In this document: in pieces, positions 1-64,000 of the stretch
Layout of the letters: each line of letters opens with the position of its first letter
Position numbering within the stretch: position 1 is the stretch's first letter
Source: Hydrogenophaga crocea
GTDB taxonomy: Bacteria > Pseudomonadota > Gammaproteobacteria > Burkholderiales > Burkholderiaceae_C
DNA length: 64,000 bases
Reading direction: 5' to 3'
Assembly (NCBI RefSeq): GCF_011388215.1
Contig: NZ_CP049989.1
Location: forward strand, 2,790,001 to 2,854,000
The notes under the pieces: generated by a model
Told to the model about the DNA's origin: nothing
The model's database searches: none
The model's input: only the letters and a program-made list of their open reading frames with translations
Made by a program: the position numbers and the translations under genes

Positions 1-1
1 G

Positions 2-316
2 CTGGAGACGCGCTTTCAGGCGCTGCTCGCGGCCAAGGCGCGCGCGGTGCGCGGCATGCTCGGCGGGCTGGGGCGCGCGGGCGCGGTGCAGCTGGACAGC
101 CGCGAGGTGGAGCCGACGGCGGACAGCATGGTGGTGCTGCTGACCTACTGGCTCAGCTACGAGTACGTGCGCGACCCGCGGCGGGCGCTCGAGCCCGAGC
201 AGGCGCAGAGCGCGCTGATGCGGGGGGCGCAGCATGTGCTGCACCAGTTGGCGCCTTACCTGGAGCCGGCGCAGCGGCAGCACCTGATGGGGCTGTCTTC
301 GGCGTATCAGCGCTGA
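2..316 (+). CDS. TetR/AcrR-family regulator, C-terminal part (partial)
   Basis: An open frame enters from the left edge and stops at 316; about 104 residues are visible. They form the helical ligand-binding and dimerisation half of a TetR-type repressor: an amphipathic stretch, a segment reading VVLLTYWLSYEYVRDPR, and the closing YLEPAQRQHLMGL typical of this group in Comamonadaceae. The DNA-binding helix-turn-helix lies outside the window, so the family call rests on the C-terminal pattern alone. Target and ligand cannot be inferred. Confidence 0.6.
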   Translation: METRFQALLAAKARAVRGMLGGLGRAGAVQLDSREVEPTADSMVVLLTYWLSYEYVRDPRRALEPEQAQSALMRGAQHVLHQLAPYLEPAQRQHLMGLSSAYQR

Positions 317-343
317 GTTTTTCTGTCCGCCTGGGTTGGCGGT

Positions 344-578
344 GTCAGGGGCGGGCCCTTCCGTGCCCTGGCTTCGATGCGGCGCCCCTCGCTGCGCGAG
401 GGGTCCCCTGCGGTGCTCGCGCAGGCGGCCCACGGCGGAACTCACTGCGCGGGCTTCGCCCGCTCCGTTCAAACAGCCGCCGTGAGTCAGTCAACGAAGC
501 GCGCTGCGCGCGCGGCCCCCTGCCCTGCGCTCCTCGGCACCGCATAGGCGCCAGGGCACGGAAGGCCCCACCCCTGAC
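344..578 (+). repeat. Structured repeat, copy A (self-complementary arms, nested hairpins)
   Basis: Outer arms 344-372 and 550-578 are reverse complements over 29 bp with 2 mismatches. The 177-bp core (373-549) holds further hairpins: 385-391 with 397-403, 431-438 with 477-484 (enclosing 449-454 with 458-463), and 499-504 with 508-513. The whole can fold as a cloverleaf. The core matches copy B in inverted orientation with about 13 differences and no gap. With its flanks it fills the 351-bp gene-free gap 317-667; nothing else is visible there. Confidence 0.85.
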
Positions 579-667
579 GGCAGACGGGTGGGTGTGAGAA
601 AGGTTTAGAGGGTATGCCCAGAGGGGCTACGAGTTGGAGCAGAAAACACGTCCTATCTTGAAGAATT

Positions 668-1543
668 TCAAGGCTTTTGGTGAGCACGATCTTCGGCAGA
701 TCGCCGAGCATTCGGGTGAAATAGCGTGGCTGCCAATGCCACGTCGAGCGCGTTTGTCCGGCGATCAGTAGAGATGTGCTTCAGCAAGCCGTACCGTTCA
801 ACAAGAGTTTTCATATTGGCGCCCCGAGGGTGTGCGCAGTTCAACATCAACAGCAGAAGCTCATCGCGATTCATCGCAGATCTCGCAATATTTGCATAGC
901 GAACCTTGTCAGACTCGCTCAGAGCACTCTTATCGATGAGGTTGAAGAGGTGGTAGGTGGTTCGGTAGAAAGGTCCAAGGACATGTTCGTTTGTGATGTA
1001 CATCTCGTCGAAATTCCTGGAGACCCATGCATAGTCCTCATCGGAAAGCACAGCGTCCTCGTGCACCGCGCCTGTTTCGGTGTCCTGCCCTGACTTCACT
1101 TGCTCCCGCAACCAATACGCAAGGGTCGCAGGATCCCCTGCATTTGGACCTGGAAAGGCAGAACCTATCACCCCGCGGAGTTCAAGTCTGAGCGCCGCAT
1201 ACATCTGATCGTGACGCTCAAGTAGCTTGAAGAACAGTGGCTCGAATGACGCCAAAGTTTGCGCTTGCAGCGTGACTTCGAGGGTGTGCTGAGCATGCTG
1301 ATTAGTCCGAAACTGAAAAAACGCCGCGACCAGAACACCAGCGAATGCGAACGCGGCAAATAAGGCGTTAACGCCCCCGAAGAGATCGCCTGTTTGGCCT
1401 AAAGTGGCCAACTCCAACTTGTTCGGCAGATTCGAAGCTACCCATTGCACTCCCCAGAAGCCCCAGGCGATCCAAAGTGCAGGGGGGACCGCGAAAGCCG
1501 CGATAGCCGCGAAGACCAAGCGCTTTGACACCGGCTTGTTCAT
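668..1543 (-). CDS. Putative phage abortive infection protein (PutAbiC type)
   Basis: 291 residues. Two N-terminal membrane segments (about 9-35 and 57-77) are followed by a soluble helical domain. The pattern fits the putative phage abortive-infection (PutAbiC) family: GQTGDLFGGVNALF directly before the second membrane helix, then SFEPLFFKLLERHDQM, then FYRTTYHLFNLID and YANIARSAMNRDELLLLMLNC, ending near VERYGLLKHI. The ATG at 1543 has a GGGAGA-like ribosome site close by. Membrane-anchored Abi proteins of this sort are thought to sense infection and halt growth; that role is family knowledge, not shown here. Base composition is clearly lower in GC than the neighbours, and the gene lies alone between inverted repeats, which suggests acquisition. 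Confidence 0.75.
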   Translation of the reverse strand: MNKPVSKRLVFAAIAAFAVPPALWIAWGFWGVQWVASNLPNKLELATLGQTGDLFGGVNALFAAFAFAGVLVAAFFQFRTNQHAQHTLEVTLQAQTLASFEPLFFKLLERHDQMYAALRLELRGVIGSAFPGPNAGDPATLAYWLREQVKSGQDTETGAVHEDAVLSDEDYAWVSRNFDEMYITNEHVLGPFYRTTYHLFNLIDKSALSESDKVRYANIARSAMNRDELLLLMLNCAHPRGANMKTLVERYGLLKHISTDRRTNALDVALAATLFHPNARRSAEDRAHQKP

Positions 1544-1623
1544 TTCTCCCTACTAGCCCGCGAAAGCAGGCATCCGCTTGATTCGCAAGGGCTGCCATCC
1601 TAAACCGCTCCCTGCCCACACCG

Positions 1624-1862
1624 CCGAGGGCTTGGGTGCCCGGTGTGCGGTGGCGCCTGTGCGGCGCCGAGGAGCGCAGGGCGGGCGGCCGCGCGCGCAG
1701 CGCGCTTCGTTGACTAACTCACGGCGGCTGTTTGAACGGAGCGGGCGCAGCCCGCGCAGTGAGTTCCGCCGTGGGTCGTCCGCCCGAGCACCACAGGGAA
1801 CCCCTCGCGCAGCGAGGGGCGCCGCACCGAAGCCACCGCGCACCGGGCATCCAAGCCCTCGG
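1624..1862 (-). repeat. Structured repeat, copy B (inverted relative to copy A)
   Basis: Outer arms 1624-1654 and 1832-1862 are reverse complements over 31 bp with 2 mismatches, both readable as G-U pairs. The arm sequence is unrelated to that of copy A, yet the 177-bp core (1655-1831) is about 93% identical to copy A in reverse orientation, with all nested hairpins kept. It occupies most of the gap 1544-1891, upstream of the PutAbiC gene. Nothing else is recognised in that gap. Confidence 0.85.
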
Positions 1863-1891
1863 CCCGCCAGCGGCAGCAGCAGCACAGCAAG

Positions 1892-2989
1892 TCAGGCCGT
1901 CAACCCATCCACCGCCTGGAACAGCGCCTGCCGCGCCTGGCTGATGATCTGCCCGCGCCAGGTGTCGGTGTCGGTGTAGAACGCGTTGAGCACGCGCTGC
2001 TTGATTTGCGCCTGCAGTTCGGCCGGCGCGTCGGGGTGCTGGTGCAGCCAGTGGTCGCCGCGCAGCGAACCGATCACCTCGGGCACCGGCACTGTGCCGT
2101 ACTCCAGCGCAATGCCGGTGTATTCGGCCTGCGGGCACTCTTCGTACACCGACGCCCACATCAGCCCCGTGAGCTGCGCCGAGGTCGACGAACCGTCGTA
2201 GATGCTGGTGACCGGCGTGGCGCCGTTGCCGCCCCACCAGGCGCGTGCGCGGGCCAGCGCGGCGGGCTCGTCGCGGCAGGCGCAGATGCGCTCGCCCACA
2301 CCATTGGGGCCCAGGCCGGTGTGCAGGTCGATCCAGGCGATGCGCTTGGCGGCCTGCGCGTGCTCGCGCAGGATGCGGCGCACCGTGCCGTTGTTCCAGG
2401 TGGGCGCGGTGCCGCCAAAGAACAGGCCGTCGGCGAACGCGTGCTGGCCCATGGTCACCGCGGCCTGGAAAGCCAGCATGCCGTGCGCGCCGATCCACGC
2501 GCCCACGGCCGCGTCGTTCTCGGGCGTGGGCGGCCAGGTGTCGGGCAGCAGCAGCGGGTGCAGCGAGGCATAGGCCTCGTTCACCGGCAGCGGCTTGGAG
2601 AAGTCCTGGAAGTTGCGGTTGAGGTCGACGTTCTCGTGCGTCACGCGGCGCAGCCACGAAAAGCCGTGCGGGTTGAGCGCGTGCACGTAGAGCACGGCCA
2701 CACCCGCGTCGCGGGCCTTGGCCTGCCACTCGGCGTCGTGCGCGGCGAACACCTGCACGCCCGAGCCGCAGAAGCCTTCCACGCCGTGGCAGGCGCTGCT
2801 CACGATCAGCAGGTGCCGCGCGTCGGGCGAGCCGGCCAGCGCCACGTCGGTGGCCAGGGTTTCGCCGTCGCGGCCCTTGAGCGGGTGCTCGTGGCTGCGG
2901 ATGGCCATGCCCGCGGCCGCGGCGGCCTCGAGGAACTTGCGGCGGGCTTGGGCGTAGCTGGTGGAGAAGGCGTCGTTGATGCCGATCAC
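1892..2989 (-). CDS. DUF2817 (M14-like zinc carboxypeptidase/deacylase) protein
   Basis: 365 residues from a GTG start. The GTG overlaps the TGA of the upstream amidohydrolase gene as GTGA, so translation is probably coupled. The fold is M14-like: HGVEG gives the zinc ligands H68 and E71, ENVDLNRNF follows near 120, WIDLHTGLG gives H223, and IALEYGT gives the probable catalytic E296. No signal peptide is seen, so the protein is probably cytoplasmic. Family members are zinc hydrolases acting on peptides or acylated small molecules; the substrate is unknown. The operon with an M20 amidohydrolase and an amino-acid binding protein suggests breakdown of an imported N-acyl amino acid or peptide. 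Confidence 0.8.
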   Translation of the reverse strand: MIGINDAFSTSYAQARRKFLEAAAAAGMAIRSHEHPLKGRDGETLATDVALAGSPDARHLLIVSSACHGVEGFCGSGVQVFAAHDAEWQAKARDAGVAVLYVHALNPHGFSWLRRVTHENVDLNRNFQDFSKPLPVNEAYASLHPLLLPDTWPPTPENDAAVGAWIGAHGMLAFQAAVTMGQHAFADGLFFGGTAPTWNNGTVRRILREHAQAAKRIAWIDLHTGLGPNGVGERICACRDEPAALARARAWWGGNGATPVTSIYDGSSTSAQLTGLMWASVYEECPQAEYTGIALEYGTVPVPEVIGSLRGDHWLHQHPDAPAELQAQIKQRVLNAFYTDTDTWRGQIISQARQALFQAVDGLTA

Positions 2990-4206
2990 GCGGCACCCCC
3001 GGCACGGCGCGGACGGGCCAGCCACTGCTCGGTGAGCTGCACCCAGAAGGTGGCGCCGAGCGGGATCAGGTCGTCGTTGAAGTCGTAGCTGGGGTTGTGC
3101 AGCATGCAGGGGCCGTCGCCGTGGCCGCTGTCGCGGTGCGTGCCGTCGCCGTTGGCGATGAACAGGTAGCAACCAGGCCGGGCCTGCAGCATGTAGGCGA
3201 AGTCTTCGGCGCCCATGGTGGGCTCCTGCTCCACCACGCGCTCGGCGCCCACGATGCCCGCGAGCACTTCGCGCGCGAACGCGGTTTCCTCGGGGTGGTT
3301 CACGGTGGGCGGGTAGTTGCGGTTGAACTGGAACTCCACCGTGGTGCCGTAGGCGGCGGCGGTGTGCTCGGCGATCTCGCGCATGCGGCGCTCGATCAGG
3401 TCGAGCACCTCGTAGGTGAAGGTGCGCACCGTGCCGCGCAGCTCGGCGTGGTCGGGCACCACGTTGTTCGCTTCGCCGGTGTGGATCATGGTCACCGAGA
3501 TCACGCCCGCGTCCACCGGCTTCTTGTTGCGCGTGATGATGGTCTGGAAGCCCATCACCATCTGGCAGGCAACGGGCACCGGGTCGATGCCGTTGTGCGG
3601 CAGCGCGGCGTGCGCGCCCTTGCCGCGGATGGTGATGGTGAAGTCGTTGCTCGACGCCATCACCGGGCCGCTGCTGACCGCGAAGCTGCCCGCGGGCAGG
3701 CCGGGCCAGTTGTGCATGCCGAACACGGCCTCGACCGGGAATTCGGTGAACAGGCCGTCCTTGATCATTTCGCGCGCGCCGCCGCCGCCCTCTTCCGCGG
3801 GCTGGAAGATCAGGTAGACGGTGCCGTCGAAGTTGCGGTGCTTCGCAAAATGCTGCGCCGCAGCGAGCAGCATCGCGGTGTGGCCGTCGTGGCCGCAGGC
3901 GTGCATCTTGCCGGCGTGCTTGCTCGCGTGCGCGAAGTGGTTGTGCTCCTGCATGGGCAGGGCGTCCATGTCGGCGCGCAGGCCGATGGCGCGGCCGCAG
4001 GCGCCGCCGTCGCGGCCGTGCACGATGCCGACCACACCGGTGGTGCCCATGCCGCGGCGCACGGGAATGCCCCATTCGGTGAGCTTGGCGGCCACCACGT
4101 CGGCGGTGCGGACCTCTTCGAAGCAGAGTTCGGGGTGGGCGTGGATGTCGCGCCGCACGGCCGCGATCTCCGCGGCCTGCGTGACGATGGAATCGATCAG
4201 TTTCAT
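2986..4206 (-). CDS. M20 family amidohydrolase (hippurate / N-acyl amino acid hydrolase type)
   Basis: 406 residues. Start ATG 4206 is chosen because GGAGACC lies just upstream; an in-frame ATG at 4242 lacks this. Metal-site motifs are clear: DMDALPM near 79-85, ACGHDGHTAM with C104 and H106, and PAEEGGGGA with the catalytic glutamate. The central lid/dimerisation domain is present. The length is normal for the HipO/AmhX group. It would remove acyl groups from N-acyl amino acids in the cytoplasm. Its stop overlaps the DUF2817 start. The LivJ-type gene lies upstream on the same strand, which fits an uptake-and-cleavage operon. Confidence 0.88.
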   Translation of the reverse strand: MKLIDSIVTQAAEIAAVRRDIHAHPELCFEEVRTADVVAAKLTEWGIPVRRGMGTTGVVGIVHGRDGGACGRAIGLRADMDALPMQEHNHFAHASKHAGKMHACGHDGHTAMLLAAAQHFAKHRNFDGTVYLIFQPAEEGGGGAREMIKDGLFTEFPVEAVFGMHNWPGLPAGSFAVSSGPVMASSNDFTITIRGKGAHAALPHNGIDPVPVACQMVMGFQTIITRNKKPVDAGVISVTMIHTGEANNVVPDHAELRGTVRTFTYEVLDLIERRMREIAEHTAAAYGTTVEFQFNRNYPPTVNHPEETAFAREVLAGIVGAERVVEQEPTMGAEDFAYMLQARPGCYLFIANGDGTHRDSGHGDGPCMLHNPSYDFNDDLIPLGATFWVQLTEQWLARPRRAGGAA

Positions 4207-4292
4207 GTCCGGTCTCCGAAACCGGGCATGGTATCGGTTCACGGCTTTATCACCAGCCCCCGAGGCGACTGGCCCGGCGGCCCGTGCGGGTT

Positions 4293-5444
4293 TCAGCGGC
4301 GGATGCGGCCGTCCTCGGTGAGCAGGGTCATCTCGACGAACTTCGAACCCGTGTGCTTGTTCGGCCCGAAGTCGAGCGGAAAGCCGCCCAGGTCGAGGTT
4401 GCGCATGCCCTGCAGCGCGTTGATGAAGCCCTCGCGCGAGACGCCGCGGCCCGCGCGGTTGAGCGCCTCCACGAAGACCTTGGCGGCCACGAAGCCCTCG
4501 ATGCCCGAGTAATTGGGCGCGCGGCCCTGCTTGGCGCGCACCGCGGCCAGGTACTCGCCCGAGATCGGCGACACCGGTGCGTAGGGGAACGGCATCACCT
4601 GGCTCACGGCCACGCCACGCGCGTCCTTGCCGAGCTCATCGAGCAGGGCCTGAGTGCCCACGAAGGACACGTTGTAGAGGTTGCCCGCGAAGCCCGCCTT
4701 GCGCGACTCGCGGATGAAGGCGGCGCACGATTTGTAGGCGCTGATCTGCACGATGGCCTCGGGCCGGCCGGCCATGATGGCCTTGACCGATTCGCTCACG
4801 TCCACCGTGTTGCGCTCCACCGTGCCGGTGGAGGCAGGCTCCATGTTCTGGGCCTTGAGCGCGCGCGTCACGCCTTCGAGACCGGCCTTGCCGTAGGCAT
4901 CGTTCTGGTAGAAGACCGAGATGCGCTTGATGCCCACCGCGGTGAGCTGGCGCACGATGGCCGCGGTCTCGTCGAAGTACGAGGCCCGCACGTGGATGGC
5001 GTAGCGATTGAAGGGCTCGCGCAGCGCCTCGGCGCCGGTGAACGGCGCGAAAAACGGCACCTTGGCCTCGGTGGCCAAGGGCAAGGCCACCACGCTGGTG
5101 GGCGTGCCGATGTAGCCGAACAGGGCGAACACGCCCTCGCCGATGAACTGTTTGGTGTTGGCCGCGCACTTCTCGGGCTCGTAGCCGTCGTCGAGCCGCT
5201 TGAGCTCGATGCGCCGGCCATGCACGCCGCCCTTGTTGTTGACCTGCTCGAAGAACAGCTGCGCGCCCAGGTGGAACTGCAGGCCGAGCTGCTCGGCCGC
5301 GCCGCTGAACGGGGCCGACTGGCCCAGCACCACGGTGGTGTCGCTCAGCCCCCCGGACTGCGCGTCCGCGCGGCCGGACAACAGGGCCAGGCCGGGCAAG
5401 GTGGCGGCGCCGGCAGCGGCGCGCAGAAGGTGACGGCGTCTCAT
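4293..5444 (-). CDS. Branched-chain amino-acid ABC transporter substrate-binding protein
   Basis: 383 residues from ATG 5444, which has AGGAG eight bases upstream; a GTG at 5453 is less well placed. It begins MRRRHLLRAAAG, an arginine-rich signal with a hydrophobic core ending near ADAQ, so export to the periplasm is expected. The mature part follows the LivJ/Peripla_BP_6 pattern: TVVLGQSAPFSG at the N-terminus, FEQVNNKGGVHGR, LFGYIGTPTS and VFYQNDAYGK. No permease or ATPase is adjacent, so it must borrow a Liv system elsewhere. Gene order places it first in the run with the two hydrolases. Confidence 0.85.
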   Translation of the reverse strand: MRRRHLLRAAAGAATLPGLALLSGRADAQSGGLSDTTVVLGQSAPFSGAAEQLGLQFHLGAQLFFEQVNNKGGVHGRRIELKRLDDGYEPEKCAANTKQFIGEGVFALFGYIGTPTSVVALPLATEAKVPFFAPFTGAEALREPFNRYAIHVRASYFDETAAIVRQLTAVGIKRISVFYQNDAYGKAGLEGVTRALKAQNMEPASTGTVERNTVDVSESVKAIMAGRPEAIVQISAYKSCAAFIRESRKAGFAGNLYNVSFVGTQALLDELGKDARGVAVSQVMPFPYAPVSPISGEYLAAVRAKQGRAPNYSGIEGFVAAKVFVEALNRAGRGVSREGFINALQGMRNLDLGGFPLDFGPNKHTGSKFVEMTLLTEDGRIRR

Positions 5445-5477
5445 GGGGGGCACTCCTCTTCCCTGGTTCGTAAGGCA

Positions 5478-5494
5478 ATACCCGTTAAGGGTAT
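5478..5494. promoter_or_regulatory. Perfect inverted repeat ATACCC-N5-GGGTAT, candidate operator
   Basis: Arms 5478-5483 and 5489-5494 are exact reverse complements around GTTAA. It lies 34 bp upstream of the LivJ-type start and 100 bp before the divergent oxidoreductase gene, in an AT-richer patch. No regulator can be named from sequence. Confidence 0.45.
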
Positions 5495-5593
5495 AAAAGC
5501 CGGTTCATATGTGGCCCTGCCCATCCGCCGGACGGCGGCCTGCGCGCGGCAGGCGCGCCTGTCTATGATCCCCACGCCATCCGCCGAGCCGAC

Positions 5594-7648
5594 ATGACCG
5601 CCGACGCCCTCTCCCCCGTGCGCGGGGCCTGCCCGCACGACTGCCCCGACACCTGCGCCCTGCTGACCACCGTGGAGAACGGCCGCGCGGTGCGCGTGCA
5701 GGGCAACCCCGACCACCGCCACACCGACGGCGTGCTCTGCACCAAGGTCTCGCGCTATGCCGAACGCACCCACCACCCCGAGCGGCTGCTGCAGCCGCTG
5801 CGCCGCGTGGGCCCCAAAGGCAGCGGCCGCTTCGAGCCGGTGTCGTGGGACGAAGCGCTCGACGACATCGCCGCGCGCCTGAAGGCCATTGCCGCGCGCG
5901 ATCCGCAGGCCATCCTGCCCTACAGCTACGCGGGCACCATGGGCCTGGTGCAGGGCGAGGGCATGGCCGCGCGCTTCTGGCACCGGCTCGGCGCCTCGCT
6001 GCTCGACCGCACCATCTGCGCGTCGGCCGGCGGCGAGGGCCTCACGCAGACCCTGGGCGGCAAGGTGGGCATGAAGGTCGAGCACTTCGCCGAGGCCCAA
6101 CTGATCCTGATCTGGGGCAGCAACAGCATCGGCAGCAACCTGCACTTCTGGAAGCTCGCGCAACTGGCCAAGCGCAACGGCGCGCGGCTGGTCTGCATCG
6201 ACCCGCGGCGCACGGAAACGGCCGACAAGTGCCACGAGCACATCGCCCTCAAGCCCGGCACCGACGCGGCGCTCGCCCTCTCGCTCATGCACGAGCTGAT
6301 CGTGCACGACTGGCTCGACCACGATTACATTGCGCGCCACACGCTGGGCTGGGAAGCCCTGCGCGAGCGCGCCCTGAAATGGCCGCCCGAGCGCGCCGCC
6401 GAGGTCTGCGGCGTGCCGGTTCAACAGATCCGCGAGCTCGCTCGAGCGTACGGCACCACCAAGCCCGCCGCGATCCGCCTCAACTACGGCATGCAGCGCG
6501 TGCGCGGCGGCGGCAACGCGGCGCGCGCGGTGGCCTGCCTGCCCGCGCTGGTGGGCGCCTGGCGGCACCGCGCGGGCGGTCTGCTGCTGTCGGCATCGGG
6601 CATGTTCCCGGTGCGCCGCGAGGCCCTGCTGCGGCCCGACCTGCTGGCGGGCCGCACGCCGCGCACGATCAACATGAGCACCATCGGCGACGACCTGCTG
6701 CGCGAGGCCTCGCCCGGCTTCGGCCCGAAGATCGAGGCCGTGGTGGTCTACAACAGCAACCCGGTGGCGGTGGCGCCCGAGTCGGGCAAGGTGGTGCGCG
6801 GCTTCGCGCGCGAAGACCTGTTCACCGTGGTGCTCGAGCACTTCCAGACCGACACCGCCGATCTGGCCGACTACATCCTGCCGGCCACCACGCAGCACGA
6901 GCACTGGGACATCCACACCAGCTACGGCCACACCGACGTGCTGCTCAACCGCCCGGCCATCGCGCCCCAGGGTCAGGCCCGCACCAACACCGACGTGTTC
7001 CGCGCACTGGCCGCGCGCATGGGCTTCACCGAGCCCTGCTTCGCCGAGGACGATCTCACGCTGTGCCGCACCGCCTTCGGCGACGGCATCGACTTCCAGC
7101 GGCTGCTCGACACCGGCTGGGTCACGCTGCCCGTGCCCGAGGCGCCCTTCGCCGAGGGCGGTTTTCCCACGCCCTCGGGCCGCTGCGAATTCCACAGCGC
7201 GCGCCTGGCCGCCCAGGGCCTGGACCCGCTGCCCGACCACCTGCCCAACGCGGAGCCTGGCGGCACGCACCCCGACTACCCGCTCGCGATGATCTCGCCG
7301 CCCGCGCGCAACTTCCTCAACAGCAGCTTCGTGAACGTGCAGAGCCTGCGCGACATCGAGGGCCAGCCGCTGCTCGAGATCCACGCCGACGACGCCGCCC
7401 CGCGCGGCATTGCCGACGGCCAGATGGTGCGCGTCTTCAACGAGCGCGGCGAGTACCGCTGCGTGGCCGAGGTGTCCTCCCGCGCGCGGCCCGGCGTGGT
7501 CAATGGCCTGGGCATCTGGTGGCGCAAGCTCGGCCCCTTCGGCACCAACGTCAACGAGGTCACGAGCCAGCGCCTGACCGACCTCGGCCGCGCACCCACC
7601 TTCTACGACTGCCACGTGCAGGTGGCGCCGCTGGAGGCCGCCGGCTGA
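5594..7648 (+). CDS. Molybdopterin oxidoreductase with N-terminal [4Fe-4S] site
   Basis: 684 residues. The N-terminus carries CPHDCPDTC and a fourth cysteine in GVLCTK (C13, C17, C21, C49), the Fe-S motif of the DMSO-reductase superfamily. Molybdopterin-binding segments follow, such as LIWGSNSIGSN and the C-terminal dinucleotide-binding half with PARNFLNSSF. No Tat signal is visible, so it is likely cytoplasmic. The family covers formate dehydrogenase-like and other oxidoreductases; the substrate is not deducible, and no partner subunit is adjacent. Its TGA overlaps the next ATG by one base (TGATG). Confidence 0.85.
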   Translation: MTADALSPVRGACPHDCPDTCALLTTVENGRAVRVQGNPDHRHTDGVLCTKVSRYAERTHHPERLLQPLRRVGPKGSGRFEPVSWDEALDDIAARLKAIAARDPQAILPYSYAGTMGLVQGEGMAARFWHRLGASLLDRTICASAGGEGLTQTLGGKVGMKVEHFAEAQLILIWGSNSIGSNLHFWKLAQLAKRNGARLVCIDPRRTETADKCHEHIALKPGTDAALALSLMHELIVHDWLDHDYIARHTLGWEALRERALKWPPERAAEVCGVPVQQIRELARAYGTTKPAAIRLNYGMQRVRGGGNAARAVACLPALVGAWRHRAGGLLLSASGMFPVRREALLRPDLLAGRTPRTINMSTIGDDLLREASPGFGPKIEAVVVYNSNPVAVAPESGKVVRGFAREDLFTVVLEHFQTDTADLADYILPATTQHEHWDIHTSYGHTDVLLNRPAIAPQGQARTNTDVFRALAARMGFTEPCFAEDDLTLCRTAFGDGIDFQRLLDTGWVTLPVPEAPFAEGGFPTPSGRCEFHSARLAAQGLDPLPDHLPNAEPGGTHPDYPLAMISPPARNFLNSSFVNVQSLRDIEGQPLLEIHADDAAPRGIADGQMVRVFNERGEYRCVAEVSSRARPGVVNGLGIWWRKLGPFGTNVNEVTSQRLTDLGRAPTFYDCHVQVAPLEAAG

Positions 7649-8724
7649 TGCCGCGCCGCGCCGCGGCCCTGCTGCTCGCGCTGCTGCTCGCGGCCCTGGC
7701 CAGCGGCTGCGCCCGCACCCAGGGGCCGGGCTACTACTGGCAATCGTTCACCGGCCACGCCGACCTGATGTGGCGCGCGCGGCCGATCGAAGACTGGCTC
7801 GCGGACCCCGCCACGCCCGAGCCGCTGCGCCAGCGGCTCGCGCTCGCGCGGCAGATGCGCGCCTTCGCGGTGCAAACGCTGGCGCTGCCCGACAACGCCA
7901 GCTACCACCGCTACGCCGACCTCGGCCGCCGCGCCGCGGTCTACAACGTGGTGGCCGCGCCCGAACTCTCGCTCACGCTGCAGACCTGGTGCTTTCCGGT
8001 GGCCGGCTGCGTGGGCTACCGCGGCTACTACCGTGAAGCCGACGCCCGGGCCTTCGCCGACAGCCTGGGCCCCGGGCTGGACGTGGCCGTGTACCCGGTG
8101 CCCGCCTATTCCACGCTGGGCTGGATGAACTGGGCCGGTGGCGACCCGCTGCTCAACACCTTCATCCAGTACCCCGAGGGCGAGCTCGCGCGCCTGGTGT
8201 TCCACGAGCTCGCGCACCAGCTCGTGTACGCGCGCGACGACACCGCCTTTAACGAATCCTTCGCCACCGCGGTGGAGCGCCTGGGCGTGCAACGCTGGCT
8301 GGCGCAGTCGCCGAACCCGGCGGCACGGCTCGAGTACCAGGCCTTCGACCAGCGCCGCGAGGCGTTCCGCCGGCTCACGCGTGGCGTGCGCGAGCGCCTG
8401 CAGGCGGTGTACGCCGATGCCGCGCTCGACGACGCGGCCAAGCGCGCGCGCAAGGCCGCGGTGATGGCCGACTTCCGGCGCGAGTACGAGGCGCTCAAGG
8501 CCTTCTGGGGCGGTTTCGCCGGCTACGACGCCTGGGTGGCGCGCGCCAACAACGCCGCGCTCGGCGCACAAGGCGCCTACGACCGCTTCGTGCCCGCCTT
8601 CGAGGCCCTGTTCGAGCGCGAAGGCCGCGACTTCACCCGCTTCTATGATGCGGTGCGTGCGCTGGCCCGGCTGCCCCAGGCCGAGCGCCACGCCGCCCTG
8701 CAGACCCTGGCCCCGAGCCGCTGA
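7648..8724 (+). CDS. Lipoprotein putative aminopeptidase (PF10023 type)
   Basis: 358 residues. A lipoprotein signal ends at LASGC with the lipid-bearing Cys21. The zinc-peptidase motif HELAH (H186, E187, H190) sits in LVFHELAHQLVY, followed by FNESFATAVE, the usual downstream glutamate region. This matches the family annotated as putative aminopeptidases in betaproteobacteria. It is expected to be membrane-anchored facing the periplasm. It starts inside the stop of the molybdopterin gene, so the two are translationally coupled, though no functional link is obvious. Confidence 0.82.
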   Translation: MPRRAAALLLALLLAALASGCARTQGPGYYWQSFTGHADLMWRARPIEDWLADPATPEPLRQRLALARQMRAFAVQTLALPDNASYHRYADLGRRAAVYNVVAAPELSLTLQTWCFPVAGCVGYRGYYREADARAFADSLGPGLDVAVYPVPAYSTLGWMNWAGGDPLLNTFIQYPEGELARLVFHELAHQLVYARDDTAFNESFATAVERLGVQRWLAQSPNPAARLEYQAFDQRREAFRRLTRGVRERLQAVYADAALDDAAKRARKAAVMADFRREYEALKAFWGGFAGYDAWVARANNAALGAQGAYDRFVPAFEALFEREGRDFTRFYDAVRALARLPQAERHAALQTLAPSR

Positions 8725-8742
8725 CCCGAGGAGACCTCCGCG

Positions 8743-9063
8743 ATGGCCGACATCCACATCGAACGCGAACACACGCTGGGGCTGGCGGCGGCCCGCAAGC
8801 TCGCCTGGCAGTGGGCCGAGCAGGCCGAAAACGAGTTCGACATGAGCTGCACCTACGAGGAGGGCCAGAAGGCCGACGAGGTGCAGTTCACGCGCTCGGG
8901 GGTGAGCGGCTGCCTGCGCGTCACCGACGACCGCTTCGTGCTCGACGCGAGGCTCGGCTTCCTGCTGGGCGCGTTCAAGGATCGCATCGAGTCCGAGATC
9001 GTGAAGAACCTCGACACCCTGCTGGCGGCCAAAAAAGCCGCGGCCAAGAAGAAAGCCCCCTGA
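8743..9063 (+). CDS. Polyhydroxyalkanoic acid system family protein (PHA granule-associated)
   Basis: 106 residues, start ATG 8743 behind GAGGAGACC. It opens ADIHIEREHTLGLAAARKLA and ends in an Ala/Lys tail, the pattern of PF09650 (PHA_gran_rgn). Such small proteins associate with polyhydroxyalkanoate granules, but their role is poorly known. The Lys-rich tail AAKKAAAKKKAP resembles the tails of phasin-like and histone-like proteins. Its stop codon lies in the loop of a terminator hairpin. The neighbours ACBP and WS/DGAT fit a storage-lipid theme. Confidence 0.8.
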   Translation: MADIHIEREHTLGLAAARKLAWQWAEQAENEFDMSCTYEEGQKADEVQFTRSGVSGCLRVTDDRFVLDARLGFLLGAFKDRIESEIVKNLDTLLAAKKAAAKKKAP

Positions 9064-9076
9064 CGGGGGCTTTTTT
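9052..9076 (+). terminator. Rho-independent terminator overlapping the PHA-protein stop codon
   Basis: Stem AAAGCCCCC (9052-9060) with GGGGGCTTT (9065-9073), loop TGAC holding the TGA stop, then more T residues. It separates two convergent genes. Confidence 0.85.
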
Positions 9077-9330
9077 CAGCTCAGCGACTCGATCAGGTCG
9101 ATGTACTGCTGCATGGCGTCGTCGGCCGAGGTGCCCTTGAAGCCGTTCCAGGCGTCCCACTTGGCGCGGCCCACCATGTCGCCGAAGCCGGGCTTCTTCT
9201 CGCTGTTGTCGCCAGCGGTGGCCTGCTTGTAGAGGCCGTAGATCTTGAGCAGCGTGCTGTTGTCGGGGCGCTCGGCGAGCTTCTTGGAGTTGGCAACGGC
9301 GGCGTCGAAGCGGGCCTTGAGATCGGACAT
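9076..9330 (-). CDS. Acyl-CoA-binding protein (ACBP)
   Basis: 84 residues, a whole single-domain ACBP. The diagnostic block LLKIYGLYKQATAGD is followed by KPGFGDMVGRAKWDAWNGFKG, the conserved acyl-CoA pocket with its Tyr, Lys and Trp residues. It binds long-chain acyl-CoA esters in the cytosol and buffers or delivers them. A ribosome site (AGGAGACCC) precedes ATG 9330. It converges on the PHA-protein gene and diverges from the WS/DGAT acyltransferase that would use acyl-CoA. Confidence 0.93.
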   Translation of the reverse strand: MSDLKARFDAAVANSKKLAERPDNSTLLKIYGLYKQATAGDNSEKKPGFGDMVGRAKWDAWNGFKGTSADDAMQQYIDLIESLS

Positions 9331-9416
9331 GGGGTCTCCTGAAGGGATGGCGGTTTGTCCCGGTATCTTACGGAGGCGACTCTGCCCAGAATAGAGAACC
9401 CACCCGAGGAGACACC

Positions 9417-10916
9417 ATGGATCACCGCGTCGCCACCGTCACGCAGGCGCTGAGCACCGCGATCGGCCTGCCCGGCGAACGCATGAGCAAGGTCGACACG
9501 GCCTGGCTGCGCATGGACTCGCCGGCCAACCTCATGATGATCGTGGGCGTGTGGATCCTGCGGCCCGGCCTGACGCGTGCGGCGCTGGCCGAACGCATCA
9601 CCGATCGGCTGCTGGGCTACCAGCGCTTCCGCCAGGTGCCGCGCGAAGACGCGGCTGGCGCGGCCTGGCACGACGACCCCGGCTTCGACCTCGCGCGCCA
9701 CCTCACCACGCACCGGCTCAAGCGCGCCAAGGGTCAGAGCGCGCAGGCCGCACTGCAGGCGCGCGTCGCCGAGCTCGCGGTGACGCCGCTCGACCCGGCG
9801 CACCCGCTGTGGCAGTTCGAGCTCATCGAGCAATACGACGGCGGCTCGGCCCTGATCGCGCGCATCCACCACTGCATCGCCGACGGCATCGCGCTCATCA
9901 GCGTGATGATGAGCCTGGTCGATGGTGGCGCCCTGCCGCCGCGGCGCGCGCGCCCGGCCAAGGCCGCCCGGGCGGGTGGCCTCGAAGGCGCCGAAGACTG
10001 GCTCGCCGACACCCTGATCCGCCCCTTTGGCGACATCACCGCGCGCGCGCTCGAGGTGGCCGGCGGCGGCGCGGCGAAATCGCTGCACCTCATGGCCACG
10101 CCGCAGCAGACCCTGGCCGGCACCGTGGACCAGGCGCTGGACATGGCGCGCATCGCGGGCCAGCTCGCGAGCGACGTCGCCGCGCTCGCACTCATGCCCG
10201 ACGACGCGAGCACCCGCCTCAAGGGCACGCCGCACGCCGTGAAGAAGGTGGCCTGGTGCGAGCCCATCCCGCTCGACGCCGTGAAGGCCGTGGGCCGGGC
10301 CTTCAACGCCTCGGTCAACGACGTGCTGCTCTCGTGCGTGGCCGGCGCCATCGGCCACTACCTGCGCGGGCTGGGCGACGACACGCAGGGCCTGGAGATC
10401 CGCGCCATGGTGCCGATCAACCTGCGCCCGCTCGAAGAGGCCTGGAAGCTCGGCAACCGCTTCGGCCTGGTACCGCTGCTGCTGCCCATCGGCCTCACGA
10501 ACCCGGTGGAGCGGCTGTACGCGGTGCGCGCGCGCATGAACGAACTCAAGGGCAGCCTGCAGCCGCTGCTGACCTTCGGGCTGCTGTCGGTGGCGGGGCT
10601 GATGATCAAGCCCGCGCAGGACGCCCTGCTCAACCTGTTCGGCCGCAAGACCACGGCCGTGATGACCAACGTGCCCGGGCCGGGCACCAAGCTCAAGGTG
10701 TGCGGCAGCACGCTCGAGCAGACCATGTTCTGGGTGCCGCAGTCGGGCACGGTGGGGCTGGGGGTGTCGGTGTTGAGCTACGGCGGCGGCGTGCAGTTCG
10801 GCGTCATTGCCGACACCGCCCTGTGCCCCGAGCCGCAGGCCATCATCGACGGCTTCGCGCCGGCCTTCAACCAGTTGCTCGCGCTGACGCTGATGCTGCC
10901 CTGGGGCGATGAGTGA
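9417..10916 (+). CDS. Wax ester synthase / diacylglycerol acyltransferase (WS/DGAT)
   Basis: 499 residues, start ATG 9417 after GAGGAGACACC. The catalytic motif HHxxxDG is present as HHCIADG (H151, H152, D156, G157). The N-terminal MSKVDTAWLRM and the C-terminal WES_acyltransf part with NVPGP are also typical. It would transfer acyl groups from acyl-CoA to fatty alcohol or diacylglycerol to make wax ester or triacylglycerol at the inner membrane or lipid bodies. The divergent ACBP gene and the nearby PHA-granule gene support a storage role. Confidence 0.9.
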   Translation: MDHRVATVTQALSTAIGLPGERMSKVDTAWLRMDSPANLMMIVGVWILRPGLTRAALAERITDRLLGYQRFRQVPREDAAGAAWHDDPGFDLARHLTTHRLKRAKGQSAQAALQARVAELAVTPLDPAHPLWQFELIEQYDGGSALIARIHHCIADGIALISVMMSLVDGGALPPRRARPAKAARAGGLEGAEDWLADTLIRPFGDITARALEVAGGGAAKSLHLMATPQQTLAGTVDQALDMARIAGQLASDVAALALMPDDASTRLKGTPHAVKKVAWCEPIPLDAVKAVGRAFNASVNDVLLSCVAGAIGHYLRGLGDDTQGLEIRAMVPINLRPLEEAWKLGNRFGLVPLLLPIGLTNPVERLYAVRARMNELKGSLQPLLTFGLLSVAGLMIKPAQDALLNLFGRKTTAVMTNVPGPGTKLKVCGSTLEQTMFWVPQSGTVGLGVSVLSYGGGVQFGVIADTALCPEPQAIIDGFAPAFNQLLALTLMLPWGDE

Positions 10917-10934
10917 GGCCGCGCGCCGGATCGT

Positions 10935-11723
10935 TCAGCGCTGTTGCGGCACGGCAGCCAGGTTGAGCCGGCGGTTCGCGATGTGCAGCAGGCCGTCGAA
11001 GATCAGGCTTTCCACCAGCTCGACCTCGGTCGACATCGAAGGCGCCATCTTCCAGCCCGCGCCACCCGTCATGTAGACCACGGGCGCTTCGCCGCAGTGG
11101 CGGCGAAGGTTCTCGACCATGCGCTGCACCGCGCCGGCGATCGCGAAGGTGCCGCCGCTGGTGAGCGCGTCGCTGGTGTTGGTGGGGAAATCGCGCACCT
11201 CGCCCGTGGGCACGTGCAGGCCCGCGGTGCCCGATTCGAGCGCGCGCAACATGATGCCGTGGCCCGGCAGGATGATGCCGCCGAGGAACTTGCCCTGGGT
11301 GTCGATGGCCTCGACCGTGACCGCCGTGCCCACCATCACCACCACGCAGGGCCGGGCCGGCCCATGGGCCAGCAGGCGCTGGCGGGCACCGATCATGGCG
11401 ACCCAGCGGTCGGAGCCCAGGCGCGCGGGGTGGTCGTAGCCGTTGACCAGGCCACCTTCGGCATTGCTCGACACCACCCATTGCGGGGTGACGTCCCAGA
11501 GTTCGAGCTGCTCCTCGACCCGGCGCTTCACCGCATCGCCCGCCACCACGCAACCGAGCACCCAGCGCGGCGTGGGCAGGCGGCTCCAGTCGCCGTCGCC
11601 CAGCGACTCGATGTTCTCGAGGAACTGGGCGCCGTGCGAAATCAGGCGCGCCCCCACCTGGGGCTCCTCATAGAGCGCCCACTTGAGGCGCGTATTGCCG
11701 ACGTCCAGGGCGAGAAAGGCCAT
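10935..11723 (-). CDS. coaX: Type III pantothenate kinase
   Basis: 262 residues. The ASKHA-fold phosphate loop [10 protein letters not shown] sits at the N-terminus; [19 protein letters not shown] and [10 protein letters not shown] follow, as in CoaX. It phosphorylates pantothenate, the first step of coenzyme A synthesis, in the cytoplasm with a monovalent cation. In Burkholderiales this gene (also called baf) usually follows birA; here that partner is not adjacent. It ends 18 bp from the convergent WS/DGAT gene. Confidence 0.93.
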
Positions 11724-11768
11724 GGGCCGCGATTATGACGAACGGTTCGCGCGGGGCGGATCCGCGCG

Positions 11769-12437
11769 TCAGATCAGGCCGAGCCAGCAGGCGCGCTGCA
11801 CCGCCGCAAGCTTGTTGTCGGTCTGCAGCTTGCTCATGGCATTGGCCAGGTGGTAATTCACCGTGCGCTCGGAGACCTCCATGCGCGTGGCGGTCTCGCG
11901 GGCGGTGAGGCCTTCGAAGGCCAGGTTCAGGCTTTCGAGCTCGCGCGGGCTCAGGGCCACGCGCTGCTCGGCCAGCGCCCGCTTGAGCATGGGCCAGATG
12001 TTGAAGGCCGACCAGGCCAGCGTGGCGGCCTCGGTGCGGCTGCCGAAGGCACGCGGGCTGAAGAGGAAGCACTCGAAGGCCCGGCCCGCGGGCAGCGGAA
12101 AGGCCACGCGCACCAGGCTCTGGTGGCCATGGGCCAGGAACAGCCGGCGCCAGCGGCTGCCCTGGTCGGCCGCGGATTTGGCGATGTCCTGCCAGGCCAC
12201 CAGCGGCGCGTCGCTCTCGCGCCAGCTCGAACCGAAGTCGCGGCTCTCGGCCAGGGCTTCGGCCGCGGGCAGCAGCCGGGGCGGGTGCGCGGCCAGCACA
12301 TCGCGTTTTTCGCGCGAGCCCATCGGGTTGGGCCCGAGCACCACCAGGCCTTCCACACCCTGTTCGCGCAGCGCGCACAGCCAATCCGCGAGGATGCTGT
12401 CCACGCCGAGACTGTCAAAGTTGACAGGGAGTGTCAT
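11769..12437 (-). CDS. LuxR-family regulator of the autoinducer type
   Basis: 222 residues. The C-terminal 60 are a clear quorum-sensing-type LuxR helix-turn-helix: LSPRELESLNLAFEGLTARETATRMEVSERTVNYHLANAMSKL and the closing AVQRACWLGLI. The N-terminal ~150 residues have the length and secondary-structure pattern of an autoinducer-binding domain, but its key residues are not clear to me. No luxI homologue lies in the window, so this looks like a LuxR solo. It diverges from a CqsS-like sensor kinase with only 27 bp between starts. A perfect 16-bp dyad overlaps its own first codons. Confidence 0.85.
   Translation of the reverse strand: MTLPVNFDSLGVDSILADWLCALREQGVEGLVVLGPNPMGSREKRDVLAAHPPRLLPAAEALAESRDFGSSWRESDAPLVAWQDIAKSAADQGSRWRRLFLAHGHQSLVRVAFPLPAGRAFECFLFSPRAFGSRTEAATLAWSAFNIWPMLKRALAEQRVALSPRELESLNLAFEGLTARETATRMEVSERTVNYHLANAMSKLQTDNKLAAVQRACWLGLI
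12412..12427. promoter_or_regulatory. Lux-box-like perfect dyad CTGTCAA-N2-TTGACAG
   Basis: A 7-2-7 perfect inverted repeat inside codons 4-9 of the luxR-type gene, about 40 bp upstream of the sensor-kinase start. Length and CTGTCA half-sites resemble LuxR-family binding sites. It could serve autoregulation of luxR and control of the divergent kinase gene. Confidence 0.5.
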
Positions 12438-12464
12438 GCCTTCAGGGCAGGTGATGGGCGCAGA

Positions 12465-13850
12465 ATGCGCCCGGTCGATAGTGCCAAAGACTCAACGCGA
12501 AGGCGCGCGGCATTACTGGAGGACATATTGCTGCTCAACCGGTTGCAGTTGAAGAACACGCTGGCGCGATGGCAAAAATGGTGGCGTGACGAGATCTTCG
12601 GCGCGCCAATAGAGGCGATTTTGCATCCTTCGTCCCGCCGGATGTGGCTGAGTGGCATTTTCACGTTGACGGGGCATTTGATTTTCTTTTTCCTCTGGTC
12701 GGATGTATTGCCGCAACCCTATGAAAGCCCGTTGGCGCGATTGCTCATGGCCCTCACCGGTTTGATTTATCTCATGCCGACCCTGCGGCGTGACCCCGGC
12801 TCGATGCTCAGCGGCCGCCTGTTCAGCATGGCCACATGGCTACAGCTGCCTTGGTTCTTCACGTGGATGTACTGCATGAACGGAGGCAACGCAGTCTGGA
12901 TGGGGAGCGTGGTTGCCATGGTCCTCATCTACTACCACGTCACCGACTGGCGCTTGGCCACGATCGGCTTGATCGCGGGCGGCATGGCCGGCCTGTTCAC
13001 GGCCCTTCTGAGTGGAGCCGAACCGTTGGCCTTGCGTCAACCCGCGGCCCACTGGATCCTGATCGGCTTTGCCTGGTCCATGGGACTGATGCTGGGTTTG
13101 ACCAACGCCAATCTGCGGCGTGTGCGGCAGATCGCCACGCTGGCCACGCTTAGGGTGGTAACCCATGAACTGCGCACGCCACTGGCCACCATCAACATCA
13201 TGGGCGACGTATTGCGCAACCTGTCTCAGCAGGGCGTGAGCGAAGCCAAGCGCAAGAAGTTCGAGGAGCTCGCCGGGCGTCTGCAGCACTTGGTGAGCAG
13301 CATGAACCGCCAGCTGGACACCCACATCGCCAATGCACAGATTGCGCGTCCATCACGCGACAAGTCGATCATCCAGGCCGCCGGCCTGGTCGAAGAGGTG
13401 GTGACCCGCTTCCCCTATCGAACCTCGCGCGAGCGCGACTGCGTGCGTGTGCAGGTGCAGCAGGACTTCTGTTTCAAAGGCTCTCGCACGCTGTTTGCGC
13501 AGGTCTTGACCAATCTGATCAAGAACAGTCTGCATGCACTGGCATCGGCCAGCAGCGCTCCGCAGCCCGGCGACCTGCGCATCGATGTGGGCATCCACCG
13601 TGGCAAAGGCCGCATTGCGGTCTCGGACGATGGCATCGGCATTTCTCACCAGGTGCGGCCCCGAATATTCGAGCCTTTCTATTCCACGCAAATCGGTTCG
13701 GGCAACGGCCTGGGCCTGACCTTCTGCAAAAACGTGATCGAAGCGGCCAACGGCCGCCTGAGCGTGCATTCCGAGCCCGGCCTGGGGGCGGTGTTCATGA
13801 TCGATCTCCCCGTGTCCACCAACGGTGCGCCAGCGCGGCCCGCCCACTGA
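12465..13850 (+). CDS. CqsS/LqsS-like sensor histidine kinase (alpha-hydroxyketone type)
   Basis: 461 residues from ATG 12465; a TTG at 12528 with GGAGG just upstream is a rival start (440 residues). Six or so membrane helices (about 60-215) contain LPQPYESPLARLL, LPWFFTWMYCMNGGNAVWMGS and the following DW. These closely follow the sensor half of Vibrio CqsS and Legionella LqsS. The kinase core has THELRTPLATI (H234), NLIKNSLHAL, DDGIGI and GNGLGLTF. It ends without its own receiver domain, unlike CqsS. It should sit in the inner membrane and sense a small hydrophobic signal. The response regulator starts 10 bp downstream. GC content looks a little lower than in neighbours. The ligand is inferred from family likeness only. 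Confidence 0.75.
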   Translation: MRPVDSAKDSTRRRAALLEDILLLNRLQLKNTLARWQKWWRDEIFGAPIEAILHPSSRRMWLSGIFTLTGHLIFFFLWSDVLPQPYESPLARLLMALTGLIYLMPTLRRDPGSMLSGRLFSMATWLQLPWFFTWMYCMNGGNAVWMGSVVAMVLIYYHVTDWRLATIGLIAGGMAGLFTALLSGAEPLALRQPAAHWILIGFAWSMGLMLGLTNANLRRVRQIATLATLRVVTHELRTPLATINIMGDVLRNLSQQGVSEAKRKKFEELAGRLQHLVSSMNRQLDTHIANAQIARPSRDKSIIQAAGLVEEVVTRFPYRTSRERDCVRVQVQQDFCFKGSRTLFAQVLTNLIKNSLHALASASSAPQPGDLRIDVGIHRGKGRIAVSDDGIGISHQVRPRIFEPFYSTQIGSGNGLGLTFCKNVIEAANGRLSVHSEPGLGAVFMIDLPVSTNGAPARPAH

Positions 13851-13860
13851 ACGCGACGCC

Positions 13861-14847
13861 ATGGCCCTGACCCTCTCCCTCTTCCACCGCCCGGGCGCCA
13901 CCCTGTTCCTCGACGACGACCCCGATTACCTCGAGATGCTCGCGATGGTCGTGCCGGCGCAGATGCAGGTCGAGCTGTACGCGCGGCCCTCGGGGTTTCT
14001 GGCGCGCATGCAGACCGAGCCGTCCCAGTGGGAGGCCGATGCGGCGCTGCAGCTGCAGATGATCGACCGCTGGCGCCAGGGCCAGCCGCTGATCCCGCAG
14101 ATCCTGCGCTACTGGGCCACCCGGCCCGAGCGCTACCGCCTGGCGCAGATCTGCGTGGTCGACTACGCCATGCCCGGCACCGACGGCCTGACCGTGCTCA
14201 ACTCCCTGCTCGACTGGCCGGGCTCGCGCGTGCTGCTCACCGGCCAGGCCGACGAGCAGATCGCGATCCAGGCCTTCAACAACGGCCTGATCGACCAGTT
14301 CGTGCCCAAGCAGGCGGCCGACATCACGCGCCACCTGCTGGGCGTGCTGCGCCGCCTGGCGCAGACGCCTCACCCGCGGCTCAACACCATGTGGCGCGGC
14401 GTGCTGCGGCCGCAGCAGGTCTCGCTGCTGCAGATCCCGTCGGTGGCGCAGTGGCTGCGCGACTACACCCACCACCACTGGGTCGAGTACGTGGTGATCG
14501 GCGAGCCCTTCGGCCTACTGGGCCTCGACGGCAACGGCACCGCGCACTGGCTGCAGCTCGAACCCACGGCCAGCCTGGGCGACCTGGCCGAGCTCGCTGC
14601 CTCGGCCGCGCTGGGCATGGACGTGGTGCGCGCGGTGCGCGAAGGCCGCCGCCTCGCGGCCGTGGAGCTGCACCAGCAGATGGCGCTGCGCGGCCCGGTG
14701 CGCACCGCGCCGGCCACCGACATCGGCGACGACGGCCTGCTCATGGCCGCGGCTTTCGTGCTCGAGAACGCCGAACTGCCGCAGGCCATCTACCCGTACC
14801 GCCACTTCCTGCAGGCGGAAAACCACCGCACGGTGCAGGACCACTGA
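13861..14847 (+). CDS. Atypical response regulator (LqsR/JqsR-like position)
   Basis: 328 residues. The receiver domain shows LFLDDD at the N-terminus, the phosphoacceptor in CVVDYAMPG (D101), VLLTGQ and the switch lysine in FVPKQ. About 45 extra residues, rich in Gln and Trp (40-90), are inserted before the phosphoacceptor strand, so D is near 101 rather than 55. The C-terminal ~170 residues match no DNA-binding domain I know. Placed directly after the CqsS-like kinase, it is the likely phosphotransfer partner, as LqsR is for LqsS in Legionella. The output mechanism is unknown. Confidence 0.7.
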   Translation: MALTLSLFHRPGATLFLDDDPDYLEMLAMVVPAQMQVELYARPSGFLARMQTEPSQWEADAALQLQMIDRWRQGQPLIPQILRYWATRPERYRLAQICVVDYAMPGTDGLTVLNSLLDWPGSRVLLTGQADEQIAIQAFNNGLIDQFVPKQAADITRHLLGVLRRLAQTPHPRLNTMWRGVLRPQQVSLLQIPSVAQWLRDYTHHHWVEYVVIGEPFGLLGLDGNGTAHWLQLEPTASLGDLAELAASAALGMDVVRAVREGRRLAAVELHQQMALRGPVRTAPATDIGDDGLLMAAAFVLENAELPQAIYPYRHFLQAENHRTVQDH

Positions 14848-14853
14848 AGGTTT

Positions 14854-15981
14854 TCACTTCTGCCGCCAAGGCAGCCCGCGCCGGCGCCAGCCGCCGCGCG
14901 ATCCGCGGTGCGCGTGTTCGTCCGGATCGCCCTCGAAACCCTCGAGGATGTTGTAGGCCTGCAGGCCCAGGACGGTGGCGCGCTGGGCCGCGGCGATCGA
15001 GCGCACGCCGCTGCGGCACAGCATGAGCAGCGGCTTGCCGCCCTGGGCGGCCGCGCGCACCTGCTCGTCGAACGCCGGGTTGGGCGCCATGCCCGGCCAC
15101 TGCTTCCAGGCCACGGGCAGCGCCTCGGGCACGAAACCCACCCACTCGCGCTCGGCGTCGGTGCGCACGTCGACCAGCACGGCGCGGCCTTCCTGCACCC
15201 AGCGCCAGGCCAGTTCGGCCGACACGTCGCCCGCGTAGCTGCCGGCGTCGGCGCCTTCGGGCGGGCGCGGCGCCTGCAGCGCGTCGCCGCCGGCGTCGTG
15301 GCGCAGGCCCGAGCTGAGGTTGGCCGGCACGGCCTCGTCGATGCGGCGCGGGCGCGGCAGGTTCAGACCGTCCATGAGCGCGATGAACTCGGCCTCGCTG
15401 CGCCCCGCAATGCGCGCGTTGTGCCGCTTCTCATGGCCGATGCTCGAATGGCGCTGGCCGTGGTAGTCGTGCCCGGGCCAGACGGTGGTGTCGTCGGGCA
15501 GGGCGAACAGCACGCGCGTGAGGCTGCGGTAGAGGTCGCTCGCGCTGCCCGACTGGAAGTCGGTGCGGCCGCAACCCCCGATCAGCAGCGTGTCGCCGGT
15601 GAACACGTGATCGCGCCAGAGAAAGCTCATGCTGCCCGCGGTGTGCCCCGGCGTGTGCAGGGCCTTCAGCCGCTCCTGGCCGAAGCGCAGCTCGTCGCCG
15701 TGCTCGAGTTGCACCGCGGCGGTGCCGATGCCACAGCCCGAAGGCGCCGCGGTGCGCGCGCCCGTGAGCTCCACCAGCCGGCCCGCGCTGGTGATGTGGT
15801 CGGCGTGCGCGTGCGTCTCCAGGGCCCACACCAGGCGCAGGCCGTGCGCCTGGAGGGCGTCGAGGTCGCGCTGGAGTTGCTCCTCCACCGGGTCGATGAT
15901 GAGCGCCTCGCGGGTGTCGGGATCGAACAGCAGGTAGGTGTAGGTGCTCGACGCGGGGTCGAAAAGCTGGATCGGTTGCAT
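14854..15981 (-). CDS. Persulfide dioxygenase-rhodanese fusion protein
   Basis: 375 residues in two domains. Residues 1-240 are an ETHE1-like metallo-beta-lactamase fold with HAHADH (H57, H59, D61, H62), HTPGHTAGS, FTGDTLLIGGCGRTD and the final His in GHDYHGQ. Residues ~270-360 are a rhodanese domain with the active Cys322 in LMLCRSGVRS. This matches the PRF proteins of Burkholderia, which oxidise glutathione persulfide to sulfite and exchange sulfur with thiosulfate. The start ATG 15981 gives MQPIQLFDP, the usual N-terminus. It converges with the response regulator at a 6-bp gap. Confidence 0.9.
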   Translation of the reverse strand: MQPIQLFDPASSTYTYLLFDPDTREALIIDPVEEQLQRDLDALQAHGLRLVWALETHAHADHITSAGRLVELTGARTAAPSGCGIGTAAVQLEHGDELRFGQERLKALHTPGHTAGSMSFLWRDHVFTGDTLLIGGCGRTDFQSGSASDLYRSLTRVLFALPDDTTVWPGHDYHGQRHSSIGHEKRHNARIAGRSEAEFIALMDGLNLPRPRRIDEAVPANLSSGLRHDAGGDALQAPRPPEGADAGSYAGDVSAELAWRWVQEGRAVLVDVRTDAEREWVGFVPEALPVAWKQWPGMAPNPAFDEQVRAAAQGGKPLLMLCRSGVRSIAAAQRATVLGLQAYNILEGFEGDPDEHAHRGSRGGWRRRGLPWRQK

Positions 15982-16149
15982 GGGTCGGTGGCGTTGGGGG
16001 CGATGGCCCGAGTGTTCCATCTTCGCCTTGCACGCAATTTCATCAAGGGCTTCAAGAAAATTCACGGCCCGCCCGGCGCAGCGCCGCACCCAGCGGAAAT
16101 CGCCTGCCCGCAGCCCGCCGGCAGCCGAACGCTCGGTGAAAACCCTGTC

Positions 16150-16169
16150 TTGGTAAGCATGCTTGCCAA
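16150..16169. promoter_or_regulatory. 20-bp dyad upstream of the TRAP operon, candidate operator
   Basis: TTGGTAAGC-AT-GCTTGCCAA, 9-bp arms with one mismatch, centred about 50 bp before dctP. The size fits a GntR- or LacI-type operator, the kind of regulator that often controls TRAP operons. No regulator gene is adjacent. Confidence 0.45.
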
Positions 16170-16209
16170 CGGATGATGGGGTTTTCCAACCCGTTCTGGA
16201 GACATCGCG

Positions 16210-17328
16210 ATGACCGAGAAGAAGACTGCCACGTCCCGTCGCAGCATGCTGAAGGGGGCTGCCGTTGCCACCGGTGCCATGGCCGTGCCCATGGTCGCCA
16301 CCGCCCAAACCACGACCCTGCGCTTCCAGTCCACCTGGCCGGCCAAGGACATCTTCCACGAGTACGCCAACGACTTCGCCAAGAAGGTCAACGACATGGC
16401 GGGTGGCCGCCTGAAGATCGAGGTGCTGCCCTCGGGCGCCGTGGTGCCGGCCTTCCAGATCCTCGAAGCCGTGTCCAAGGGCACGCTCGATGGCGGCCAT
16501 GGCGTGATCGCCTACCACTACGGCAAGAACTCGGCGCTGGCCCTGTGGGGCTCGGGCCCGGCGTTCGGCATGGACCCGAACATGGTGCTGGCCTGGCACA
16601 ACTACGGCGGCGGCAAGGAGCTCGTGGCCGAGATCTACAAGGCCCTGAACATGGACGTGGTGTCCTTCCTGTACGGTCCCATGCCGACGCAGCCGCTGGG
16701 CTGGTTCAAGAAGCCGGTGGCCAAGGTCGAAGACATGAAGGGCCTGAAGTTCCGCACCGTGGGCCTGGCGGTGGACGTGTTCACCGAGATGGGCACTGCG
16801 GTGAACCCGCTGCCCGGTGGCGAGATCGTGCCCGCGCTCGACCGCGGCCTGATCGACGCGGCCGAGTTCAACAACGCGTCTTCGGACCGCGTTCTGGGCT
16901 TCCCCGACGTGGTGAAGAACTGCATGCTGCAGAGCTTCCACCAGAGCGGCGAGCAGTTCGAGATCCTGTTCAACGGCCCCAAGTACAACGCGCTCAACCC
17001 CGAGCTCAAAGCCATCGTCGACTACGCGGTGCAGGCCGCCAGCGCCGACATGAGCTGGAAGGCCATCCAGCGCAACAGCCAGGACTACATCGAGCTCAAG
17101 AAGGCCGGCGTGAAGTTCTACAAGACCCCCGACGCCGTGCTGCGCGCGCAGCTTGCCGCCTGGGACAAGACCATCGCCAAGAAGGCCGGCGAGAACCCGC
17201 TGTTCAAGAAGGTGCTCGACTCGCAGAAGGCCTTCGCCGAGCGCGCCGGCCAGTGGCAGAACGACTACACCGTCGATTTCAAGATGGCCTACAACCACTA
17301 CTTCGGCCGCGGCGCCAAGAAGAGCTGA
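16210..17328 (+). CDS. TRAP transporter substrate-binding protein (DctP family)
   Basis: 372 residues, start ATG 16210 behind CTGGAGACATCGCG. A Tat signal TSRRSMLKGAAVATGAM leads to a likely cleavage near ATAQ. The mature DctP domain has TTTLRFQSTWPAKDIF, LKFRTVGLAVDVF with the substrate carboxylate-binding Arg, and EFNNASSDRVLGF. Its resemblance to TakP-type proteins suggests a 2-oxo acid or other monocarboxylate, but the ligand is not fixed by sequence. It is the first gene of a dctPQM operon. Confidence 0.9.
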   Translation: MTEKKTATSRRSMLKGAAVATGAMAVPMVATAQTTTLRFQSTWPAKDIFHEYANDFAKKVNDMAGGRLKIEVLPSGAVVPAFQILEAVSKGTLDGGHGVIAYHYGKNSALALWGSGPAFGMDPNMVLAWHNYGGGKELVAEIYKALNMDVVSFLYGPMPTQPLGWFKKPVAKVEDMKGLKFRTVGLAVDVFTEMGTAVNPLPGGEIVPALDRGLIDAAEFNNASSDRVLGFPDVVKNCMLQSFHQSGEQFEILFNGPKYNALNPELKAIVDYAVQAASADMSWKAIQRNSQDYIELKKAGVKFYKTPDAVLRAQLAAWDKTIAKKAGENPLFKKVLDSQKAFAERAGQWQNDYTVDFKMAYNHYFGRGAKKS

Positions 17329-17347
17329 TCGCACGAATCGGCCCCGG

Positions 17348-17376
17348 AAAGGGCGCCCCTCCGGGCGCCCTTTCTG
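17348..17376 (+). terminator. Hairpin with T-rich tail between dctP and dctQ (attenuator)
   Basis: Stem AAAGGGCGCCC (17348-17358) pairs with GGGCGCCCTTT (17363-17373), followed by CTGTTTC. It lies inside an operon, so it probably reduces permease expression relative to the binding protein or protects the dctP mRNA end. Confidence 0.6.
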
Positions 17377-17394
17377 TTTCTCCCGGAAATCGCC

Positions 17395-18015
17395 ATGCAA
17401 AAACTTCTCTTCACGGTCGACGCGATCTCGACCTGGTTCGGCAAGGCCTGCGCCTGGGTGGTGGTGGTCCTCACGGCCCTCATCACCTGGGAGGTCTTCT
17501 CGCGTTATGTGCTCAACCACCCGCACGCCTGGGTGCTCGACGCCCAGATCATGTTGTACGGCGTGCTGTTCATGACCGCGGGCGCCTACACCCTGGCCAA
17601 GAACGGCCACGTGCGCGGCGACGTGCTGTACGGCTTCTTCCAGCCGCGCACGCAGGCCAGCATCGACCTCACGCTCTACATCCTGTTCTTCCTGCCCGGC
17701 ATCGTGGCGCTCACCTGGGCCGGCTGGACCTTCGCGAACGAGTCGCTCGCCATCCGCGAGCAGACCTTCAACGCCGACCCGCTGCCGGTCTACCCCTTCA
17801 AGTTCGTGGTGCCCATCGCGGGCGCCTTCCTGCTGCTGCAGGGCATCGTCGAAATCATCCGCTGCGTGATCTGCCTGCAGACCGGTGAATGGCCGCGGCG
17901 CGAAGACGACGTGGAAGAAGTCGACGTCGACAAACTCAAGGAAATGGTGCACGTGAAAGACGCCGACATCGAAGCGCTCGACCAGACCCTCACCGCGAAG
18001 AAGGGTGGTCAGTGA
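17395..18015 (+). CDS. TRAP transporter small permease (DctQ family)
   Basis: 206 residues with four membrane helices, including ACAWVVVVLTALITWEVFSRYVLN and the VFSRY signature of DctQ, then GAYTLAKNGHVRGDVLY. The C-terminus is an unusual acidic cytoplasmic tail (EDDVEEVDVDKLKEMVHVKDADIEALDQ split over about 170-200), longer than in typical DctQ. It partners with the large permease in Na+-driven import. Its TGA overlaps the ATG of dctM (TGATG). Confidence 0.88.
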   Translation: MQKLLFTVDAISTWFGKACAWVVVVLTALITWEVFSRYVLNHPHAWVLDAQIMLYGVLFMTAGAYTLAKNGHVRGDVLYGFFQPRTQASIDLTLYILFFLPGIVALTWAGWTFANESLAIREQTFNADPLPVYPFKFVVPIAGAFLLLQGIVEIIRCVICLQTGEWPRREDDVEEVDVDKLKEMVHVKDADIEALDQTLTAKKGGQ

Positions 18016-20012
18016 TGAAGATCCGCAAGGAACTCTGGTTCGGTTTCATCCTGATGGGCATCATCGTCGCCGCCGCCGGCGCGATGGTGCTCAGCGTGGA
18101 CAAGATGACCAATGGCCACTACGGCCTGCTCATGCTCTCGCTGGTGGTGGTGGCCATCATGCTGGGCTTTCCCACCGCCTTCACCCTCATGGGCATGGGC
18201 ATCATCTTCACCTTCTTCGCCTACCACTCGGGCGACCAGACGGTGGGGGGTGCGGTCCGGCAGACGCTGGACCTGATGGTGCAGCGCGCGTTCTCGGTGA
18301 TGTCCAACGACGTGCTGATCTCGATCCCGCTGTTCGTGTTCATGGGCTACCTGGTCGAACGCGCCAACCTGATCGAGAAGCTGTTCCGCAGCCTGCACCT
18401 GGCGCTGGCGCGTGTGCCGGGCTCGCTGGCCGTGGCCACGCTGGTCACCTGCACCGTGTTCGCCACCGCCACCGGCATCGTGGGCGCGGTGGTCACGCTC
18501 ATGGGCCTGCTGGCGCTGCCGCAGATGCTCAAGGGCGGCTACGACACGCGCCTGGCCGCGGGCGCCATCACCGCGGGCGGCTGCCTGGGCATCCTGATCC
18601 CGCCGTCGGTGCTGCTGATCGTGTACGGCGCCACCGCGGGCGTATCGGTGGTCAAGCTCTATGCCGGCGCGTTCTTCCCGGGCCTCATGCTCGCGGGCCT
18701 GTACATCGTGTACGTGATCCTGATGGCCAAGCTCAAGCCGGCCTGGGCCCCGCCCCTGTCGGCCGAACAGCGCATCGTGCCGCTGCCCGAGCCCCTGCTC
18801 AAGGTCGGCGCGCGCGCCGGCGCCTCGGCGCTCGCCGGCCTGCTGGCCGCGCTCAAGGGCCGCAACAACCAGGGCGTGCCCACCGGCTACCTGCTGCGCC
18901 AGCTCGGCATCGCCCTGCTGCCGGCGCTGCTGTTCGTGGCCGTGGCCGTGCTGAGCTACCCGAGCCCGCGCGACGCCAGCGTCGACGCCGACACGCCGAG
19001 CGAGCTGGTGCAGCTCGGCGCGGGCTCGCAGGTGCAGGAATCGGGCACGGGCCTGGCCGAGCCCTCGGGCGGCCTGAGCGAGCCGCCGGCCGAAGACAGC
19101 GGCGGCCTGGCCGAACCGCCCAAGGACGGTGAGGACAACGGTGGCCTGGCCGAGCCCCCGGGCAGCGACGGCGCCGCCGCCGAACCCAAGGCCGAAGGCG
19201 TGGCCGAACCCGGCGCGGCCAGCAGCCCCGCGGACACCGCGGCCGACGCGGCCGACGCCGGCGCCGGCAGCGGCTACTGGATCGGCGTGGGCGTGGGCGC
19301 GCTCGCGCTCGCGGTCTTCTACGCGCTGCTCAGCTACGCGCGGCTCGAGATCTTCAAGATGCTGCTCTCGAGCTTCTTCCCGCTCGTGGTGCTGATCCTG
19401 TTCGTGCTCGGCTCCATCGTGTTCGGCCTGGCCACGCCCACCGAGGCGGCGGCCGTGGGCGCGTTCGGCGGCTTCCTGCTCGCCGCGGCCTACCGCCAGC
19501 TCACCTTCGGCGTGATCAAGGAAAGCGTGTTCCTCACGGCCAAGACCAGCGCCATGGTGTGCTGGCTGTTCGTGGGCTCGGCGATCTTCTCGGCCGCGTT
19601 CGCGCTGCTGGGCGGCCAGGAACTGGTGGAACAGTGGGTGCTGGGCATGAACCTGTCCAAGACCGAGTTCCTGATCCTGTCGCAGGTGATCATCTTCATC
19701 CTCGGCTGGCCGCTCGAATGGACCGAGATCATCGTGATCTTCATGCCCATCTTCATCCCGCTGCTGGACAACTTCGGGGTCGACCCGCTGTTCTTCGGCC
19801 TGCTGGTGGCGCTGAACCTGCAGACCGCCTTCCTGAGCCCGCCCGTGGCCATGAGCGCGTTCTACCTCAAGGGCGTGGCGCCCAAGCACGTCACGCTGAA
19901 CCAGATCTTCGCGGGCATGCTGCCCTTCATGGGCATCCAGATCGTCGCCATCGTGCTGCTCTACTGGTTCCCCGAGATCGGCCTGTGGCTGCCGTCGGTG
20001 CTCTACAACTGA
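18015..20012 (+). CDS. TRAP transporter large permease (DctM family) with internal low-complexity insert
   Basis: 665 residues against about 430 for a usual DctM. The conserved halves are present: residues 1-250 with MGYLVERANLIEKLF and GCLGILIPPSVLLIVYG, and ~440-665 with LATPTEAAAVGAFGG and LNLQTAFLSPPVAMSAFYLKGVAP. Between them lie two extra hydrophobic segments (about 300-315 and 421-440) enclosing an acidic, Pro/Gly-rich stretch (317-420) with repeats of GLAEPP. The insert sits between the two symmetric halves, so the transport core is probably intact. It starts at ATG 18015 within the dctQ stop. Confidence 0.85.
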   Translation: MKIRKELWFGFILMGIIVAAAGAMVLSVDKMTNGHYGLLMLSLVVVAIMLGFPTAFTLMGMGIIFTFFAYHSGDQTVGGAVRQTLDLMVQRAFSVMSNDVLISIPLFVFMGYLVERANLIEKLFRSLHLALARVPGSLAVATLVTCTVFATATGIVGAVVTLMGLLALPQMLKGGYDTRLAAGAITAGGCLGILIPPSVLLIVYGATAGVSVVKLYAGAFFPGLMLAGLYIVYVILMAKLKPAWAPPLSAEQRIVPLPEPLLKVGARAGASALAGLLAALKGRNNQGVPTGYLLRQLGIALLPALLFVAVAVLSYPSPRDASVDADTPSELVQLGAGSQVQESGTGLAEPSGGLSEPPAEDSGGLAEPPKDGEDNGGLAEPPGSDGAAAEPKAEGVAEPGAASSPADTAADAADAGAGSGYWIGVGVGALALAVFYALLSYARLEIFKMLLSSFFPLVVLILFVLGSIVFGLATPTEAAAVGAFGGFLLAAAYRQLTFGVIKESVFLTAKTSAMVCWLFVGSAIFSAAFALLGGQELVEQWVLGMNLSKTEFLILSQVIIFILGWPLEWTEIIVIFMPIFIPLLDNFGVDPLFFGLLVALNLQTAFLSPPVAMSAFYLKGVAPKHVTLNQIFAGMLPFMGIQIVAIVLLYWFPEIGLWLPSVLYN

Positions 20013-20031
20013 TCGCCGCTCGTCCAGCCCG

Positions 20032-20056
20032 GGGGCGCTTCGGCGCCCCTTTTTTT
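20032..20056 (+). terminator. Rho-independent terminator of the TRAP operon
   Basis: Stem GGGGCGC (20032-20038) with GCGCCCC (20043-20049), a TTCG tetraloop and seven T residues. It closes dctPQM before the PPK2 promoter. Confidence 0.9.
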
Positions 20057-20068
20057 CGGGTTTGCGGC

Positions 20069-20095
20069 TACCATTGACGTTTACGTTAACGTCAA
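20069..20095 (+). promoter_or_regulatory. TACCAT -10-like box followed by a LiuR-like operator
   Basis: TACCAT at 20069-20074 runs into an inverted repeat with TTGACGTT (20074-20081) and AACGTCAA (20088-20095), whose centre ACGTTAACGT is itself a palindrome. The half-sites resemble the LiuR (MerR-family) motif of branched-chain amino-acid catabolic genes in proteobacteria. The downstream icmF gene acts on isobutyryl-CoA, which fits. Confidence 0.55.
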
Positions 20096-20115
20096 CTCGC
20101 CAGCCCTCCCGCCCC

Positions 20116-20997
20116 ATGCCCCGCGCCAGCGACACGTCCCTGCCCTTCGGCGACGCCGTGCTGCGCGCGCCGCCAGGCAGCCCCTGGAAGGCCTGGCAGA
20201 TCGACCCCGACGCCGAGCGCCGCAAGGTGTCGCTCGAGGCGCTGGACCCCGGCGCCCGGCCCTTCTCCAGCGGTGACAAGGCCGCCGACCGGGCCGCGGT
20301 GGAGCGCCTGGCCACCGAGATCGACGAACTGCAGAACGTGTTCCACCCCGATGGCCGCTACAAGCTGCTGGTGGTGCTGCAGGGCACCGACACCTCGGGC
20401 AAGGACGGCACGGTGCGCGGCGTGTTCGGCCGCACCAGCCCGCTGGGCGTGCGCACCGTGGGCTGGAAGGCCCCCACCGAGCCCGAGCGCGCGCACGACT
20501 TCCTCTGGCGCATCCACCAGGCCATGCCGGGCAACGGCGAGATCGTGGTGTTCAACCGCAGCCACTACGAAGACGTGCTGGTCCCCGTGGTCAATGGCTG
20601 GATCAACCCGGCGCAAACGCGCCAGCGCTACGCCCACATCAACGACTTCGAGCGCCTGCTCGCCGAGACCGGCACCGTGGTGCTCAAGTTCATGCTGCAC
20701 ATCGGCTTCGACGAGCAGCGCCAGCGCCTGCAGGACCGCATCGACGACCCCACGAAGCACTGGAAATTCAGCCTCGGCGACCTCGACGTGCGCCAACAAT
20801 GGGCCCAGTACCAGAAGGCCTACGAAGACCTGCTCGAGGCCACGAGCACGCCCTGGGCGCCCTGGACCGTGGTGCCCGGCAACAGCAAGACCCACCGCAA
20901 CCTCATGATCGCCACCCTGGTGCGCGACACGCTCAAGGCGCTGAAGTTGCGTTTTCCGCCCGACGATCCGCGCCTCAAAGGCCTGCGCGTCACCTGA
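20116..20997 (+). CDS. Polyphosphate kinase 2 (PPK2) family protein
   Basis: 293 residues from ATG 20116; an in-frame ATG at 20062 overlaps the promoter and operator and is less likely. Walker A is [10 protein letters not shown] (90-99), and the Walker B-type block reads [30 protein letters not shown] and the Arg/Asp-rich lid [11 protein letters not shown] follow. One PPK2 domain of standard length is present. It uses polyphosphate to phosphorylate nucleoside mono- or diphosphates; the class is not decided here. It lies 20 bp before icmF, probably in one transcript. Confidence 0.9.
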
Positions 20998-21017
20998 ATC
21001 CACCCGAGAGAGACCCC

Positions 21018-24000
21018 ATGACCCAGCTGTCCGCCGACTACCAGGCCCTGGCCAACTACCGCCCCCGGCACAAGGTGCGTTTCGTCACCGCCGCGAGCCT
21101 GTTCGACGGCCACGACGCGGCCATCAACATCATGCGTCGCATCCTGCAGAGCATGGGCGCCGAGGTGATCCACCTGGGCCACAACCGCAGCGTCGACGAG
21201 GTCGTGACCGCGGCGCTGCAGGAAGACGTGCAGGGCATCGCGATCAGCAGCTACCAGGGTGGTCACGTCGAGTACTTCAAGTACATGGTCGACCTGCTCA
21301 AGGCACGCGGCGGCGCGCACATCCAGGTCTTCGGCGGCGGCGGCGGCGTGATCGTGCCCAGCGAGATCGCCGAGCTGCAGGCCTATGGCGTGGCGCGCAT
21401 CTACAGCCCCGAGGACGGTCAGCGCATGGGCCTGGCCGGCATGATCGGCGAGATGGTGATGCGCTGCGACCAGGACCTGTCGCCGCACGCGCCCAAGGCC
21501 CTGGCCGCGATCGAGGGCCATGGCGAAATGCACTGGCGCGCACTGGCCCAGCTCATCACCGTGATCGAGAACGGCCAAGCCGACGCCGCGCTGCTGCAGG
21601 GCGTGCGCGATGCGGCCGCAAAACGCACGGTGCCGGTGCTGGGCATCACGGGCACGGGCGGCGCGGGCAAGTCCTCGCTCACCGACGAGCTCATCCGCCG
21701 CCTGCGGCTCGACCAGGGCGACGCGCTGCGCGTGGCCGTCATCAGCATCGACCCCTCGCGCCGCAAGAGCGGTGGCGCGCTGCTGGGCGACCGCATCCGC
21801 ATGAACGCCATCAACCCGTGGCAGAACGGCGCGCGCGTGTTCATGCGCAGCCTGGCCACGCGCGACTTCGGCAGCGAGATCAGCGCCGCCCTGCCCGACG
21901 TCATCGCCGCCTGCAAGGCCGCGGGCTTCGACCTCGTGGTGGTGGAGACCTCGGGCATCGGCCAGGGCGACGCGGCCATCGTGCCGCACGTGGACGTGCC
22001 CCTGTATGTGATGACGCCCGAGTTCGGCGCCGCCAGCCAGCTCGAGAAGATCGACATGCTCGACTTCGCCGAGTTCGTGGCCATCAACAAGTTCGACCGC
22101 AAGGGCGCGGCCGACGCGTTGCGCGACGTGGCCAAGCAGGTGCAGCGCAACCAGGAGGCCTGGGGCAAGCGGCCCGAAGACATGCCGGTGTTCGGCACCA
22201 TGGCCGCGCGCTTCAACGACGACGGCGTGACCGCGCTGTACCAGGCGCTCAAGGGCCGCCTGGGCGGCCTGGGCCTGGCGCTCAAGGACGGCGCGCTGCC
22301 CGTGGTGAACGTGCGCCACAGCACCAACCAGACCCCCATCGTGCCGCCCGCGCGCACGCGCTACCTGGCCGAGATCTCGGACACCGTGCGCGGCTACAAG
22401 AAGATGGTGCGCCAGCAGGCGAAGCTCGCGCGCGAGATCCAGCAGCTGCGCGCCAGCGCCGAGATGCTGCGCGTGGACAAGCCCGAGCGCTCGCGCGCGG
22501 CCGAGGCCGTGATCGACCTCGCCCAGGTGCGCGAGCTCGACCAGGACCCGGCGGCGCGCAAGCTGCTGCAACAGTGGCCCGACATGCAGAAGGCCTACGC
22601 GGGCGAAGAGTACGTGGTGAAGATCCGCGACAAGGAGATCCGCACCGCGCTCACCACCAAGAGCCTCTCGGGCACCGTGATCCGTAAGGTCGCACTGCCG
22701 CAGTACGAGGACCACGGCGAGCTGCTCAAGTGGCTCATGCTCGAGAACGTGCCCGGCAGCTTCCCCTACACCGCGGGCACCTTCGCCTTCAAGCGCGAGG
22801 GCGAAGACCCCACGCGCATGTTCGCGGGCGAAGGCGATCCCTTCCGCACCAACCGCCGCTTCAAGCTGCTCTCCGAAGGCATGGCCGCCAAGCGCCTTTC
22901 CACCGCCTTCGACTCGGTCACGCTCTACGGCAACGACCCCGACCTGCGGCCCGACATCTACGGCAAGGTGGGCAATTCGGGTGTGAGCATCGCCACGCTC
23001 GACGACATGAAGGTGCTGTACTCGGGCTTCGACCTGTGCCACCCGGCCACCTCGGTGTCCATGACCATCAACGGCCCGGCGCCCAGCATCCTGGCCATGT
23101 TCATGAACACGGCCATCGACCAGAACCTGGAGAAGTTCAAGGCCGACAACGGCCGCGAGCCCACCGCCACCGAGGCCGCGAAGATCCGCGAATGGGTGCT
23201 GGCCAACGTGCGCGGCACGGTGCAGGCCGACATCCTCAAGGAAGACCAGGGCCAGAACACCTGCATCTTCAGCACCGAGTTCAGCCTCAAGGTGATGGGC
23301 GACATCGCGAGCTATTTCGTGCACCACGACGTGCGCAATTTCTACTCGGTGTCCATCAGCGGCTACCACATCGCCGAGGCCGGGGCCAACCCGATCAGCC
23401 AGCTCGCGTTCACGCTCTCCAACGGCTTCACCTTCGTCGAAGCCTACCTGGCGCGTGGCATGCACATCGACGACTTCGCGCCCAACCTGTCGTTCTTCTT
23501 CAGCAACGGCATGGACCCCGAGTACACCGTGCTGGGCCGCGTGGCGCGCCGCATCTGGGCCGTGGCCATGAAGGAGAAGTACGGCGCGAACGAACGCAGC
23601 CAGAAGCTCAAGTACCACGTGCAGACCAGCGGCCGTTCGCTGCACGCGCAGGAGATCCAGTTCAACGACATCCGCACCACGCTGCAGGCGCTGATCGCGA
23701 TCTACGACAACTGCAACTCGCTGCACACCAACGCGTTCGACGAAGCCATCACCACGCCCACCGAGGACTCGGTGCGCCGCGCCATGGCGATCCAGCTCAT
23801 CATCAACCGCGAGTGGGGCCTGGCCAAGAACGAGAACCCCAACCAGGGCGCCTTCATCATCGACGAGCTCACCGAACTCGTCGAAGAAGCGGTGCTCACC
23901 GAGTTCGAGCGCATCGCCGAGCGCGGCGGCGTGCTGGGCGCGATGGAGACCGGCTACCAGCGCGGCCGCATCCAGGACGAGTCCATGCACTACGAGATGC

Positions 24001-24311
24001 TCAAGCACACCGGCGAGCTGCCCATCATCGGCGTCAACACCTTCCGCAACCCGCACGGCGACCCGATCCCGCAGTCGCTCGAACTCGCGCGCTCGACCGA
24101 AGACGAAAAACAGAGCCAGCTCAAGCGCCTGCAGGACTTCCACGCCCGCCACGCCCACGAAGCGCCGGCCATGCTGGAGCGCCTCAAGCGCACCGTGATC
24201 GACAACGGCAACGTGTTCGAGGTGCTGATGGACGCGGTGCGCTGCTGCTCGCTGGGCCAGATCACCAACGCCCTGTTCGAGGTCGGCGGACAGTACCGGC
24301 GCAACATGTGA
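21018..24311 (+). CDS. icmF: Fused isobutyryl-CoA mutase IcmF
   Basis: 1097 residues. N-terminal B12-binding domain (about 1-150; [24 protein letters not shown]), central MeaB-like GTPase chaperone (about 190-510; [17 protein letters not shown] as Walker A), then the mutase TIM-barrel domain. Two residues tell isobutyryl-CoA mutase from methylmalonyl-CoA mutase: Phe602 in TRMFAG replaces the MCM tyrosine, and Gln746 in [11 protein letters not shown] replaces the MCM arginine. Their 144-residue spacing equals that of Cupriavidus IcmF (598 and 742). It interconverts isobutyryl- and n-butyryl-CoA with adenosylcobalamin. The start ATG follows GAGAGAGACC. Confidence 0.93.
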
Positions 24312-24322
24312 CACTCGGGCCC

Positions 24323-25249
24323 ATGCACGCCATGGGCCCCCGCGCGATCCGCGCCGTCGTCGCCAACCCGCGCGCCCAGGGCGGGCGCGCCGCGCGCCTG
24401 CTGCCCGCGCTGCGCGACGCCCTGCCCCCCGGGGTCGCGCTGCACACCCCCGGCGACATCCCGGAGGCCCTGGCCCTGCTGCGCGGCCTGCCCCCGGGCT
24501 CGCGCGTGGTGGCCGTGGGCGGCGACGGCACCCTGCACCGCTGGCTGCCCGCGCTGCTCGAACGCGGCCACGAGCTCGGCGTGGTGCCCCTGGGCAGCGG
24601 CAACGACACCGCGCGCGCCCTGGGCCTGCGCCGCGGCAGCCCCCTGCCCTGGCTCACGCACGCGCTCAACGGGCCGCCGAGCACCATGGACATCGGCCTG
24701 GCCAGCTGGCACGACGGCCAGGGCGAGCGCCACGACACGCCTTTTCTCTCGAGCCTGAGCGCGGGCTTCGACGCCGCCGTGGTGGCGCGCGCGCTCACCG
24801 GCCCGCCGCGGCTGCGCGGCCTGCCGCGCTACCTCTGGGCCACGCTGCGCGAACTGGCCGCGCTGCGCAGCTGGCACCTGGACGTGACCGTGGACGGCCA
24901 GCACCGCCACGAAGGCCCCGCGCTGTTCGCGGCCACGCTCAACACCGCCACCTTCGGCGGCGGCATGCCCGCCACGCCCGCAGCGCGCACACGCGACGGT
25001 CTGCTCAACCTGCTGCTGGCCGGCCCGTTCTCGCGCCCGGGCGCGCTGGGCATGCTGCCGCGGCTGCTGGTGGGCTGGCACCTGGGCCACCCCCGCATCC
25101 ACACGCGCGCTTTCGAGCAGATGACCGTGCTGGGCCGCGGCGACCTGCCGCTGGCCGCCGACGGCGAATGGCTGGGTCTGGCGCGCTCGTTCACGGTCGC
25201 GGTGCGGCCGGGTGCGCTGCGCGTGGTCAGGGCGCCGAACTCGGGCTGA
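24323..25249 (+). CDS. Diacylglycerol kinase-family lipid kinase
   Basis: 308 residues. The catalytic-domain signature VVAVGGDGTLHRWL and VPLGSGNDTARALG, plus FLSSLSAGFDAAVV, mark the DAGK_cat family (YegS/BmrU-like). The start may be ATG 24323 or 24332; the first is 11 bp after icmF. Family members phosphorylate lipids such as diacylglycerol or related alcohols at the membrane; the substrate here is unknown. Its last 23 bp overlap the 3' end of the convergent DUF6352 gene. Confidence 0.85.
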   Translation: MHAMGPRAIRAVVANPRAQGGRAARLLPALRDALPPGVALHTPGDIPEALALLRGLPPGSRVVAVGGDGTLHRWLPALLERGHELGVVPLGSGNDTARALGLRRGSPLPWLTHALNGPPSTMDIGLASWHDGQGERHDTPFLSSLSAGFDAAVVARALTGPPRLRGLPRYLWATLRELAALRSWHLDVTVDGQHRHEGPALFAATLNTATFGGGMPATPAARTRDGLLNLLLAGPFSRPGALGMLPRLLVGWHLGHPRIHTRAFEQMTVLGRGDLPLAADGEWLGLARSFTVAVRPGALRVVRAPNSG

Positions 25250-26336
25250 ACGCCGCGGCGTCGGCCAGCGGCAGGTCGAGCCACAGGTTCTGCGGCTTGA
25301 GCTTGAGCAGGCCCTGCGCGTTCATGGCCAGGCCCAGGTACACGGGCTTGCCGCGCAGGTCTTCGCGCTGCTGCGCCGGGTCGGCAAAGCGCAGGCGGAA
25401 CAGGCTGATGAGGCGCTGCTGGCGCGCCTCGCTCAGCGACTTGCCCTGGTACAGGTCGTTGAGCAGGCCGGTGGCCTCGGCGTCGAGCCCGATGTGCCAG
25501 CGCCAGGCCGGGTCGTCCACGCGCGACAGCGCTTCGATCTGCACGGCCACGCCATGCAGGTGCATGACCCAGCGCTCGAGCACCTGGGCCAGCGCCTTCA
25601 GGCCCGATTGCGCGCGGTTCATGCTGAGCACCAGGCCGTGCGGCAGCTGCTGCTGCACCGTGTGCGTGAGGTCGAGCACGAAGCGGTGCGAGGCGCCGGG
25701 CTGCCCCAGCGCCTGCAGGTAGGCCGGGCCGGTGTCTTCATTGAGCACCTGCAGCTCGACCCCGCGCAGCGTGGCGCCGGCCTGCTTGAGCAGCGCGCCC
25801 ATGCTGCCCAGGCCCGCGGTCTCGTGCAGCTGGTCGAGCGTGTCGGCATCGCCCGCAAGCACGCGGCCGCCCTGCAGCTGCACGCGCTGGCGGCGAAACA
25901 GCAGCTCGGCCGCGCGCCACAGCATCGGGTCGCGCGCGGGGCCCAGCAGGCGCACCACCATGGCCTGCACCAGCAGGTCGAGGAACAGCGGCGGCACGGT
26001 GACCGCGCCCGCGGCGAAGAAGCCGGTCCAGGCGGCTTCGATCGAGCCGGCACGCTGCACCGCGTCGCGCAGCGCGAGGAAATGGCGCCAGTTCTCGCGC
26101 ACGTCGGCATCGAGCATGGCCTCGATCTGGCCGGGGATCACGCTGCGCAGCGGGTCTTGCAGCAGCGCCTCGTGCAGGCCGCGCTCGGCCACGCAGGACT
26201 CGGGCACCAGTGCGAGCTCGGGCCGCTGCAGCCAGTGGCGCCAGTAGTCGGGCGTGGGGGCGTGCCAGCCGCGCGAATCGGCCACCAGGTGTTGGGCGCC
26301 GCTGGCGGGCCAGGGCGTGAAAGAAGCGTCGGGCAT
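25227..26336 (-). CDS. DUF6352 family protein, function unknown
   Basis: 369 residues from ATG 26336 (MPDASFTPWPASG); an in-frame ATG at 26351 is also possible. The sequence follows a conserved betaproteobacterial family of unknown function: RPELALVPESCVAERGLHEALL, DADVRENWRHFLALRDA, VPPLFLDLLVQAMVVRLLG and WRAAELLFRRQRVQ. It is soluble, mostly helical, with no signal peptide. No catalytic motif is apparent. The 23-bp 3' overlap with the lipid-kinase gene is convergent and implies no shared function. Confidence 0.75.
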   Translation of the reverse strand: MPDASFTPWPASGAQHLVADSRGWHAPTPDYWRHWLQRPELALVPESCVAERGLHEALLQDPLRSVIPGQIEAMLDADVRENWRHFLALRDAVQRAGSIEAAWTGFFAAGAVTVPPLFLDLLVQAMVVRLLGPARDPMLWRAAELLFRRQRVQLQGGRVLAGDADTLDQLHETAGLGSMGALLKQAGATLRGVELQVLNEDTGPAYLQALGQPGASHRFVLDLTHTVQQQLPHGLVLSMNRAQSGLKALAQVLERWVMHLHGVAVQIEALSRVDDPAWRWHIGLDAEATGLLNDLYQGKSLSEARQQRLISLFRLRFADPAQQREDLRGKPVYLGLAMNAQGLLKLKPQNLWLDLPLADAAAFSPSSAP

Positions 26337-26399
26337 GCGGAGCGAGCACAAGGCCGGGCACCAGCGCCCGGGCAGGGCGCGATTGTGGCCCAGGCCCCG

Positions 26400-27701
26400 T
26401 CAGGGCGCCGACTGGACCGCCCCGGCCACACGCCCCGCGCCGAGGTTGCGCAGCGTGTAGGGCTGCGGTGCGTCCTGCGTGTAGGCCGCGTCGGGCACGC
26501 CGGCCAGGCCGATCTGCGCCTGCAGCGCGGCGTCGGGCCAGAAGTTGGGCGCGTCGAGGTTGGTTGCGCCGGGGATGTTGCTCGCGAGGCCCGTGACGTT
26601 GGCGGTCTGCAGCACGCTGCCGCTGGGAAAGCCGTTGGTGGTGAGCGCCTGGTTGCCGGTGCCGGCCAGCAGGTTGGCCGTGAGGCGCACGGTGCTCACG
26701 CCGCTGGGCAAGGACAGCCAGGCACCACCCGAGCGCGTGTTCACCAGGGTGTTGTGGTACAGCTCCAGCGTGCGCACGCTGTTGCTCAGGCCTTCATTGC
26801 CGTACGAGATGAGGTTGGCGTTCTGCGCGCTCGGCCCCTTTTGCAGCAGGTTGCCGCGCAGCACCACGCGCCCGCCATTGGGGAAGTCGGCCTGGTAGCT
26901 CGCGGTGCCGGCGGTGCCGTCCATGAAGTAGCTGTGCTCGATCACGGTCTCGCGCGCGCGGCTCTTGAGGTTATGGCCCACACGCGCCTCGCGGAAGAAG
27001 CTCGAGCGCACGGTGAGGCGGTCGATCGCGTTGACGTAGAGGTTGTGGGTGTAGCCGTCGCCGCGGCCGTTGCGCGCGAACTCGGAGCGGTCGATGGTGA
27101 TGGTGGACGCACCGGCCGCGGCGAGCAGGCCGTTCTCGTTGTCGTAGAAGCCGCTGTTGGCGATGCGCAGCTCGCCGCCGTGCTCGGCGCGGATGCCCGC
27201 GCCGTTCTGGTCGGGCACGGTGGCGCCGCGGAACTCGAGGTTGTCGATGGCGATGTTGGTGCCCGCCACCACCCAGATGCCCTTGCCGCTCTGGTTGAGG
27301 CCGTCGGCGAACAGCCGCGCACGGCCGCCCGTGCCGCAGATGGTGAGGTTGGACGCGCTCCAGGTGGCCAGGGCCGCCGCGCCGCGGTAGTCGCCGGCGC
27401 TGATGCGGATCACGTCGCCCGAGACCGCGGCGCGCGAGGCCGCGTTGGGCGAGGCATAGGGCTTGCCGGGGCCGACCTCGAGCACGCGCCCGCTCGCGCT
27501 GTCGCACAGCGTGCCCGAGACCGGCGCGGGCGGCGGCGTGGGCGAAGGCGTCGACGCCACGGGCGCGGGGCTGCCGCCGGGCGATGTGCCGCCCCCACCA
27601 CCGCCGCCGCCGCAGGCGGCCAGGGTGGCGGTGAACAGCAGGGCCAGGGTCGGGCGGGTGACAGTGAACGCGCAGGACGCGGAGGAATCGGCGATGGACA
27701 T
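26400..27701 (-). CDS. Right-handed beta-helix (pectate lyase-like) lipoprotein
   Basis: 433 residues. A lipoprotein signal ends at LAAC; Cys30 is followed by eight glycines and a Pro/Ser linker to about residue 60. The mature part is a repeat-rich beta helix: rungs such as IAIDNLEFRGA, LRIANSGFYDNENG, ITIDRSEFARNG, LTVRSSFFREA and LELYHNTLVNT carry the N-rich turns of parallel beta-helix proteins. It should be anchored in the outer membrane. Such folds bind or cleave polysaccharides, but no catalytic set is evident. The gap to the divergent arginase gene (27702-27944) holds no clear motif. Confidence 0.8.
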   Translation of the reverse strand: MSIADSSASCAFTVTRPTLALLFTATLAACGGGGGGGGTSPGGSPAPVASTPSPTPPPAPVSGTLCDSASGRVLEVGPGKPYASPNAASRAAVSGDVIRISAGDYRGAAALATWSASNLTICGTGGRARLFADGLNQSGKGIWVVAGTNIAIDNLEFRGATVPDQNGAGIRAEHGGELRIANSGFYDNENGLLAAAGASTITIDRSEFARNGRGDGYTHNLYVNAIDRLTVRSSFFREARVGHNLKSRARETVIEHSYFMDGTAGTASYQADFPNGGRVVLRGNLLQKGPSAQNANLISYGNEGLSNSVRTLELYHNTLVNTRSGGAWLSLPSGVSTVRLTANLLAGTGNQALTTNGFPSGSVLQTANVTGLASNIPGATNLDAPNFWPDAALQAQIGLAGVPDAAYTQDAPQPYTLRNLGAGRVAGAVQSAP

Positions 27702-27944
27702 GGGCAATCGAAACGGACGGGCGCGCCAGGCGCGGGCGCCTGGCAGGCGCGCGAAGCGCCGCGAGTATGGCGGCCAGGCAGACCGCCGCGGGGGCCTGGT
27801 TCGGTGTGATTTGGTAACCCGCGCCCGCGGCCTGCCCCGGGGCGCGGGCCGTGCCGCGCCGGGCAAATGTGACAATCGAAACCCCTCGACACGGCAGGCC
27901 CCGCCCGGTGGCGCGACCTGCTCCGATCGCGTGAGCACTTTTGC

Positions 27945-28886
27945 ATGACAGACGCTTTCTCCCGCACCGTGAGCCTGATCGGCGTGCCCACCGACGTGGG
28001 CGCGGGCGCGCGCGGCGCGTCCATGGGCCCCGAGGCCCTGCGCGTCGCCGGCCTGGCCGAGGTGCTGCAGGCCCAGGGCCTGCGCGTGCACGACCGCGGC
28101 AACCTCGCGGGCCCATCCAACCCCTGGCAGCCGCCCGAGAACGGCTACCGCCACTTCGAGGCCGTGAAGGCCTGGAACGAGGCGCTGCACGGCGCGGTGT
28201 TCGACGAACTGCAGCAGGCCCGCCTGCCCGTCGTGCTCGGCGGCGACCACTGCCTGGGCCTGGGCTCGATCAGCGCCGTGGCGCGCCACTGCCGCGCCAG
28301 CGGCAAGAAGCTGCGCGTGCTCTGGCTCGACGCCCACGCCGACTTCAACACCGCCGAGCTCACGCCCAGCGGCAACATCCACGGCATGCCCGTGGCCTTG
28401 CTGTGCGGCCTGGGCCCGGCCGCGCTCACGGGCATCGGCGGCACCACGCCGGCGGTGCGGCCCGATCAGATCCGCCAGATCGGCATCCGCAGCGTGGACC
28501 CGGGCGAGAAGCGCCTGGTGCACGAGCACGGGCTGGAGGTGTTCGACATGCGCTACATCGACGAGATGGGCATGCGCCACACCATGGAGCAGGCCCTCCT
28601 GGGCGTGGACGACAACACCCACCTGCACGTGAGCTTCGACGTCGACTTCCTCGACCCCGAGGTCGCGCCCGGCGTGGGCACCACGGTGCGCGGCGGCCCC
28701 ACCGACCGCGAGGCCCAGCTCTGCATGGAGATGATCGCCGACACCGGCCGCCTGGCCTCGCTCGATGTGATGGAACTCAACCCCGCGCTCGACGTGCGCA
28801 ACCGCACCGCCGAGGTCGCGGTGGACCTGATCGAGAGCCTGTTCGGCAAGTCGACGCTGATGCGCAAGACCGCGCCGCGCGCCTGA
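27945..28886 (+). CDS. rocF: Arginase
   Basis: 313 residues. Manganese ligands sit in GGDHCLGLGS (H102), DAHADFNT (D129, H131, D133) and SFDVDFLDP (D232, D234). NTAELTPSGNIHGMP is the arginase-specific loop, separating it from agmatinase. It hydrolyses arginine to ornithine and urea in the cytoplasm. It stands alone; no ornithine pathway gene is adjacent. It is convergent with the GMC oxidoreductase at a 12-bp gap. Confidence 0.93.
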   Translation: MTDAFSRTVSLIGVPTDVGAGARGASMGPEALRVAGLAEVLQAQGLRVHDRGNLAGPSNPWQPPENGYRHFEAVKAWNEALHGAVFDELQQARLPVVLGGDHCLGLGSISAVARHCRASGKKLRVLWLDAHADFNTAELTPSGNIHGMPVALLCGLGPAALTGIGGTTPAVRPDQIRQIGIRSVDPGEKRLVHEHGLEVFDMRYIDEMGMRHTMEQALLGVDDNTHLHVSFDVDFLDPEVAPGVGTTVRGGPTDREAQLCMEMIADTGRLASLDVMELNPALDVRNRTAEVAVDLIESLFGKSTLMRKTAPRA

Positions 28887-28898
28887 GCGCGCCGGGGC

Positions 28899-30530
28899 TC
28901 AGGCCGCGCTGCGCCGCGCGGCGCGGATCAGGTCGACCGCCTTCTCGGCCACCATGATCACCGGCGCGTTGGTGTTGCCGCCCACCACCTCGGGCATCAC
29001 CGAGGCATCGACCACGCGCAGGCCGCGCACGCCGTGCACGCGCAGCGCGGCGTCCACCACCGCGTCGGCATCGGGCCCCATGCGGCAGGTGCCCACGGGG
29101 TGGTAGATGGTGTCGGCGTGGCGGCGCACGAACTGCTCGATCTGCGCATCGCTCTGCGCGTCGGCCGAGGTGGGCGATTCGGTGCCGCCGAAGCGCGCGA
29201 GCGCGGGCTGCTGCAGCAGGTGGCGCATGCGCTTGAAGCCGCGCACCAGCCGCGCCACGTCGTCGGGGTGCTGCAGGAACGCAGGGTCGATCAGCGGCGC
29301 GAGCTGCGGATCGCGCCCGGCCAGGCGCAGCGTGCCCCGGCTCTTGGGCCGCAGCAGACACACGTGGCACGAGTAGCCGTGGCCGAACACGGTCTTGCGG
29401 CCGTGGTCCACGAGCTTGCCGATCACGAAGTGCAGTTGCAGGTCGGGAATGGGCTCGTCGGGCGCGCTCTTGATGAAGCCGCCCGCCTCGGCAAAGTTGG
29501 TGGTGAGCAGGCCGGTGCGCGCGCGCCGCCATTCGGCAATGCCGCGCAGCGCCGCGAGCACGCCCTTGAAGGACAGCCCGAACAACTCGGTGGCGCGCGG
29601 CGCGTTCACCACCTGCACCACGTCCACGTGGTCGTGCAGGTTGCCACCCACGCCCGGCAGCGCGTGCACCACGGCAATGCCATGCTGCTGCAGGTGATCG
29701 GCCGGGCCGATGCCCGAGAGCATGAGCAGCTGCGGCGAGCCGAAGGCGCCCGCGCTCAGAACCACCTCGCCGCCCTCGCGGCAGCGCGCGAGCTGCAGCG
29801 GGCCGCGGCCGCCCTGGGCGCGGTATTCCACCGCCACCGCGCGCGGCGCGCCGCTGTCGTCGGTGTCGGTCACCACGCGGCACACCAGCGCGTCGGTGAT
29901 CACCGTGAGGTTGGGCCGGCCCAGGTGCGGCGTGAGGTAGGCCTTGGCCGCGCTGAAGCGCTCGCCGTGGCGGTGCGTCACCTGGTAGGGGCCCACGCCT
30001 TCCTGCTCGGCCCCGTTGAAATCGGGGTTCACCGGGTAGCCTGCCTCGCGGCCCGCGGCGACGAAGTGCGCGCCGAAAGGATTGGGGCTGGTGAGGTCGC
30101 GCACGTTGAGCGGACCGCCGGTGCCGTGGAACGCGTCGGCCCCGCGCTCGTTGTGCTCGGCGCGCTTGAAGTAGGGCAGCACGTCCGCCCAGGCCCAGCC
30201 CGGGTTGCCCCCGGCGGCCCAGGCGTCGTAGTCGCGCGCATGGCCACGCGCGTAGATCATGGCGTTGACCGAGCTCGAGCCGCCCAGCACCTTGCCGCGC
30301 GGCTGGTAGCCGCGGCGGCCATTGAGGCCGGGCTGCGGCACCGTCTCCAGGCACCAGTTTGCCTGGCCGTTCTTGGCCAGCAGCGCGAGGCCCGCGGGGC
30401 AATGGATCAGCACGCTGCGGTCGGGCGGGCCGGCCTCGATCAGCGCCACGCGCAGCCCCGGGTCTTCGCTCAGGCGGCCGGCCAGCACGCAGCCGGCCGA
30501 ACCGCCGCCCACGATGATCACGTCGTACAT
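28899..30530 (-). CDS. GMC family FAD-dependent oxidoreductase (choline dehydrogenase-like)
   Basis: 543 residues. FAD-binding DVIIVGGGSAGCVLAGRLSEDP at the N-terminus, the GMC signature GKVLGGSSSVNAMIYARG near residue 80, and the active-site block YHPVGTCRMG followed by NTNAPVIMVAEKAVDLI. The length fits BetA/alkJ-type alcohol dehydrogenases. It oxidises an alcohol to an aldehyde with FAD; choline itself is not established, since no betaine genes are near. Confidence 0.88.
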   Translation of the reverse strand: MYDVIIVGGGSAGCVLAGRLSEDPGLRVALIEAGPPDRSVLIHCPAGLALLAKNGQANWCLETVPQPGLNGRRGYQPRGKVLGGSSSVNAMIYARGHARDYDAWAAGGNPGWAWADVLPYFKRAEHNERGADAFHGTGGPLNVRDLTSPNPFGAHFVAAGREAGYPVNPDFNGAEQEGVGPYQVTHRHGERFSAAKAYLTPHLGRPNLTVITDALVCRVVTDTDDSGAPRAVAVEYRAQGGRGPLQLARCREGGEVVLSAGAFGSPQLLMLSGIGPADHLQQHGIAVVHALPGVGGNLHDHVDVVQVVNAPRATELFGLSFKGVLAALRGIAEWRRARTGLLTTNFAEAGGFIKSAPDEPIPDLQLHFVIGKLVDHGRKTVFGHGYSCHVCLLRPKSRGTLRLAGRDPQLAPLIDPAFLQHPDDVARLVRGFKRMRHLLQQPALARFGGTESPTSADAQSDAQIEQFVRRHADTIYHPVGTCRMGPDADAVVDAALRVHGVRGLRVVDASVMPEVVGGNTNAPVIMVAEKAVDLIRAARRSAA

Positions 30531-30687
30531 GCAGGTGTCTCCAAGGTCGCTGCGGCGCAGCAGCGCTGCGCGACAATCGAGGGGCAGTTTTGCACGCGCT
30601 CCCCTGCCCCGTGTAGGCAGCCGCGCCTAGCCACGACACGCCCGCGACGCGGGTTTCCCCTGATCCCCCACTCGAGGTTTTCTTCGC

Positions 30688-31545
30688 ATGAGCAGCAACA
30701 GCATCCAGACCGTCGGCATCATCGGCTCGGGCACCATGGGCAATGGCATCGCACAGGCCTGCGCCACCAGCGGCATCCGCGTGGTCATGGTCGACATCGC
30801 GCAGGCCGCGCTCGACAAGGGCCTGGCCACCATCGCGGGCAGCCTGGACCGCCTGATCAAGAAGGAGAAGCTCAGCGCCGAGGGCAAGGCGCAGGCGCTG
30901 TCGCTGATCACCACCAGCACGAACTACGAGGACCTCAAGGGCGCGCAGCTCGTGATCGAGGCCGCGACCGAGAACGAGGCGCTCAAGGTGAAGATCCTGC
31001 AGCAGCTCGACGCGCTGCTCGCGCCCGAGGTGATCGTGGCCACCAACACCAGCTCCATCGGCATCACGCAGCTGGCCGCCGCCACGAAGCGCGCCGACCG
31101 CTTCATCGGCATGCACTTCTTCAACCCCGTGCCCATGATGGCGCTGGTGGAGATCATCCGCGGCCTGCAGACCAGCGACGCCACGCACGACACGGTGAAG
31201 GCGCTCGCCGAGGCCCTGGGCAAGACGCCGATCACCGTGAAGAACGCGCCGGGCTTCGTGGTCAACCGCATCCTCGTGCCCATGATCAACGAGGCCTTCT
31301 TCGTGCTCGCCGAAGGCCTGGCCACGGCCGAAGACATCGACGCCGGCATGAAGCTCGGCACCAACCAGCCCATCGGCCCGCTCGCGCTGGCCGACATGAT
31401 CGGCCTGGACGTGTGCCTCGCGGTGATGAACGTCTACGTCAACGAGTTCAACGACAGCAAGTACCGCCCCTGCCCGCTGCTCAAGGAGATGGTGGCCGCG
31501 GGCTACCTGGGCCGCAAGACCGGCCGCGGCGTCTACACCTACTGA
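30688..31545 (+). CDS. 3-hydroxybutyryl-CoA dehydrogenase
   Basis: 285 residues. NAD-binding VGIIGSGTMGNGIAQACA, catalytic HFFNPVPMMALVEII with its His, and the C-terminal helical domain with NAPGFVVNRILVPMINEA and LGLDVCL-like DMIGLDVC. This is the single-function Hbd/PaaH type of about 284 residues. It oxidises 3-hydroxyacyl-CoA to the 3-oxo form in fatty-acid, aromatic or butyrate metabolism. It is transcribed alone, with a 157-bp leader region to the divergent GMC gene. Confidence 0.9.
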   Translation: MSSNSIQTVGIIGSGTMGNGIAQACATSGIRVVMVDIAQAALDKGLATIAGSLDRLIKKEKLSAEGKAQALSLITTSTNYEDLKGAQLVIEAATENEALKVKILQQLDALLAPEVIVATNTSSIGITQLAAATKRADRFIGMHFFNPVPMMALVEIIRGLQTSDATHDTVKALAEALGKTPITVKNAPGFVVNRILVPMINEAFFVLAEGLATAEDIDAGMKLGTNQPIGPLALADMIGLDVCLAVMNVYVNEFNDSKYRPCPLLKEMVAAGYLGRKTGRGVYTY

Positions 31546-31555
31546 GGCGCCCGGC

Positions 31556-32272
31556 TCACCACGGCACGGGCGTGCCGTGGTGGTCGAAGAAGCCGCCGCT
31601 CGCGCCTTCGGGCAGGGTGTCGATCACGCGCAGCAGCTCCTGCGCGGCCAGCGCGGGCGGTCGCACCTCGAGCCCGGTCTTGGCGAAGGGCGCCGCCAGC
31701 GCCGTGTCCACCGTGCCCGGGTGCAGGGCCACGCACAGCGCGGCCTTGTTGCGCCGCGCGAGCTCGATGGCCGCGGTGTGCACGAACTGGTTGAGCGCGG
31801 CCTTGGACGCGCGGTAGCCGTACCAGCCGCCCAGGCGGTTGTCGCCGATGCTGCCCACGCGCGCCGAGAGAAACGCCGCCACGCAGCGGCCCTGCCGGGG
31901 CAGCAGCGGCAGCAGGTGCCGCATGACCAGCGCGGGGCCGATGGCGTTCACCGCGAACAGGCGCTGCAGGGCCTGCGCGTCCAGGTGCTGCCAGCCGCGC
32001 TCGGGCTGCACCGCGCCTTCGTGCAGGAGGCCGCTGGCCACGATCAGGGTGCGCAGCGCGCGGCCTTCGTCGGCCAGGCGCTGCGCCACGTGGGCGGCCA
32101 GGTGCTCGATGCTTTCGGGCTCGGCGAGGTCCACCGCGGGCTCGGTGCGCCGGCCCACGGCGAGCACCGTCTCGCCGCGCGCGCGCAGCGCCTGCACCAG
32201 CGCCGAGCCGATGCCGCCGGTGCCGCCGAGCACCAGCGCCAGCGCGCGGTCGTCCGTGGGTGGGGTTTGCAT
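31556..32272 (-). CDS. Short-chain dehydrogenase/reductase
   Basis: 238 residues from ATG 32272. The nucleotide-binding motif is LVLGGTGGIGSALV; the catalytic Tyr and Lys are in YGYRASKAALNQ; AVNAIGPALVMRHLLP holds the structural Asn. It resembles the C-factor/CsgA-like subgroup, which often lacks strict cofactor markers. Substrate unknown. It diverges from glutathione reductase with a GC-rich 122-bp spacer. Confidence 0.85.
   Translation of the reverse strand: MQTPPTDDRALALVLGGTGGIGSALVQALRARGETVLAVGRRTEPAVDLAEPESIEHLAAHVAQRLADEGRALRTLIVASGLLHEGAVQPERGWQHLDAQALQRLFAVNAIGPALVMRHLLPLLPRQGRCVAAFLSARVGSIGDNRLGGWYGYRASKAALNQFVHTAAIELARRNKAALCVALHPGTVDTALAAPFAKTGLEVRPPALAAQELLRVIDTLPEGASGGFFDHHGTPVPW
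31557..31582. other. 11-bp-stem hairpin at a convergent gene junction
   Basis: CACCACGGCAC (31557-31567) pairs exactly with GTGCCGTGGTG (31572-31582) around GGGC. It covers the last codons of the SDR gene and follows hbd by 11 bp. No T-tract is present, so it is not a canonical terminator, but it could stop or stabilise both messages. Confidence 0.5.
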
Positions 32273-32394
32273 GGCGCGCGATTCTGCGGCGGCGCGGGCG
32301 GGCACACCGCGGCGCGCCCACAAGGCCCCGCGCGGGCCGGGCCCTTGCGGCGGCGCAGCACCCCGCAGCGCGCCGCGCCCTACCATGTCGCCCC

Positions 32395-33798
32395 ATGAGC
32401 ACTGACGACTTCGACCTTTTCGTGATCGGCGGCGGCAGCGGCGGCGTGCGCGCCGCGCGCATGGCGGCGCAACGCGGGCTGCGCGTGGCCCTGGCCGAGC
32501 GGCTGGGCCACCAGGGCCTGGGCGGCACCTGCGTGAACGTGGGCTGCATTCCCAAGAAGCTGTACAGCTACGCGGCCGGCTACCACGAGGCCTTCGAGGA
32601 AGCCCCGGGCTTCGGCTGGCAGATCGACACGCCGCCGCGCTTCGACTGGGCCACGCTCAAGGCCAACCGCGCGAAAGAGATCGCGCGCCTGAACGGCGTG
32701 TACGCCGGCCTGCTCAAAGGCGCGGGCGTGGTGCAGATCAACGGCTTCGCGCGCTTCACCGGGCCGCACCAGATCGCGGTCGACACCACCGACGAAACGG
32801 GCCACCCTGTCACGCAGCAACACCGCGCGAGGCACGTGCTCATCGCCACCGGCGGCACGCCCAGCCTGCCCGACATCGAAGGCCGCGAGCACATCCTCGA
32901 CAGCAACGCCATGTTCGACCTCGATCCGTTCCCGCAGCGGCTCGCGATCGTGGGCGGCGGCTACATCGCGAGCGAGTTCGCGTCCATCTTCAACGGCCTG
33001 GGCGCGCGGGTCACGCTGATCAACCGCGGCGAGCTGCTGCTGCGCGGCTTCGACGACGACATCCGCCGTTTCGTGGGCGCCGAGATGGCCAAGACCGGCA
33101 TCGATCTGCGCATGCAGACCGAGGTCGCGCGCATCGTGCGCACCGCCACGGGCCTGCAGCTCAACTTCAAGGATGGCGGCACGCTCGAGGCCGACGCGGT
33201 GCTCTACGCCACCGGCCGCAAGCCGCTCACCCAGGGCCTGGGCCTGGAGCACGCGGGCGTGGCGCTGGGCGCGCACGGCGAGGTGGCGGTGAACGGCGAG
33301 CACCAGACCAGCGCGCCGCACGTCTACGCCGTGGGCGACGTGACGGGCCGCGTGCAGCTCACGCCCGTGGCGCTGGGCGAGGCCATGGTGGTGGTCGACC
33401 GGCTTTGCGGCCCCGCGCCCGGCAAGGCCGCGCGCCAGATGGCCTACGAGAACATTCCCACCGCCGTGTTCACGCACCCCAACATCGGCACCGTGGGCCT
33501 CACCGAGGCGCAGGCGCGCGAGCGCCATGGCGAGGTGACGATCTTCCGCAGCGAGTTCAAATCGCTGCGGCACACGCTCTCGGGCCGCAGCGAGCGCACC
33601 CTCATGAAGCTCGTGGTCGACACGAAGACCGACCGCGTGCTGGGCGTGCACATGGTGGGCGCCGAGGCCGGCGAGATCGTGCAGGGCTTTGCCGTGGCGC
33701 TGAAAGCCGGCGCCACCAAGGCGGTGTTCGACAGCACCATCGGCATCCACCCCACGGCGGCCGAAGAGTTCGTGACCATGCGCGAGCCGCTCAGGTGA
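32395..33798 (+). CDS. gorA: Glutathione-disulfide reductase
   Basis: 467 residues. Redox-active pair in GGTCVNVGCIPKK (C46, C51), FAD-binding FVIGGGSGGVRAARMA, NADPH-binding IVGGGYIASEFASIF followed by the basic INRG, and the C-terminal catalytic IGIHPTAAEE. It reduces glutathione disulfide with NADPH in the cytoplasm. The ATG at 32395 has no strong ribosome site; a TACCAT -10-like box lies 8 bp upstream, so a leaderless message is possible. The last 8 bp overlap the convergent MgtC-type gene. Confidence 0.9.
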   Translation: MSTDDFDLFVIGGGSGGVRAARMAAQRGLRVALAERLGHQGLGGTCVNVGCIPKKLYSYAAGYHEAFEEAPGFGWQIDTPPRFDWATLKANRAKEIARLNGVYAGLLKGAGVVQINGFARFTGPHQIAVDTTDETGHPVTQQHRARHVLIATGGTPSLPDIEGREHILDSNAMFDLDPFPQRLAIVGGGYIASEFASIFNGLGARVTLINRGELLLRGFDDDIRRFVGAEMAKTGIDLRMQTEVARIVRTATGLQLNFKDGGTLEADAVLYATGRKPLTQGLGLEHAGVALGAHGEVAVNGEHQTSAPHVYAVGDVTGRVQLTPVALGEAMVVVDRLCGPAPGKAARQMAYENIPTAVFTHPNIGTVGLTEAQARERHGEVTIFRSEFKSLRHTLSGRSERTLMKLVVDTKTDRVLGVHMVGAEAGEIVQGFAVALKAGATKAVFDSTIGIHPTAAEEFVTMREPLR

Positions 33799-35071
33799 GC
33801 ACGAACAGCAGGGCAGCGGCCAGCGCCGTGTGCAGCCACAGGCCCGGCGCGAGCCAGCGCAGGTAGGCCGCACCCCCCGAGGCCAGCGCGGTGGCCGACT
33901 TGCTCGCCGCGTGCACCACCAGCACCAGCACCACGGCCTCGCGCGCCGCCGTGTCGGGGCCGGTGCTGCCGAACACCGCGGCCACCGCGGCGTGCAGATC
34001 GGCCAGGGCGCCGATGGCCGCGCCCACGATCAGGCCCGCATCGCCCAGGCCCAACCGCAGGGCGTGCACCAGCACCTGGATGGCGGCGAGCAGCGCCGCC
34101 ACCGCGAGCGCGCCGCCCAGGCTGAACATGCGGTCGGCGCGCGGGGCCGGCAGGGCCTCGGTGCGCGGGGTGGCGCCGGCCACGGTGACATCGGCCCCGC
34201 GGCCCGGCCCGCTCACCAGCCACCAGCCCCAGGCCAGCGCGAGCGCCGCACCCGCCAGCGCCGGCAGCCACAACACCGCGAGCCAGGCCGGCCGCACCGC
34301 GGCCGCCACCAGCAGCAACTGCAGCTGCGTGGACACGCACGACAGCAGGCCGCCGCCGGCCATCACCCGCACCGGCGCCGCGCCCGAGCGCGCCGCCAGT
34401 CCCAGGCTGGCGATGGTGGCCGTGCTCGACACGAAGCCCGAGGCCAGCGCCGACAGCGCCACCGCGTGCCGCGTGGCGAGCAGCCGCCGCGCCAGGTGCG
34501 CCGCCGATTGCAGCGCGAGCAGCAGCGCCAGCAGCACCCCGATGCCGCGCGGGTTCAGCGCCTCGCCCCACAGGGGCCGGTCGGGCAGCAGCGGCAGGCC
34601 CAGCAGCACCAGCGCCGCGAGCAGCAGGCCGTCGCGCAATTCGGCCGGGCCCAGCCAGTGCTTGACGAAGCGGTGCGCACGCTCGCGCACCGCGAGCACC
34701 GCCGTGAGCGCCACCGCGAGCGCCGCGGCCAGCGGCACGCTGGACACGGTGAGCACGCCGATGAGGTAGGTGAGCAGCAGCGCGACCTCGGTGGTCACCC
34801 CGGGGTCGTCCGAGCGGTCCTTGTAATAGGCCACCAGGCACAGACCGGCCACGCAGGCCGCGCCCACCACCACCAGGCCCGCCAGCCCCGTGAGGGCCGC
34901 CGCCGCGCCCGTGACGCAGGTGAGCGCGAAGCTGCGCAGGCCGGCCAGCGCACGCGCCGGGCCCTGGCACTTGCGGCGTTCGCGCTCGGTGCCCACCAGC
35001 AGCCCGCAGCCCAGGGCGACGGCGAGCGCGGTGGCCGCCGCGGCGGGTTCCAGGGATGACAAACCGGTCAC
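33791..35071 (-). CDS. MgtC/SapB-DUF4010 membrane protein
   Basis: 426 residues, about a dozen hydrophobic helices. The N-terminal third is MgtC/SapB-like, with LAVALGCGLLVGTERERRK and GLRSFALTCVTGA; the rest is a DUF4010 region with NPRGIGVLLALLLAL and ALASGFVSSTATIASLG. Fused proteins of this kind are common in proteobacteria; their transported substrate is unknown and MgtC-like virulence roles should not be assumed. It diverges from amn, with 23 bp between starts. Confidence 0.82.
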   Translation of the reverse strand: MTGLSSLEPAAAATALAVALGCGLLVGTERERRKCQGPARALAGLRSFALTCVTGAAAALTGLAGLVVVGAACVAGLCLVAYYKDRSDDPGVTTEVALLLTYLIGVLTVSSVPLAAALAVALTAVLAVRERAHRFVKHWLGPAELRDGLLLAALVLLGLPLLPDRPLWGEALNPRGIGVLLALLLALQSAAHLARRLLATRHAVALSALASGFVSSTATIASLGLAARSGAAPVRVMAGGGLLSCVSTQLQLLLVAAAVRPAWLAVLWLPALAGAALALAWGWWLVSGPGRGADVTVAGATPRTEALPAPRADRMFSLGGALAVAALLAAIQVLVHALRLGLGDAGLIVGAAIGALADLHAAVAAVFGSTGPDTAAREAVVLVLVVHAASKSATALASGGAAYLRWLAPGLWLHTALAAALLFVLT

Positions 35072-35094
35072 GGCGGGGCGTTCACAATAGCTGC

Positions 35095-36603
35095 ATGCAG
35101 CGATCGCCCGACTTTACCGCCCCGCGTTTCTACGACGACCCCGATGCCGCGCTCGAGCAGGTGCAGCGCATCTACCAGCAGAGCGTGGACTTCCTGCGCA
35201 AGGCCCTGCACGACTACGTGGACGGCGCCGACTTCCACGGCGTGCGCGTGCGCGCCTGCTACCCCTACGTGCGCATCCACACCCACAGCAACCTGCGCCT
35301 GGGCGAAGGCGCCGACGAGCTCGGCCGCCAGCGCCTGAGCTACGGCTTCGTGGCCGGCCCGGGCCGCTTCGAGACCACGCTCACGCGCCCCGACCTGTAC
35401 AGCGACTACTACCGCGAGCAGTTCCGGCTGCTGCTGGCCAACCACGGCGGCGAGCTCGAGATCGGCACCAGCACGCAGCCGATCCCGATCCATTTCTCGT
35501 TCGCCGAGCACGACCACGTGGAAGGTCAGATGAGCGTGACGCGCCGCGCGTTCATGCGCGACGTGTTCGACCTGCCCGACCTCACCGCCATGGACGACGG
35601 CATCGCCAACGGCACGCACGAGCCCGGCCCCGGCGAGCCGCACCCGCTGTCGCTGTTCACCGCGCCGCGCGTGGACTATTCGCTGCAGCGCATGCGCCAC
35701 TACACCGGCACCTCGCCCGATTGGTTCCAGAACTTCGTGCTGTTCACGAACTACCAGTTCTACATCGACGAGTTCATCAAACTCGGCCACGCCGAGATGG
35801 CCAAGCCCGACAGCCCCTACGTGGCCTTCATCGAACCGGGCAACGTGGTCACGCGCCGCAGCGGCCTGCCGCCGCAGCCGGGCGACGAACTGGGCCACGC
35901 GCCGCCGCGCCTGCCGCAGATGCCCGGCTACCACCTGGTGCGCGAGGACCGCAGCGGCATCACCATGGTCAACATCGGCGTGGGCCCGGCCAACGCCAAG
36001 AACATCACCGACCACATCGCGGTGCTGCGCCCGCACGCCTGGCTCATGCTGGGCCACTGCGCGGGGCTGCGCACCAACCAGCAGCTCGGCGACTACGTGC
36101 TGGCCCACGCCTACGTGCGCGAAGACCACGTGCTCGACGAAGAGCTGCCGCTGTGGGTGCCCATCCCGGCGCTGGCCGAGATCCAGCTCGCGCTCGAGGC
36201 CGCGGTGGCCGACGTGACCGGCGTGGCGCCCAACGAGCTCAAGCGCATCATGCGCACCGGCACCGTGGCCAGCACCGACAACCGCAACTGGGAGCTGCTG
36301 CCCAACAACATGCCGCAGCGGCGCTTCTCGCAATCGCGCGCGGTGGCGCTCGACATGGAGTCGGCCACCATCGCGGCCAACGGCTTCCGCTTCCGCGTGC
36401 CCTACGGCACCTTGCTGTGCGTGAGCGACAAGCCGCTGCACGGCGAGATCAAGCTGCCCGGCATGGCCAACCACTTCTACCGCGAACGCGTCGACCAGCA
36501 CCTGCGCATCGGCATCCGCACCGTGGAGCTGCTGCGCGCGGGCGGCGTGAACCAGCTGCACAGCCGCAAGCTGCGCAGCTTTGCCGAGGTGGCGTTCCAA
36601 TAA
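35095..36603 (+). CDS. amn: AMP nucleosidase
   Basis: 502 residues from ATG 35095 (MQRSPDFTAPRFYDDPDAAL), the usual N-terminus; an in-frame ATG at 35056 overlaps the divergent gene. The N-terminal Amn domain is followed by the nucleoside phosphorylase-like domain with GITMVNIGVGPANAKNITDH and the catalytic-site ALDMESATIAANGFR. It splits AMP into adenine and ribose 5-phosphate. A CACAAT box 6 bp before the start and the absence of a ribosome site suggest a leaderless message. Confidence 0.92.
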   Translation: MQRSPDFTAPRFYDDPDAALEQVQRIYQQSVDFLRKALHDYVDGADFHGVRVRACYPYVRIHTHSNLRLGEGADELGRQRLSYGFVAGPGRFETTLTRPDLYSDYYREQFRLLLANHGGELEIGTSTQPIPIHFSFAEHDHVEGQMSVTRRAFMRDVFDLPDLTAMDDGIANGTHEPGPGEPHPLSLFTAPRVDYSLQRMRHYTGTSPDWFQNFVLFTNYQFYIDEFIKLGHAEMAKPDSPYVAFIEPGNVVTRRSGLPPQPGDELGHAPPRLPQMPGYHLVREDRSGITMVNIGVGPANAKNITDHIAVLRPHAWLMLGHCAGLRTNQQLGDYVLAHAYVREDHVLDEELPLWVPIPALAEIQLALEAAVADVTGVAPNELKRIMRTGTVASTDNRNWELLPNNMPQRRFSQSRAVALDMESATIAANGFRFRVPYGTLLCVSDKPLHGEIKLPGMANHFYRERVDQHLRIGIRTVELLRAGGVNQLHSRKLRSFAEVAFQ

Positions 36604-36625
36604 GGTTCTTCAAGGAGACCAGCGC

Positions 36626-38899
36626 ATGGCCAGCACCCGCCGCACCGTCATCCTCGGCACCCTGGGCGCAGCCGGCGCCCTGGCCATCGGCTGGGGGGTT
36701 CTGCCGCCGCGCCAGCGCCTGAACACCGCGCAAGCGCTGCCCACCGCCGAAGGCGAGGTGGCCTTCAACGGCTGGGTGAAGATCGCGCGCGACGGCGCGG
36801 TGACGGTCACGCTGGCCAAGAGCGAGATGGGCCAGGGCGTGGTGACTTCGCTGTGCATGCTGCTGGCCGAAGAGCTCGATGCCGACTGGTCGCGCGTGCG
36901 CTGGCAACCCTCGCCGATCGACAAGATCTTCAACAACATCAGCACGGTGGTCGACGGCCTGCCCGTGCACCCCGACACCGACAACGCCGCGCTCGACGTG
37001 CTCAAGTGGCTCACCGCCAAGACCATGCGCGAGGTCGGCGTGATGATGACCGGCGGCTCGTCGAGCGTGAAGGACCTGTGGCTGCCCATGCGCCAGGCCG
37101 GCGCCGCGGCGCGCGAGATGCTGGTGGCCGCGGCCGCCGCGCAATGGGGCGTGGCCGCGGCCGATTGCGGCACCGAAAACGGCGAGGTGATCGCACCCGA
37201 CGGCCGCCGCCTGGGCTACGGTGCGCTCGCGGCGGCCGCCGCGCAGCAGAAGATGCCCGCCTCGCCCAAGCTCAAGCCGCCCGAGCGCCACCGGCTCATC
37301 GGCCAGCCCACGCGGCGCATCGACACGCCGGGCAAGATCGACGGCAGCGCGCGCTTCGGCATCGACGCCCTGCCCGAGGGCCTGCTGTACGCCAGCGTGA
37401 AGATGTGCCCCACGCTCGGCGGCCGCGCCCAGCGCTTCAACGACGCACCCGCGCGCGCCCTGCCCGGCGTGAAGGCGGTGGTGGGCGTGGAACCGCTGCG
37501 CGGCGGCACCGGCGGCGTGGCCGTGGTGGCCGACCACCCCTGGCGCGCGCGCAAGGCCGCCGACGCACTCGACGTCACCTGGGCCCACGGCGAACTCGCC
37601 AGCTTCGGCAGCGCCGCGGCGCTGGAGCGCTTCGCACAGGCCGCGCGCAGCGAGAAAGGCTATGCCTTCTTCGAGACCGGCGAGGTCGAGCCCGCGCTTG
37701 CGGGCGCGGCCACGCGCATCGAGGCCGAGTACCGCGCGCCGTACCTCGCGCACGCGGCGCTCGAACCGATCAACGCCACCGTGCTGTTCGAAGGCAACAA
37801 GGCCACGGTGTGGGTGTCCACCCAGGTGCCGGGCCTGGCGCGCAGCGCCGCGGCCCAGGCGCTGGGCCTGCCCGACGAGGCCGTGACGGTGAACGTGATG
37901 CTGCTGGGCGGCGGCTTCGGCCGGCGCCTGGAAACCGACTTCATCGCCCAGGCCGCGGCCATCGCCAAGGCGGTGCCGGGCCAGCCGGTGCAAACCCTCT
38001 GGAGCCGCGAGCAGGACACGCGGCACGACCTGTACCGCCCGGCCTGCGTGGCGCGCTTCGAGGCCGGCTTCGACGCCGACCGGCGCCTGGTGGCCTGGAA
38101 GAACACCAGCGCGGGCCAGGCCATCGTGCCGCAGGTGCTCACGCGCGCCTTCGGCCTGCCCGGTGGCGGGCCCGACAAGACCGCGAGCGAAGGCGCGTTC
38201 GACCAGGCCTACGAATGGCCGGCCGCGCGCATCGCGCACGTGGCCGTGGCGCTGCCGCTGCAGGTGGGCTTCTGGCGCTCGGTCGGGCATTCGCACCAGG
38301 CCTTCTTCAAGGAAGGCTTCGTGGACGAATGCGCGCACGCCGCGGGCCAGGACCCGCTGGCCTTTCGCGAGGCGCTGCTGCAAAAGCACCCCAAGCAGCT
38401 CGCGGTGCTGCGGGCCGTGGCCAAGGCCGCGGGCTGGGGCACGCCATCGCCCGCCGCCCCCGACGGCGCGAAGACCGCGCGCGGCATCGCACTGCACGAC
38501 TCGTTCGGCTCCACGGTGGCGCAGGTGGCCGAGGTCTCGCTGGGCCCCGACAAGGCCATCCGCGTGCACCGCGTGTGGTGCGCGATCGACTGCGGCCTCG
38601 CGGTCAACCCCGCGGGCATCCGCCAGCAACTCGAAGGCGCGGTGGTGTTCGGCCTGTCGGCCGCGCTGCACGGCGGTGTCGAGATCGTCGACGGCCAGGT
38701 GCAGCCCAGCAACTTCCACGACCAGCCCATCGTGCGGCTGGCCGAGGCGCCGCGCGTGGAATGCCTGATCCTGCCCGGCAAGGGCCAGCCCGAGGGCGTG
38801 GGCGAGCCTGGCGTGCCGCCGATCGCACCCGCCGTGGCCAACGCGCTGTTCGCGCTCACCGGGCAGCGCCTGCGCAGCCTGCCCTTGAAGCTCGCCTGA
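36626..38899 (+). CDS. Molybdenum hydroxylase large subunit (isoquinoline 1-oxidoreductase beta type)
   Basis: 757 residues from ATG 36626 after AAGGAGACC. A Tat-like signal [20 protein letters not shown] is present, so it is exported while folded. Mo-cofactor binding motifs typical of the IorB group: [34 protein letters not shown] and [16 protein letters not shown] with the catalytic glutamate region. It partners with the 2Fe-2S protein 10 bp downstream. Aldehydes and N-heterocycles are usual substrates of the family. No cytochrome c subunit gene is adjacent. Confidence 0.88.
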
Positions 38900-38909
38900 G
38901 GAGACCCCG

Positions 38910-39386
38910 ATGAGCACCGCCCTCACCGTCAACGGCCGCCCCGTCACCGTCGAGGCCGAACCCGACACCCCCTTGCTGTGGGTGCTGCGCGCCGACCTCC
39001 AGCTCACCGGCACCAAGTTCGGCTGCGGCATGGCGCTGTGCGGCGCCTGCACCGTGCACGCCAACGGCCAGGCCATCCGCTCGTGCGTCACGCCGGTGTC
39101 GGCCGTGGCAGGCCAGGCCATCACCACCATCGAGGGCGTCGAAGGTCCCGAGATCGCGGCGCTGCGCGCGGCCTGGACCGCCGTGGACGTGGTGCAGTGC
39201 GGCTACTGCCAGAGCGGGCAGCTCATGAGCGCCTGCGCGCTGCTCAAGACCAACCCCAAGCCCGACACCGCCGCCATCCGCGAAGCCATGGACGGCAACC
39301 TGTGCCGCTGCGGCACCTACCAGCGCATCGAGGAAGCGGTGGCGCTGGCGGCGCAACAAACCGGGCAGCAGGCCGCCAAGGCCTGA
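38910..39386 (+). CDS. (2Fe-2S)-binding small subunit of molybdenum hydroxylase (IorA type)
   Basis: 158 residues. The plant-type [2Fe-2S] site is C39, C44, C47 and C59 (FGCGMALCGACTVH and SCVTP). The second cluster is C97, C100, C132 and C134 (CGYCQSGQ and LCRCGTY). No signal peptide: it is probably co-exported with the Tat-bearing large subunit. It carries electrons from the Mo centre. The start follows GAGGAGACCCCG. Confidence 0.92.
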   Translation: MSTALTVNGRPVTVEAEPDTPLLWVLRADLQLTGTKFGCGMALCGACTVHANGQAIRSCVTPVSAVAGQAITTIEGVEGPEIAALRAAWTAVDVVQCGYCQSGQLMSACALLKTNPKPDTAAIREAMDGNLCRCGTYQRIEEAVALAAQQTGQQAAKA

Positions 39387-39404
39387 GCACGCGCGAGTTG
39401 GCGC

Positions 39405-40607
39405 TCAGGCGCGGCGCGGCTTCACCTTCGACGCCGCGAGCTTCGCGTTCGTGCGCGCCTGCTCCACGTCGGCGTGCCGCGCCAGCGCCACGCCCATGCG
39501 GCGCTTGCTGAAGCTCTCGGGCTTGCCGAACAGGCGCAGCTCGGTGCCGGGCACGCGCAGGGCCTCGTCCACGCCGTCGAAGGCGATGCCCTGGGCCTCC
39601 ATGCCGCCGTAGATCACGGCGCTCGCGCCCGGGCTCTTGAGCGTGGTGTCCACGGGCAGGCCGAGGATGGCGCGCGCGTGCAGCTCGAACTCGTTCTGCC
39701 ACTGCGTGGCCATGGTCACCATGCCGGTGTCGTGCGGGCGCGGGCTCACCTCGCTGAACCACACCTGGTCGCCGGCCACGAACAGCTCCACGCCGAACAG
39801 GCCCTGGCCGCCCAGGTTCTCGGTGATCGCCTGAGCGATCTCGCGGCTCTTCTGCTGGGCCACCGGGCTCATGGGATGCGGCTGCCAGCTTTCCACGTAG
39901 TCGCCACTCACCTGCACATGGCCGATGGGATCGCAGAAATGCGTTTCCACCGCGCCGTCCGCGCCGAGCGCGCGCACCGTGAGCAGCGTGATCTCGTAGT
40001 CGAAGCGGATGAAGCCCTCCACGATGATGCGGCCATGGCTCACGCGGCCACCGGCCATGGCGTAATCCCAGGCCTTCTGCACGTCGGCCGGGCCGTCGAT
40101 CTTGCTCTGGCCCTTGCCGCTGCTGCTCATCACGGGCTTGACGATGCAGGGGTAGCCGATGCCACCGTCGATCGCGGCCTGCAGTTCCTCAAGCGAGTCG
40201 CAGAACCGGTAGGGGCTGGTGGGCAGGCCCAGGGTCTCGGCCGCGAGGCGGCGGATGCCCTCGCGGTCCATGGTCAGGCGCGCGGCGCGCGCGGTGGGGA
40301 TCACGCGCACCACGCCCGCGGCCTCGAGCTCCTGCAGCATGGGCGTGGCAATGGCCTCGATCTCGGGCACCACCAGCATCGGGCGCTCGCGTTCGATCAG
40401 CGCCTTGAGCTGCGCCGGGTCGCTCATGGCGATGGTGTGCGCGCGGTGCGCCACCTGGTGACCGGGCGCGTTCTCGTAGCGGTCGACCGCGATGGTCTCG
40501 ACCCCCAGGCGCTGCAGCGCGATCAGCACCTCCTTGCCGAGTTCGCCGCTGCCCAGCAGCATGACTTTGGTGGCCGAGGGCGACAGCGGCGTGCCGAGCG
40601 TGGTCAT
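39405..40607 (-). CDS. purT: Formate-dependent phosphoribosylglycinamide formyltransferase
   Basis: 400 residues from ATG 40607 ([27 protein letters not shown]), the standard PurT start. ATP-grasp features: [60 protein letters not shown]. It makes formyl-GAR from GAR, formate and ATP in purine synthesis. It is followed by no other purine gene; psd lies 25 bp upstream on the same strand. Confidence 0.95.
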
Positions 40608-40632
40608 GGCAATGTCCTTGAAAGCAGAAGAA

Positions 40633-41484
40633 TCAGATCGTGGTGCCCATGGCCTCACCGAGCCGCACCGGCCGCGCGGGCGCCCAGTCGGGGTGGAAGG
40701 CGATGGTGTCCTTGGGCCAGAGCAGCACCACGGTGGAGCCGAGCAGGAAGCGGCCCATCTCGGCGCCGCGATCGAGCGCCACGGGCGCATCGGCGTAACG
40801 CCAGGTGCGCACGCCGCCGGGCCGCGGCGGGTTCACCACGCCGTGCCACACGGTGGCCATGCTGCCCACGATGGTGGCGCCCACGAGCACCAGCACGAAG
40901 GGCACGGTGCGCCCGCCCACGGGCATGTCGAAGTGGCAGACCACGCGCTCGTTGCGCGCGAACAGGCCGGGCACGCCCGCGGCGGTGGCCGGGTTCACCG
41001 AGAACAGCTCGCCGGGCACGTGCACCATGCGCGTGAGCGTGGCCGCGGCCGGCATGTGGATGCGGTGGTAGTCGCGCGGGCTCAGGTAGATTGTGGCGAA
41101 GTCGCCGTCTTCGAAGGCCGCGGCCGCGGCGGCGTCGCCGCCAAGCAGGGCCGTGGTGCTGTAGTGGTGGCCCTTGGCCTGGAAGATCTGGTCGCGCTGG
41201 ATGCGGCCGAACTGGCTGATCGCGCCATCGACCGGGCAGACGAAGGCCGCATCGGCCAGCGGGCGCGCGCCGGGCTTGAGGGCGCGCGTGAAGAACGCGT
41301 TGAAGCTCGGGTAGTGCGCCGGATCGGGGTCGTCGGCCTCGGCCATGTTCACGCCGTAGCGGTCGATGAAACGGCGGATGACCCAGGTGGTGAGCGCCCC
41401 GCAGCGCGCGCCGGCGAAAGCGCCCGCCAGGCGCGTGAGCGCCCCCTTGGGCAACAGGTATTGGAGACGGACGGCCAGCGACAT
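40633..41484 (-). CDS. psd: Phosphatidylserine decarboxylase proenzyme
   Basis: 283 residues from ATG 41484 ([21 protein letters not shown]). The autocleavage motif is LGST, giving the pyruvoyl group at Ser250, near the C-terminus as usual. [23 protein letters not shown] and PGELFSVNP are standard active-site blocks. It forms phosphatidylethanolamine at the inner membrane. In-frame ATGs further upstream would run into the divergent ABC gene and are rejected. Confidence 0.94.
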
Positions 41485-41551
41485 GGCGCCGGATTGTAGG
41501 AGCCCGCCTTGGTGCCACCGGGGGTATGGGGCCACGGGCACAATGCCGGCC

Positions 41552-42487
41552 ATGACGCAACCCCTGTTCGAGGTCACGGACCTCGTCAAGCGCTACGGCG
41601 ACGCCACGGTGGTCAACGGCCTGGGCTTTCGCATCGACCCGGGTGAGTGCCTGGGCGTGATCGGCCCCAACGGCGCGGGCAAGACCACCACCATCAAGAT
41701 GTGCCTGGGCCTGACCGCGCCCGACGCCGGCCGCATCACGGCCTTCGGGCTGGACATGCCGCGCGACGCGCTGGCGATCAAGGCGCGGCTGGGCGTGGTG
41801 GCGCAGATGGACACGCTGGACCCCGATTTCAACGCCGAGGAAAACCTGCTGGTCTACGGCCGCTACTTCGGCCTGGCCGACGCGGCCATCCGCGAGCGCA
41901 TTCCGCGCCTGCTGGAATTCGCGGCGCTCACGCACAAGGCCAAGGCGCGGCCGGGCGAGCTTTCAGGCGGCATGAAGCGGCGGCTGTCGCTGGCGCGCGC
42001 GCTGGTCAACGACCCGCAGCTGCTGCTGCTCGACGAACCCACCACCGGCCTCGACCCGCAGGCGCGCCACCTGATGTGGGAGCGCCTGCAGCTGCTGCTG
42101 CAGCAGGGCAAGAGCATCCTGCTCACCACGCACTTCATGGACGAGGCCGAGCGCCTGTGCTCGCGCCTGCTGGTGCTCGACCACGGCCGCAAGATCGCCG
42201 AAGGCCGGCCGCGCGAGCTGATCGCGCAGCACCTCGAGCCCGACGTGGTGGAGGTGTACGGCCCGGGCGCGCTCGACATCGCACAACGCGAGGAGCACGC
42301 GGCGCTGCGCGCGCTGGCCTCGCGCGTGGAGGTCAGCGGCGAGACCGTGTTCCTCTACACGGCGCAGGCCCAGCCCATCCTGGCCGCGCTGGCCCACCAG
42401 CACGCGCTGCGCACCCTGCACCGCCCTGCCAACCTCGAAGACCTGTTCCTGAAACTCACGGGTCGCCAGATTCGCGAAGATGGCTGA
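41552..42487 (+). CDS. ABC exporter ATPase (NodI-like)
   Basis: 311 residues from ATG 41552; another ATG lies 9 bp upstream. Walker [11 protein letters not shown], signature [15 protein letters not shown], Walker [18 protein letters not shown] and the H-loop TTHFMDEAE. The C-terminal ~80 residues form the domain seen in NodI/DrrA-type ATPases. It pairs with the permease that starts within its stop codon. Outside rhizobia NodIJ-like pairs export unknown hydrophobic compounds. A CACAAT box 7 bp before the start suggests a leaderless message. Confidence 0.9.
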
Positions 42488-43310
42488 AACCATGGCATCC
42501 ATAGCTTCCAACCCCTGGTCGCCGCCGCGCCTGTCGCGCCGCTGGTGGCCCGTGTTCCTGCGCAACCTGCTGGTGTGGCGCAAGCTCGCGCTGCCGAGCG
42601 TGGTGGCCAACATCGCCGAGCCGCTGATCTGGCTCGTGGCCTTCGGCTACGGCCTGGGCGCGCTGGTGGGCACGGTGAACATGCCCGCTCCGGGCGGCAC
42701 CGTGGCCGTGCCCTACATCCTGTTCCTGGCCAGCGGCAGCATCTGCATGAGCGCCATGAATGCGGCCACCTTCGAGGCCCTGTACTCGGCGTTCTCGCGC
42801 ATGCACGTGCAAAAGACCTGGGACGGCATCCTCAACGCGCCCGTGAGCCTGGACGACGTGGTGCTGGCCGAGATGCTGTGGGCCGGCTTCAAGGCCTTGT
42901 TCACGGTCACGGTGATCATGCTGGTGATGCTGGGCCTGGGCATCACGCACACGCCCAAGCTGCTCGTGGCCTGGCCGGTGCTCTGGGCCACGGGCATCAC
43001 CTTCTCGTGCATCGCGCTGGTGTTCAACGCCCTGGCCAAGGGCTACGACTTCTTCAGCTACTACTTCACGCTGGTGCTCACGCCCATGATGTTCCTGTCG
43101 GGCGTGTTCTTCCCGCGCGAGCAGCTGCCCGCGCCGGTGCTGCTGCTGTCCGACCTGCTGCCGCTCACGCACGCGGTGCAGCTGGTGCGCCCGCTGTTCA
43201 TGGACCAGTGGCCCACGAACGCCGCACTGCACCTTGCGGTGCTGGTGGTCTATGCGGTCGCGGCCTTCTGGCTCGCGCTCGCGCTCACGCGCAAACGCTT
43301 CGCGCGCTGA
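42480..43310 (+). CDS. ABC-2 type permease (NodJ-like)
   Basis: 276 residues with six membrane helices. ABC-2 family pattern: [28 protein letters not shown] at the N-terminus (split by the first helix) and [36 protein letters not shown] near the end, as in NodJ. The ATG overlaps the end of the ATPase gene by 8 bp (ATGGCTGA), so the two are coupled. Together they form a two-gene exporter. Confidence 0.9.
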
Positions 43311-43387
43311 GGGCCTGCCTCGGCCGCGCCTGGCCAGTCGGGCTAAGGCGCGGTTTACCCCGCGCGGCGGATAGGCACCGCCGCGCC

Positions 43388-43399
43388 GTGTCCGGACAC
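43388..43399. promoter_or_regulatory. 12-bp palindrome GTGTCCGGACAC upstream of a lipoprotein gene
   Basis: Perfect palindrome, with a further CGGACAC half-site at 43413-43419. It is 30 bp before the lipoprotein start and could be an operator. Confidence 0.35.
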
Positions 43400-43429
43400 T
43401 GTAAGCCGTTCACGGACACAGGCGGCGGC

Positions 43430-44221
43430 ATGAATGGCTTTCAAAAGATCGTGTGTGCGGGGGCCTTGTGCGGCCTCGCGGCCTGCGGCGGCTCGCCCGG
43501 CGACGGCGGGGGGACCGCGGCGCCCGAGCCCGGCACCCCGGCCAGCCACACGCTGACGGGCCACTGGATCGACCCCAACAACGGCACGGTGCTCATGGTC
43601 ACGCCCGACGGCCTGAGCTACGGCGTGCTGCACACCGGCGCGGACGCGACCCTGGTGCGCGGCACGCTCACGCTCACGGGCACCACCCTGCCGCCGCTGC
43701 CGCTCGATGCGGTGAACGCCAGCGGCGAATCGAACCAGCGGCAGTTCACGGTGCAGGGCGGCCTGCAGCCCTCGGGGGCCCTGGCGTTCGAGGTGAGCGA
43801 TCCCAAGGGGGTCGGCGGTCCGGTCACACTGGTGGTCGACACCGCGTACGAACCGCCGCTGCCCCTGGCGCAATGGGCGGGCAGCTACGTGGGTCTGGCG
43901 CAGGTGGCGGGCCTGCAGGGCGAATGCCTGCTCGAACTCGACGCCAACGGCGGTCTGGCCATGAGCAACACCCCGACCGCGGGCGACGTGGCTTGCGACG
44001 CCACCGGCCGGCTGGACGACGTGCCGGGCGCGCCGTCCCTCAAATCCTTCAAGCTCTGCTTCGCGGGCACGGGCTGCAATCTCAGCGACAACCCCTCGTT
44101 CGAAGGGCTGGCCCGCCTGGCCGGCGCAGCGCCCTCACCAACCGGCCCGCGGCCCCTGCTGACCCTGGTGGGCATGGACCTCGACGCCCAGAACGGGCTG
44201 CTGATCGAGGCCCGGCCCTGA
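43430..44221 (+). CDS. Hypothetical lipoprotein
   Basis: 263 residues, not recognised. A lipoprotein signal MNGFQKIVCAGALCGLAAC places the lipid-bearing Cys at 19, followed by GGSPGDGGG and a Pro-rich linker. The rest is predicted as beta-rich, with two pseudo-repeats around SYGVLHTGADATLVRGTLTL and SYVGLAQVAGLQGECLLEL; four later cysteines (in GECLLE, DVACDA, LCFAG and GCNLS) may form disulfides. It probably sits in the outer membrane. The start lacks a clear ribosome site. Confidence 0.7.
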   Translation: MNGFQKIVCAGALCGLAACGGSPGDGGGTAAPEPGTPASHTLTGHWIDPNNGTVLMVTPDGLSYGVLHTGADATLVRGTLTLTGTTLPPLPLDAVNASGESNQRQFTVQGGLQPSGALAFEVSDPKGVGGPVTLVVDTAYEPPLPLAQWAGSYVGLAQVAGLQGECLLELDANGGLAMSNTPTAGDVACDATGRLDDVPGAPSLKSFKLCFAGTGCNLSDNPSFEGLARLAGAAPSPTGPRPLLTLVGMDLDAQNGLLIEARP

Positions 44222-44234
44222 GGGTCGCGGACGT

Positions 44235-44492
44235 TCAGTGAACCGCGCTCAGGCCCGGTTGGGCGTCGGCGTAGGCCTCGATGCCGCTGTCCATGAATTC
44301 CTCTTCGTCGATCGCCGCGTCGAATTCGCGGATCGTGGTGTTGAACAGCGTGGGGATCAGCGGCTTGTCCAGCGGGCGGCACACCCGGCCAGCCAGGCTG
44401 CGAAGCGGCTTGCTCTCTTCCATGGCGCTGATCACGGCCTCGGGGTCGAGCATCATCACGAAGGGGTTGGTGCGGTGGGCAAACGGGTTCAT
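44235..44492 (-). CDS. Small conserved hypothetical protein
   Basis: 85 residues from ATG 44492 (MNPFAHRTNPFVMMLDPEAVI); CCCAGGACC lies upstream. It is acidic at the C-terminus (FDAAIDEEEFMDSGIEAYADAQ) and has a short basic middle with SLAGRVCRPLDKP. No known domain. Similar small proteins occur in Comamonadaceae, and the upstream 160 bp is unusually rich in dyads, which points to tight regulation. Function unknown. Confidence 0.65.
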   Translation of the reverse strand: MNPFAHRTNPFVMMLDPEAVISAMEESKPLRSLAGRVCRPLDKPLIPTLFNTTIREFDAAIDEEEFMDSGIEAYADAQPGLSAVH

Positions 44493-44527
44493 GGCGCGGT
44501 CCTGGGAAAAGAAGGTGTCACAAGGCG

Positions 44528-44543
44528 TGTTTCGATGGAAACA
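44528..44543. promoter_or_regulatory. Dyad TGTTTC-N4-GAAACA upstream of the small hypothetical gene
   Basis: Perfect 6-4-6 inverted repeat, 36 bp before the small gene. A TATACA -10-like box (minus strand, 44547-44552) lies just upstream of it, so a bound repressor would block transcription. Confidence 0.4.
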
Positions 44544-44599
44544 AACTGTATAGACGCGACCCCGCCGGGTTAAGTCGGTGCTTTGCCATGCAACGTGTA

Positions 44600-44658
44600 G
44601 GAAATTCCCCGACATCCGCAGGGAACTTCCCTATGCGCCATTCGTGACGGATGTCACG
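44600..44658. promoter_or_regulatory. Cluster of three dyads in the ybdK / small-protein gap
   Basis: GGAAATTCC (44600-44608) and GGGAACTTCCC (44621-44631) share GGAANTTCC and are centred 22 bp apart, two helical turns. CGTGAC-N4-GTCACG (44643-44658) follows and overlaps the ybdK stop. This arrangement suggests cooperative binding of a dimeric regulator. The regulator is unknown. Confidence 0.4.
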
Positions 44659-45778
44659 GTCCGTGCCGCAGAGCCTCCACGCTCGACCGCACAACCGCCT
44701 CCACGCTGCCGCTGTCCTGGTAACGGGCGCGCAGGAAGCTCGCGTGGTTGCCCACCCGGGCCGCGGTGCGCTCGATCTCGTCGAGCGCCGCCAGGCTGTT
44801 GAGGGCCTGGGCGTGCGGCGTGATCACGCGCAAGGTGGCCAGCACGTCCTCGCGGATGCTGATCGACTCGCGCGTCTTGGGATTGACCATCATGCCGTCG
44901 AGCCCGAAGCGGCAGGCCTGGAAGCGGTTGTAGGTGTAGACGAGGTAATCGTCTTCCTCGGGCGGCGGTTCGGTGCGCAGCAGCAGATGGCGGCACAGGG
45001 CCTGCAGGTAGCAGGCCAGGCCGGCCGCACGCTCCACCGTCAACGGCGTGTCGCACACGCGCAGCTCGATGGTGCCGTACTCGGGCTTGGGCCGGATGTC
45101 CCAGTAGAAGTCCTTCATGGACTTGACGACGCCCGTGCTCTCCATCTTGGTGAAGTACACGTTGGCGAACTCCTCCCAGCTCAGCACGAAGGGCGCGCGC
45201 CCGCTCAGCGGAAAGGCGAACACCGAGTTCAGGCGCGCCGAGTCGAACAGCGTGTCCACCCCCTGCGAGAACGGCGACGAAGCCGACAGCGCGATGAAGT
45301 GCGGCACGTAGCGGTTGAGCGAGTGCAGCAGGAACAGCGCTTCGTCGGGCGAGCTGCAGCCGATGTGCACGTGCTGGCCGAACACGGTGAACTGCTTGGC
45401 GAGGTAGCCGTAGAGCCCCGAAAGCTGGTGGAAGCGCGGCTTGGCGAAGATGCGCTGCTCGAACCAGCGCTGGAACGGGTGCGTGCCCCCGCCCGCGAGC
45501 TCGATGTTGAGGCGGTCGCCCGCGCCCACCAGGGTGTCGCGGATGTCCTGCAGCTGCTTGAGCAGGGGCCCGTGCTCGGTGTGCACGCCGGTCGCGATCT
45601 CGATCATGCTCTGCGTCATCTCGGGCGTGACGGTGCCCGGGAAGGGCTTGCGCGCGAGCAGATCGAGCAGGTCGTTGGCGCTGCTGGAGAGGTCGTGGTC
45701 GTAGCTGTTGACGAGCTGGAGTTCGAGCTCCACGCCCATGGTCAGCGAATCGGAGGCCTTGAAGGTTTCCAACGGCAT
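44654..45778 (-). CDS. ybdK: YbdK-type carboxylate-amine ligase (glutamate-cysteine ligase 2)
   Basis: 374 residues. GCS2 family: [12 protein letters not shown] with metal-binding glutamates, [26 protein letters not shown] and [14 protein letters not shown]. YbdK shows weak gamma-glutamylcysteine ligase activity in E. coli; its true role is unclear. It starts 7 bp after the CPA2 antiporter stop with GGAGTG upstream, so the two are co-transcribed. Glutathione-linked gating of K+ efflux proteins makes the pairing suggestive. Confidence 0.9.
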
Positions 45779-45785
45779 GGGGGCA

Positions 45786-46976
45786 TCACTCCTTGGTCAC
45801 GTGGGTTTCGTTCGCGGCCATCAGCGAACGCTGCGTGACGACGGGGCCGAACAGCTCCTGCAGCAGCATCATGCCGGCCAGGGCCGCCAGCACCTGCACC
45901 GCGGGCTCGAAGCCGTAGAGGCGGGTCTGCTCGATGAGCAGGATGGCGAAGGCCGACATGGGCGTGAGTGCCAGGCCGGTGAGCACGCCCTTGCGCTCCG
46001 AGATGCCCGACAGCCGTGCCGCGGCCAGGTTGCACAGCACCTTGGTGACGGTGCGCGCGAGGATCAGCACCACGCCGAGCACGAAGGTGTGGGTGACGTC
46101 GGTCCAGGTCAGCAGCGAGGCGATGTAGACGAACAGGAACACCGACAGCATGTCACCCGCGGTGCCGAAGTCGCGCTGCGCGCTCGAGAGGTGAACGCGG
46201 CGCTCGCGCGCCACGATACCGAAGGTGAGCGCGGCCAGCAGCGGCGACAGCATGAGCCCGTAGGCCGCGGTGGTGAGCAGCACCACCGCGAGCGCGAACA
46301 CCACGGTCACGCCGCGCTCGTGCGCGCCACGCAGCCGCAGCATCCAGGACACCGCCACGCCCAGCAGGCCGCCCACCGCGATTGAAGTGCCGACCACGTG
46401 CACGCTGTTGAAAGCCGCGAGCACGATGTCGCCCGAGGTGGACAGCGTCCAGTAGGCCACCACCAGCTTGAGCGCCAGCACCGACATCAGGCAGTTGATG
46501 GCGCACAGGTGCAGCACGCGCTCGGTGGCCTGCCCGGTGCTGCGCAACTCGTTGGCCACGCGCAGCACACCCGCGGGCGAGGCCGAGATGGACAGCGAGG
46601 CGATGATCAGGCGGTGGTCGACCGGCAGGGCGAACCAGCCCGACACCCAGTACACGACGCCGAAAGTGGCCAGCGACTCGACCACGCCCAGCACCAGCAC
46701 CCAGGGGTTGTGGCGGAACCAGCGCAGGTTCATGCGGTAGCCGAGCTCGAACAGCACCAGCGCGAGCGCCACGTTGGCCAGGAAGGGCAGGCCCGGGATG
46801 TCGGTGGTGAGCCCGGGCAGGTTGATCAGGCCGCCGATCAGGCCCACCGCCACATAGCTCGTGACCCGGGGCACGTGCCAGCGCTCGAGCAGCCACTCGC
46901 CCGCGACCCAGGCGATCAGCAGCGCCAGCGGCCAGGCGATGGCCTGCAACAGAAAAGCGAAATCGGTCTGGACCAA
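45786..46976 (-). CDS. CPA2-family cation:proton antiporter (Kef-like, without RCK domain)
   Basis: 396 residues from a TTG start at 46976, chosen because GGAGAC lies six bases upstream; an ATG at 47057 would add a Pro/Ala-rich tail with no ribosome site. About twelve membrane helices form a Na_H_exchanger fold: [49 protein letters not shown] and [16 protein letters not shown]. No C-terminal TrkA-N domain is present, unlike KefB/C. It would exchange K+ or Na+ for H+ in the inner membrane. Confidence 0.82.
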
Positions 46977-47086
46977 GGATGCGTCTCCGGCAATACGCCC
47001 ATGCGCACCGGCGGGGCCGGCGGCGCGGGCGAGCGGCCCCGGGGGGCCGGCGTTCATCGGATGGCGGCCGTGCAGGCCACCGCGAA

Positions 47087-47971
47087 TCAGACCGCGAAGC
47101 GGGTCTGGAGGTCTTGCAAGCCGAACGTGTCGAGCATTTGCAGCAGCCGCTGTCGCGCGTGCTCGCGCTGTCCATGGCGGTCGTGGGGCATTCTACGTGC
47201 CAGGATCAGTTCGTTCTTCATCGAGTGCTCCCAGCCCACGAGTTCGGTCACCGTCACATCGTAACCATGGGCCTGCAGGCGCAGGCAGCGCAGCACGTTG
47301 GTGATCTGGCTGCCGAACTCGCGCGTGTGCAAGGGGTGGCGCCAGAGCTCGGCCAGCGGCGTGCGTTTGAGCGACAAGGCCTTGTGCTGGCGCATCACGC
47401 TCGCGGCTTCGGCCTGGCAGCACGGCACCAACACCAGGTGGCGCGCATCGCGCGCGAGCGCGAAGTCGATCGCGTCGTCGGTGGCGGTGTCGCAGGCGTG
47501 CAGCGCGGTCACCACGTCGATGCGCGCCGGCAGTTCGGCGTCGGTGATGGCCTGCTGCACCGTGCCGGCCAGGAACTGCATGCGCTCGAAGCCCAGTTGC
47601 GCCGCCAGCGCGCGCGACTTTTCCACCAGCTCGCTGCGCGCCTCGACACCCAGCACGCGGCCCGCGCCGCGCGGACGCAGCACGAGGTCGTACAGGATGA
47701 AGCCGAGATAGGACTTGCCCGCGCCGTGATCGGCCAGCAGCACGTCGCCCTGCTCGTCGAGCACCTCGGCCAGCAGCGGCTCGATGAACTGCACCAGGTG
47801 GTAGACCTGCTTGAGCTTGCGCCGCGTGTCCTGGTTGAGCTTGCCCTCGCGCGTGAGGATGTGCAGCTCCTGCAAGAGGGCGATGGACTGGCCCTCGCGC
47901 AGCTCGGGCAACTGCTGCTGCAAGCTGGGCGCGGGCGGGCGCGGGTTCTTCGTGCGGGACGCGGCGGACAT
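47087..47971 (-). CDS. Class I SAM-dependent methyltransferase
   Basis: 294 residues from ATG 47971. SAM-binding motif I reads LLADHGAGKSYLGFILYDL, then GVEARSELVEKSR for the acidic ribose contact, and VTALHACDTATDDAIDFAL, VLVPCCQAE. The pattern matches Methyltransf_32-like proteins whose substrate is unknown (some act on RNA). It diverges from srkA with a 57-bp gap. Confidence 0.82.
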   Translation of the reverse strand: MSAASRTKNPRPPAPSLQQQLPELREGQSIALLQELHILTREGKLNQDTRRKLKQVYHLVQFIEPLLAEVLDEQGDVLLADHGAGKSYLGFILYDLVLRPRGAGRVLGVEARSELVEKSRALAAQLGFERMQFLAGTVQQAITDAELPARIDVVTALHACDTATDDAIDFALARDARHLVLVPCCQAEAASVMRQHKALSLKRTPLAELWRHPLHTREFGSQITNVLRCLRLQAHGYDVTVTELVGWEHSMKNELILARRMPHDRHGQREHARQRLLQMLDTFGLQDLQTRFAV

Positions 47972-48028
47972 GGCGGCGATGATAGGTGAGCCGCTGCGGG
48001 GACAATCGCGTTCCACCGCCGCAAGACC

Positions 48029-49051
48029 ATGTCCGCTTCCCACCCATTCGAACAACTCACCCCCGACGTGGTGCTCGACGCGCTCGATGCCGCGGGCCTG
48101 CGCGGCGACGGCCGCCTGACCACCCTCAACAGCTTCGAGAACCGCGTCTACCAGGTGATGCTCGAGCCCGACTTCGACGGGCACGGCGCGGTGGTGGCCA
48201 AGTTCTACCGGCCGCAGCGCTGGAATGCGGTGCAGATCGGGGAAGAGCACGCCTTCGCGGCCGAACTCGCGGCCGCCGAAGTGCCCGTGGTGGCGCCACT
48301 GACCCCCCAGGGCCGTTCGCTGCACGAGCACGCCGGCTTCTTCTGGGCCGCCAGCCCGCGCCGCGGCGGCCGCCGGCCCGAGCTCGACGACCCCGAGGTG
48401 CTCGAATGGATCGGCCGCTTCCTCGCGCGGCTGCACACCGTGGGCGCGGCCGGATCCTTCCGCCACCGGCCGCGCCTGGACGTGCAGCGCATGGCGCACG
48501 AACCCCTGGCCTGGCTGGCCGAACACGATGTGGTGCCGCTGGAGGTGCAGCGCGAATGGCGCGAAGTGGCGGCCGAGGCCGTGACCCGGGTGGAGCGGCA
48601 CGCGGTGCTGCGTGGCGAGGCCCTGCCCGATGGCCCGGCCTGCATCCGCCTGCACGGCGACTGCCATCCGGGCAACATCCTCTGGACGCCCGAGGGCCTG
48701 CCCGGCGCGGGCCCGCACTTCGTCGACCTCGACGACGCCTGCAGCGGCCCCGCCGTGCAGGACCTGTGGATGCTGCTGTCGGGCGATCGCCACCAGCAGA
48801 CGCTGCAGCTGAGCGCCCTGCTCGACGGCTACGAGCAGTTCCGCGACTTCGACCGCCGCGAGCTCGCGCTGATCGAGCCGCTGCGCACGCTGCGCCTGAT
48901 CCACTACAACGCCTGGATCGCCCGCCGCTGGGACGACCCGAGCTTCCCGCCCAACTTCCCCTGGTTCGGCCACCCCGATCACTGGCGGGGCCAGGTGCGC
49001 CTGCTGCGCGAGCAGATCGACGCCATGGCCGAGCCGCCGCTCGTGGCCTGA
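48029..49051 (+). CDS. srkA: Stress response serine/threonine protein kinase
   Basis: 340 residues. APH-fold kinase: NSFENRVYQV in the glycine loop region, VVAKFYRP with the ATP-binding Lys, catalytic IRLHGDCHPGNILW and Mg-binding FVDLDDACSGPAVQDLW. The IHYNAWIARRWDDPSFP block is diagnostic for SrkA/YihE. In E. coli it guards against programmed death under stress. A GACAAT box is 22 bp upstream of the start. Confidence 0.92.
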   Translation: MSASHPFEQLTPDVVLDALDAAGLRGDGRLTTLNSFENRVYQVMLEPDFDGHGAVVAKFYRPQRWNAVQIGEEHAFAAELAAAEVPVVAPLTPQGRSLHEHAGFFWAASPRRGGRRPELDDPEVLEWIGRFLARLHTVGAAGSFRHRPRLDVQRMAHEPLAWLAEHDVVPLEVQREWREVAAEAVTRVERHAVLRGEALPDGPACIRLHGDCHPGNILWTPEGLPGAGPHFVDLDDACSGPAVQDLWMLLSGDRHQQTLQLSALLDGYEQFRDFDRRELALIEPLRTLRLIHYNAWIARRWDDPSFPPNFPWFGHPDHWRGQVRLLREQIDAMAEPPLVA

Positions 49052-49218
49052 CATCCCGGTCAACGCCGGAAACACTTTCTCCCGGTACCCGCCTGCGGCC
49101 TTGGGCAGAATGGTTCGCGCCGGTCGCCTCCGCGCCCGGTGAAGGCCCCAGCCACGCCCGGACGAAGACGATCGCGATCCGCTTGCCCCTGCCTGCAATA
49201 TGGGATTTGTGCGATTCA

Positions 49219-49230
49219 ATTGCACGCAAT
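49219..49230. promoter_or_regulatory. OhrR-type operator ATTGC-N2-GCAAT
   Basis: Perfect 5-2-5 dyad in an AT-rich stretch (49211-49240) 26 bp before ohrR, with further CAAT/ATTG half-sites on each side. This is the usual kind of OhrR binding site and implies autorepression relieved by organic peroxide. Confidence 0.6.
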
Positions 49231-49255
49231 CTAATTGCTCTCAACAATACGCCCC

Positions 49256-49705
49256 ATGTCAAGCGCACGCCCCTCTGCCGACGACCTGCTCAAGCTCGAT
49301 CACCAGCTCTGTTTCGCGCTGTACTCGGCTTCGCTGGCCATGACCAAGCTCTACAAGCCCTGGCTCGACGAACTGGGCCTGACCTACCCGCAGTACATCG
49401 CGATGCTCGCGCTCTGGGAGGAAGACGGCATGACCGTCTCCGCCCTCGGTGAGCGGCTGCACCTCGACTCGGGCACGCTCACGCCGCTGCTCAAGCGGCT
49501 CGAAGCCGCCGAGTACCTGGTGCGCCTGCGCGATGTCGACGACGAGCGCCGCGTGCGCATCCGCCTCACGCCCGCGGGGCGCCGCCTGCGCACGCGCGCC
49601 GCGCGCATCCCGCCCTGTGTGCTCGACGCCGCGCAATGCTCGGTCAGCGAAGCGCTGGCCCTCACCCGCGAGGTGCGCGCCCTGCGCGACCGCCTCAGTG
49701 CCTGA
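49256..49705 (+). CDS. ohrR: MarR-family organic peroxide sensor
   Basis: 149 residues from ATG 49256. [20 protein letters not shown] holds the reactive Cys19, and the partner tyrosines follow in [15 protein letters not shown]. The winged helix is [30 protein letters not shown]. Oxidation of the cysteine by organic hydroperoxide releases DNA and derepresses ohr, 60 bp downstream. Extra C-terminal cysteines (in PPCVL and AQCSV) could give the two-Cys type of response. Confidence 0.93.
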
Positions 49706-49765
49706 CCCCGATCACCCTTTTCCCCAACGCCGCCGCCCGTGCGGCACAACCCTCAGGAGCTCACC

Positions 49766-50194
49766 ATGCCCACGCAACTCGACAAAGTCGTCTACACCGC
49801 CCGTGCCCACACCACCGGGGGCCGCGAGGGCAGCTCGCGCAGCGACGACGGCCTGCTGGACGTGAAACTCTCGCCGCCCAAGGCCATGGGCGGCGCGGGC
49901 AACGCCACCAACCCCGAGCAGCTGTTCGCCGCCGGCTACTCGGCCTGCTTCATGGGCGCGCTCAAGCACGTGGCGGGCATGAAGAAGGTGGCCGTGCCGG
50001 CCAACGCCTCGATCGACGCAGAAGTGGACATCGGCCCCATCCCGCAGGGCTTCGGCATCGCGGCCCGCCTCAACATCAGCCTGCCCGGCCTGGACCGCGC
50101 CGTGGCCCAGGACCTGATCGACACCGCGCACCAGGTCTGCCCCTACTCCAACGCCACGCGCGGCAACATCCCGGTGACGCTGACCCTGGTCTGA
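49766..50194 (+). CDS. ohr: Organic hydroperoxide resistance protein
   Basis: 142 residues from ATG 49766 after CAGGAGCTCACC. The two active cysteines are C61 in GYSACFMGAL and C125 in HQVCPYSNATRGN; the catalytic Arg is in the N-terminal GREGSSRSDDG loop. It reduces organic and lipid hydroperoxides in the cytoplasm using lipoylated proteins. Paired with ohrR on the same strand. Confidence 0.96.
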   Translation: MPTQLDKVVYTARAHTTGGREGSSRSDDGLLDVKLSPPKAMGGAGNATNPEQLFAAGYSACFMGALKHVAGMKKVAVPANASIDAEVDIGPIPQGFGIAARLNISLPGLDRAVAQDLIDTAHQVCPYSNATRGNIPVTLTLV

Positions 50195-50207
50195 GCCGCC
50201 GCAGCCC

Positions 50208-50242
50208 CGAAAAAAAACCGCCGGCTCCGGCGGTTTTTTTCG
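50208..50242. terminator. Bidirectional Rho-independent terminator
   Basis: A-tract, GC stem ACCGCCGG (50217-50224) with CCGGCGGT (50227-50234), then a T-tract on the other side. It serves ohr in one direction and the Gly/Val-rich lipoprotein gene in the other. Confidence 0.9.
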
Positions 50243-50243
50243 T

Positions 50244-50576
50244 TCAGCGCGGCACCTCGGGCCGCGCGTTCGGGTCGTGGATCACGGTGCTCGTGCCCAC
50301 CCCCACGCCGGCGCGCACACCGCTGTTGCCGATCTCGGTGCTGGCGCCCACCCCGGCCCCGGCGCTCACGCGGCCGCGCTGGTCCACCCCCACCCCCACA
50401 CCAACCGGCCCCACCCCGGTGCCCACGCCCAGGCTCACGCCGTTGTTGCTGGCACCGACGCCGATCGAGATCGGCCCCACGGGGATGCCGATGCCCACGC
50501 CCACGCTGCTGCAACCCGCGAGCGCGGCAATGGCCAGCACCGTCGCGGCGCGGCTGACAAGGGGAAAACGGGCCAT
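50244..50576 (-). CDS. Small Gly/Val-rich repeat lipoprotein
   Basis: 110 residues. Lipoprotein signal ending LAGC (Cys22), then about 75 residues of alternating small/hydrophobic pattern: GVGIGIPVGPISIGVG, SLGVGTGVGPVGVGVGVD, SAGAGVGASTEIG. The alternation suits short beta strands with inward Val/Ile. No known domain; such proteins recur in Burkholderiales as hypothetical lipoproteins. It ends next to the shared terminator with ohr. Confidence 0.7.
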   Translation of the reverse strand: MARFPLVSRAATVLAIAALAGCSSVGVGIGIPVGPISIGVGASNNGVSLGVGTGVGPVGVGVGVDQRGRVSAGAGVGASTEIGNSGVRAGVGVGTSTVIHDPNARPEVPR

Positions 50577-50671
50577 GGTGAACTCCTGCGATCGTGGTCG
50601 GCCCCATTGTGACCGCCCACACCTCCCGGGGTTCCGAGGGGGCCGTGCTGCCCCCACCCGCCGGTCGGGTC

Positions 50672-51631
50672 TCAGGCGGCCTGCGGCACGGCGGCCTCGA
50701 TGGCGTCGGCCAGCCAGCCACGCCGGGGCGCCTGGGCTTCGGCCGGCACCACATCGATGTGCGCGCCGGCCACGCGCAGCTGCGCGGCCCCTTCCACCCA
50801 CAACAACCAGGCCAGACAGGCGCTGTCGGCCGCGCCGATCGCCGACCCGGGTTCGGCGCCGAGCACGGCGGTGAGCACGGCCGGCCCGGGCAGGGCCAGC
50901 GATCCGCCCGAAGCGCTGAGGCCGAGCGCGTTCGCCAGCACACCGAGGCGTTCGTCTCCCCCGGCGGGCGGTGCACCCCAGAGGGCCCACCATTGGCGCA
51001 CCTGGTCCACCAGCTGCACCGCGCGTTCGCCCTCGGCGGACAGCAGCTCGGCGTAGTCCCAGCGCCGCCAGTCGACCGCGGGCGAGGCCGCACCGGCCGC
51101 CAGCGCGGCCCGCACATACGCGTGCACCGCGGCCTCGTGGCCGCCACGGCCCAGCGCCGCGGCCACCGCCGTGAGCTGCGCGATGCGCTGGCCCAGCAGA
51201 CGGGCCTGCTCCACCATGAGCTTCTCGCGCAGCAGGCCGTCGCGCTCGGCGCGCAAGGCGGCCAGCTCGAGCGCGTTGCGCAGGTCGGCGCGCAGGTGTT
51301 CGAGTTCCCAGGGCTTGGCGATGTAGCGGTAGATCTCGCCGCTGTTGATGGCCTCGATGGCCTCGCCAATGTCGGAGTACGCGGTGGTGAGCATGCGCAC
51401 CACCGCGGGGTGGCGCTCGCGCGCGTGCCGCAGCAGCTCGTTGCCGCGCGCGCCGGGCATGCGCTGGTCGCTCACGAGCACGGCGATCTCGCCGGCGTGG
51501 GCGTCGAGCAGCGCGCGGCCTTCGTCCACCGAGGTGGCGGTGAGCACCGGCGCGAGCGGACTCACGAGGCGCTCGAAGTACTTGAGCGCCATCGCCTCGT
51601 CATCGACGTACAGGATCTTGTTGCGGGTCAC
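50672..51631 (-). CDS. phcQ: PhcQ-type response regulator
   Basis: 319 residues from a GTG that overlaps the phcR stop as GTGA. The N-terminal receiver has ILYVDDEA, the phosphoacceptor D55 in LVSDQRMPG, LTTAYSD and the switch Lys in YIAKPWE. A helical coiled segment (about 125-170) and a C-terminal region without a known DNA-binding motif follow. It is the last gene of the phc-type operon. In Ralstonia PhcQ relays the signal that controls PhcA activity; here the role is inferred from order and domain make-up. Confidence 0.8.
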   Translation of the reverse strand: MTRNKILYVDDEAMALKYFERLVSPLAPVLTATSVDEGRALLDAHAGEIAVLVSDQRMPGARGNELLRHARERHPAVVRMLTTAYSDIGEAIEAINSGEIYRYIAKPWELEHLRADLRNALELAALRAERDGLLREKLMVEQARLLGQRIAQLTAVAAALGRGGHEAAVHAYVRAALAAGAASPAVDWRRWDYAELLSAEGERAVQLVDQVRQWWALWGAPPAGGDERLGVLANALGLSASGGSLALPGPAVLTAVLGAEPGSAIGAADSACLAWLLWVEGAAQLRVAGAHIDVVPAEAQAPRRGWLADAIEAAVPQAA

Positions 51632-52779
51632 GGGGAAACCTCCACTGGTCTTGTCTCGGGAAACAGGAGCGTCACCGTCGCGCCACCGCCTTCGGTGTCA
51701 CCCACGGCGATGTCGCCGCCGATCGATGTCATCACGCGCCGGCAGAACAGCAGGCCCATGCCCGTGCCGCCCGAGCCCGATGCCACGGGTTGGAGCGTGA
51801 GCCGGTCTTTCAGTTCGGCGGGCAGGCCGGGGCCGTTGTCGATCACGCGCAGGCTCGGCCGCGGCGTGCGGCACAGCGCCAGTTCGATGCGTGGGGCAGG
51901 CTGCGCCTGGCCCTGCTGGGCCTGCAGCGCATTCTTGATCAGCGTGCAGAGCACCAGGTACAGCAGGTCGCGCTGGCGCGAGGGCACGGGGAAGTCGGCG
52001 TCGAGCGCGGTGTGCAGGCGCTCGCGCTCGCCGGGCTCGAAGGGGTATTCGTGCAGCGCCGCGCGCACCAGATCGCCGGCCGTGAGCGAGGCCTGGCTGT
52101 CGGGCCGGTAGGCCTCGCGCGCGGTGTTGACGAAGCTCGTGACCAGCGACTGCGCGTACTCGGCGCGGCGCTGGGCGGCCTCGATCATGCGCAGGGTGTC
52201 GCCGGGCGCGGCATCGGGCAGGGGCGCGCCGGTAGTGGCGTCACCACCGCTGGCGCGGTCGCGCAGCGCGGCGAGGTAGCCGCTCACGGTGGCGAGCGGC
52301 GTGCGCACCTCGTGCGCGAGAAAGCCCAGCGTCTCGCGCAGCATGGCGGCGCGGCGCTCGCCCAGCGCGCGCTCGTGGGCGCGCTGGCGCGCCGTGGCCA
52401 GGGCCTCGCGCAAGACCTGCCGCGTGAGCGGTTCGTCGAGCGGTTTCTCCAGGATGTGCTCGACCCGGCCCAGGTTCACCGCCTGCAGCGCCACGTCCTT
52501 GTCGGCGTAGGCCGACATGAGCACGCGCACCACGTGCGGGTGCGAGCCGCTGACCGCGGCGAGCAGGTCCACGCCGGTGTGGCGCGGCATGCGGTAGTCG
52601 GTCATGAGCACGGCCACCTCGCTGCCGCGCGCGGCCAGCACCGCCAGGGCCTCTTCCATGCCGCTGGCGGTGAGCACGGTGAACTCGTCGCCATAGCGGC
52701 GTGCGAACCACTTGCAGGCCTGCGCCTCGTCGTCCACCAGCAGCACGGCGTGGGCGTCGATCGGCCCGGGCGCGTTCAC
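51628..52779 (-). CDS. phcR: PhcR-type hybrid: receiver domain followed by histidine kinase
   Basis: 383 residues from GTG 52779, which overlaps the phcS stop as GTGA. Residues 1-125: receiver with VLLVDDEA, phosphoacceptor D61 in LMTDYRMPR and switch Lys112 in EKPLDE. Residues 140-383: cytoplasmic kinase with FLAHEVRTPLATV (H156), TLIKNALQA, DNGPGLP and GGTGMGLLFC. The order receiver-then-kinase, without membrane segments, is the mark of PhcR. It should take phosphate from PhcS and signal with PhcQ. Confidence 0.85.
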   Translation of the reverse strand: MNAPGPIDAHAVLLVDDEAQACKWFARRYGDEFTVLTASGMEEALAVLAARGSEVAVLMTDYRMPRHTGVDLLAAVSGSHPHVVRVLMSAYADKDVALQAVNLGRVEHILEKPLDEPLTRQVLREALATARQRAHERALGERRAAMLRETLGFLAHEVRTPLATVSGYLAALRDRASGGDATTGAPLPDAAPGDTLRMIEAAQRRAEYAQSLVTSFVNTAREAYRPDSQASLTAGDLVRAALHEYPFEPGERERLHTALDADFPVPSRQRDLLYLVLCTLIKNALQAQQGQAQPAPRIELALCRTPRPSLRVIDNGPGLPAELKDRLTLQPVASGSGGTGMGLLFCRRVMTSIGGDIAVGDTEGGGATVTLLFPETRPVEVSP

Positions 52780-54101
52780 ACCGGCCTCCCAAGGTCGAAG
52801 TGGAACTCGGTCCAGGCGCCGTGTTCGCTGCGCACGCTCAGGGTGCCGCCGTGGCGCTGCACGATGCCATAGCTGATGCTCAGGCCCAGGCCCAGGCCGC
52901 TGCCCACGTCGCGCGTGGTGAAGAAGGGCTCGAAGACGCGTTCGAGGTTCTCGGGCAGGATGCCCTGGCCGTTGTCGCGCACCGTGACGTGCATGCGATC
53001 GCCCTCGATCACGGCCTTCACCACCACCTCGGGTTTGTCGCGCTGGGCCACACGCACCGCGTGCGCGGCGTTGCTCAGCAGGTTGATCATCACGCCGATC
53101 AGCGCGGGCTCGTCGCCGAGCACGTGCGTGTCCTGCGGCAGGTCGAGCCGCACGGCCACGTCCTTGAGGTCGAAGCCGGCGAGCCGCACCGCCGAGCGCA
53201 CCGCGTTCTCGAACAGGAAGGGGCGCAGGCTGTCGCCGCCCGGCTTCTGGTACGCAAAGGTCTTGAGGTCGGTGACGATGTTCTGGATGCGCACCAGGCC
53301 TTCGCGCGCGTCGGCCAGGCTTTCGGCGAGCATCGGATCTTGCTGGGCAGCGGGCAGCTGGCGGCCCATGTCGATGGCCATGAGGCTGAAGTTCACCGGG
53401 TTGTTCAGCTCGTGCAGCAGGCCGGCCGACAGCGTGCCGATCGCCGCCATCTTCTCGCGGTGCACCAGCTGGCCCTTGACCTCGGTAAGGGTCTGGTTGA
53501 TCTCGACCAGCGACGCGTTCTTCGCGCGCACCTCGCGCTGCAGCGAGAACAGGCGCAGCCGGGCGCGCTCGTTGAACCAGGTGCACACCGCCGCCGCCGC
53601 GGCCGAGAACAGGATGAACAGCGCATTGGTGGTCAGCATGCCGGTGTGCATCACGTCATTGGCATTGAACACACAGGCCAGCAGGTACAGGCCCAGCGTG
53701 ACCAGACCGAAGCTCACCGACTCGAAGAAGCTGATGGGCAGGATGATGCCCACCGCGTACAGCGCCAGGTGCAGGCCCACGAAGTAGATCGACTCGACCC
53801 CGTCGGTCTGCTGGATCATCCCGGCGATCATGGCCTGCGGCAGCAGCAGCCAGACCATGGTGAGCACGCGCACGTGGCGGCGGCCGAAGCCGGTGAACAG
53901 CAGGCCGAAGATGAACGCAGTGGCCAGCGCAACGCCCACGCGCGCGGCCAGAAATTCGCGCCAGTAGGCGGGGTAGCTCGAGAGATCGAGGCCCACACCG
54001 CCCAGCACCAGCACGATGGACGTGATGCAGCCCGCACGGCTGTAGGTGACGCGAAAGTCCGCCAGCTCTTCCTGGTAGTCCTGCGCGGCCGGCGCGTTCA
54101 T
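52776..54101 (-). CDS. phcS: PhcS-type membrane sensor histidine kinase
   Basis: 441 residues. Six membrane helices span about 22-175, and a short coiled coil (185-215) leads to the kinase with LLHELNNPVNF (H230), NLLSNAAHAV, DNGQGI and GSGLGLGLSISYGIVQRHGG (split). The histidine number equals that reported for Ralstonia PhcS (H230), which supports full-length homology. It would detect a 3-hydroxy fatty-acid methyl ester at the inner membrane. ATG overlaps the phcB stop (ATGA). Confidence 0.87.
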   Translation of the reverse strand: MNAPAAQDYQEELADFRVTYSRAGCITSIVLVLGGVGLDLSSYPAYWREFLAARVGVALATAFIFGLLFTGFGRRHVRVLTMVWLLLPQAMIAGMIQQTDGVESIYFVGLHLALYAVGIILPISFFESVSFGLVTLGLYLLACVFNANDVMHTGMLTTNALFILFSAAAAAVCTWFNERARLRLFSLQREVRAKNASLVEINQTLTEVKGQLVHREKMAAIGTLSAGLLHELNNPVNFSLMAIDMGRQLPAAQQDPMLAESLADAREGLVRIQNIVTDLKTFAYQKPGGDSLRPFLFENAVRSAVRLAGFDLKDVAVRLDLPQDTHVLGDEPALIGVMINLLSNAAHAVRVAQRDKPEVVVKAVIEGDRMHVTVRDNGQGILPENLERVFEPFFTTRDVGSGLGLGLSISYGIVQRHGGTLSVRSEHGAWTEFHFDLGRPV

Positions 54102-55537
54102 GCGGTGCGCTCGGGGGTCGAAGCCGGGGACACGGCCAGGGGCGCACCAAATTCTGCGAACACGTTGACGCCGGTGTCGTCGGTGTAGAGCTCGACCGGT
54201 CCGTCGACCTCGGGAATGATCGCCCGCATCTGCGCGTGGTCGCGGTAGATCAGGTGCCACTCCAGCAGGTGCTCCATGCCGAAGCGTTCGGGGTTGTCGG
54301 CGTGCACGTTGGTCACCAGCAGGCGCGCGCCCGGGTTGCAGCTGTGCAGGAAGTAGCGCATGAGCCGGTTGCAGACCTTGTCGGACAGGTAATCGAACAG
54401 GCCGGCGCAATACACCACGTCGTGCCCTTCGCCCGGCGTCGCGGGCGCCTGGCGAGCCGGGCGCTTGAGCAGGTCGTGCACCGACTCGTGAACGTAGTCG
54501 ACCGACACGCTGCGGCCATGGGCGCGTGAAGCTTCTTCGATGCGCGCGCGGGTGTAGTCGAGCGTCTCGCGGCTGAAGTCGACCAGTGTGAAATGCAGGC
54601 GCGACAGGTCGCGCCCGCTGGCGAGCATGCGCTGCACCTCGATCGCGGGGCCGCAGCCCACGTTCAGGATGCGCAACGGCCGCCCTTCGCGCTCGGCCGC
54701 ATCCGCCGCGCGCCCCAGAAAAGCCATGAGCAGTTCGATGCGGTTGCGGTGGGCCTGGGCCACGGCCGCGCGCAGGAACATGGCATTGACGATCTGGAAG
54801 TAGGTGCTGTTGCCCTGGCGCGGATCGCCCAGGATCTGGTTGACCATTTCGTAGTCGCCCGCGTAGCCCAGCGGCTTCGTGAAGGTGCGCCACACGAAAG
54901 GCGCACGCAGCAGCAGCGGGTGCAGCGCGGCCTGGGCGAAGGCGCGGTGCAGCGGTGCGTCTTCTTCGGGCAGGCTCGCTGCCTCGGCCTCGAGCCGTAT
55001 CAGGAACTCCTTGCCCTTGACCATCAGCGGCTCGGCCATGGACGCGAACACGTCTTCCTGCAGGCGGCCATCGGGCGCCTTGGGCAGCGAGGCCGCGAGG
55101 TCGGCCTGGTCGACCCAGCGGGCCGTCTCGGCGAGGAAGGCGCGAAACTCGCTGATGGCCACCTGGTACGTGTGGCGAACCTTGAATCGCTCTTCCCAGT
55201 CCTGCACGAAGCGCTGGGCTTCGTGGCGCACCTGATCGACGTTGCCGTGCGCCACGGCATTGAGGTCGGACCATTCGTCCGTGAGCGCCACCGACACCAC
55301 GGCCATGAGGCCGGTGTTGAGCATGCCCACCACCACGGCCTTGCCCTTGTACAGCGCCTGGTCGCCCGAGCGGATGGTGAGCTCGCTCAGCACCTCGCTC
55401 ACCTGCACGATGGAGTACGGGTTGTAGATCTCCATCACCAGGGCGCGGCGCTGCACGCTGGTGAGCGTGCCCCGGGCCGCTTCACCCTGGCTGTTGCGAA
55501 ACGAAATGGCTGGATCGTAGGGGCGCTGGAATTGCAC
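54098..55537 (-). CDS. phcB: PhcB-type SAM-dependent methyltransferase (autoinducer synthase)
   Basis: 479 residues. The C-terminal half is a class I methyltransferase with motif I LRILNVGCGPAIEV and VVYCAGLFDYLSD. The N-terminal ~110 residues, RGTLTSVQRRALVMEIYNPYSIVQVSEVLSEL and GKAVVVGMLNTGLMAVVSVAL, look like a PilZ-type beta barrel. A helical linker region (110-270) joins them. In Ralstonia PhcB methylates a 3-hydroxy fatty acid to the quorum signal. It is the first gene of the four-gene operon with phcS, phcR and phcQ. The methyltransferase role is clear; the product is inferred. Confidence 0.85.
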   Translation of the reverse strand: MQFQRPYDPAISFRNSQGEAARGTLTSVQRRALVMEIYNPYSIVQVSEVLSELTIRSGDQALYKGKAVVVGMLNTGLMAVVSVALTDEWSDLNAVAHGNVDQVRHEAQRFVQDWEERFKVRHTYQVAISEFRAFLAETARWVDQADLAASLPKAPDGRLQEDVFASMAEPLMVKGKEFLIRLEAEAASLPEEDAPLHRAFAQAALHPLLLRAPFVWRTFTKPLGYAGDYEMVNQILGDPRQGNSTYFQIVNAMFLRAAVAQAHRNRIELLMAFLGRAADAAEREGRPLRILNVGCGPAIEVQRMLASGRDLSRLHFTLVDFSRETLDYTRARIEEASRAHGRSVSVDYVHESVHDLLKRPARQAPATPGEGHDVVYCAGLFDYLSDKVCNRLMRYFLHSCNPGARLLVTNVHADNPERFGMEHLLEWHLIYRDHAQMRAIIPEVDGPVELYTDDTGVNVFAEFGAPLAVSPASTPERTA

Positions 55538-55597
55538 GGCTGATCTGATCTGCGGACGTTGTTCAGGCGTCGCGGATCCCGCGCCGAACCAGAGGCG

Positions 55598-55628
55598 AGT
55601 GTAGTGAAGACCTCGCCCCCTGTTTCAA
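55598..55628 (-). promoter_or_regulatory. Candidate sigma-70 promoter of the phc operon
   Basis: On the minus strand TTGAAA (55623-55628) and TACACT (55598-55603) are spaced 19 bp, about 60 bp upstream of phcB. Each matches the consensus in 4-5 of 6 positions. It lies in the short gap after the htpG stop. Confidence 0.35.
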
Positions 55629-55636
55629 CTTCTTGC

Positions 55637-57505
55637 TCACGCCTGCGTGAGCAGGCCGTTCACGCGCCGCACATAGGCCGCCGGGTCTTCGGGCAGACCG
55701 CCCTCGGCGAGCAGCGCCTGATCGAACAGCACCTGCGCGAGGTCGTCGAAATGCGCCGAGCCTTCGAGGCGCTTGACCAGCGGGTGGCCGGCGTTGATCT
55801 CGAGGATGGGTTTGACCTCGGGCGCCTGCTGTCCGGCCTGCTTGAGCAGGCGCGCGAGCTGCAGCGAGTAGTCGCCGTCGGCCACCACCAGGCAGGCCGG
55901 CGAGTCGACCAGGCGCGAGCTCACGCGCACGTCCTTGGCCTTGTCCTTGAGGCTTTCGCGCAGCTTCTCGAGCACCGGCTTGAAGCCCTCGGCCGCTTCC
56001 TCCGCGGCCTTGCGCTCGGCCTCGTCCTGCAGGTCGCCCAGGTCGACCGCGCCCTTGGCCACGCTCTGCAGCGGCGTGCCCTCGAACTCGGTCAGGAAAG
56101 ACAGCGCCCACTCGTCCACGCGGTCGGCCATCAGCAGCACCTCGATGCCCTTCTGGCGGAACAGCTCGAGCTGCGGGCTGTTGCGGGCGGCGGCCAGGGT
56201 CTCGGCCGTGAGGTAGTAGATGGCCTTCTGGCCGTCCTTCATGCGCGCCTTGTAGTCGGCGAGCGCGGTGGTGTCGGTCTGCGTGGTGCTCGCAAAGCGC
56301 AGCAGCTTCGCGATCTTGTCGCGGTTGGCGAAGTCTTCGCCCAGGCCTTCCTTGAGCACGGCGCCGAAGGCGGCATAGAACGTCGCGTATTTCTCGCCGT
56401 CCTTGCTGAGCTCGTCGAGCATGGCGAGCACGCGGCGGGTGTTGCCCTCGCGGATGGCGCGCACGTCGCGGCTTTCCTGCAGCAGCTCGCGGCTCACGTT
56501 GAGCGGCAGGTCCGCCGAGTCCACCACGCCCTTGACCCAGCGCAGGTAGGCCGGCATGAGGCTCTCGGCCTCGTCCATGATGAACACGCGCTTGACGTAG
56601 AGCTTGATGCCGGCCTTGCGGTCGCGGTTCCACAGGTCGTGCGGCGCGTGCGCGGGGATGTAGAGCAGCTGCGTGTACTCGGTGCTGCCTTCCACGCGGT
56701 TGTGGCTCCAGGCCAGGGGCGCTTCGCTGTCGTGGCTCAGGGTCTTGTAGAACTCGGTGTACTGCTCGTCGCTCACGTCCTTCTTGGGGCGCGACCAGAG
56801 TGCGTTGGCCGAGTTGACGGTCTCCCACTCGGGCTTGGTCACGTACTCGCTCTTCTCGGCGTCCCAGGCCTCGGCCTGCATGCGGATGGGCAGACTGATG
56901 TGGTCGCTGTAGCGCTCGATGATGGTCTTGAGCTTCCAGTGGTTGAGGTACTCGGTCTTGTCCTCGCGCAGGTGCAGGATGACGCTGGTGCCGCGCTCGG
57001 CGCGCTCGATCGCCTCGACCTCGAAGTCGCCGCTGCCGCCGCTGCTCCAGCGCACGCCCTCGGCCGCGGGCAGGCCCGCGCGGCGGCTCTCCACCACGAT
57101 GCGGTCGGCCACGATGAAGCCCGAATAAAAGCCCACGCCGAACTGGCCGATGAGCTGGGCGTCCGACTTCTGGTCGCCGCTCAACTTGCTCACGAAATCG
57201 CGCGTGCCGCTCTTGGCGATGGTGCCCAGGTGGTCGATCGCCTCCTGCGCGCTCATGCCGATGCCGTTGTCGGTGATGGTGATGGTGCGGGCGGCCTTGT
57301 CGAAGGCCACGCGCACCTGGAGCTCGGGCGCGTCCTCGTAGAGCGCGGCGTTGTTCAGGGCCTCGAAGCGCAGCTTGTCGCAGGCGTCCGAGGCGTTGGA
57401 GACCAGCTCGCGCAGGAAGATGTCGGGGTTGGAGTACAGCGAGTGCGTCACGAGGTGCAGCAGCTGGGCCACCTCGGCCTGGAAGGAATGGGTCTGTTTG
57501 CTCAT
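55637..57505 (-). CDS. htpG: Hsp90-family molecular chaperone
   Basis: 622 residues from ATG 57505 ([24 protein letters not shown]). The GHKL ATPase motifs are [23 protein letters not shown] and [10 protein letters not shown]; the middle-domain [11 protein letters not shown] and the catalytic-Arg loop follow. Full-length bacterial Hsp90. A longer frame to 57547 lacks support. No CIRCE or sigma-32 site was confidently seen upstream. Confidence 0.97.
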
Positions 57506-57615
57506 GGCTGGAATGGTGAGGGAGAGGGAAAACGCCCGCCTGGGCACAAGCCGCGGCGCATTTGGGGATGCGGCCCAGGTTTTTCAAGACCCGGGTACGC
57601 CGCCCGCGCGGCGGC

Positions 57616-58869
57616 TCATCCGGCCGACGCGTCGGGTGGCGCCAGCCAGCGCCGCAACTGATCGGCCACGGCGGGGCTGGACAGGAGGTCGAGATGGCCG
57701 GTGCGGTAGACCACGCGCTGGTTGCCGCGCGCGAAGGCGAGCCGGCGCGCGGGGTCGTCGTGCTCGCCCAGCGCGCTGCGCAGCGGCACCAGGCCGTCGC
57801 CCACCAGCCGGTCGGCCAGCAGGTCGCGACGCGAAGCCAGGCAGGCTGCGACGGCCAGGCAGACCACGCCCTCGGGCAGCGGCAGGGGCGCCTCGGGCGC
57901 GGCCTCGTCGGCAGCGCGCACCTGGCCGTGGCGCAGGTCGGTGATGCCCGCGCTGCGCAGCCGGCCCAGGCGCGCCAGCGGGGCCGAGAACGGCGACGAG
58001 GCGAGCAGCAGATCGGCGCCATGGCCCGCGCGCTCCAGCGGTGCGCCGTGGTGCGGCGTGCCCAGGAACACCAGGTGGCGCACCCGGTGCGGCCAGCGGT
58101 GTCCGGCGCGCTGCCCCGCGTGCATGGCACTGCGCGCCAGCAGGCCACCCATGCTGTGGCCGACCAGCGTGATGCCCTGCAGCGCTGCCGGCCAAACCGA
58201 CAGCAGGCGCTCCAACCGCTCGGCCAGCGCGCGGCCGTTGGCCGCGATCGGCAGGCCGCTGTTGTAACGCAGGTGCACGGGCGTGGCCTGCAGCGCCTGG
58301 GCCAGCACCTCGGTGTGGTCGTGGCCGCCGCGGCGCCACTGCAGATCGTTCATGCACAGGCCGTGCAGCATCAGCAGCAGGTGCGGCGTGGGGCGCTGCA
58401 GCCGCAGCGCGGCGGGGTCGGCCGGGCCGTCGACGCGCAGCGGCAGCACGCGCCCGCCCTCGCGCAGCTCCATGGGCTGGGCCAGGCCGTTGCCCAACGC
58501 CACCAGGCGGTCGCCGAGCACGCCGTTGAGCGCTGCCAGCACGGCCTCGCGCGCGGGCGAGTCGGCGTCGGCCTCGGCGGGCCGGTCGAGCAAGGGCAGC
58601 AGCGCACGCAGCGCGCCGTCGATGCCGCTGCCCAGGCCGTGCGCGACGCCACGCACGGCGCCGTACACGCGCCCGGTCAGGCCGCCGGTGCGCCCCTCGG
58701 CCGCGCCCGCGGGCAGGCCGACGCGGTGCCGCACGGCCTGGTGCACGCCCTCGGTGATGCCGATGACGCCCAGCGTGGCCTGGGTGGCCAGCTGGGCCAG
58801 CGCGCGCAGGTCGCCCGCACGCAGGTGCCGCGGCCGGCCGGGTGGGGGGGGTGAGGGTGGGCGGGCCAT
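57616..58869 (-). CDS. Alpha/beta hydrolase (esterase/lipase-like)
   Basis: 417 residues. The nucleophile elbow is GHSMGG (Ser239), the oxyanion HG lies at 169-170 in LLLMLHGLCMND, and the later FLGTPHHGAPLERAG is typical of PGAP1/lipase-like hydrolases. The ~150-residue N-terminal extension is helical, with a weakly hydrophobic stretch but no clear signal peptide. The catalytic His is probably in YRTGHLDLL near residue 397. Substrate unknown, probably a lipid or acyl ester. Confidence 0.8.
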   Translation of the reverse strand: MARPPSPPPPGRPRHLRAGDLRALAQLATQATLGVIGITEGVHQAVRHRVGLPAGAAEGRTGGLTGRVYGAVRGVAHGLGSGIDGALRALLPLLDRPAEADADSPAREAVLAALNGVLGDRLVALGNGLAQPMELREGGRVLPLRVDGPADPAALRLQRPTPHLLLMLHGLCMNDLQWRRGGHDHTEVLAQALQATPVHLRYNSGLPIAANGRALAERLERLLSVWPAALQGITLVGHSMGGLLARSAMHAGQRAGHRWPHRVRHLVFLGTPHHGAPLERAGHGADLLLASSPFSAPLARLGRLRSAGITDLRHGQVRAADEAAPEAPLPLPEGVVCLAVAACLASRRDLLADRLVGDGLVPLRSALGEHDDPARRLAFARGNQRVVYRTGHLDLLSSPAVADQLRRWLAPPDASAG

Positions 58870-58923
58870 GGCCCATTGTGGCCACGCGCCTTCCGCGGCC
58901 CCGAGCCCTTCAGACCGGCGGTG

Positions 58924-59913
58924 TCAGAAGTGCTCGTCGGGCTGCAGGTAGCGCCACTGCCCGGGCGGCAGCTTGCCCAGCAGCACGCGGCCGATGCGCA
59001 CGCGCTTCAAGCCCACCACGTGCAGGCCCACGGCCTCGCACATGCGGCGGATCTGGCGCTTCTTGCCCTCGGTGAGCACGAAGCGCAGCTGCTCGGGGTT
59101 GAGCCAGTCGACCTGCGCGGGCTTGAGCGGCTGGTCGTCGAGCGACAGGCCGTGGCGCAGCAGGGCCAGGCGATCGGGCGGGAACACCGACTGCACGTCC
59201 TGCTCGACCACGTCGGGCGCGCGCGGGCCGTTGGGGGCCCACACCACGCGCACCAGGTATTCCTTTTCCACACCGCTGTCTTCGCCGATCAGGGCGCGCG
59301 CCACGCGGCCGTCCTGGGTCAGCACCAGCAGACCGGTGGAATCGATGTCGAGCCGGCCCGCGGGCGCCAGGCCCTTGAGCTGCGCGGGCGAGAAGCGGCG
59401 CGGGCCGCGGTCTTCCTTCCAGCGGCTGCGCGACTGCACCAGCGAGACCGCGGCGGGGTGGCCGTCTTCGGGCTGGCCGCTCACGTAGCCCATGGTCTTG
59501 TGCAGCAGGATGGTCACGCGCTCGCCCTGCGATTGGCGCGCCTCGGGCAGGATCTCGATGCGCGCGTCGTCGCGCACCGGCTGACCCATCTGGGCCACCT
59601 GCCCGTCCACCAGCACCCAGCCCTGGCCGATCCAGTCGTCGGCTTCGCGGCGCGAGCACAGGCCCAGTTCGGCCATGCGCTTGTTCAGGCGTGTGCCTTC
59701 GCGCGGCGGCAGGGGCTCGCGCGCCGCTGCGGGCGGCGGCGGCGGGGCGGCGGAGCGGGCCAGCACGGCGAGCGCCCGGGCCCGCGCCTCGGCGGGATCG
59801 ATCGGAGCGGCCGGCGGGGTCGGGGGTGTGGTCTTGCGTTTCGGGGCCGCGGCGGGCGGCGCCGCGGGGTCGAGCGGGCGCGGCCGGGGCGCGGGCGGCT
59901 GGGCCGCGCTCAT
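58924..59913 (-). CDS. RsuA/RluB/RluF-family rRNA pseudouridine synthase
   Basis: 329 residues from ATG 59913. A disordered Pro/Ala-rich N-terminus (1-70) is followed by an S4 RNA-binding domain (TRLNKRMAELGLCSRREADDWI) and the catalytic domain with GRLDIDSTGLLVLT (catalytic D189), EKEYLVRV and EGKKRQIRRMCEAVGL. The sequence around the catalytic site resembles RluF, which modifies 23S rRNA U2604, but the exact site is not certain. The start has no good ribosome site, and the 120 bp upstream encode a plausible N-terminus in another frame. Confidence 0.85.
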   Translation of the reverse strand: MSAAQPPAPRPRPLDPAAPPAAAPKRKTTPPTPPAAPIDPAEARARALAVLARSAAPPPPPAAAREPLPPREGTRLNKRMAELGLCSRREADDWIGQGWVLVDGQVAQMGQPVRDDARIEILPEARQSQGERVTILLHKTMGYVSGQPEDGHPAAVSLVQSRSRWKEDRGPRRFSPAQLKGLAPAGRLDIDSTGLLVLTQDGRVARALIGEDSGVEKEYLVRVVWAPNGPRAPDVVEQDVQSVFPPDRLALLRHGLSLDDQPLKPAQVDWLNPEQLRFVLTEGKKRQIRRMCEAVGLHVVGLKRVRIGRVLLGKLPPGQWRYLQPDEHF

Positions 59914-60075
59914 GGGTTGGGCGCGCCGGGCCCCGCGGCCGCACCGGCGGGCGGCGCGGGGCACGGGGGTCGGCGGGCGGCTGGGGCGCCGCGGGTTTGA
60001 GGGAGAGGGTGCGCTTGGGGGAATCGGAGGCCATGGCGGGATTGTCCGCTCACCGCCCCCGCTTCAGCCGGTCAC

Positions 60076-60486
60076 TCAGCCCTTGGTGGCCTTGATGGCG
60101 CGTTCGTGCGCGGCCTTGGCGTCGGCCTTGCACACCTTCTCGGCGTCGCCGGCCTGGTCTTCGCACTTCTCCTTGGCGATCGCGTAGGCCGTGTCGGCCT
60201 TCACCTCTTCCAGCTTGCGCGCATGGCCCGGCGAGGGCTTGTACTGGTTCTCGAGCTCGGCCTTTTCCACGCGCTCCTTGCCCTTGGCCTCCTCCTGGCA
60301 AACGTCCTTGGCGTTGTCCTTCAAGGTGTCGCAGGCCTTCTTGGCGTTCTTGTGGTTCATCTCGATGCGCTCTTTGGCCGCGTTGTATTCGGCCTTGGTC
60401 ATGGCCGCCGAGGCCGGTGCGGTCTGCGCGGCGGCGATGGCCGAAGCGGCACACAGGGCGAGGGCGGTGAGGATCTTGGTGGTCAT
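60076..60486 (-). CDS. Small periplasmic protein with repeated Cys-pair motif
   Basis: 136 residues from ATG 60486 after GGAGGCCCAC. A signal peptide (MTTKILTALALCAASAIAAAQ) precedes a highly charged helical region. Two similar blocks each hold a Cys pair: KKACDTLKDNAKDVCQEEAK and KEKCEDQAGDAEKVCKADAK. Spacing of about ten residues between cysteines suits disulfides bridging a helical hairpin. It resembles hypothetical proteins widespread in Burkholderiales; no function is known. Confidence 0.75.
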   Translation of the reverse strand: MTTKILTALALCAASAIAAAQTAPASAAMTKAEYNAAKERIEMNHKNAKKACDTLKDNAKDVCQEEAKGKERVEKAELENQYKPSPGHARKLEEVKADTAYAIAKEKCEDQAGDAEKVCKADAKAAHERAIKATKG

Positions 60487-60600
60487 GTGGGCCTCCGGTG
60501 GTTGCTGAGGCCCCATCTTCGGCACCGGGTGCGGGCCGCGCCGTCGGACAAACGCGGCGCGCCGTGTAGGAGAAGCCCCCCGCGCCGGCGCGCTCTGCGC

Positions 60601-61317
60601 CTACCCCAGATCGCCCGAGCGCAGCGCCTGCAGATCGAGCACGCGCAGCCCGCCGTACTCGATGCGGATCCAGCCCTTGGACTGCAGCGTGCGCAGCGCC
60701 TCGTTCACGCGCTGGCGCGACAGGCCCACGAGGTAGGCCAGCTCCTGCTGCGTGATGCGCAGCACCCCGCCCACGTTGGGTGAGAGCAGCGGATGGAACA
60801 GCGCGGCCAGGTTGCGCGCCACGCGCAGGTCGGGGTTGTTGAGGCGGTCGATCTCGCGCGCCGCGATGAACTGGCCCAGACGCTCGTTGAGCTGGTGCAT
60901 CACGAAGCGGTTGAAGCCGATCGAGTGGTCGAGCAGCCAGTCGAAGGTCTCCACCGGCAGGCCCGCGATCAGGCTCGGCCGCAAGGCCTGGATGTTGTAG
61001 CGGTAATGCTCGTGCTTGAGCACCGTGCCCTCGCCGAACCAGCCGCCCGGGGCCACGCCCGTGAAGGTGATGGCCGGGCCCTGCGAGTCGTCGTTGCTCA
61101 TCTTGAGCAGGCCGTCGATCAGGCCGAACCACAGCGTCACGGGCCGGCCGAAGCGGCAGATGGTGTCGCCCGCCTCGGCCATGCCCACCTCGAGCGCATC
61201 GATCGCGCGCTCGCGCGCCTCGCCCGAGAGCTGCGGCAACCAGGGAATGCTGTCGAGCTCGGCCACCGTGGGCCGGCGCGCGCGTTCGCGGATCGAGCCG
61301 CGTCGGGCAGGGAACAT
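60601..61317 (-). CDS. Crp/Fnr-family transcriptional regulator
   Basis: 238 residues from ATG 61317. The N-terminal cyclic-nucleotide-binding-type barrel contains DTICRFGRPVTLWFGLIDGLLKM and GVAPGGWFGEGTVL; the C-terminal winged helix has LRITQQELAYLVGLSRQRVNEALRTLQ. No Fnr-type cysteines are seen. The charged N-terminal tail RRGSIRERARR is extra. It diverges from an acyl-CoA synthetase/LivG operon, and the gap holds a Crp-spaced dyad, so it probably controls that operon and itself. Confidence 0.88.
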   Translation of the reverse strand: MFPARRGSIRERARRPTVAELDSIPWLPQLSGEARERAIDALEVGMAEAGDTICRFGRPVTLWFGLIDGLLKMSNDDSQGPAITFTGVAPGGWFGEGTVLKHEHYRYNIQALRPSLIAGLPVETFDWLLDHSIGFNRFVMHQLNERLGQFIAAREIDRLNNPDLRVARNLAALFHPLLSPNVGGVLRITQQELAYLVGLSRQRVNEALRTLQSKGWIRIEYGGLRVLDLQALRSGDLG

Positions 61318-61347
61318 GGGGAAAGTCCTAGCAGGGTAGACCCTGGA

Positions 61348-61365
61348 TTGTCGTCGAACCGACAA
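61348..61365. promoter_or_regulatory. Crp-spaced operator TTGTCG-N6-CGACAA
   Basis: Perfect 6-6-6 dyad in the 109-bp divergent gap. The geometry equals the Crp site TGTGA-N6-TCACA with changed half-sites (TGTCG). TACCAT at 61386-61391 on the plus strand is a -10-like box for the synthetase operon, which puts the dyad near or just upstream of its -35 region. Confidence 0.55.
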
Positions 61366-61426
61366 CACGACGTCAAAGCGGCGCCTACCATGCGCAGCAA
61401 CGGATCCCGCACAGGAGACATACGGC

Positions 61427-63373
61427 ATGCAGTCCACGTTCCCCCAGCGCCTGCTGGAGCACGCCCGGCAACGGCCCGACGCGCCGGCCATGCGCGAGAA
61501 GGAGTACGGCATCTGGCAGACCACGAGCTGGTCGCAGATGGCGCAACTCGTCGAGGCGGTCGCCTGCGGCCTGCACCAGGCCGGGCTGCAGCGCGGCGAG
61601 CACCTGGTGGTCATCGGGGCCAACCGCCCGCGCCTGTACGCCGCCATGCTGGCCGCACAGTCGCTGGGCGCCATCCCCGTGCCGCTCTACCAGGACGCGG
61701 TGGCCGCCGAGTGCGTGTTCCCGCTCACCAACGCCGAGGTGCGCTTCGCCATCGTCGAAGACCAGGAACAGGTCGACAAGATGCTCGAGGTGCGCGAGCA
61801 GTGCCCCGCGCTGAGCCACGTCTACTACGACGACCCGCGCGGCCTGCGCAACTACGACCAGCCCGGCCTGCACAGCCTGGACGCGCTGATCGAGGCCGGC
61901 CGCACGCACGCCCAGGCCCACCCCGGCCTGTTCGCGCAGCAGGTGGCCCAGGGCCAGCCCGACGACGTGGCCGCCATGTTCTTCACCAGCGGCACCACGG
62001 GCAACCCCAAGGGCGTGGTGCACACCCACCGCTCGCTGCTCGACCGCGCGGCCGCGGGTTCGCGCTTCGACAGGCTCGGCCCGCAGGACGAGGTGCTGGC
62101 CTACCTGCCGCCGGCCTGGGTCGGCCAGAACATCTTCTCGTACGCGCAGTGGCTGGTCACGGGCTACGTGGTGAACTGCCCCGAGAGCAGCGGCACCGTC
62201 ACCATCGACCTCAAAGAGATCGGCCCCACCTACTACTTCGCGCCGCCGCGCGTGTTCGAGGGCCTGCTCACCAGCGTGATGATCCGCATGGAAGACGCGG
62301 GCGCGCTCAAGCGCAAGCTGTTCCACACCTGCATGGCGCTCGCGCGCCGCGTCGGCCCCGACCTGATGGACCGCAAGCCCGTGGGCCTGCTCGACCGCCT
62401 CAAGTACCGCCTGGGCGACTGGCTGGTGTACGGCCCGCTGCGCAACAACCTGGGCCTGAGCCGCGTGCGCGTGGCCTACACCGCGGGCGAGGCCATCGGC
62501 CCCGACCTATTCAGCTTCTACCGCTCCATCGGCATCAACCTCAAGCAGCTCTACGGCTCCACCGAGACCGCGGTGTTCGTGTGCCTGCAGCCCGACAACG
62601 AAGCCCGCGCCGACACCGTGGGCGTGCCCTGCGAGGGCGTGGAGATCAAGCTCAGCGAGAGCGGCGAGATCCTGGTGAAGTCGCCCGGTCTGCTCAAGGG
62701 CTACTACAAGAACCCGCAGGCCACGGCCGAGGTGCTCACCGCCGACGGCTGGTACCACACCAGCGACGCCGGCTTCATCGACGCCAGCGGCCACCTCAAG
62801 ATCATCGACCGCGTGAAGGACGTGGGCCGCCTCAAAGGCGGCGCGCACGACGGCGCGATGTTCGCGCCCAAGTACGTCGAGAACAAGCTCAAATTCTTCT
62901 CGCACATCAAGGAGGCCGTGGCCTTCGGCGACCAGCGCGAGAAGGTCTGCGTGATGATCAACATCGACTTCGAGGCCGTGGGCAACTGGGCCGAGCGCCG
63001 CAACCTGCCCTACACCGGCTACACCGACCTCGCGAGCAAGCCCGAGGTGTACGCGCTGATCCAGGAATGCGTGGAGCAGGTCAACGCCGACCTGGCGCGC
63101 GACGCCCTGCTCGCGGGCAGCCAGATCAGCCGCTTCCTGGTGCTGCACAAGGAACTCGACGCCGACGACGGCGAGCTCACGCGCACCAACAAGGTCCGCC
63201 GCGGCTTCATCGGCGACAAGTACCAGGTGCTGGTCGACGCGCTCTACGGCGGCCAGAGCGAGCAGTACATCGAAACCCAGGTCAAGTTCGAGGACGGCCG
63301 CACCGGCTCGGTCAGCGCCACGCTGCAGATCCGCGACGCCAAGACCTTTGCCCCCGTGAAGGCCGCTGCATGA
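61427..63373 (+). CDS. Long-chain acyl-CoA synthetase (AMP-binding family)
   Basis: 648 residues, start ATG 61427 after CAGGAGACATACGGC. P-loop-like AMP-binding motif MFFTSGTTGNPKGVVHTHRSL; adenylate-forming core QLYGSTETAVF and GWYHTSDAGFID; catalytic-lysine region shortened as VKDVGRLKGGAHDGAMFAPKYVE. Such synthetases sit at the head of LivGHMF-type operons in Burkholderiales and activate imported fatty or aromatic acids. Its stop overlaps the LivG-like start (ATGA). Confidence 0.88.
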   Translation: MQSTFPQRLLEHARQRPDAPAMREKEYGIWQTTSWSQMAQLVEAVACGLHQAGLQRGEHLVVIGANRPRLYAAMLAAQSLGAIPVPLYQDAVAAECVFPLTNAEVRFAIVEDQEQVDKMLEVREQCPALSHVYYDDPRGLRNYDQPGLHSLDALIEAGRTHAQAHPGLFAQQVAQGQPDDVAAMFFTSGTTGNPKGVVHTHRSLLDRAAAGSRFDRLGPQDEVLAYLPPAWVGQNIFSYAQWLVTGYVVNCPESSGTVTIDLKEIGPTYYFAPPRVFEGLLTSVMIRMEDAGALKRKLFHTCMALARRVGPDLMDRKPVGLLDRLKYRLGDWLVYGPLRNNLGLSRVRVAYTAGEAIGPDLFSFYRSIGINLKQLYGSTETAVFVCLQPDNEARADTVGVPCEGVEIKLSESGEILVKSPGLLKGYYKNPQATAEVLTADGWYHTSDAGFIDASGHLKIIDRVKDVGRLKGGAHDGAMFAPKYVENKLKFFSHIKEAVAFGDQREKVCVMINIDFEAVGNWAERRNLPYTGYTDLASKPEVYALIQECVEQVNADLARDALLAGSQISRFLVLHKELDADDGELTRTNKVRRGFIGDKYQVLVDALYGGQSEQYIETQVKFEDGRTGSVSATLQIRDAKTFAPVKAAA

Positions 63374-64000
63374 GCGATAGCAAGAAGATCGGCGAGGTCA
63401 TCCTCGACGTGAAGAACATCAGCCTGCGCTTCGGCGGCGTGAAGGCGCTCACCGACATCAGCTTCAACGTGCGCGAGCACGAGGTGCGCGCCATCATCGG
63501 CCCCAACGGCGCCGGCAAGAGCTCCATGCTCAACTGCATCAACGGCGTGTACCAACCGCAAGAGGGCTCGATCAGCTTCCGCGGCCAGACCTTCAAGCAC
63601 ATGAACAGCCGCCAGGTGGCCGAGATGGGCATCGCGCGCACCTTCCAGAACCTGGCGCTGTTCAAGGGCATGAGCGTGATCGACAACATCATGACCGGGC
63701 GCAACCTGCGCATCAAAAGCGGTCTGTTGTCGCAGGCGTTCCGCAACCCCTTCGGCCTGGGCGGCGCACAGAAGGAAGAAGAACAGCACCGCGAGTTCGT
63801 CGAGCACATCATCGACTTCCTCGAGATCCAGGCCTACCGCAAGACGCCCGTGGGCACCCTGCCCTACGGCCTGCAAAAGCGCGTCGACCTGGGCCGCGCG
63901 CTCGCCATGGAGCCGCGCATGCTGCTGCTCGACGAGCCCATGGCCGGCATGAACCTCGAGGAGAAGCAGGACATGAGCCGCTTCATCCTCGACGTCAACG
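63370..64000 (+). CDS. LivG-like ABC transporter ATPase (partial, runs off window)
   Basis: The first 210 residues are visible. Walker [16 protein letters not shown], the Liv-type MGIARTFQNLALFKGMSVIDNIM, the signature region LPYGLQKRVDLGRALA and Walker B MLLLDEPMAGMN. The Gln before the signature and the long RNPFGLGGAQKEEEQHR insert are typical of LivG. It would energise uptake of a branched-chain amino acid or, given the linked acyl-CoA synthetase, a carboxylic acid. ATG 63370 overlaps the synthetase TGA. Confidence 0.92.
   Translation, partial: MSDSKKIGEVILDVKNISLRFGGVKALTDISFNVREHEVRAIIGPNGAGKSSMLNCINGVYQPQEGSISFRGQTFKHMNSRQVAEMGIARTFQNLALFKGMSVIDNIMTGRNLRIKSGLLSQAFRNPFGLGGAQKEEEQHREFVEHIIDFLEIQAYRKTPVGTLPYGLQKRVDLGRALAMEPRMLLLDEPMAGMNLEEKQDMSRFILDVN

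Follow-up and report, generated by a model that had tools for sequence, protein, structure and literature searches.

The low-GC gene near the start of the window (the whole stretch of 64,000 nucleotides analysed here, from contig NZ_CP049989.1 of Hydrogenophaga crocea) lies between two facing hairpin repeats, and this arrangement is probably a loaded member of a family-wide class of MITE-like paired-hairpin elements, whose interior would serve as an exchangeable gene slot with its cargo turned over mainly by recombination between one half and another. The paired element would consist of two imperfect palindromes of ~240 bp that face each other; its usual form would be empty, with the halves almost abutting, and when loaded it would hold a single short low-GC gene, or a few of them, such as the putAbiC-domain gene of the window. 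The repeats pair convergently, their fold covaries, related genomes hold differing or no cargo at the same site, and halves often match those at other sites. The larger finding is this repeat family, beyond the confirmed observation in the window. Genomes are denoted here by G numbers (G000 is the genome of the window, a single contig), loci by L numbers, and halves by site and genome, as in s1_G032.

The left half (type 1) spans 333..578 on the plus strand, with an outer tip GGGTTGGCGG from 333 and a hairpin at 344-578, and the right half (type 2) spans 1623..1871 on the minus strand, with a hairpin at 1623-1863 and an outer tip reaching to 1871. Similar outer tips are present on other copies of the family. 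The hairpins, ~240 bp each, are convergent, and their conserved cores of 191 nt (369..559 on the plus strand and 1645..1835 on the minus strand), which define the HMM and covariance-model family, are 92% complementary to each other. The outer ~43-46 bp are unlike in sequence between the two copies, yet self-complementary inside each. In the left half the copy-specific arm 344..386 pairs with 536..578 at 86% (both plus strand, forming covarying helix 1), and in the right half 1623-1668 pairs with 1818-1863 at 89%. Both repeats are imperfect palindromes which fold as single-stranded DNA better than 200 of 200 shuffles (z -5.88 and -5.77); the earlier note had called them structured. The element is flanked by the C-terminus of a TetR-family gene (2..316, plus strand) and by a DUF2817 gene (1892..3004, minus strand), both directed toward it. 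Long chance open reading frames run across the repeats at 1-597, 345-545 and 1553-1885, and could get annotated as hypothetical proteins.

One gene, at 668..1543 on the minus strand, occupies the interval between the hairpins, and the lone gene between inverted repeats that the earlier note had described is thus borne out. Its 291-aa product matches Pfam putAbiC (PF16872) with an E-value of 5.7e-18 and 65.6 bits against a cut-off of 22, which supports the PutAbiC assignment, and the match is confined to residues 185-259. Two hydrophobic stretches, read by eye from the sequence of the N-terminal ~90 residues, would fit the proposed membrane protein. The protein shares this C-terminal domain and N-terminal hydrophobic region with the putAbiC family, and differs in that its defence assignment is by name only and it matches no solved fold: the AF2 model (mean pLDDT 89.1, pTM 0.75) gave no fold match in the PDB at E <= 0.001. 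PADLOC returned AbiP (5.6e-5) and AbiC (2.5e-4), both weak profile matches only, and a phage-defence role, which takes its cue from the domain name, is possible. The lower GC noted earlier was reproduced by calculation, with 54.6% in the gene and 54.8% in the interior against 70.1% in the window, and the 13 lowest-GC windows of 876 bp (50-bp steps over the 64 kb) all begin at 301-901. In agreement with the earlier note, no transposase was seen between the repeats when the frames were inspected by eye, with Pfam run on the putAbiC frame only.

Among the 67 genomes of the genus, 4 others encode a relative of the protein, all distant (at best 40% identity across 83 residues), and its 67-75% identical relatives occur only on short contigs, the longest of 19.8 kb. 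The putAbiC domain was present in 11 of 250 family genomes, the window's included, and none of the other ten matches lay between repeats within 1.5 kb each side. In the reading favoured here, the putAbiC-domain gene would be accessory cargo of the element. The description of the locus as a single-gene defence cassette holds for a single-gene insert bounded by non-autonomous repeats and finds no support as a general reading, since the slots carry many kinds of cargo besides putAbiC, PADLOC matched none of 10 further cargo proteins at E 0.1, and the only repeat-flanked putAbiC match of the eleven is the window's own. A defence-only cassette was accordingly rejected.

The fold of the repeat family is strongly supported. 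Among 30 halves, 55 of 87 pairs have changed on both sides, and 508 double-change cells were observed against 160.1 (sd 9.2) in shuffles and 52-97 with the partner slid, while further pair types did not exceed the shuffles in the same 30 halves (95 against 102.7). Two fixed non-Watson-Crick pairs were seen in fold alignment A1, T.G at columns 46-225 in 30/30 halves and G.T at columns 92-202 in 29/30. Strand bias was determined in 158 copies, which remained from 185 full-length copies with flanks after removal of near-duplicates. Mismatches in the 63 pairs that are more than 70% Watson-Crick comprised 243 A.C, 70 G.T and 468 others. After 80% clustering (78 sequences, 60 pairs) A.C was in excess at 32 pairs against 6 with G.T excess, with a p-value of 2.4e-5 that serves as a guide only because related copies are not independent. 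In 144 of 158 copies the better RNA fold is that of the complementary, outward strand. An A.C mismatch becomes G.T or G.U when the opposite strand is read, so selection seems to act on the fold of the strand reading outward from the pair, through either RNA or strand-specific DNA folding. It is rather improbable that the halves act via RNA, each encoding a structured outward-read regulator, terminator or guide with the gene between them incidental; the A.C excess, the better outward RNA fold and the orientation of neighbouring genes, which point to the element at 117 of the 181 flanks called, would suit this, but the same bias is expected from strand-specific folding of single-stranded DNA, and Rfam (window 1-3000, E up to 1) gave no match over the repeats, its one match lying outside them and below the gathering score.

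In G000 copies occur at three loci, each a facing pair: the window, L009, where the pair encloses a 401-aa MauJ-domain gene, and L010, with ~125 bp between the halves and one half internally deleted. Across the genus, BLAST at E <= 0.001 found the repeat in 29 of 67 genomes, of which 21 are firm because the other 8 have best E-values above 1e-5. In a sample of family genomes, with ten candidates scored per genome, the covariance model detected the core at E <= 1e-5 in 138 of 250 genomes and 88 of 141 genera. The pattern-scan matches listed include at least the genera Hydrogenophaga, Rubrivivax, Aquabacterium, Methylibium, Rhizobacter, Albitalea, Inhella, Pelomonas, Aquincola, Variovorax, Rhodoferax and Ramlibacter. 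Copy numbers reach, for example, 16 matches in G007, and G047 holds many clade-B copies. Residence of the repeats on plasmids or phages was rejected; plasmid records gave one weak match and phage records none.

Pairing was surveyed at 248 loci, chosen for holding a copy, where 409 profile hits gave 403 copies once six cases of same-strand hits less than 260 bp apart had been merged as fragments of one copy. Each of the 151 neighbour pairs within 3 kb was convergent, and they represent 134 distinct places at 98% identity, and four divergent neighbour pairs lay 4.8-7.4 kb apart. Two of the merged cases, L218 and L243, look like partial tandem duplications within a half, and L391, an exception to facing pairs from outside the survey, holds two same-strand partial copies ~280 bp apart (2554-3031) downstream of another putAbiC gene. 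Because of these same-strand partial copies at L218, L243 and L391, the pairing rule is strict for whole halves and not for fragments. The core-to-core gap was at most 300 bp in 130 of the 151 pairs, 77 of them at 100-149 bp, and empty pairs measure ~550 bp and are non-coding as judged by eye. A single copy was present at 99 of 248 loci, many at contig or locus ends.

Opposed palindromes with compensatory changes recall REP, BIME and REPIN repeats spread by RAYT (Y1) transposases, and PMC2817692 describes REP doublets in opposed orientation with complementary changes. The paired element shares with these its paired palindromes and extragenic location, and differs in its few copies per genome in the genomes searched, its lack of linkage to Y1 genes and the genes in its slot. 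REPs are far shorter than its units of ~240 bp. The Y1 domain is present in 58 of 67 genus genomes, but it does not track the repeat (27/29 against 31/38 genomes, Fisher p 0.28) and no repeat copy occurred at any of the 30 Y1 loci examined (of 60 matches). RAYT as a partner was rejected for want of this linkage, and we regard an origin as RAYT-spread repeats as very improbable.

Twelve distinct pairs with a core gap above 500 bp carry genes (15 rows including three duplicates), and L058, L066 and L446 are three more loaded loci, with the insert beside a damaged half. Besides putAbiC in the window and MauJ in L009, L047 carries DUF6678 with small frames, and L049 the remnant of an integron integrase together with two unknown genes. 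Proteins of 150 aa and 216 aa are encoded in L067 and L066, respectively. L058 holds YdeI/OmdA beside an XRE-type protein, L446 a P-loop protein, L211 DUF1963 and L242 YefM-YoeB with a PEP-CTERM protein, and unknown proteins are found in L229, L319, L324, L325 and L337. The interior GC was 50-61% against 67-72% around it in 13 of the 14 loaded inserts compared, the exception being L058 with 64.5%; the L446 insert has 60%. Between the right half of the window and the gene start lies a leader (1560..1607, minus strand) whose TTTAGGATGG resembles the TAGGATG-plus-CGGCC leader on the type-2 side of L047, L049, L058, L064, L066 and L067, in an alignment of 8 chosen sequences with no shuffle control. 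L446 has a like leader by eye, and in L009 a comparable stretch lies on the left. The leader may act as a promoter. The idea that cargo reads away from the type-2 half fits the window, L047, L058, L066 and L067 and fails in L049, with L009 unassignable, and was dropped as resting on too few cases.

Integron cassettes typically contain toxin-antitoxin genes, YdeI and small unknown proteins, and papers exist on chromosomal class 1 integrons of betaproteobacteria. The slot genes, which resemble this cassette content, might then be decayed chromosomal integron or orphan cassettes with lost or truncated attC sites, the repeats having bounded an old integron. L049 in G007 fits such an origin: its slot holds a broken integron-integrase C-terminus at 3266-3544 (TIGR02249, E 1.7e-12, 47.3 bits against a cut-off of 265), and after its last gene, at 5346-5385, a GCCTAAC (5346) is followed ~26 nt on by a GTTGAAC, fitting the R'' and R' consensus. 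This attC-like but short motif pair could be a truncated attC. However, the integrase remnant occurs in one slot only and no intact intI was found in an element, no repeat was present at 15 loci around TIGR02249 matches, and 5 inserts gave no match in a strict R''/R' search (45-150 nt, >= 6/7 complementary), whose limits were too narrow for the short motif of L049. The 18.8-kb contig G007:C77 carries a full-length integron integrase at 10170-11183 of L137 (508 bits), with no repeats in the stretch compared. Exchangeable short accessory genes and structured sites with strand bias are shared with integron cassettes and CALINs, as are the one integrase remnant and motif pair of L049; the paired element differs from them in having two structures that face each other rather than a single site for each gene, no full attC in the 5 inserts and no intact integrase nearby. 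An integron cassette in the strict sense was rejected on the empty strict search and the 15 integron-integrase loci, and descent from a decayed integron is improbable, though slightly less so in view of the L049 motif pair.

Related genomes were found to hold different cargo, or none, at one and the same chromosomal site. At site 1, G007, G032 and G051 share flanks and hold three inserts that have no DNA in common, save for ~58 bp in G007 and G032 adjoining the type-2 half; in G036 both flanks are present, each with a half, on contigs ending inside. The same site is empty in G000, with about 40 bp and a tip-like remnant, and in G045, with about 50 bp. The remnant in G000 (L443, 954-994) reads CTTGATCGGCGGGTGTCAG, resembles a tip and looks like the product of a deletion of the element via a shared TCAG. 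Site 2 holds three different inserts in G007, G036 and G003 and is empty in G000 (about 33 bp), and in G032, G008 and G045 only one flank was matched in the stretch compared, with no repeat. The other cargo and empty sites that the earlier note had looked for between the same repeats were hence found, at two other sites in the genus. At the tetR-DUF2817 junction itself repeats are not universal. Among 58 other genomes with a DUF2817 match, 29 other DUF2817 loci were compared; 17 have tetR within 1.5 kb and no repeat match, and 12 have no tetR within 1.5 kb. Two of these 12 show traces of the repeat, a partial type-2 half beside DUF2817 near a contig end in G008 and a weak partial match in L115 (E 2.9e-4). 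In G008 (L089, 2627-3166) the type-2 half is placed as in the window and breaks off before an open frame, which we take to be the start of an IS110-like transposase.

The kinship of the halves was determined from 21 type-2 halves, 13 of them at sites in two or more genomes, and 10 of these 13 are nearest to a half at another site. Two cases are clearest: the s1_G032 and s2_G007 halves are 97.6% identical, and the flanks of G007 and G032 92-93%; the s2_G036 and s3_G008 halves are 93.3% identical, and the site-3 flank of G036 and G008 88.8%. Ortholog pairs of halves at sites 2-4 are only 77.5-82.0% identical against 82-91% for the flanks. Speaking against exchange, half and flank identities agree at site 1 among G007, G032 and G036 (93.3%, 87.2%), so that the halves appear vertical there, and the halves at site 8 are 98.8% identical. 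At 99.0% identity to s1_G036, s6_G036 may be a recent copy out of site 1. For the right half of the window the best identity among the 21 was 80.9%, and no exchange is demonstrable for it since it has no close relative among those compared. Recombination between halves would explain this pattern, as read from sequence identity rather than from base-level joints. Against it, non-orthologous halves could also arise if insertion were targeted more than once to the same 3' ends, and non-coding halves may diverge faster than flanks. Because one half is damaged in L058, L066 and L446, some changes are plain deletions.

Bacterial MITEs and MITE-bounded units, which include the integron mobilization unit and TIME elements, resemble the repeat family in being non-coding and multicopy, with inverted tips, no transposase and passengers between copies. 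In clade B, inverted tips of the TTGCACCTCGCG/CGCGAGGTGCAA type close the thirteen aligned elements and several genomes hold multiple copies, while a GGTTGGCGG-type tip is present on many outer ends of clade A. A composite transposon-like unit, in which two MITE copies form the ends and the loaded unit is moved as a whole by a transposase acting in trans, is on this ground the more serious of the alternatives, although we hold it to be unlikely; different cargos at one site would then have arrived separately, by insertion at a preferred target, for instance the 3' ends of genes. The neighbouring genes agree with such a target, as among 121 pairs tested the 67 with both neighbours called comprised 45 tandem, 19 convergent and only 3 divergent gaps, and PMC10969869 describes MITE-flanked class 1 integrons and cassettes. 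On the other hand, no target duplication was found in the comparisons made, and no Pfam transposase match was obtained among the cargo proteins searched (20 plus one). Besides, the junctions at site 1, compared by eye, have flank sequence common to several genomes, which favours a single old insertion with later exchange rather than repeated insertion. Clean pre-insertion sites were found neither for clade B, where the intergenic regions are too different between the genomes compared, nor for the young solo copy L060, where the flanks of the closest relative stop at contig ends. The paired element also departs from MITEs in that each end is a covarying hairpin of ~240 bp, the ends nearly abut when empty, the cargo varies at fixed sites, and neither target duplication nor a cognate transposase was found in these comparisons and cargo searches. 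A literature search over titles and abstract openings, covering few subscription papers, returned no description of this repeat family.

In the reading we favour, slots refilled by recombination, the pairs would have spread long ago through a transposase acting in trans, as the inverted tips of clade B suggest. At sites already in place the cargo would since have turned over, chiefly because homologous halves recombine, either ectopically or with incoming DNA; the halves and the leader would serve as homology arms. Eukaryotic foldback elements have long inverted repeats with a variable middle, and the paired element resembles them in both respects, by analogy and with no kinship implied. It is unlikely that the hairpins form a gene-capture system of their own, in which two strand-specific folded sites and the leader make up the slot and a recombinase in trans puts in, takes out or exchanges single genes. 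If this were true, it would be an integron-like function on facing giant hairpins across a bacterial family.

The repeat family, with its covarying fold, pairing rule and foreign genes, is present in more than half of the genomes sampled from a large bacterial family. Foreign genes at fixed sites that differ among related genomes signify a route by which genes are gained with no recognised integrase, transposase or phage. The flanking hairpins provide a list of sites for finding accessory genes, some of them possibly anti-phage, and the paired hairpins offer a testable system for structure-specific recombination.
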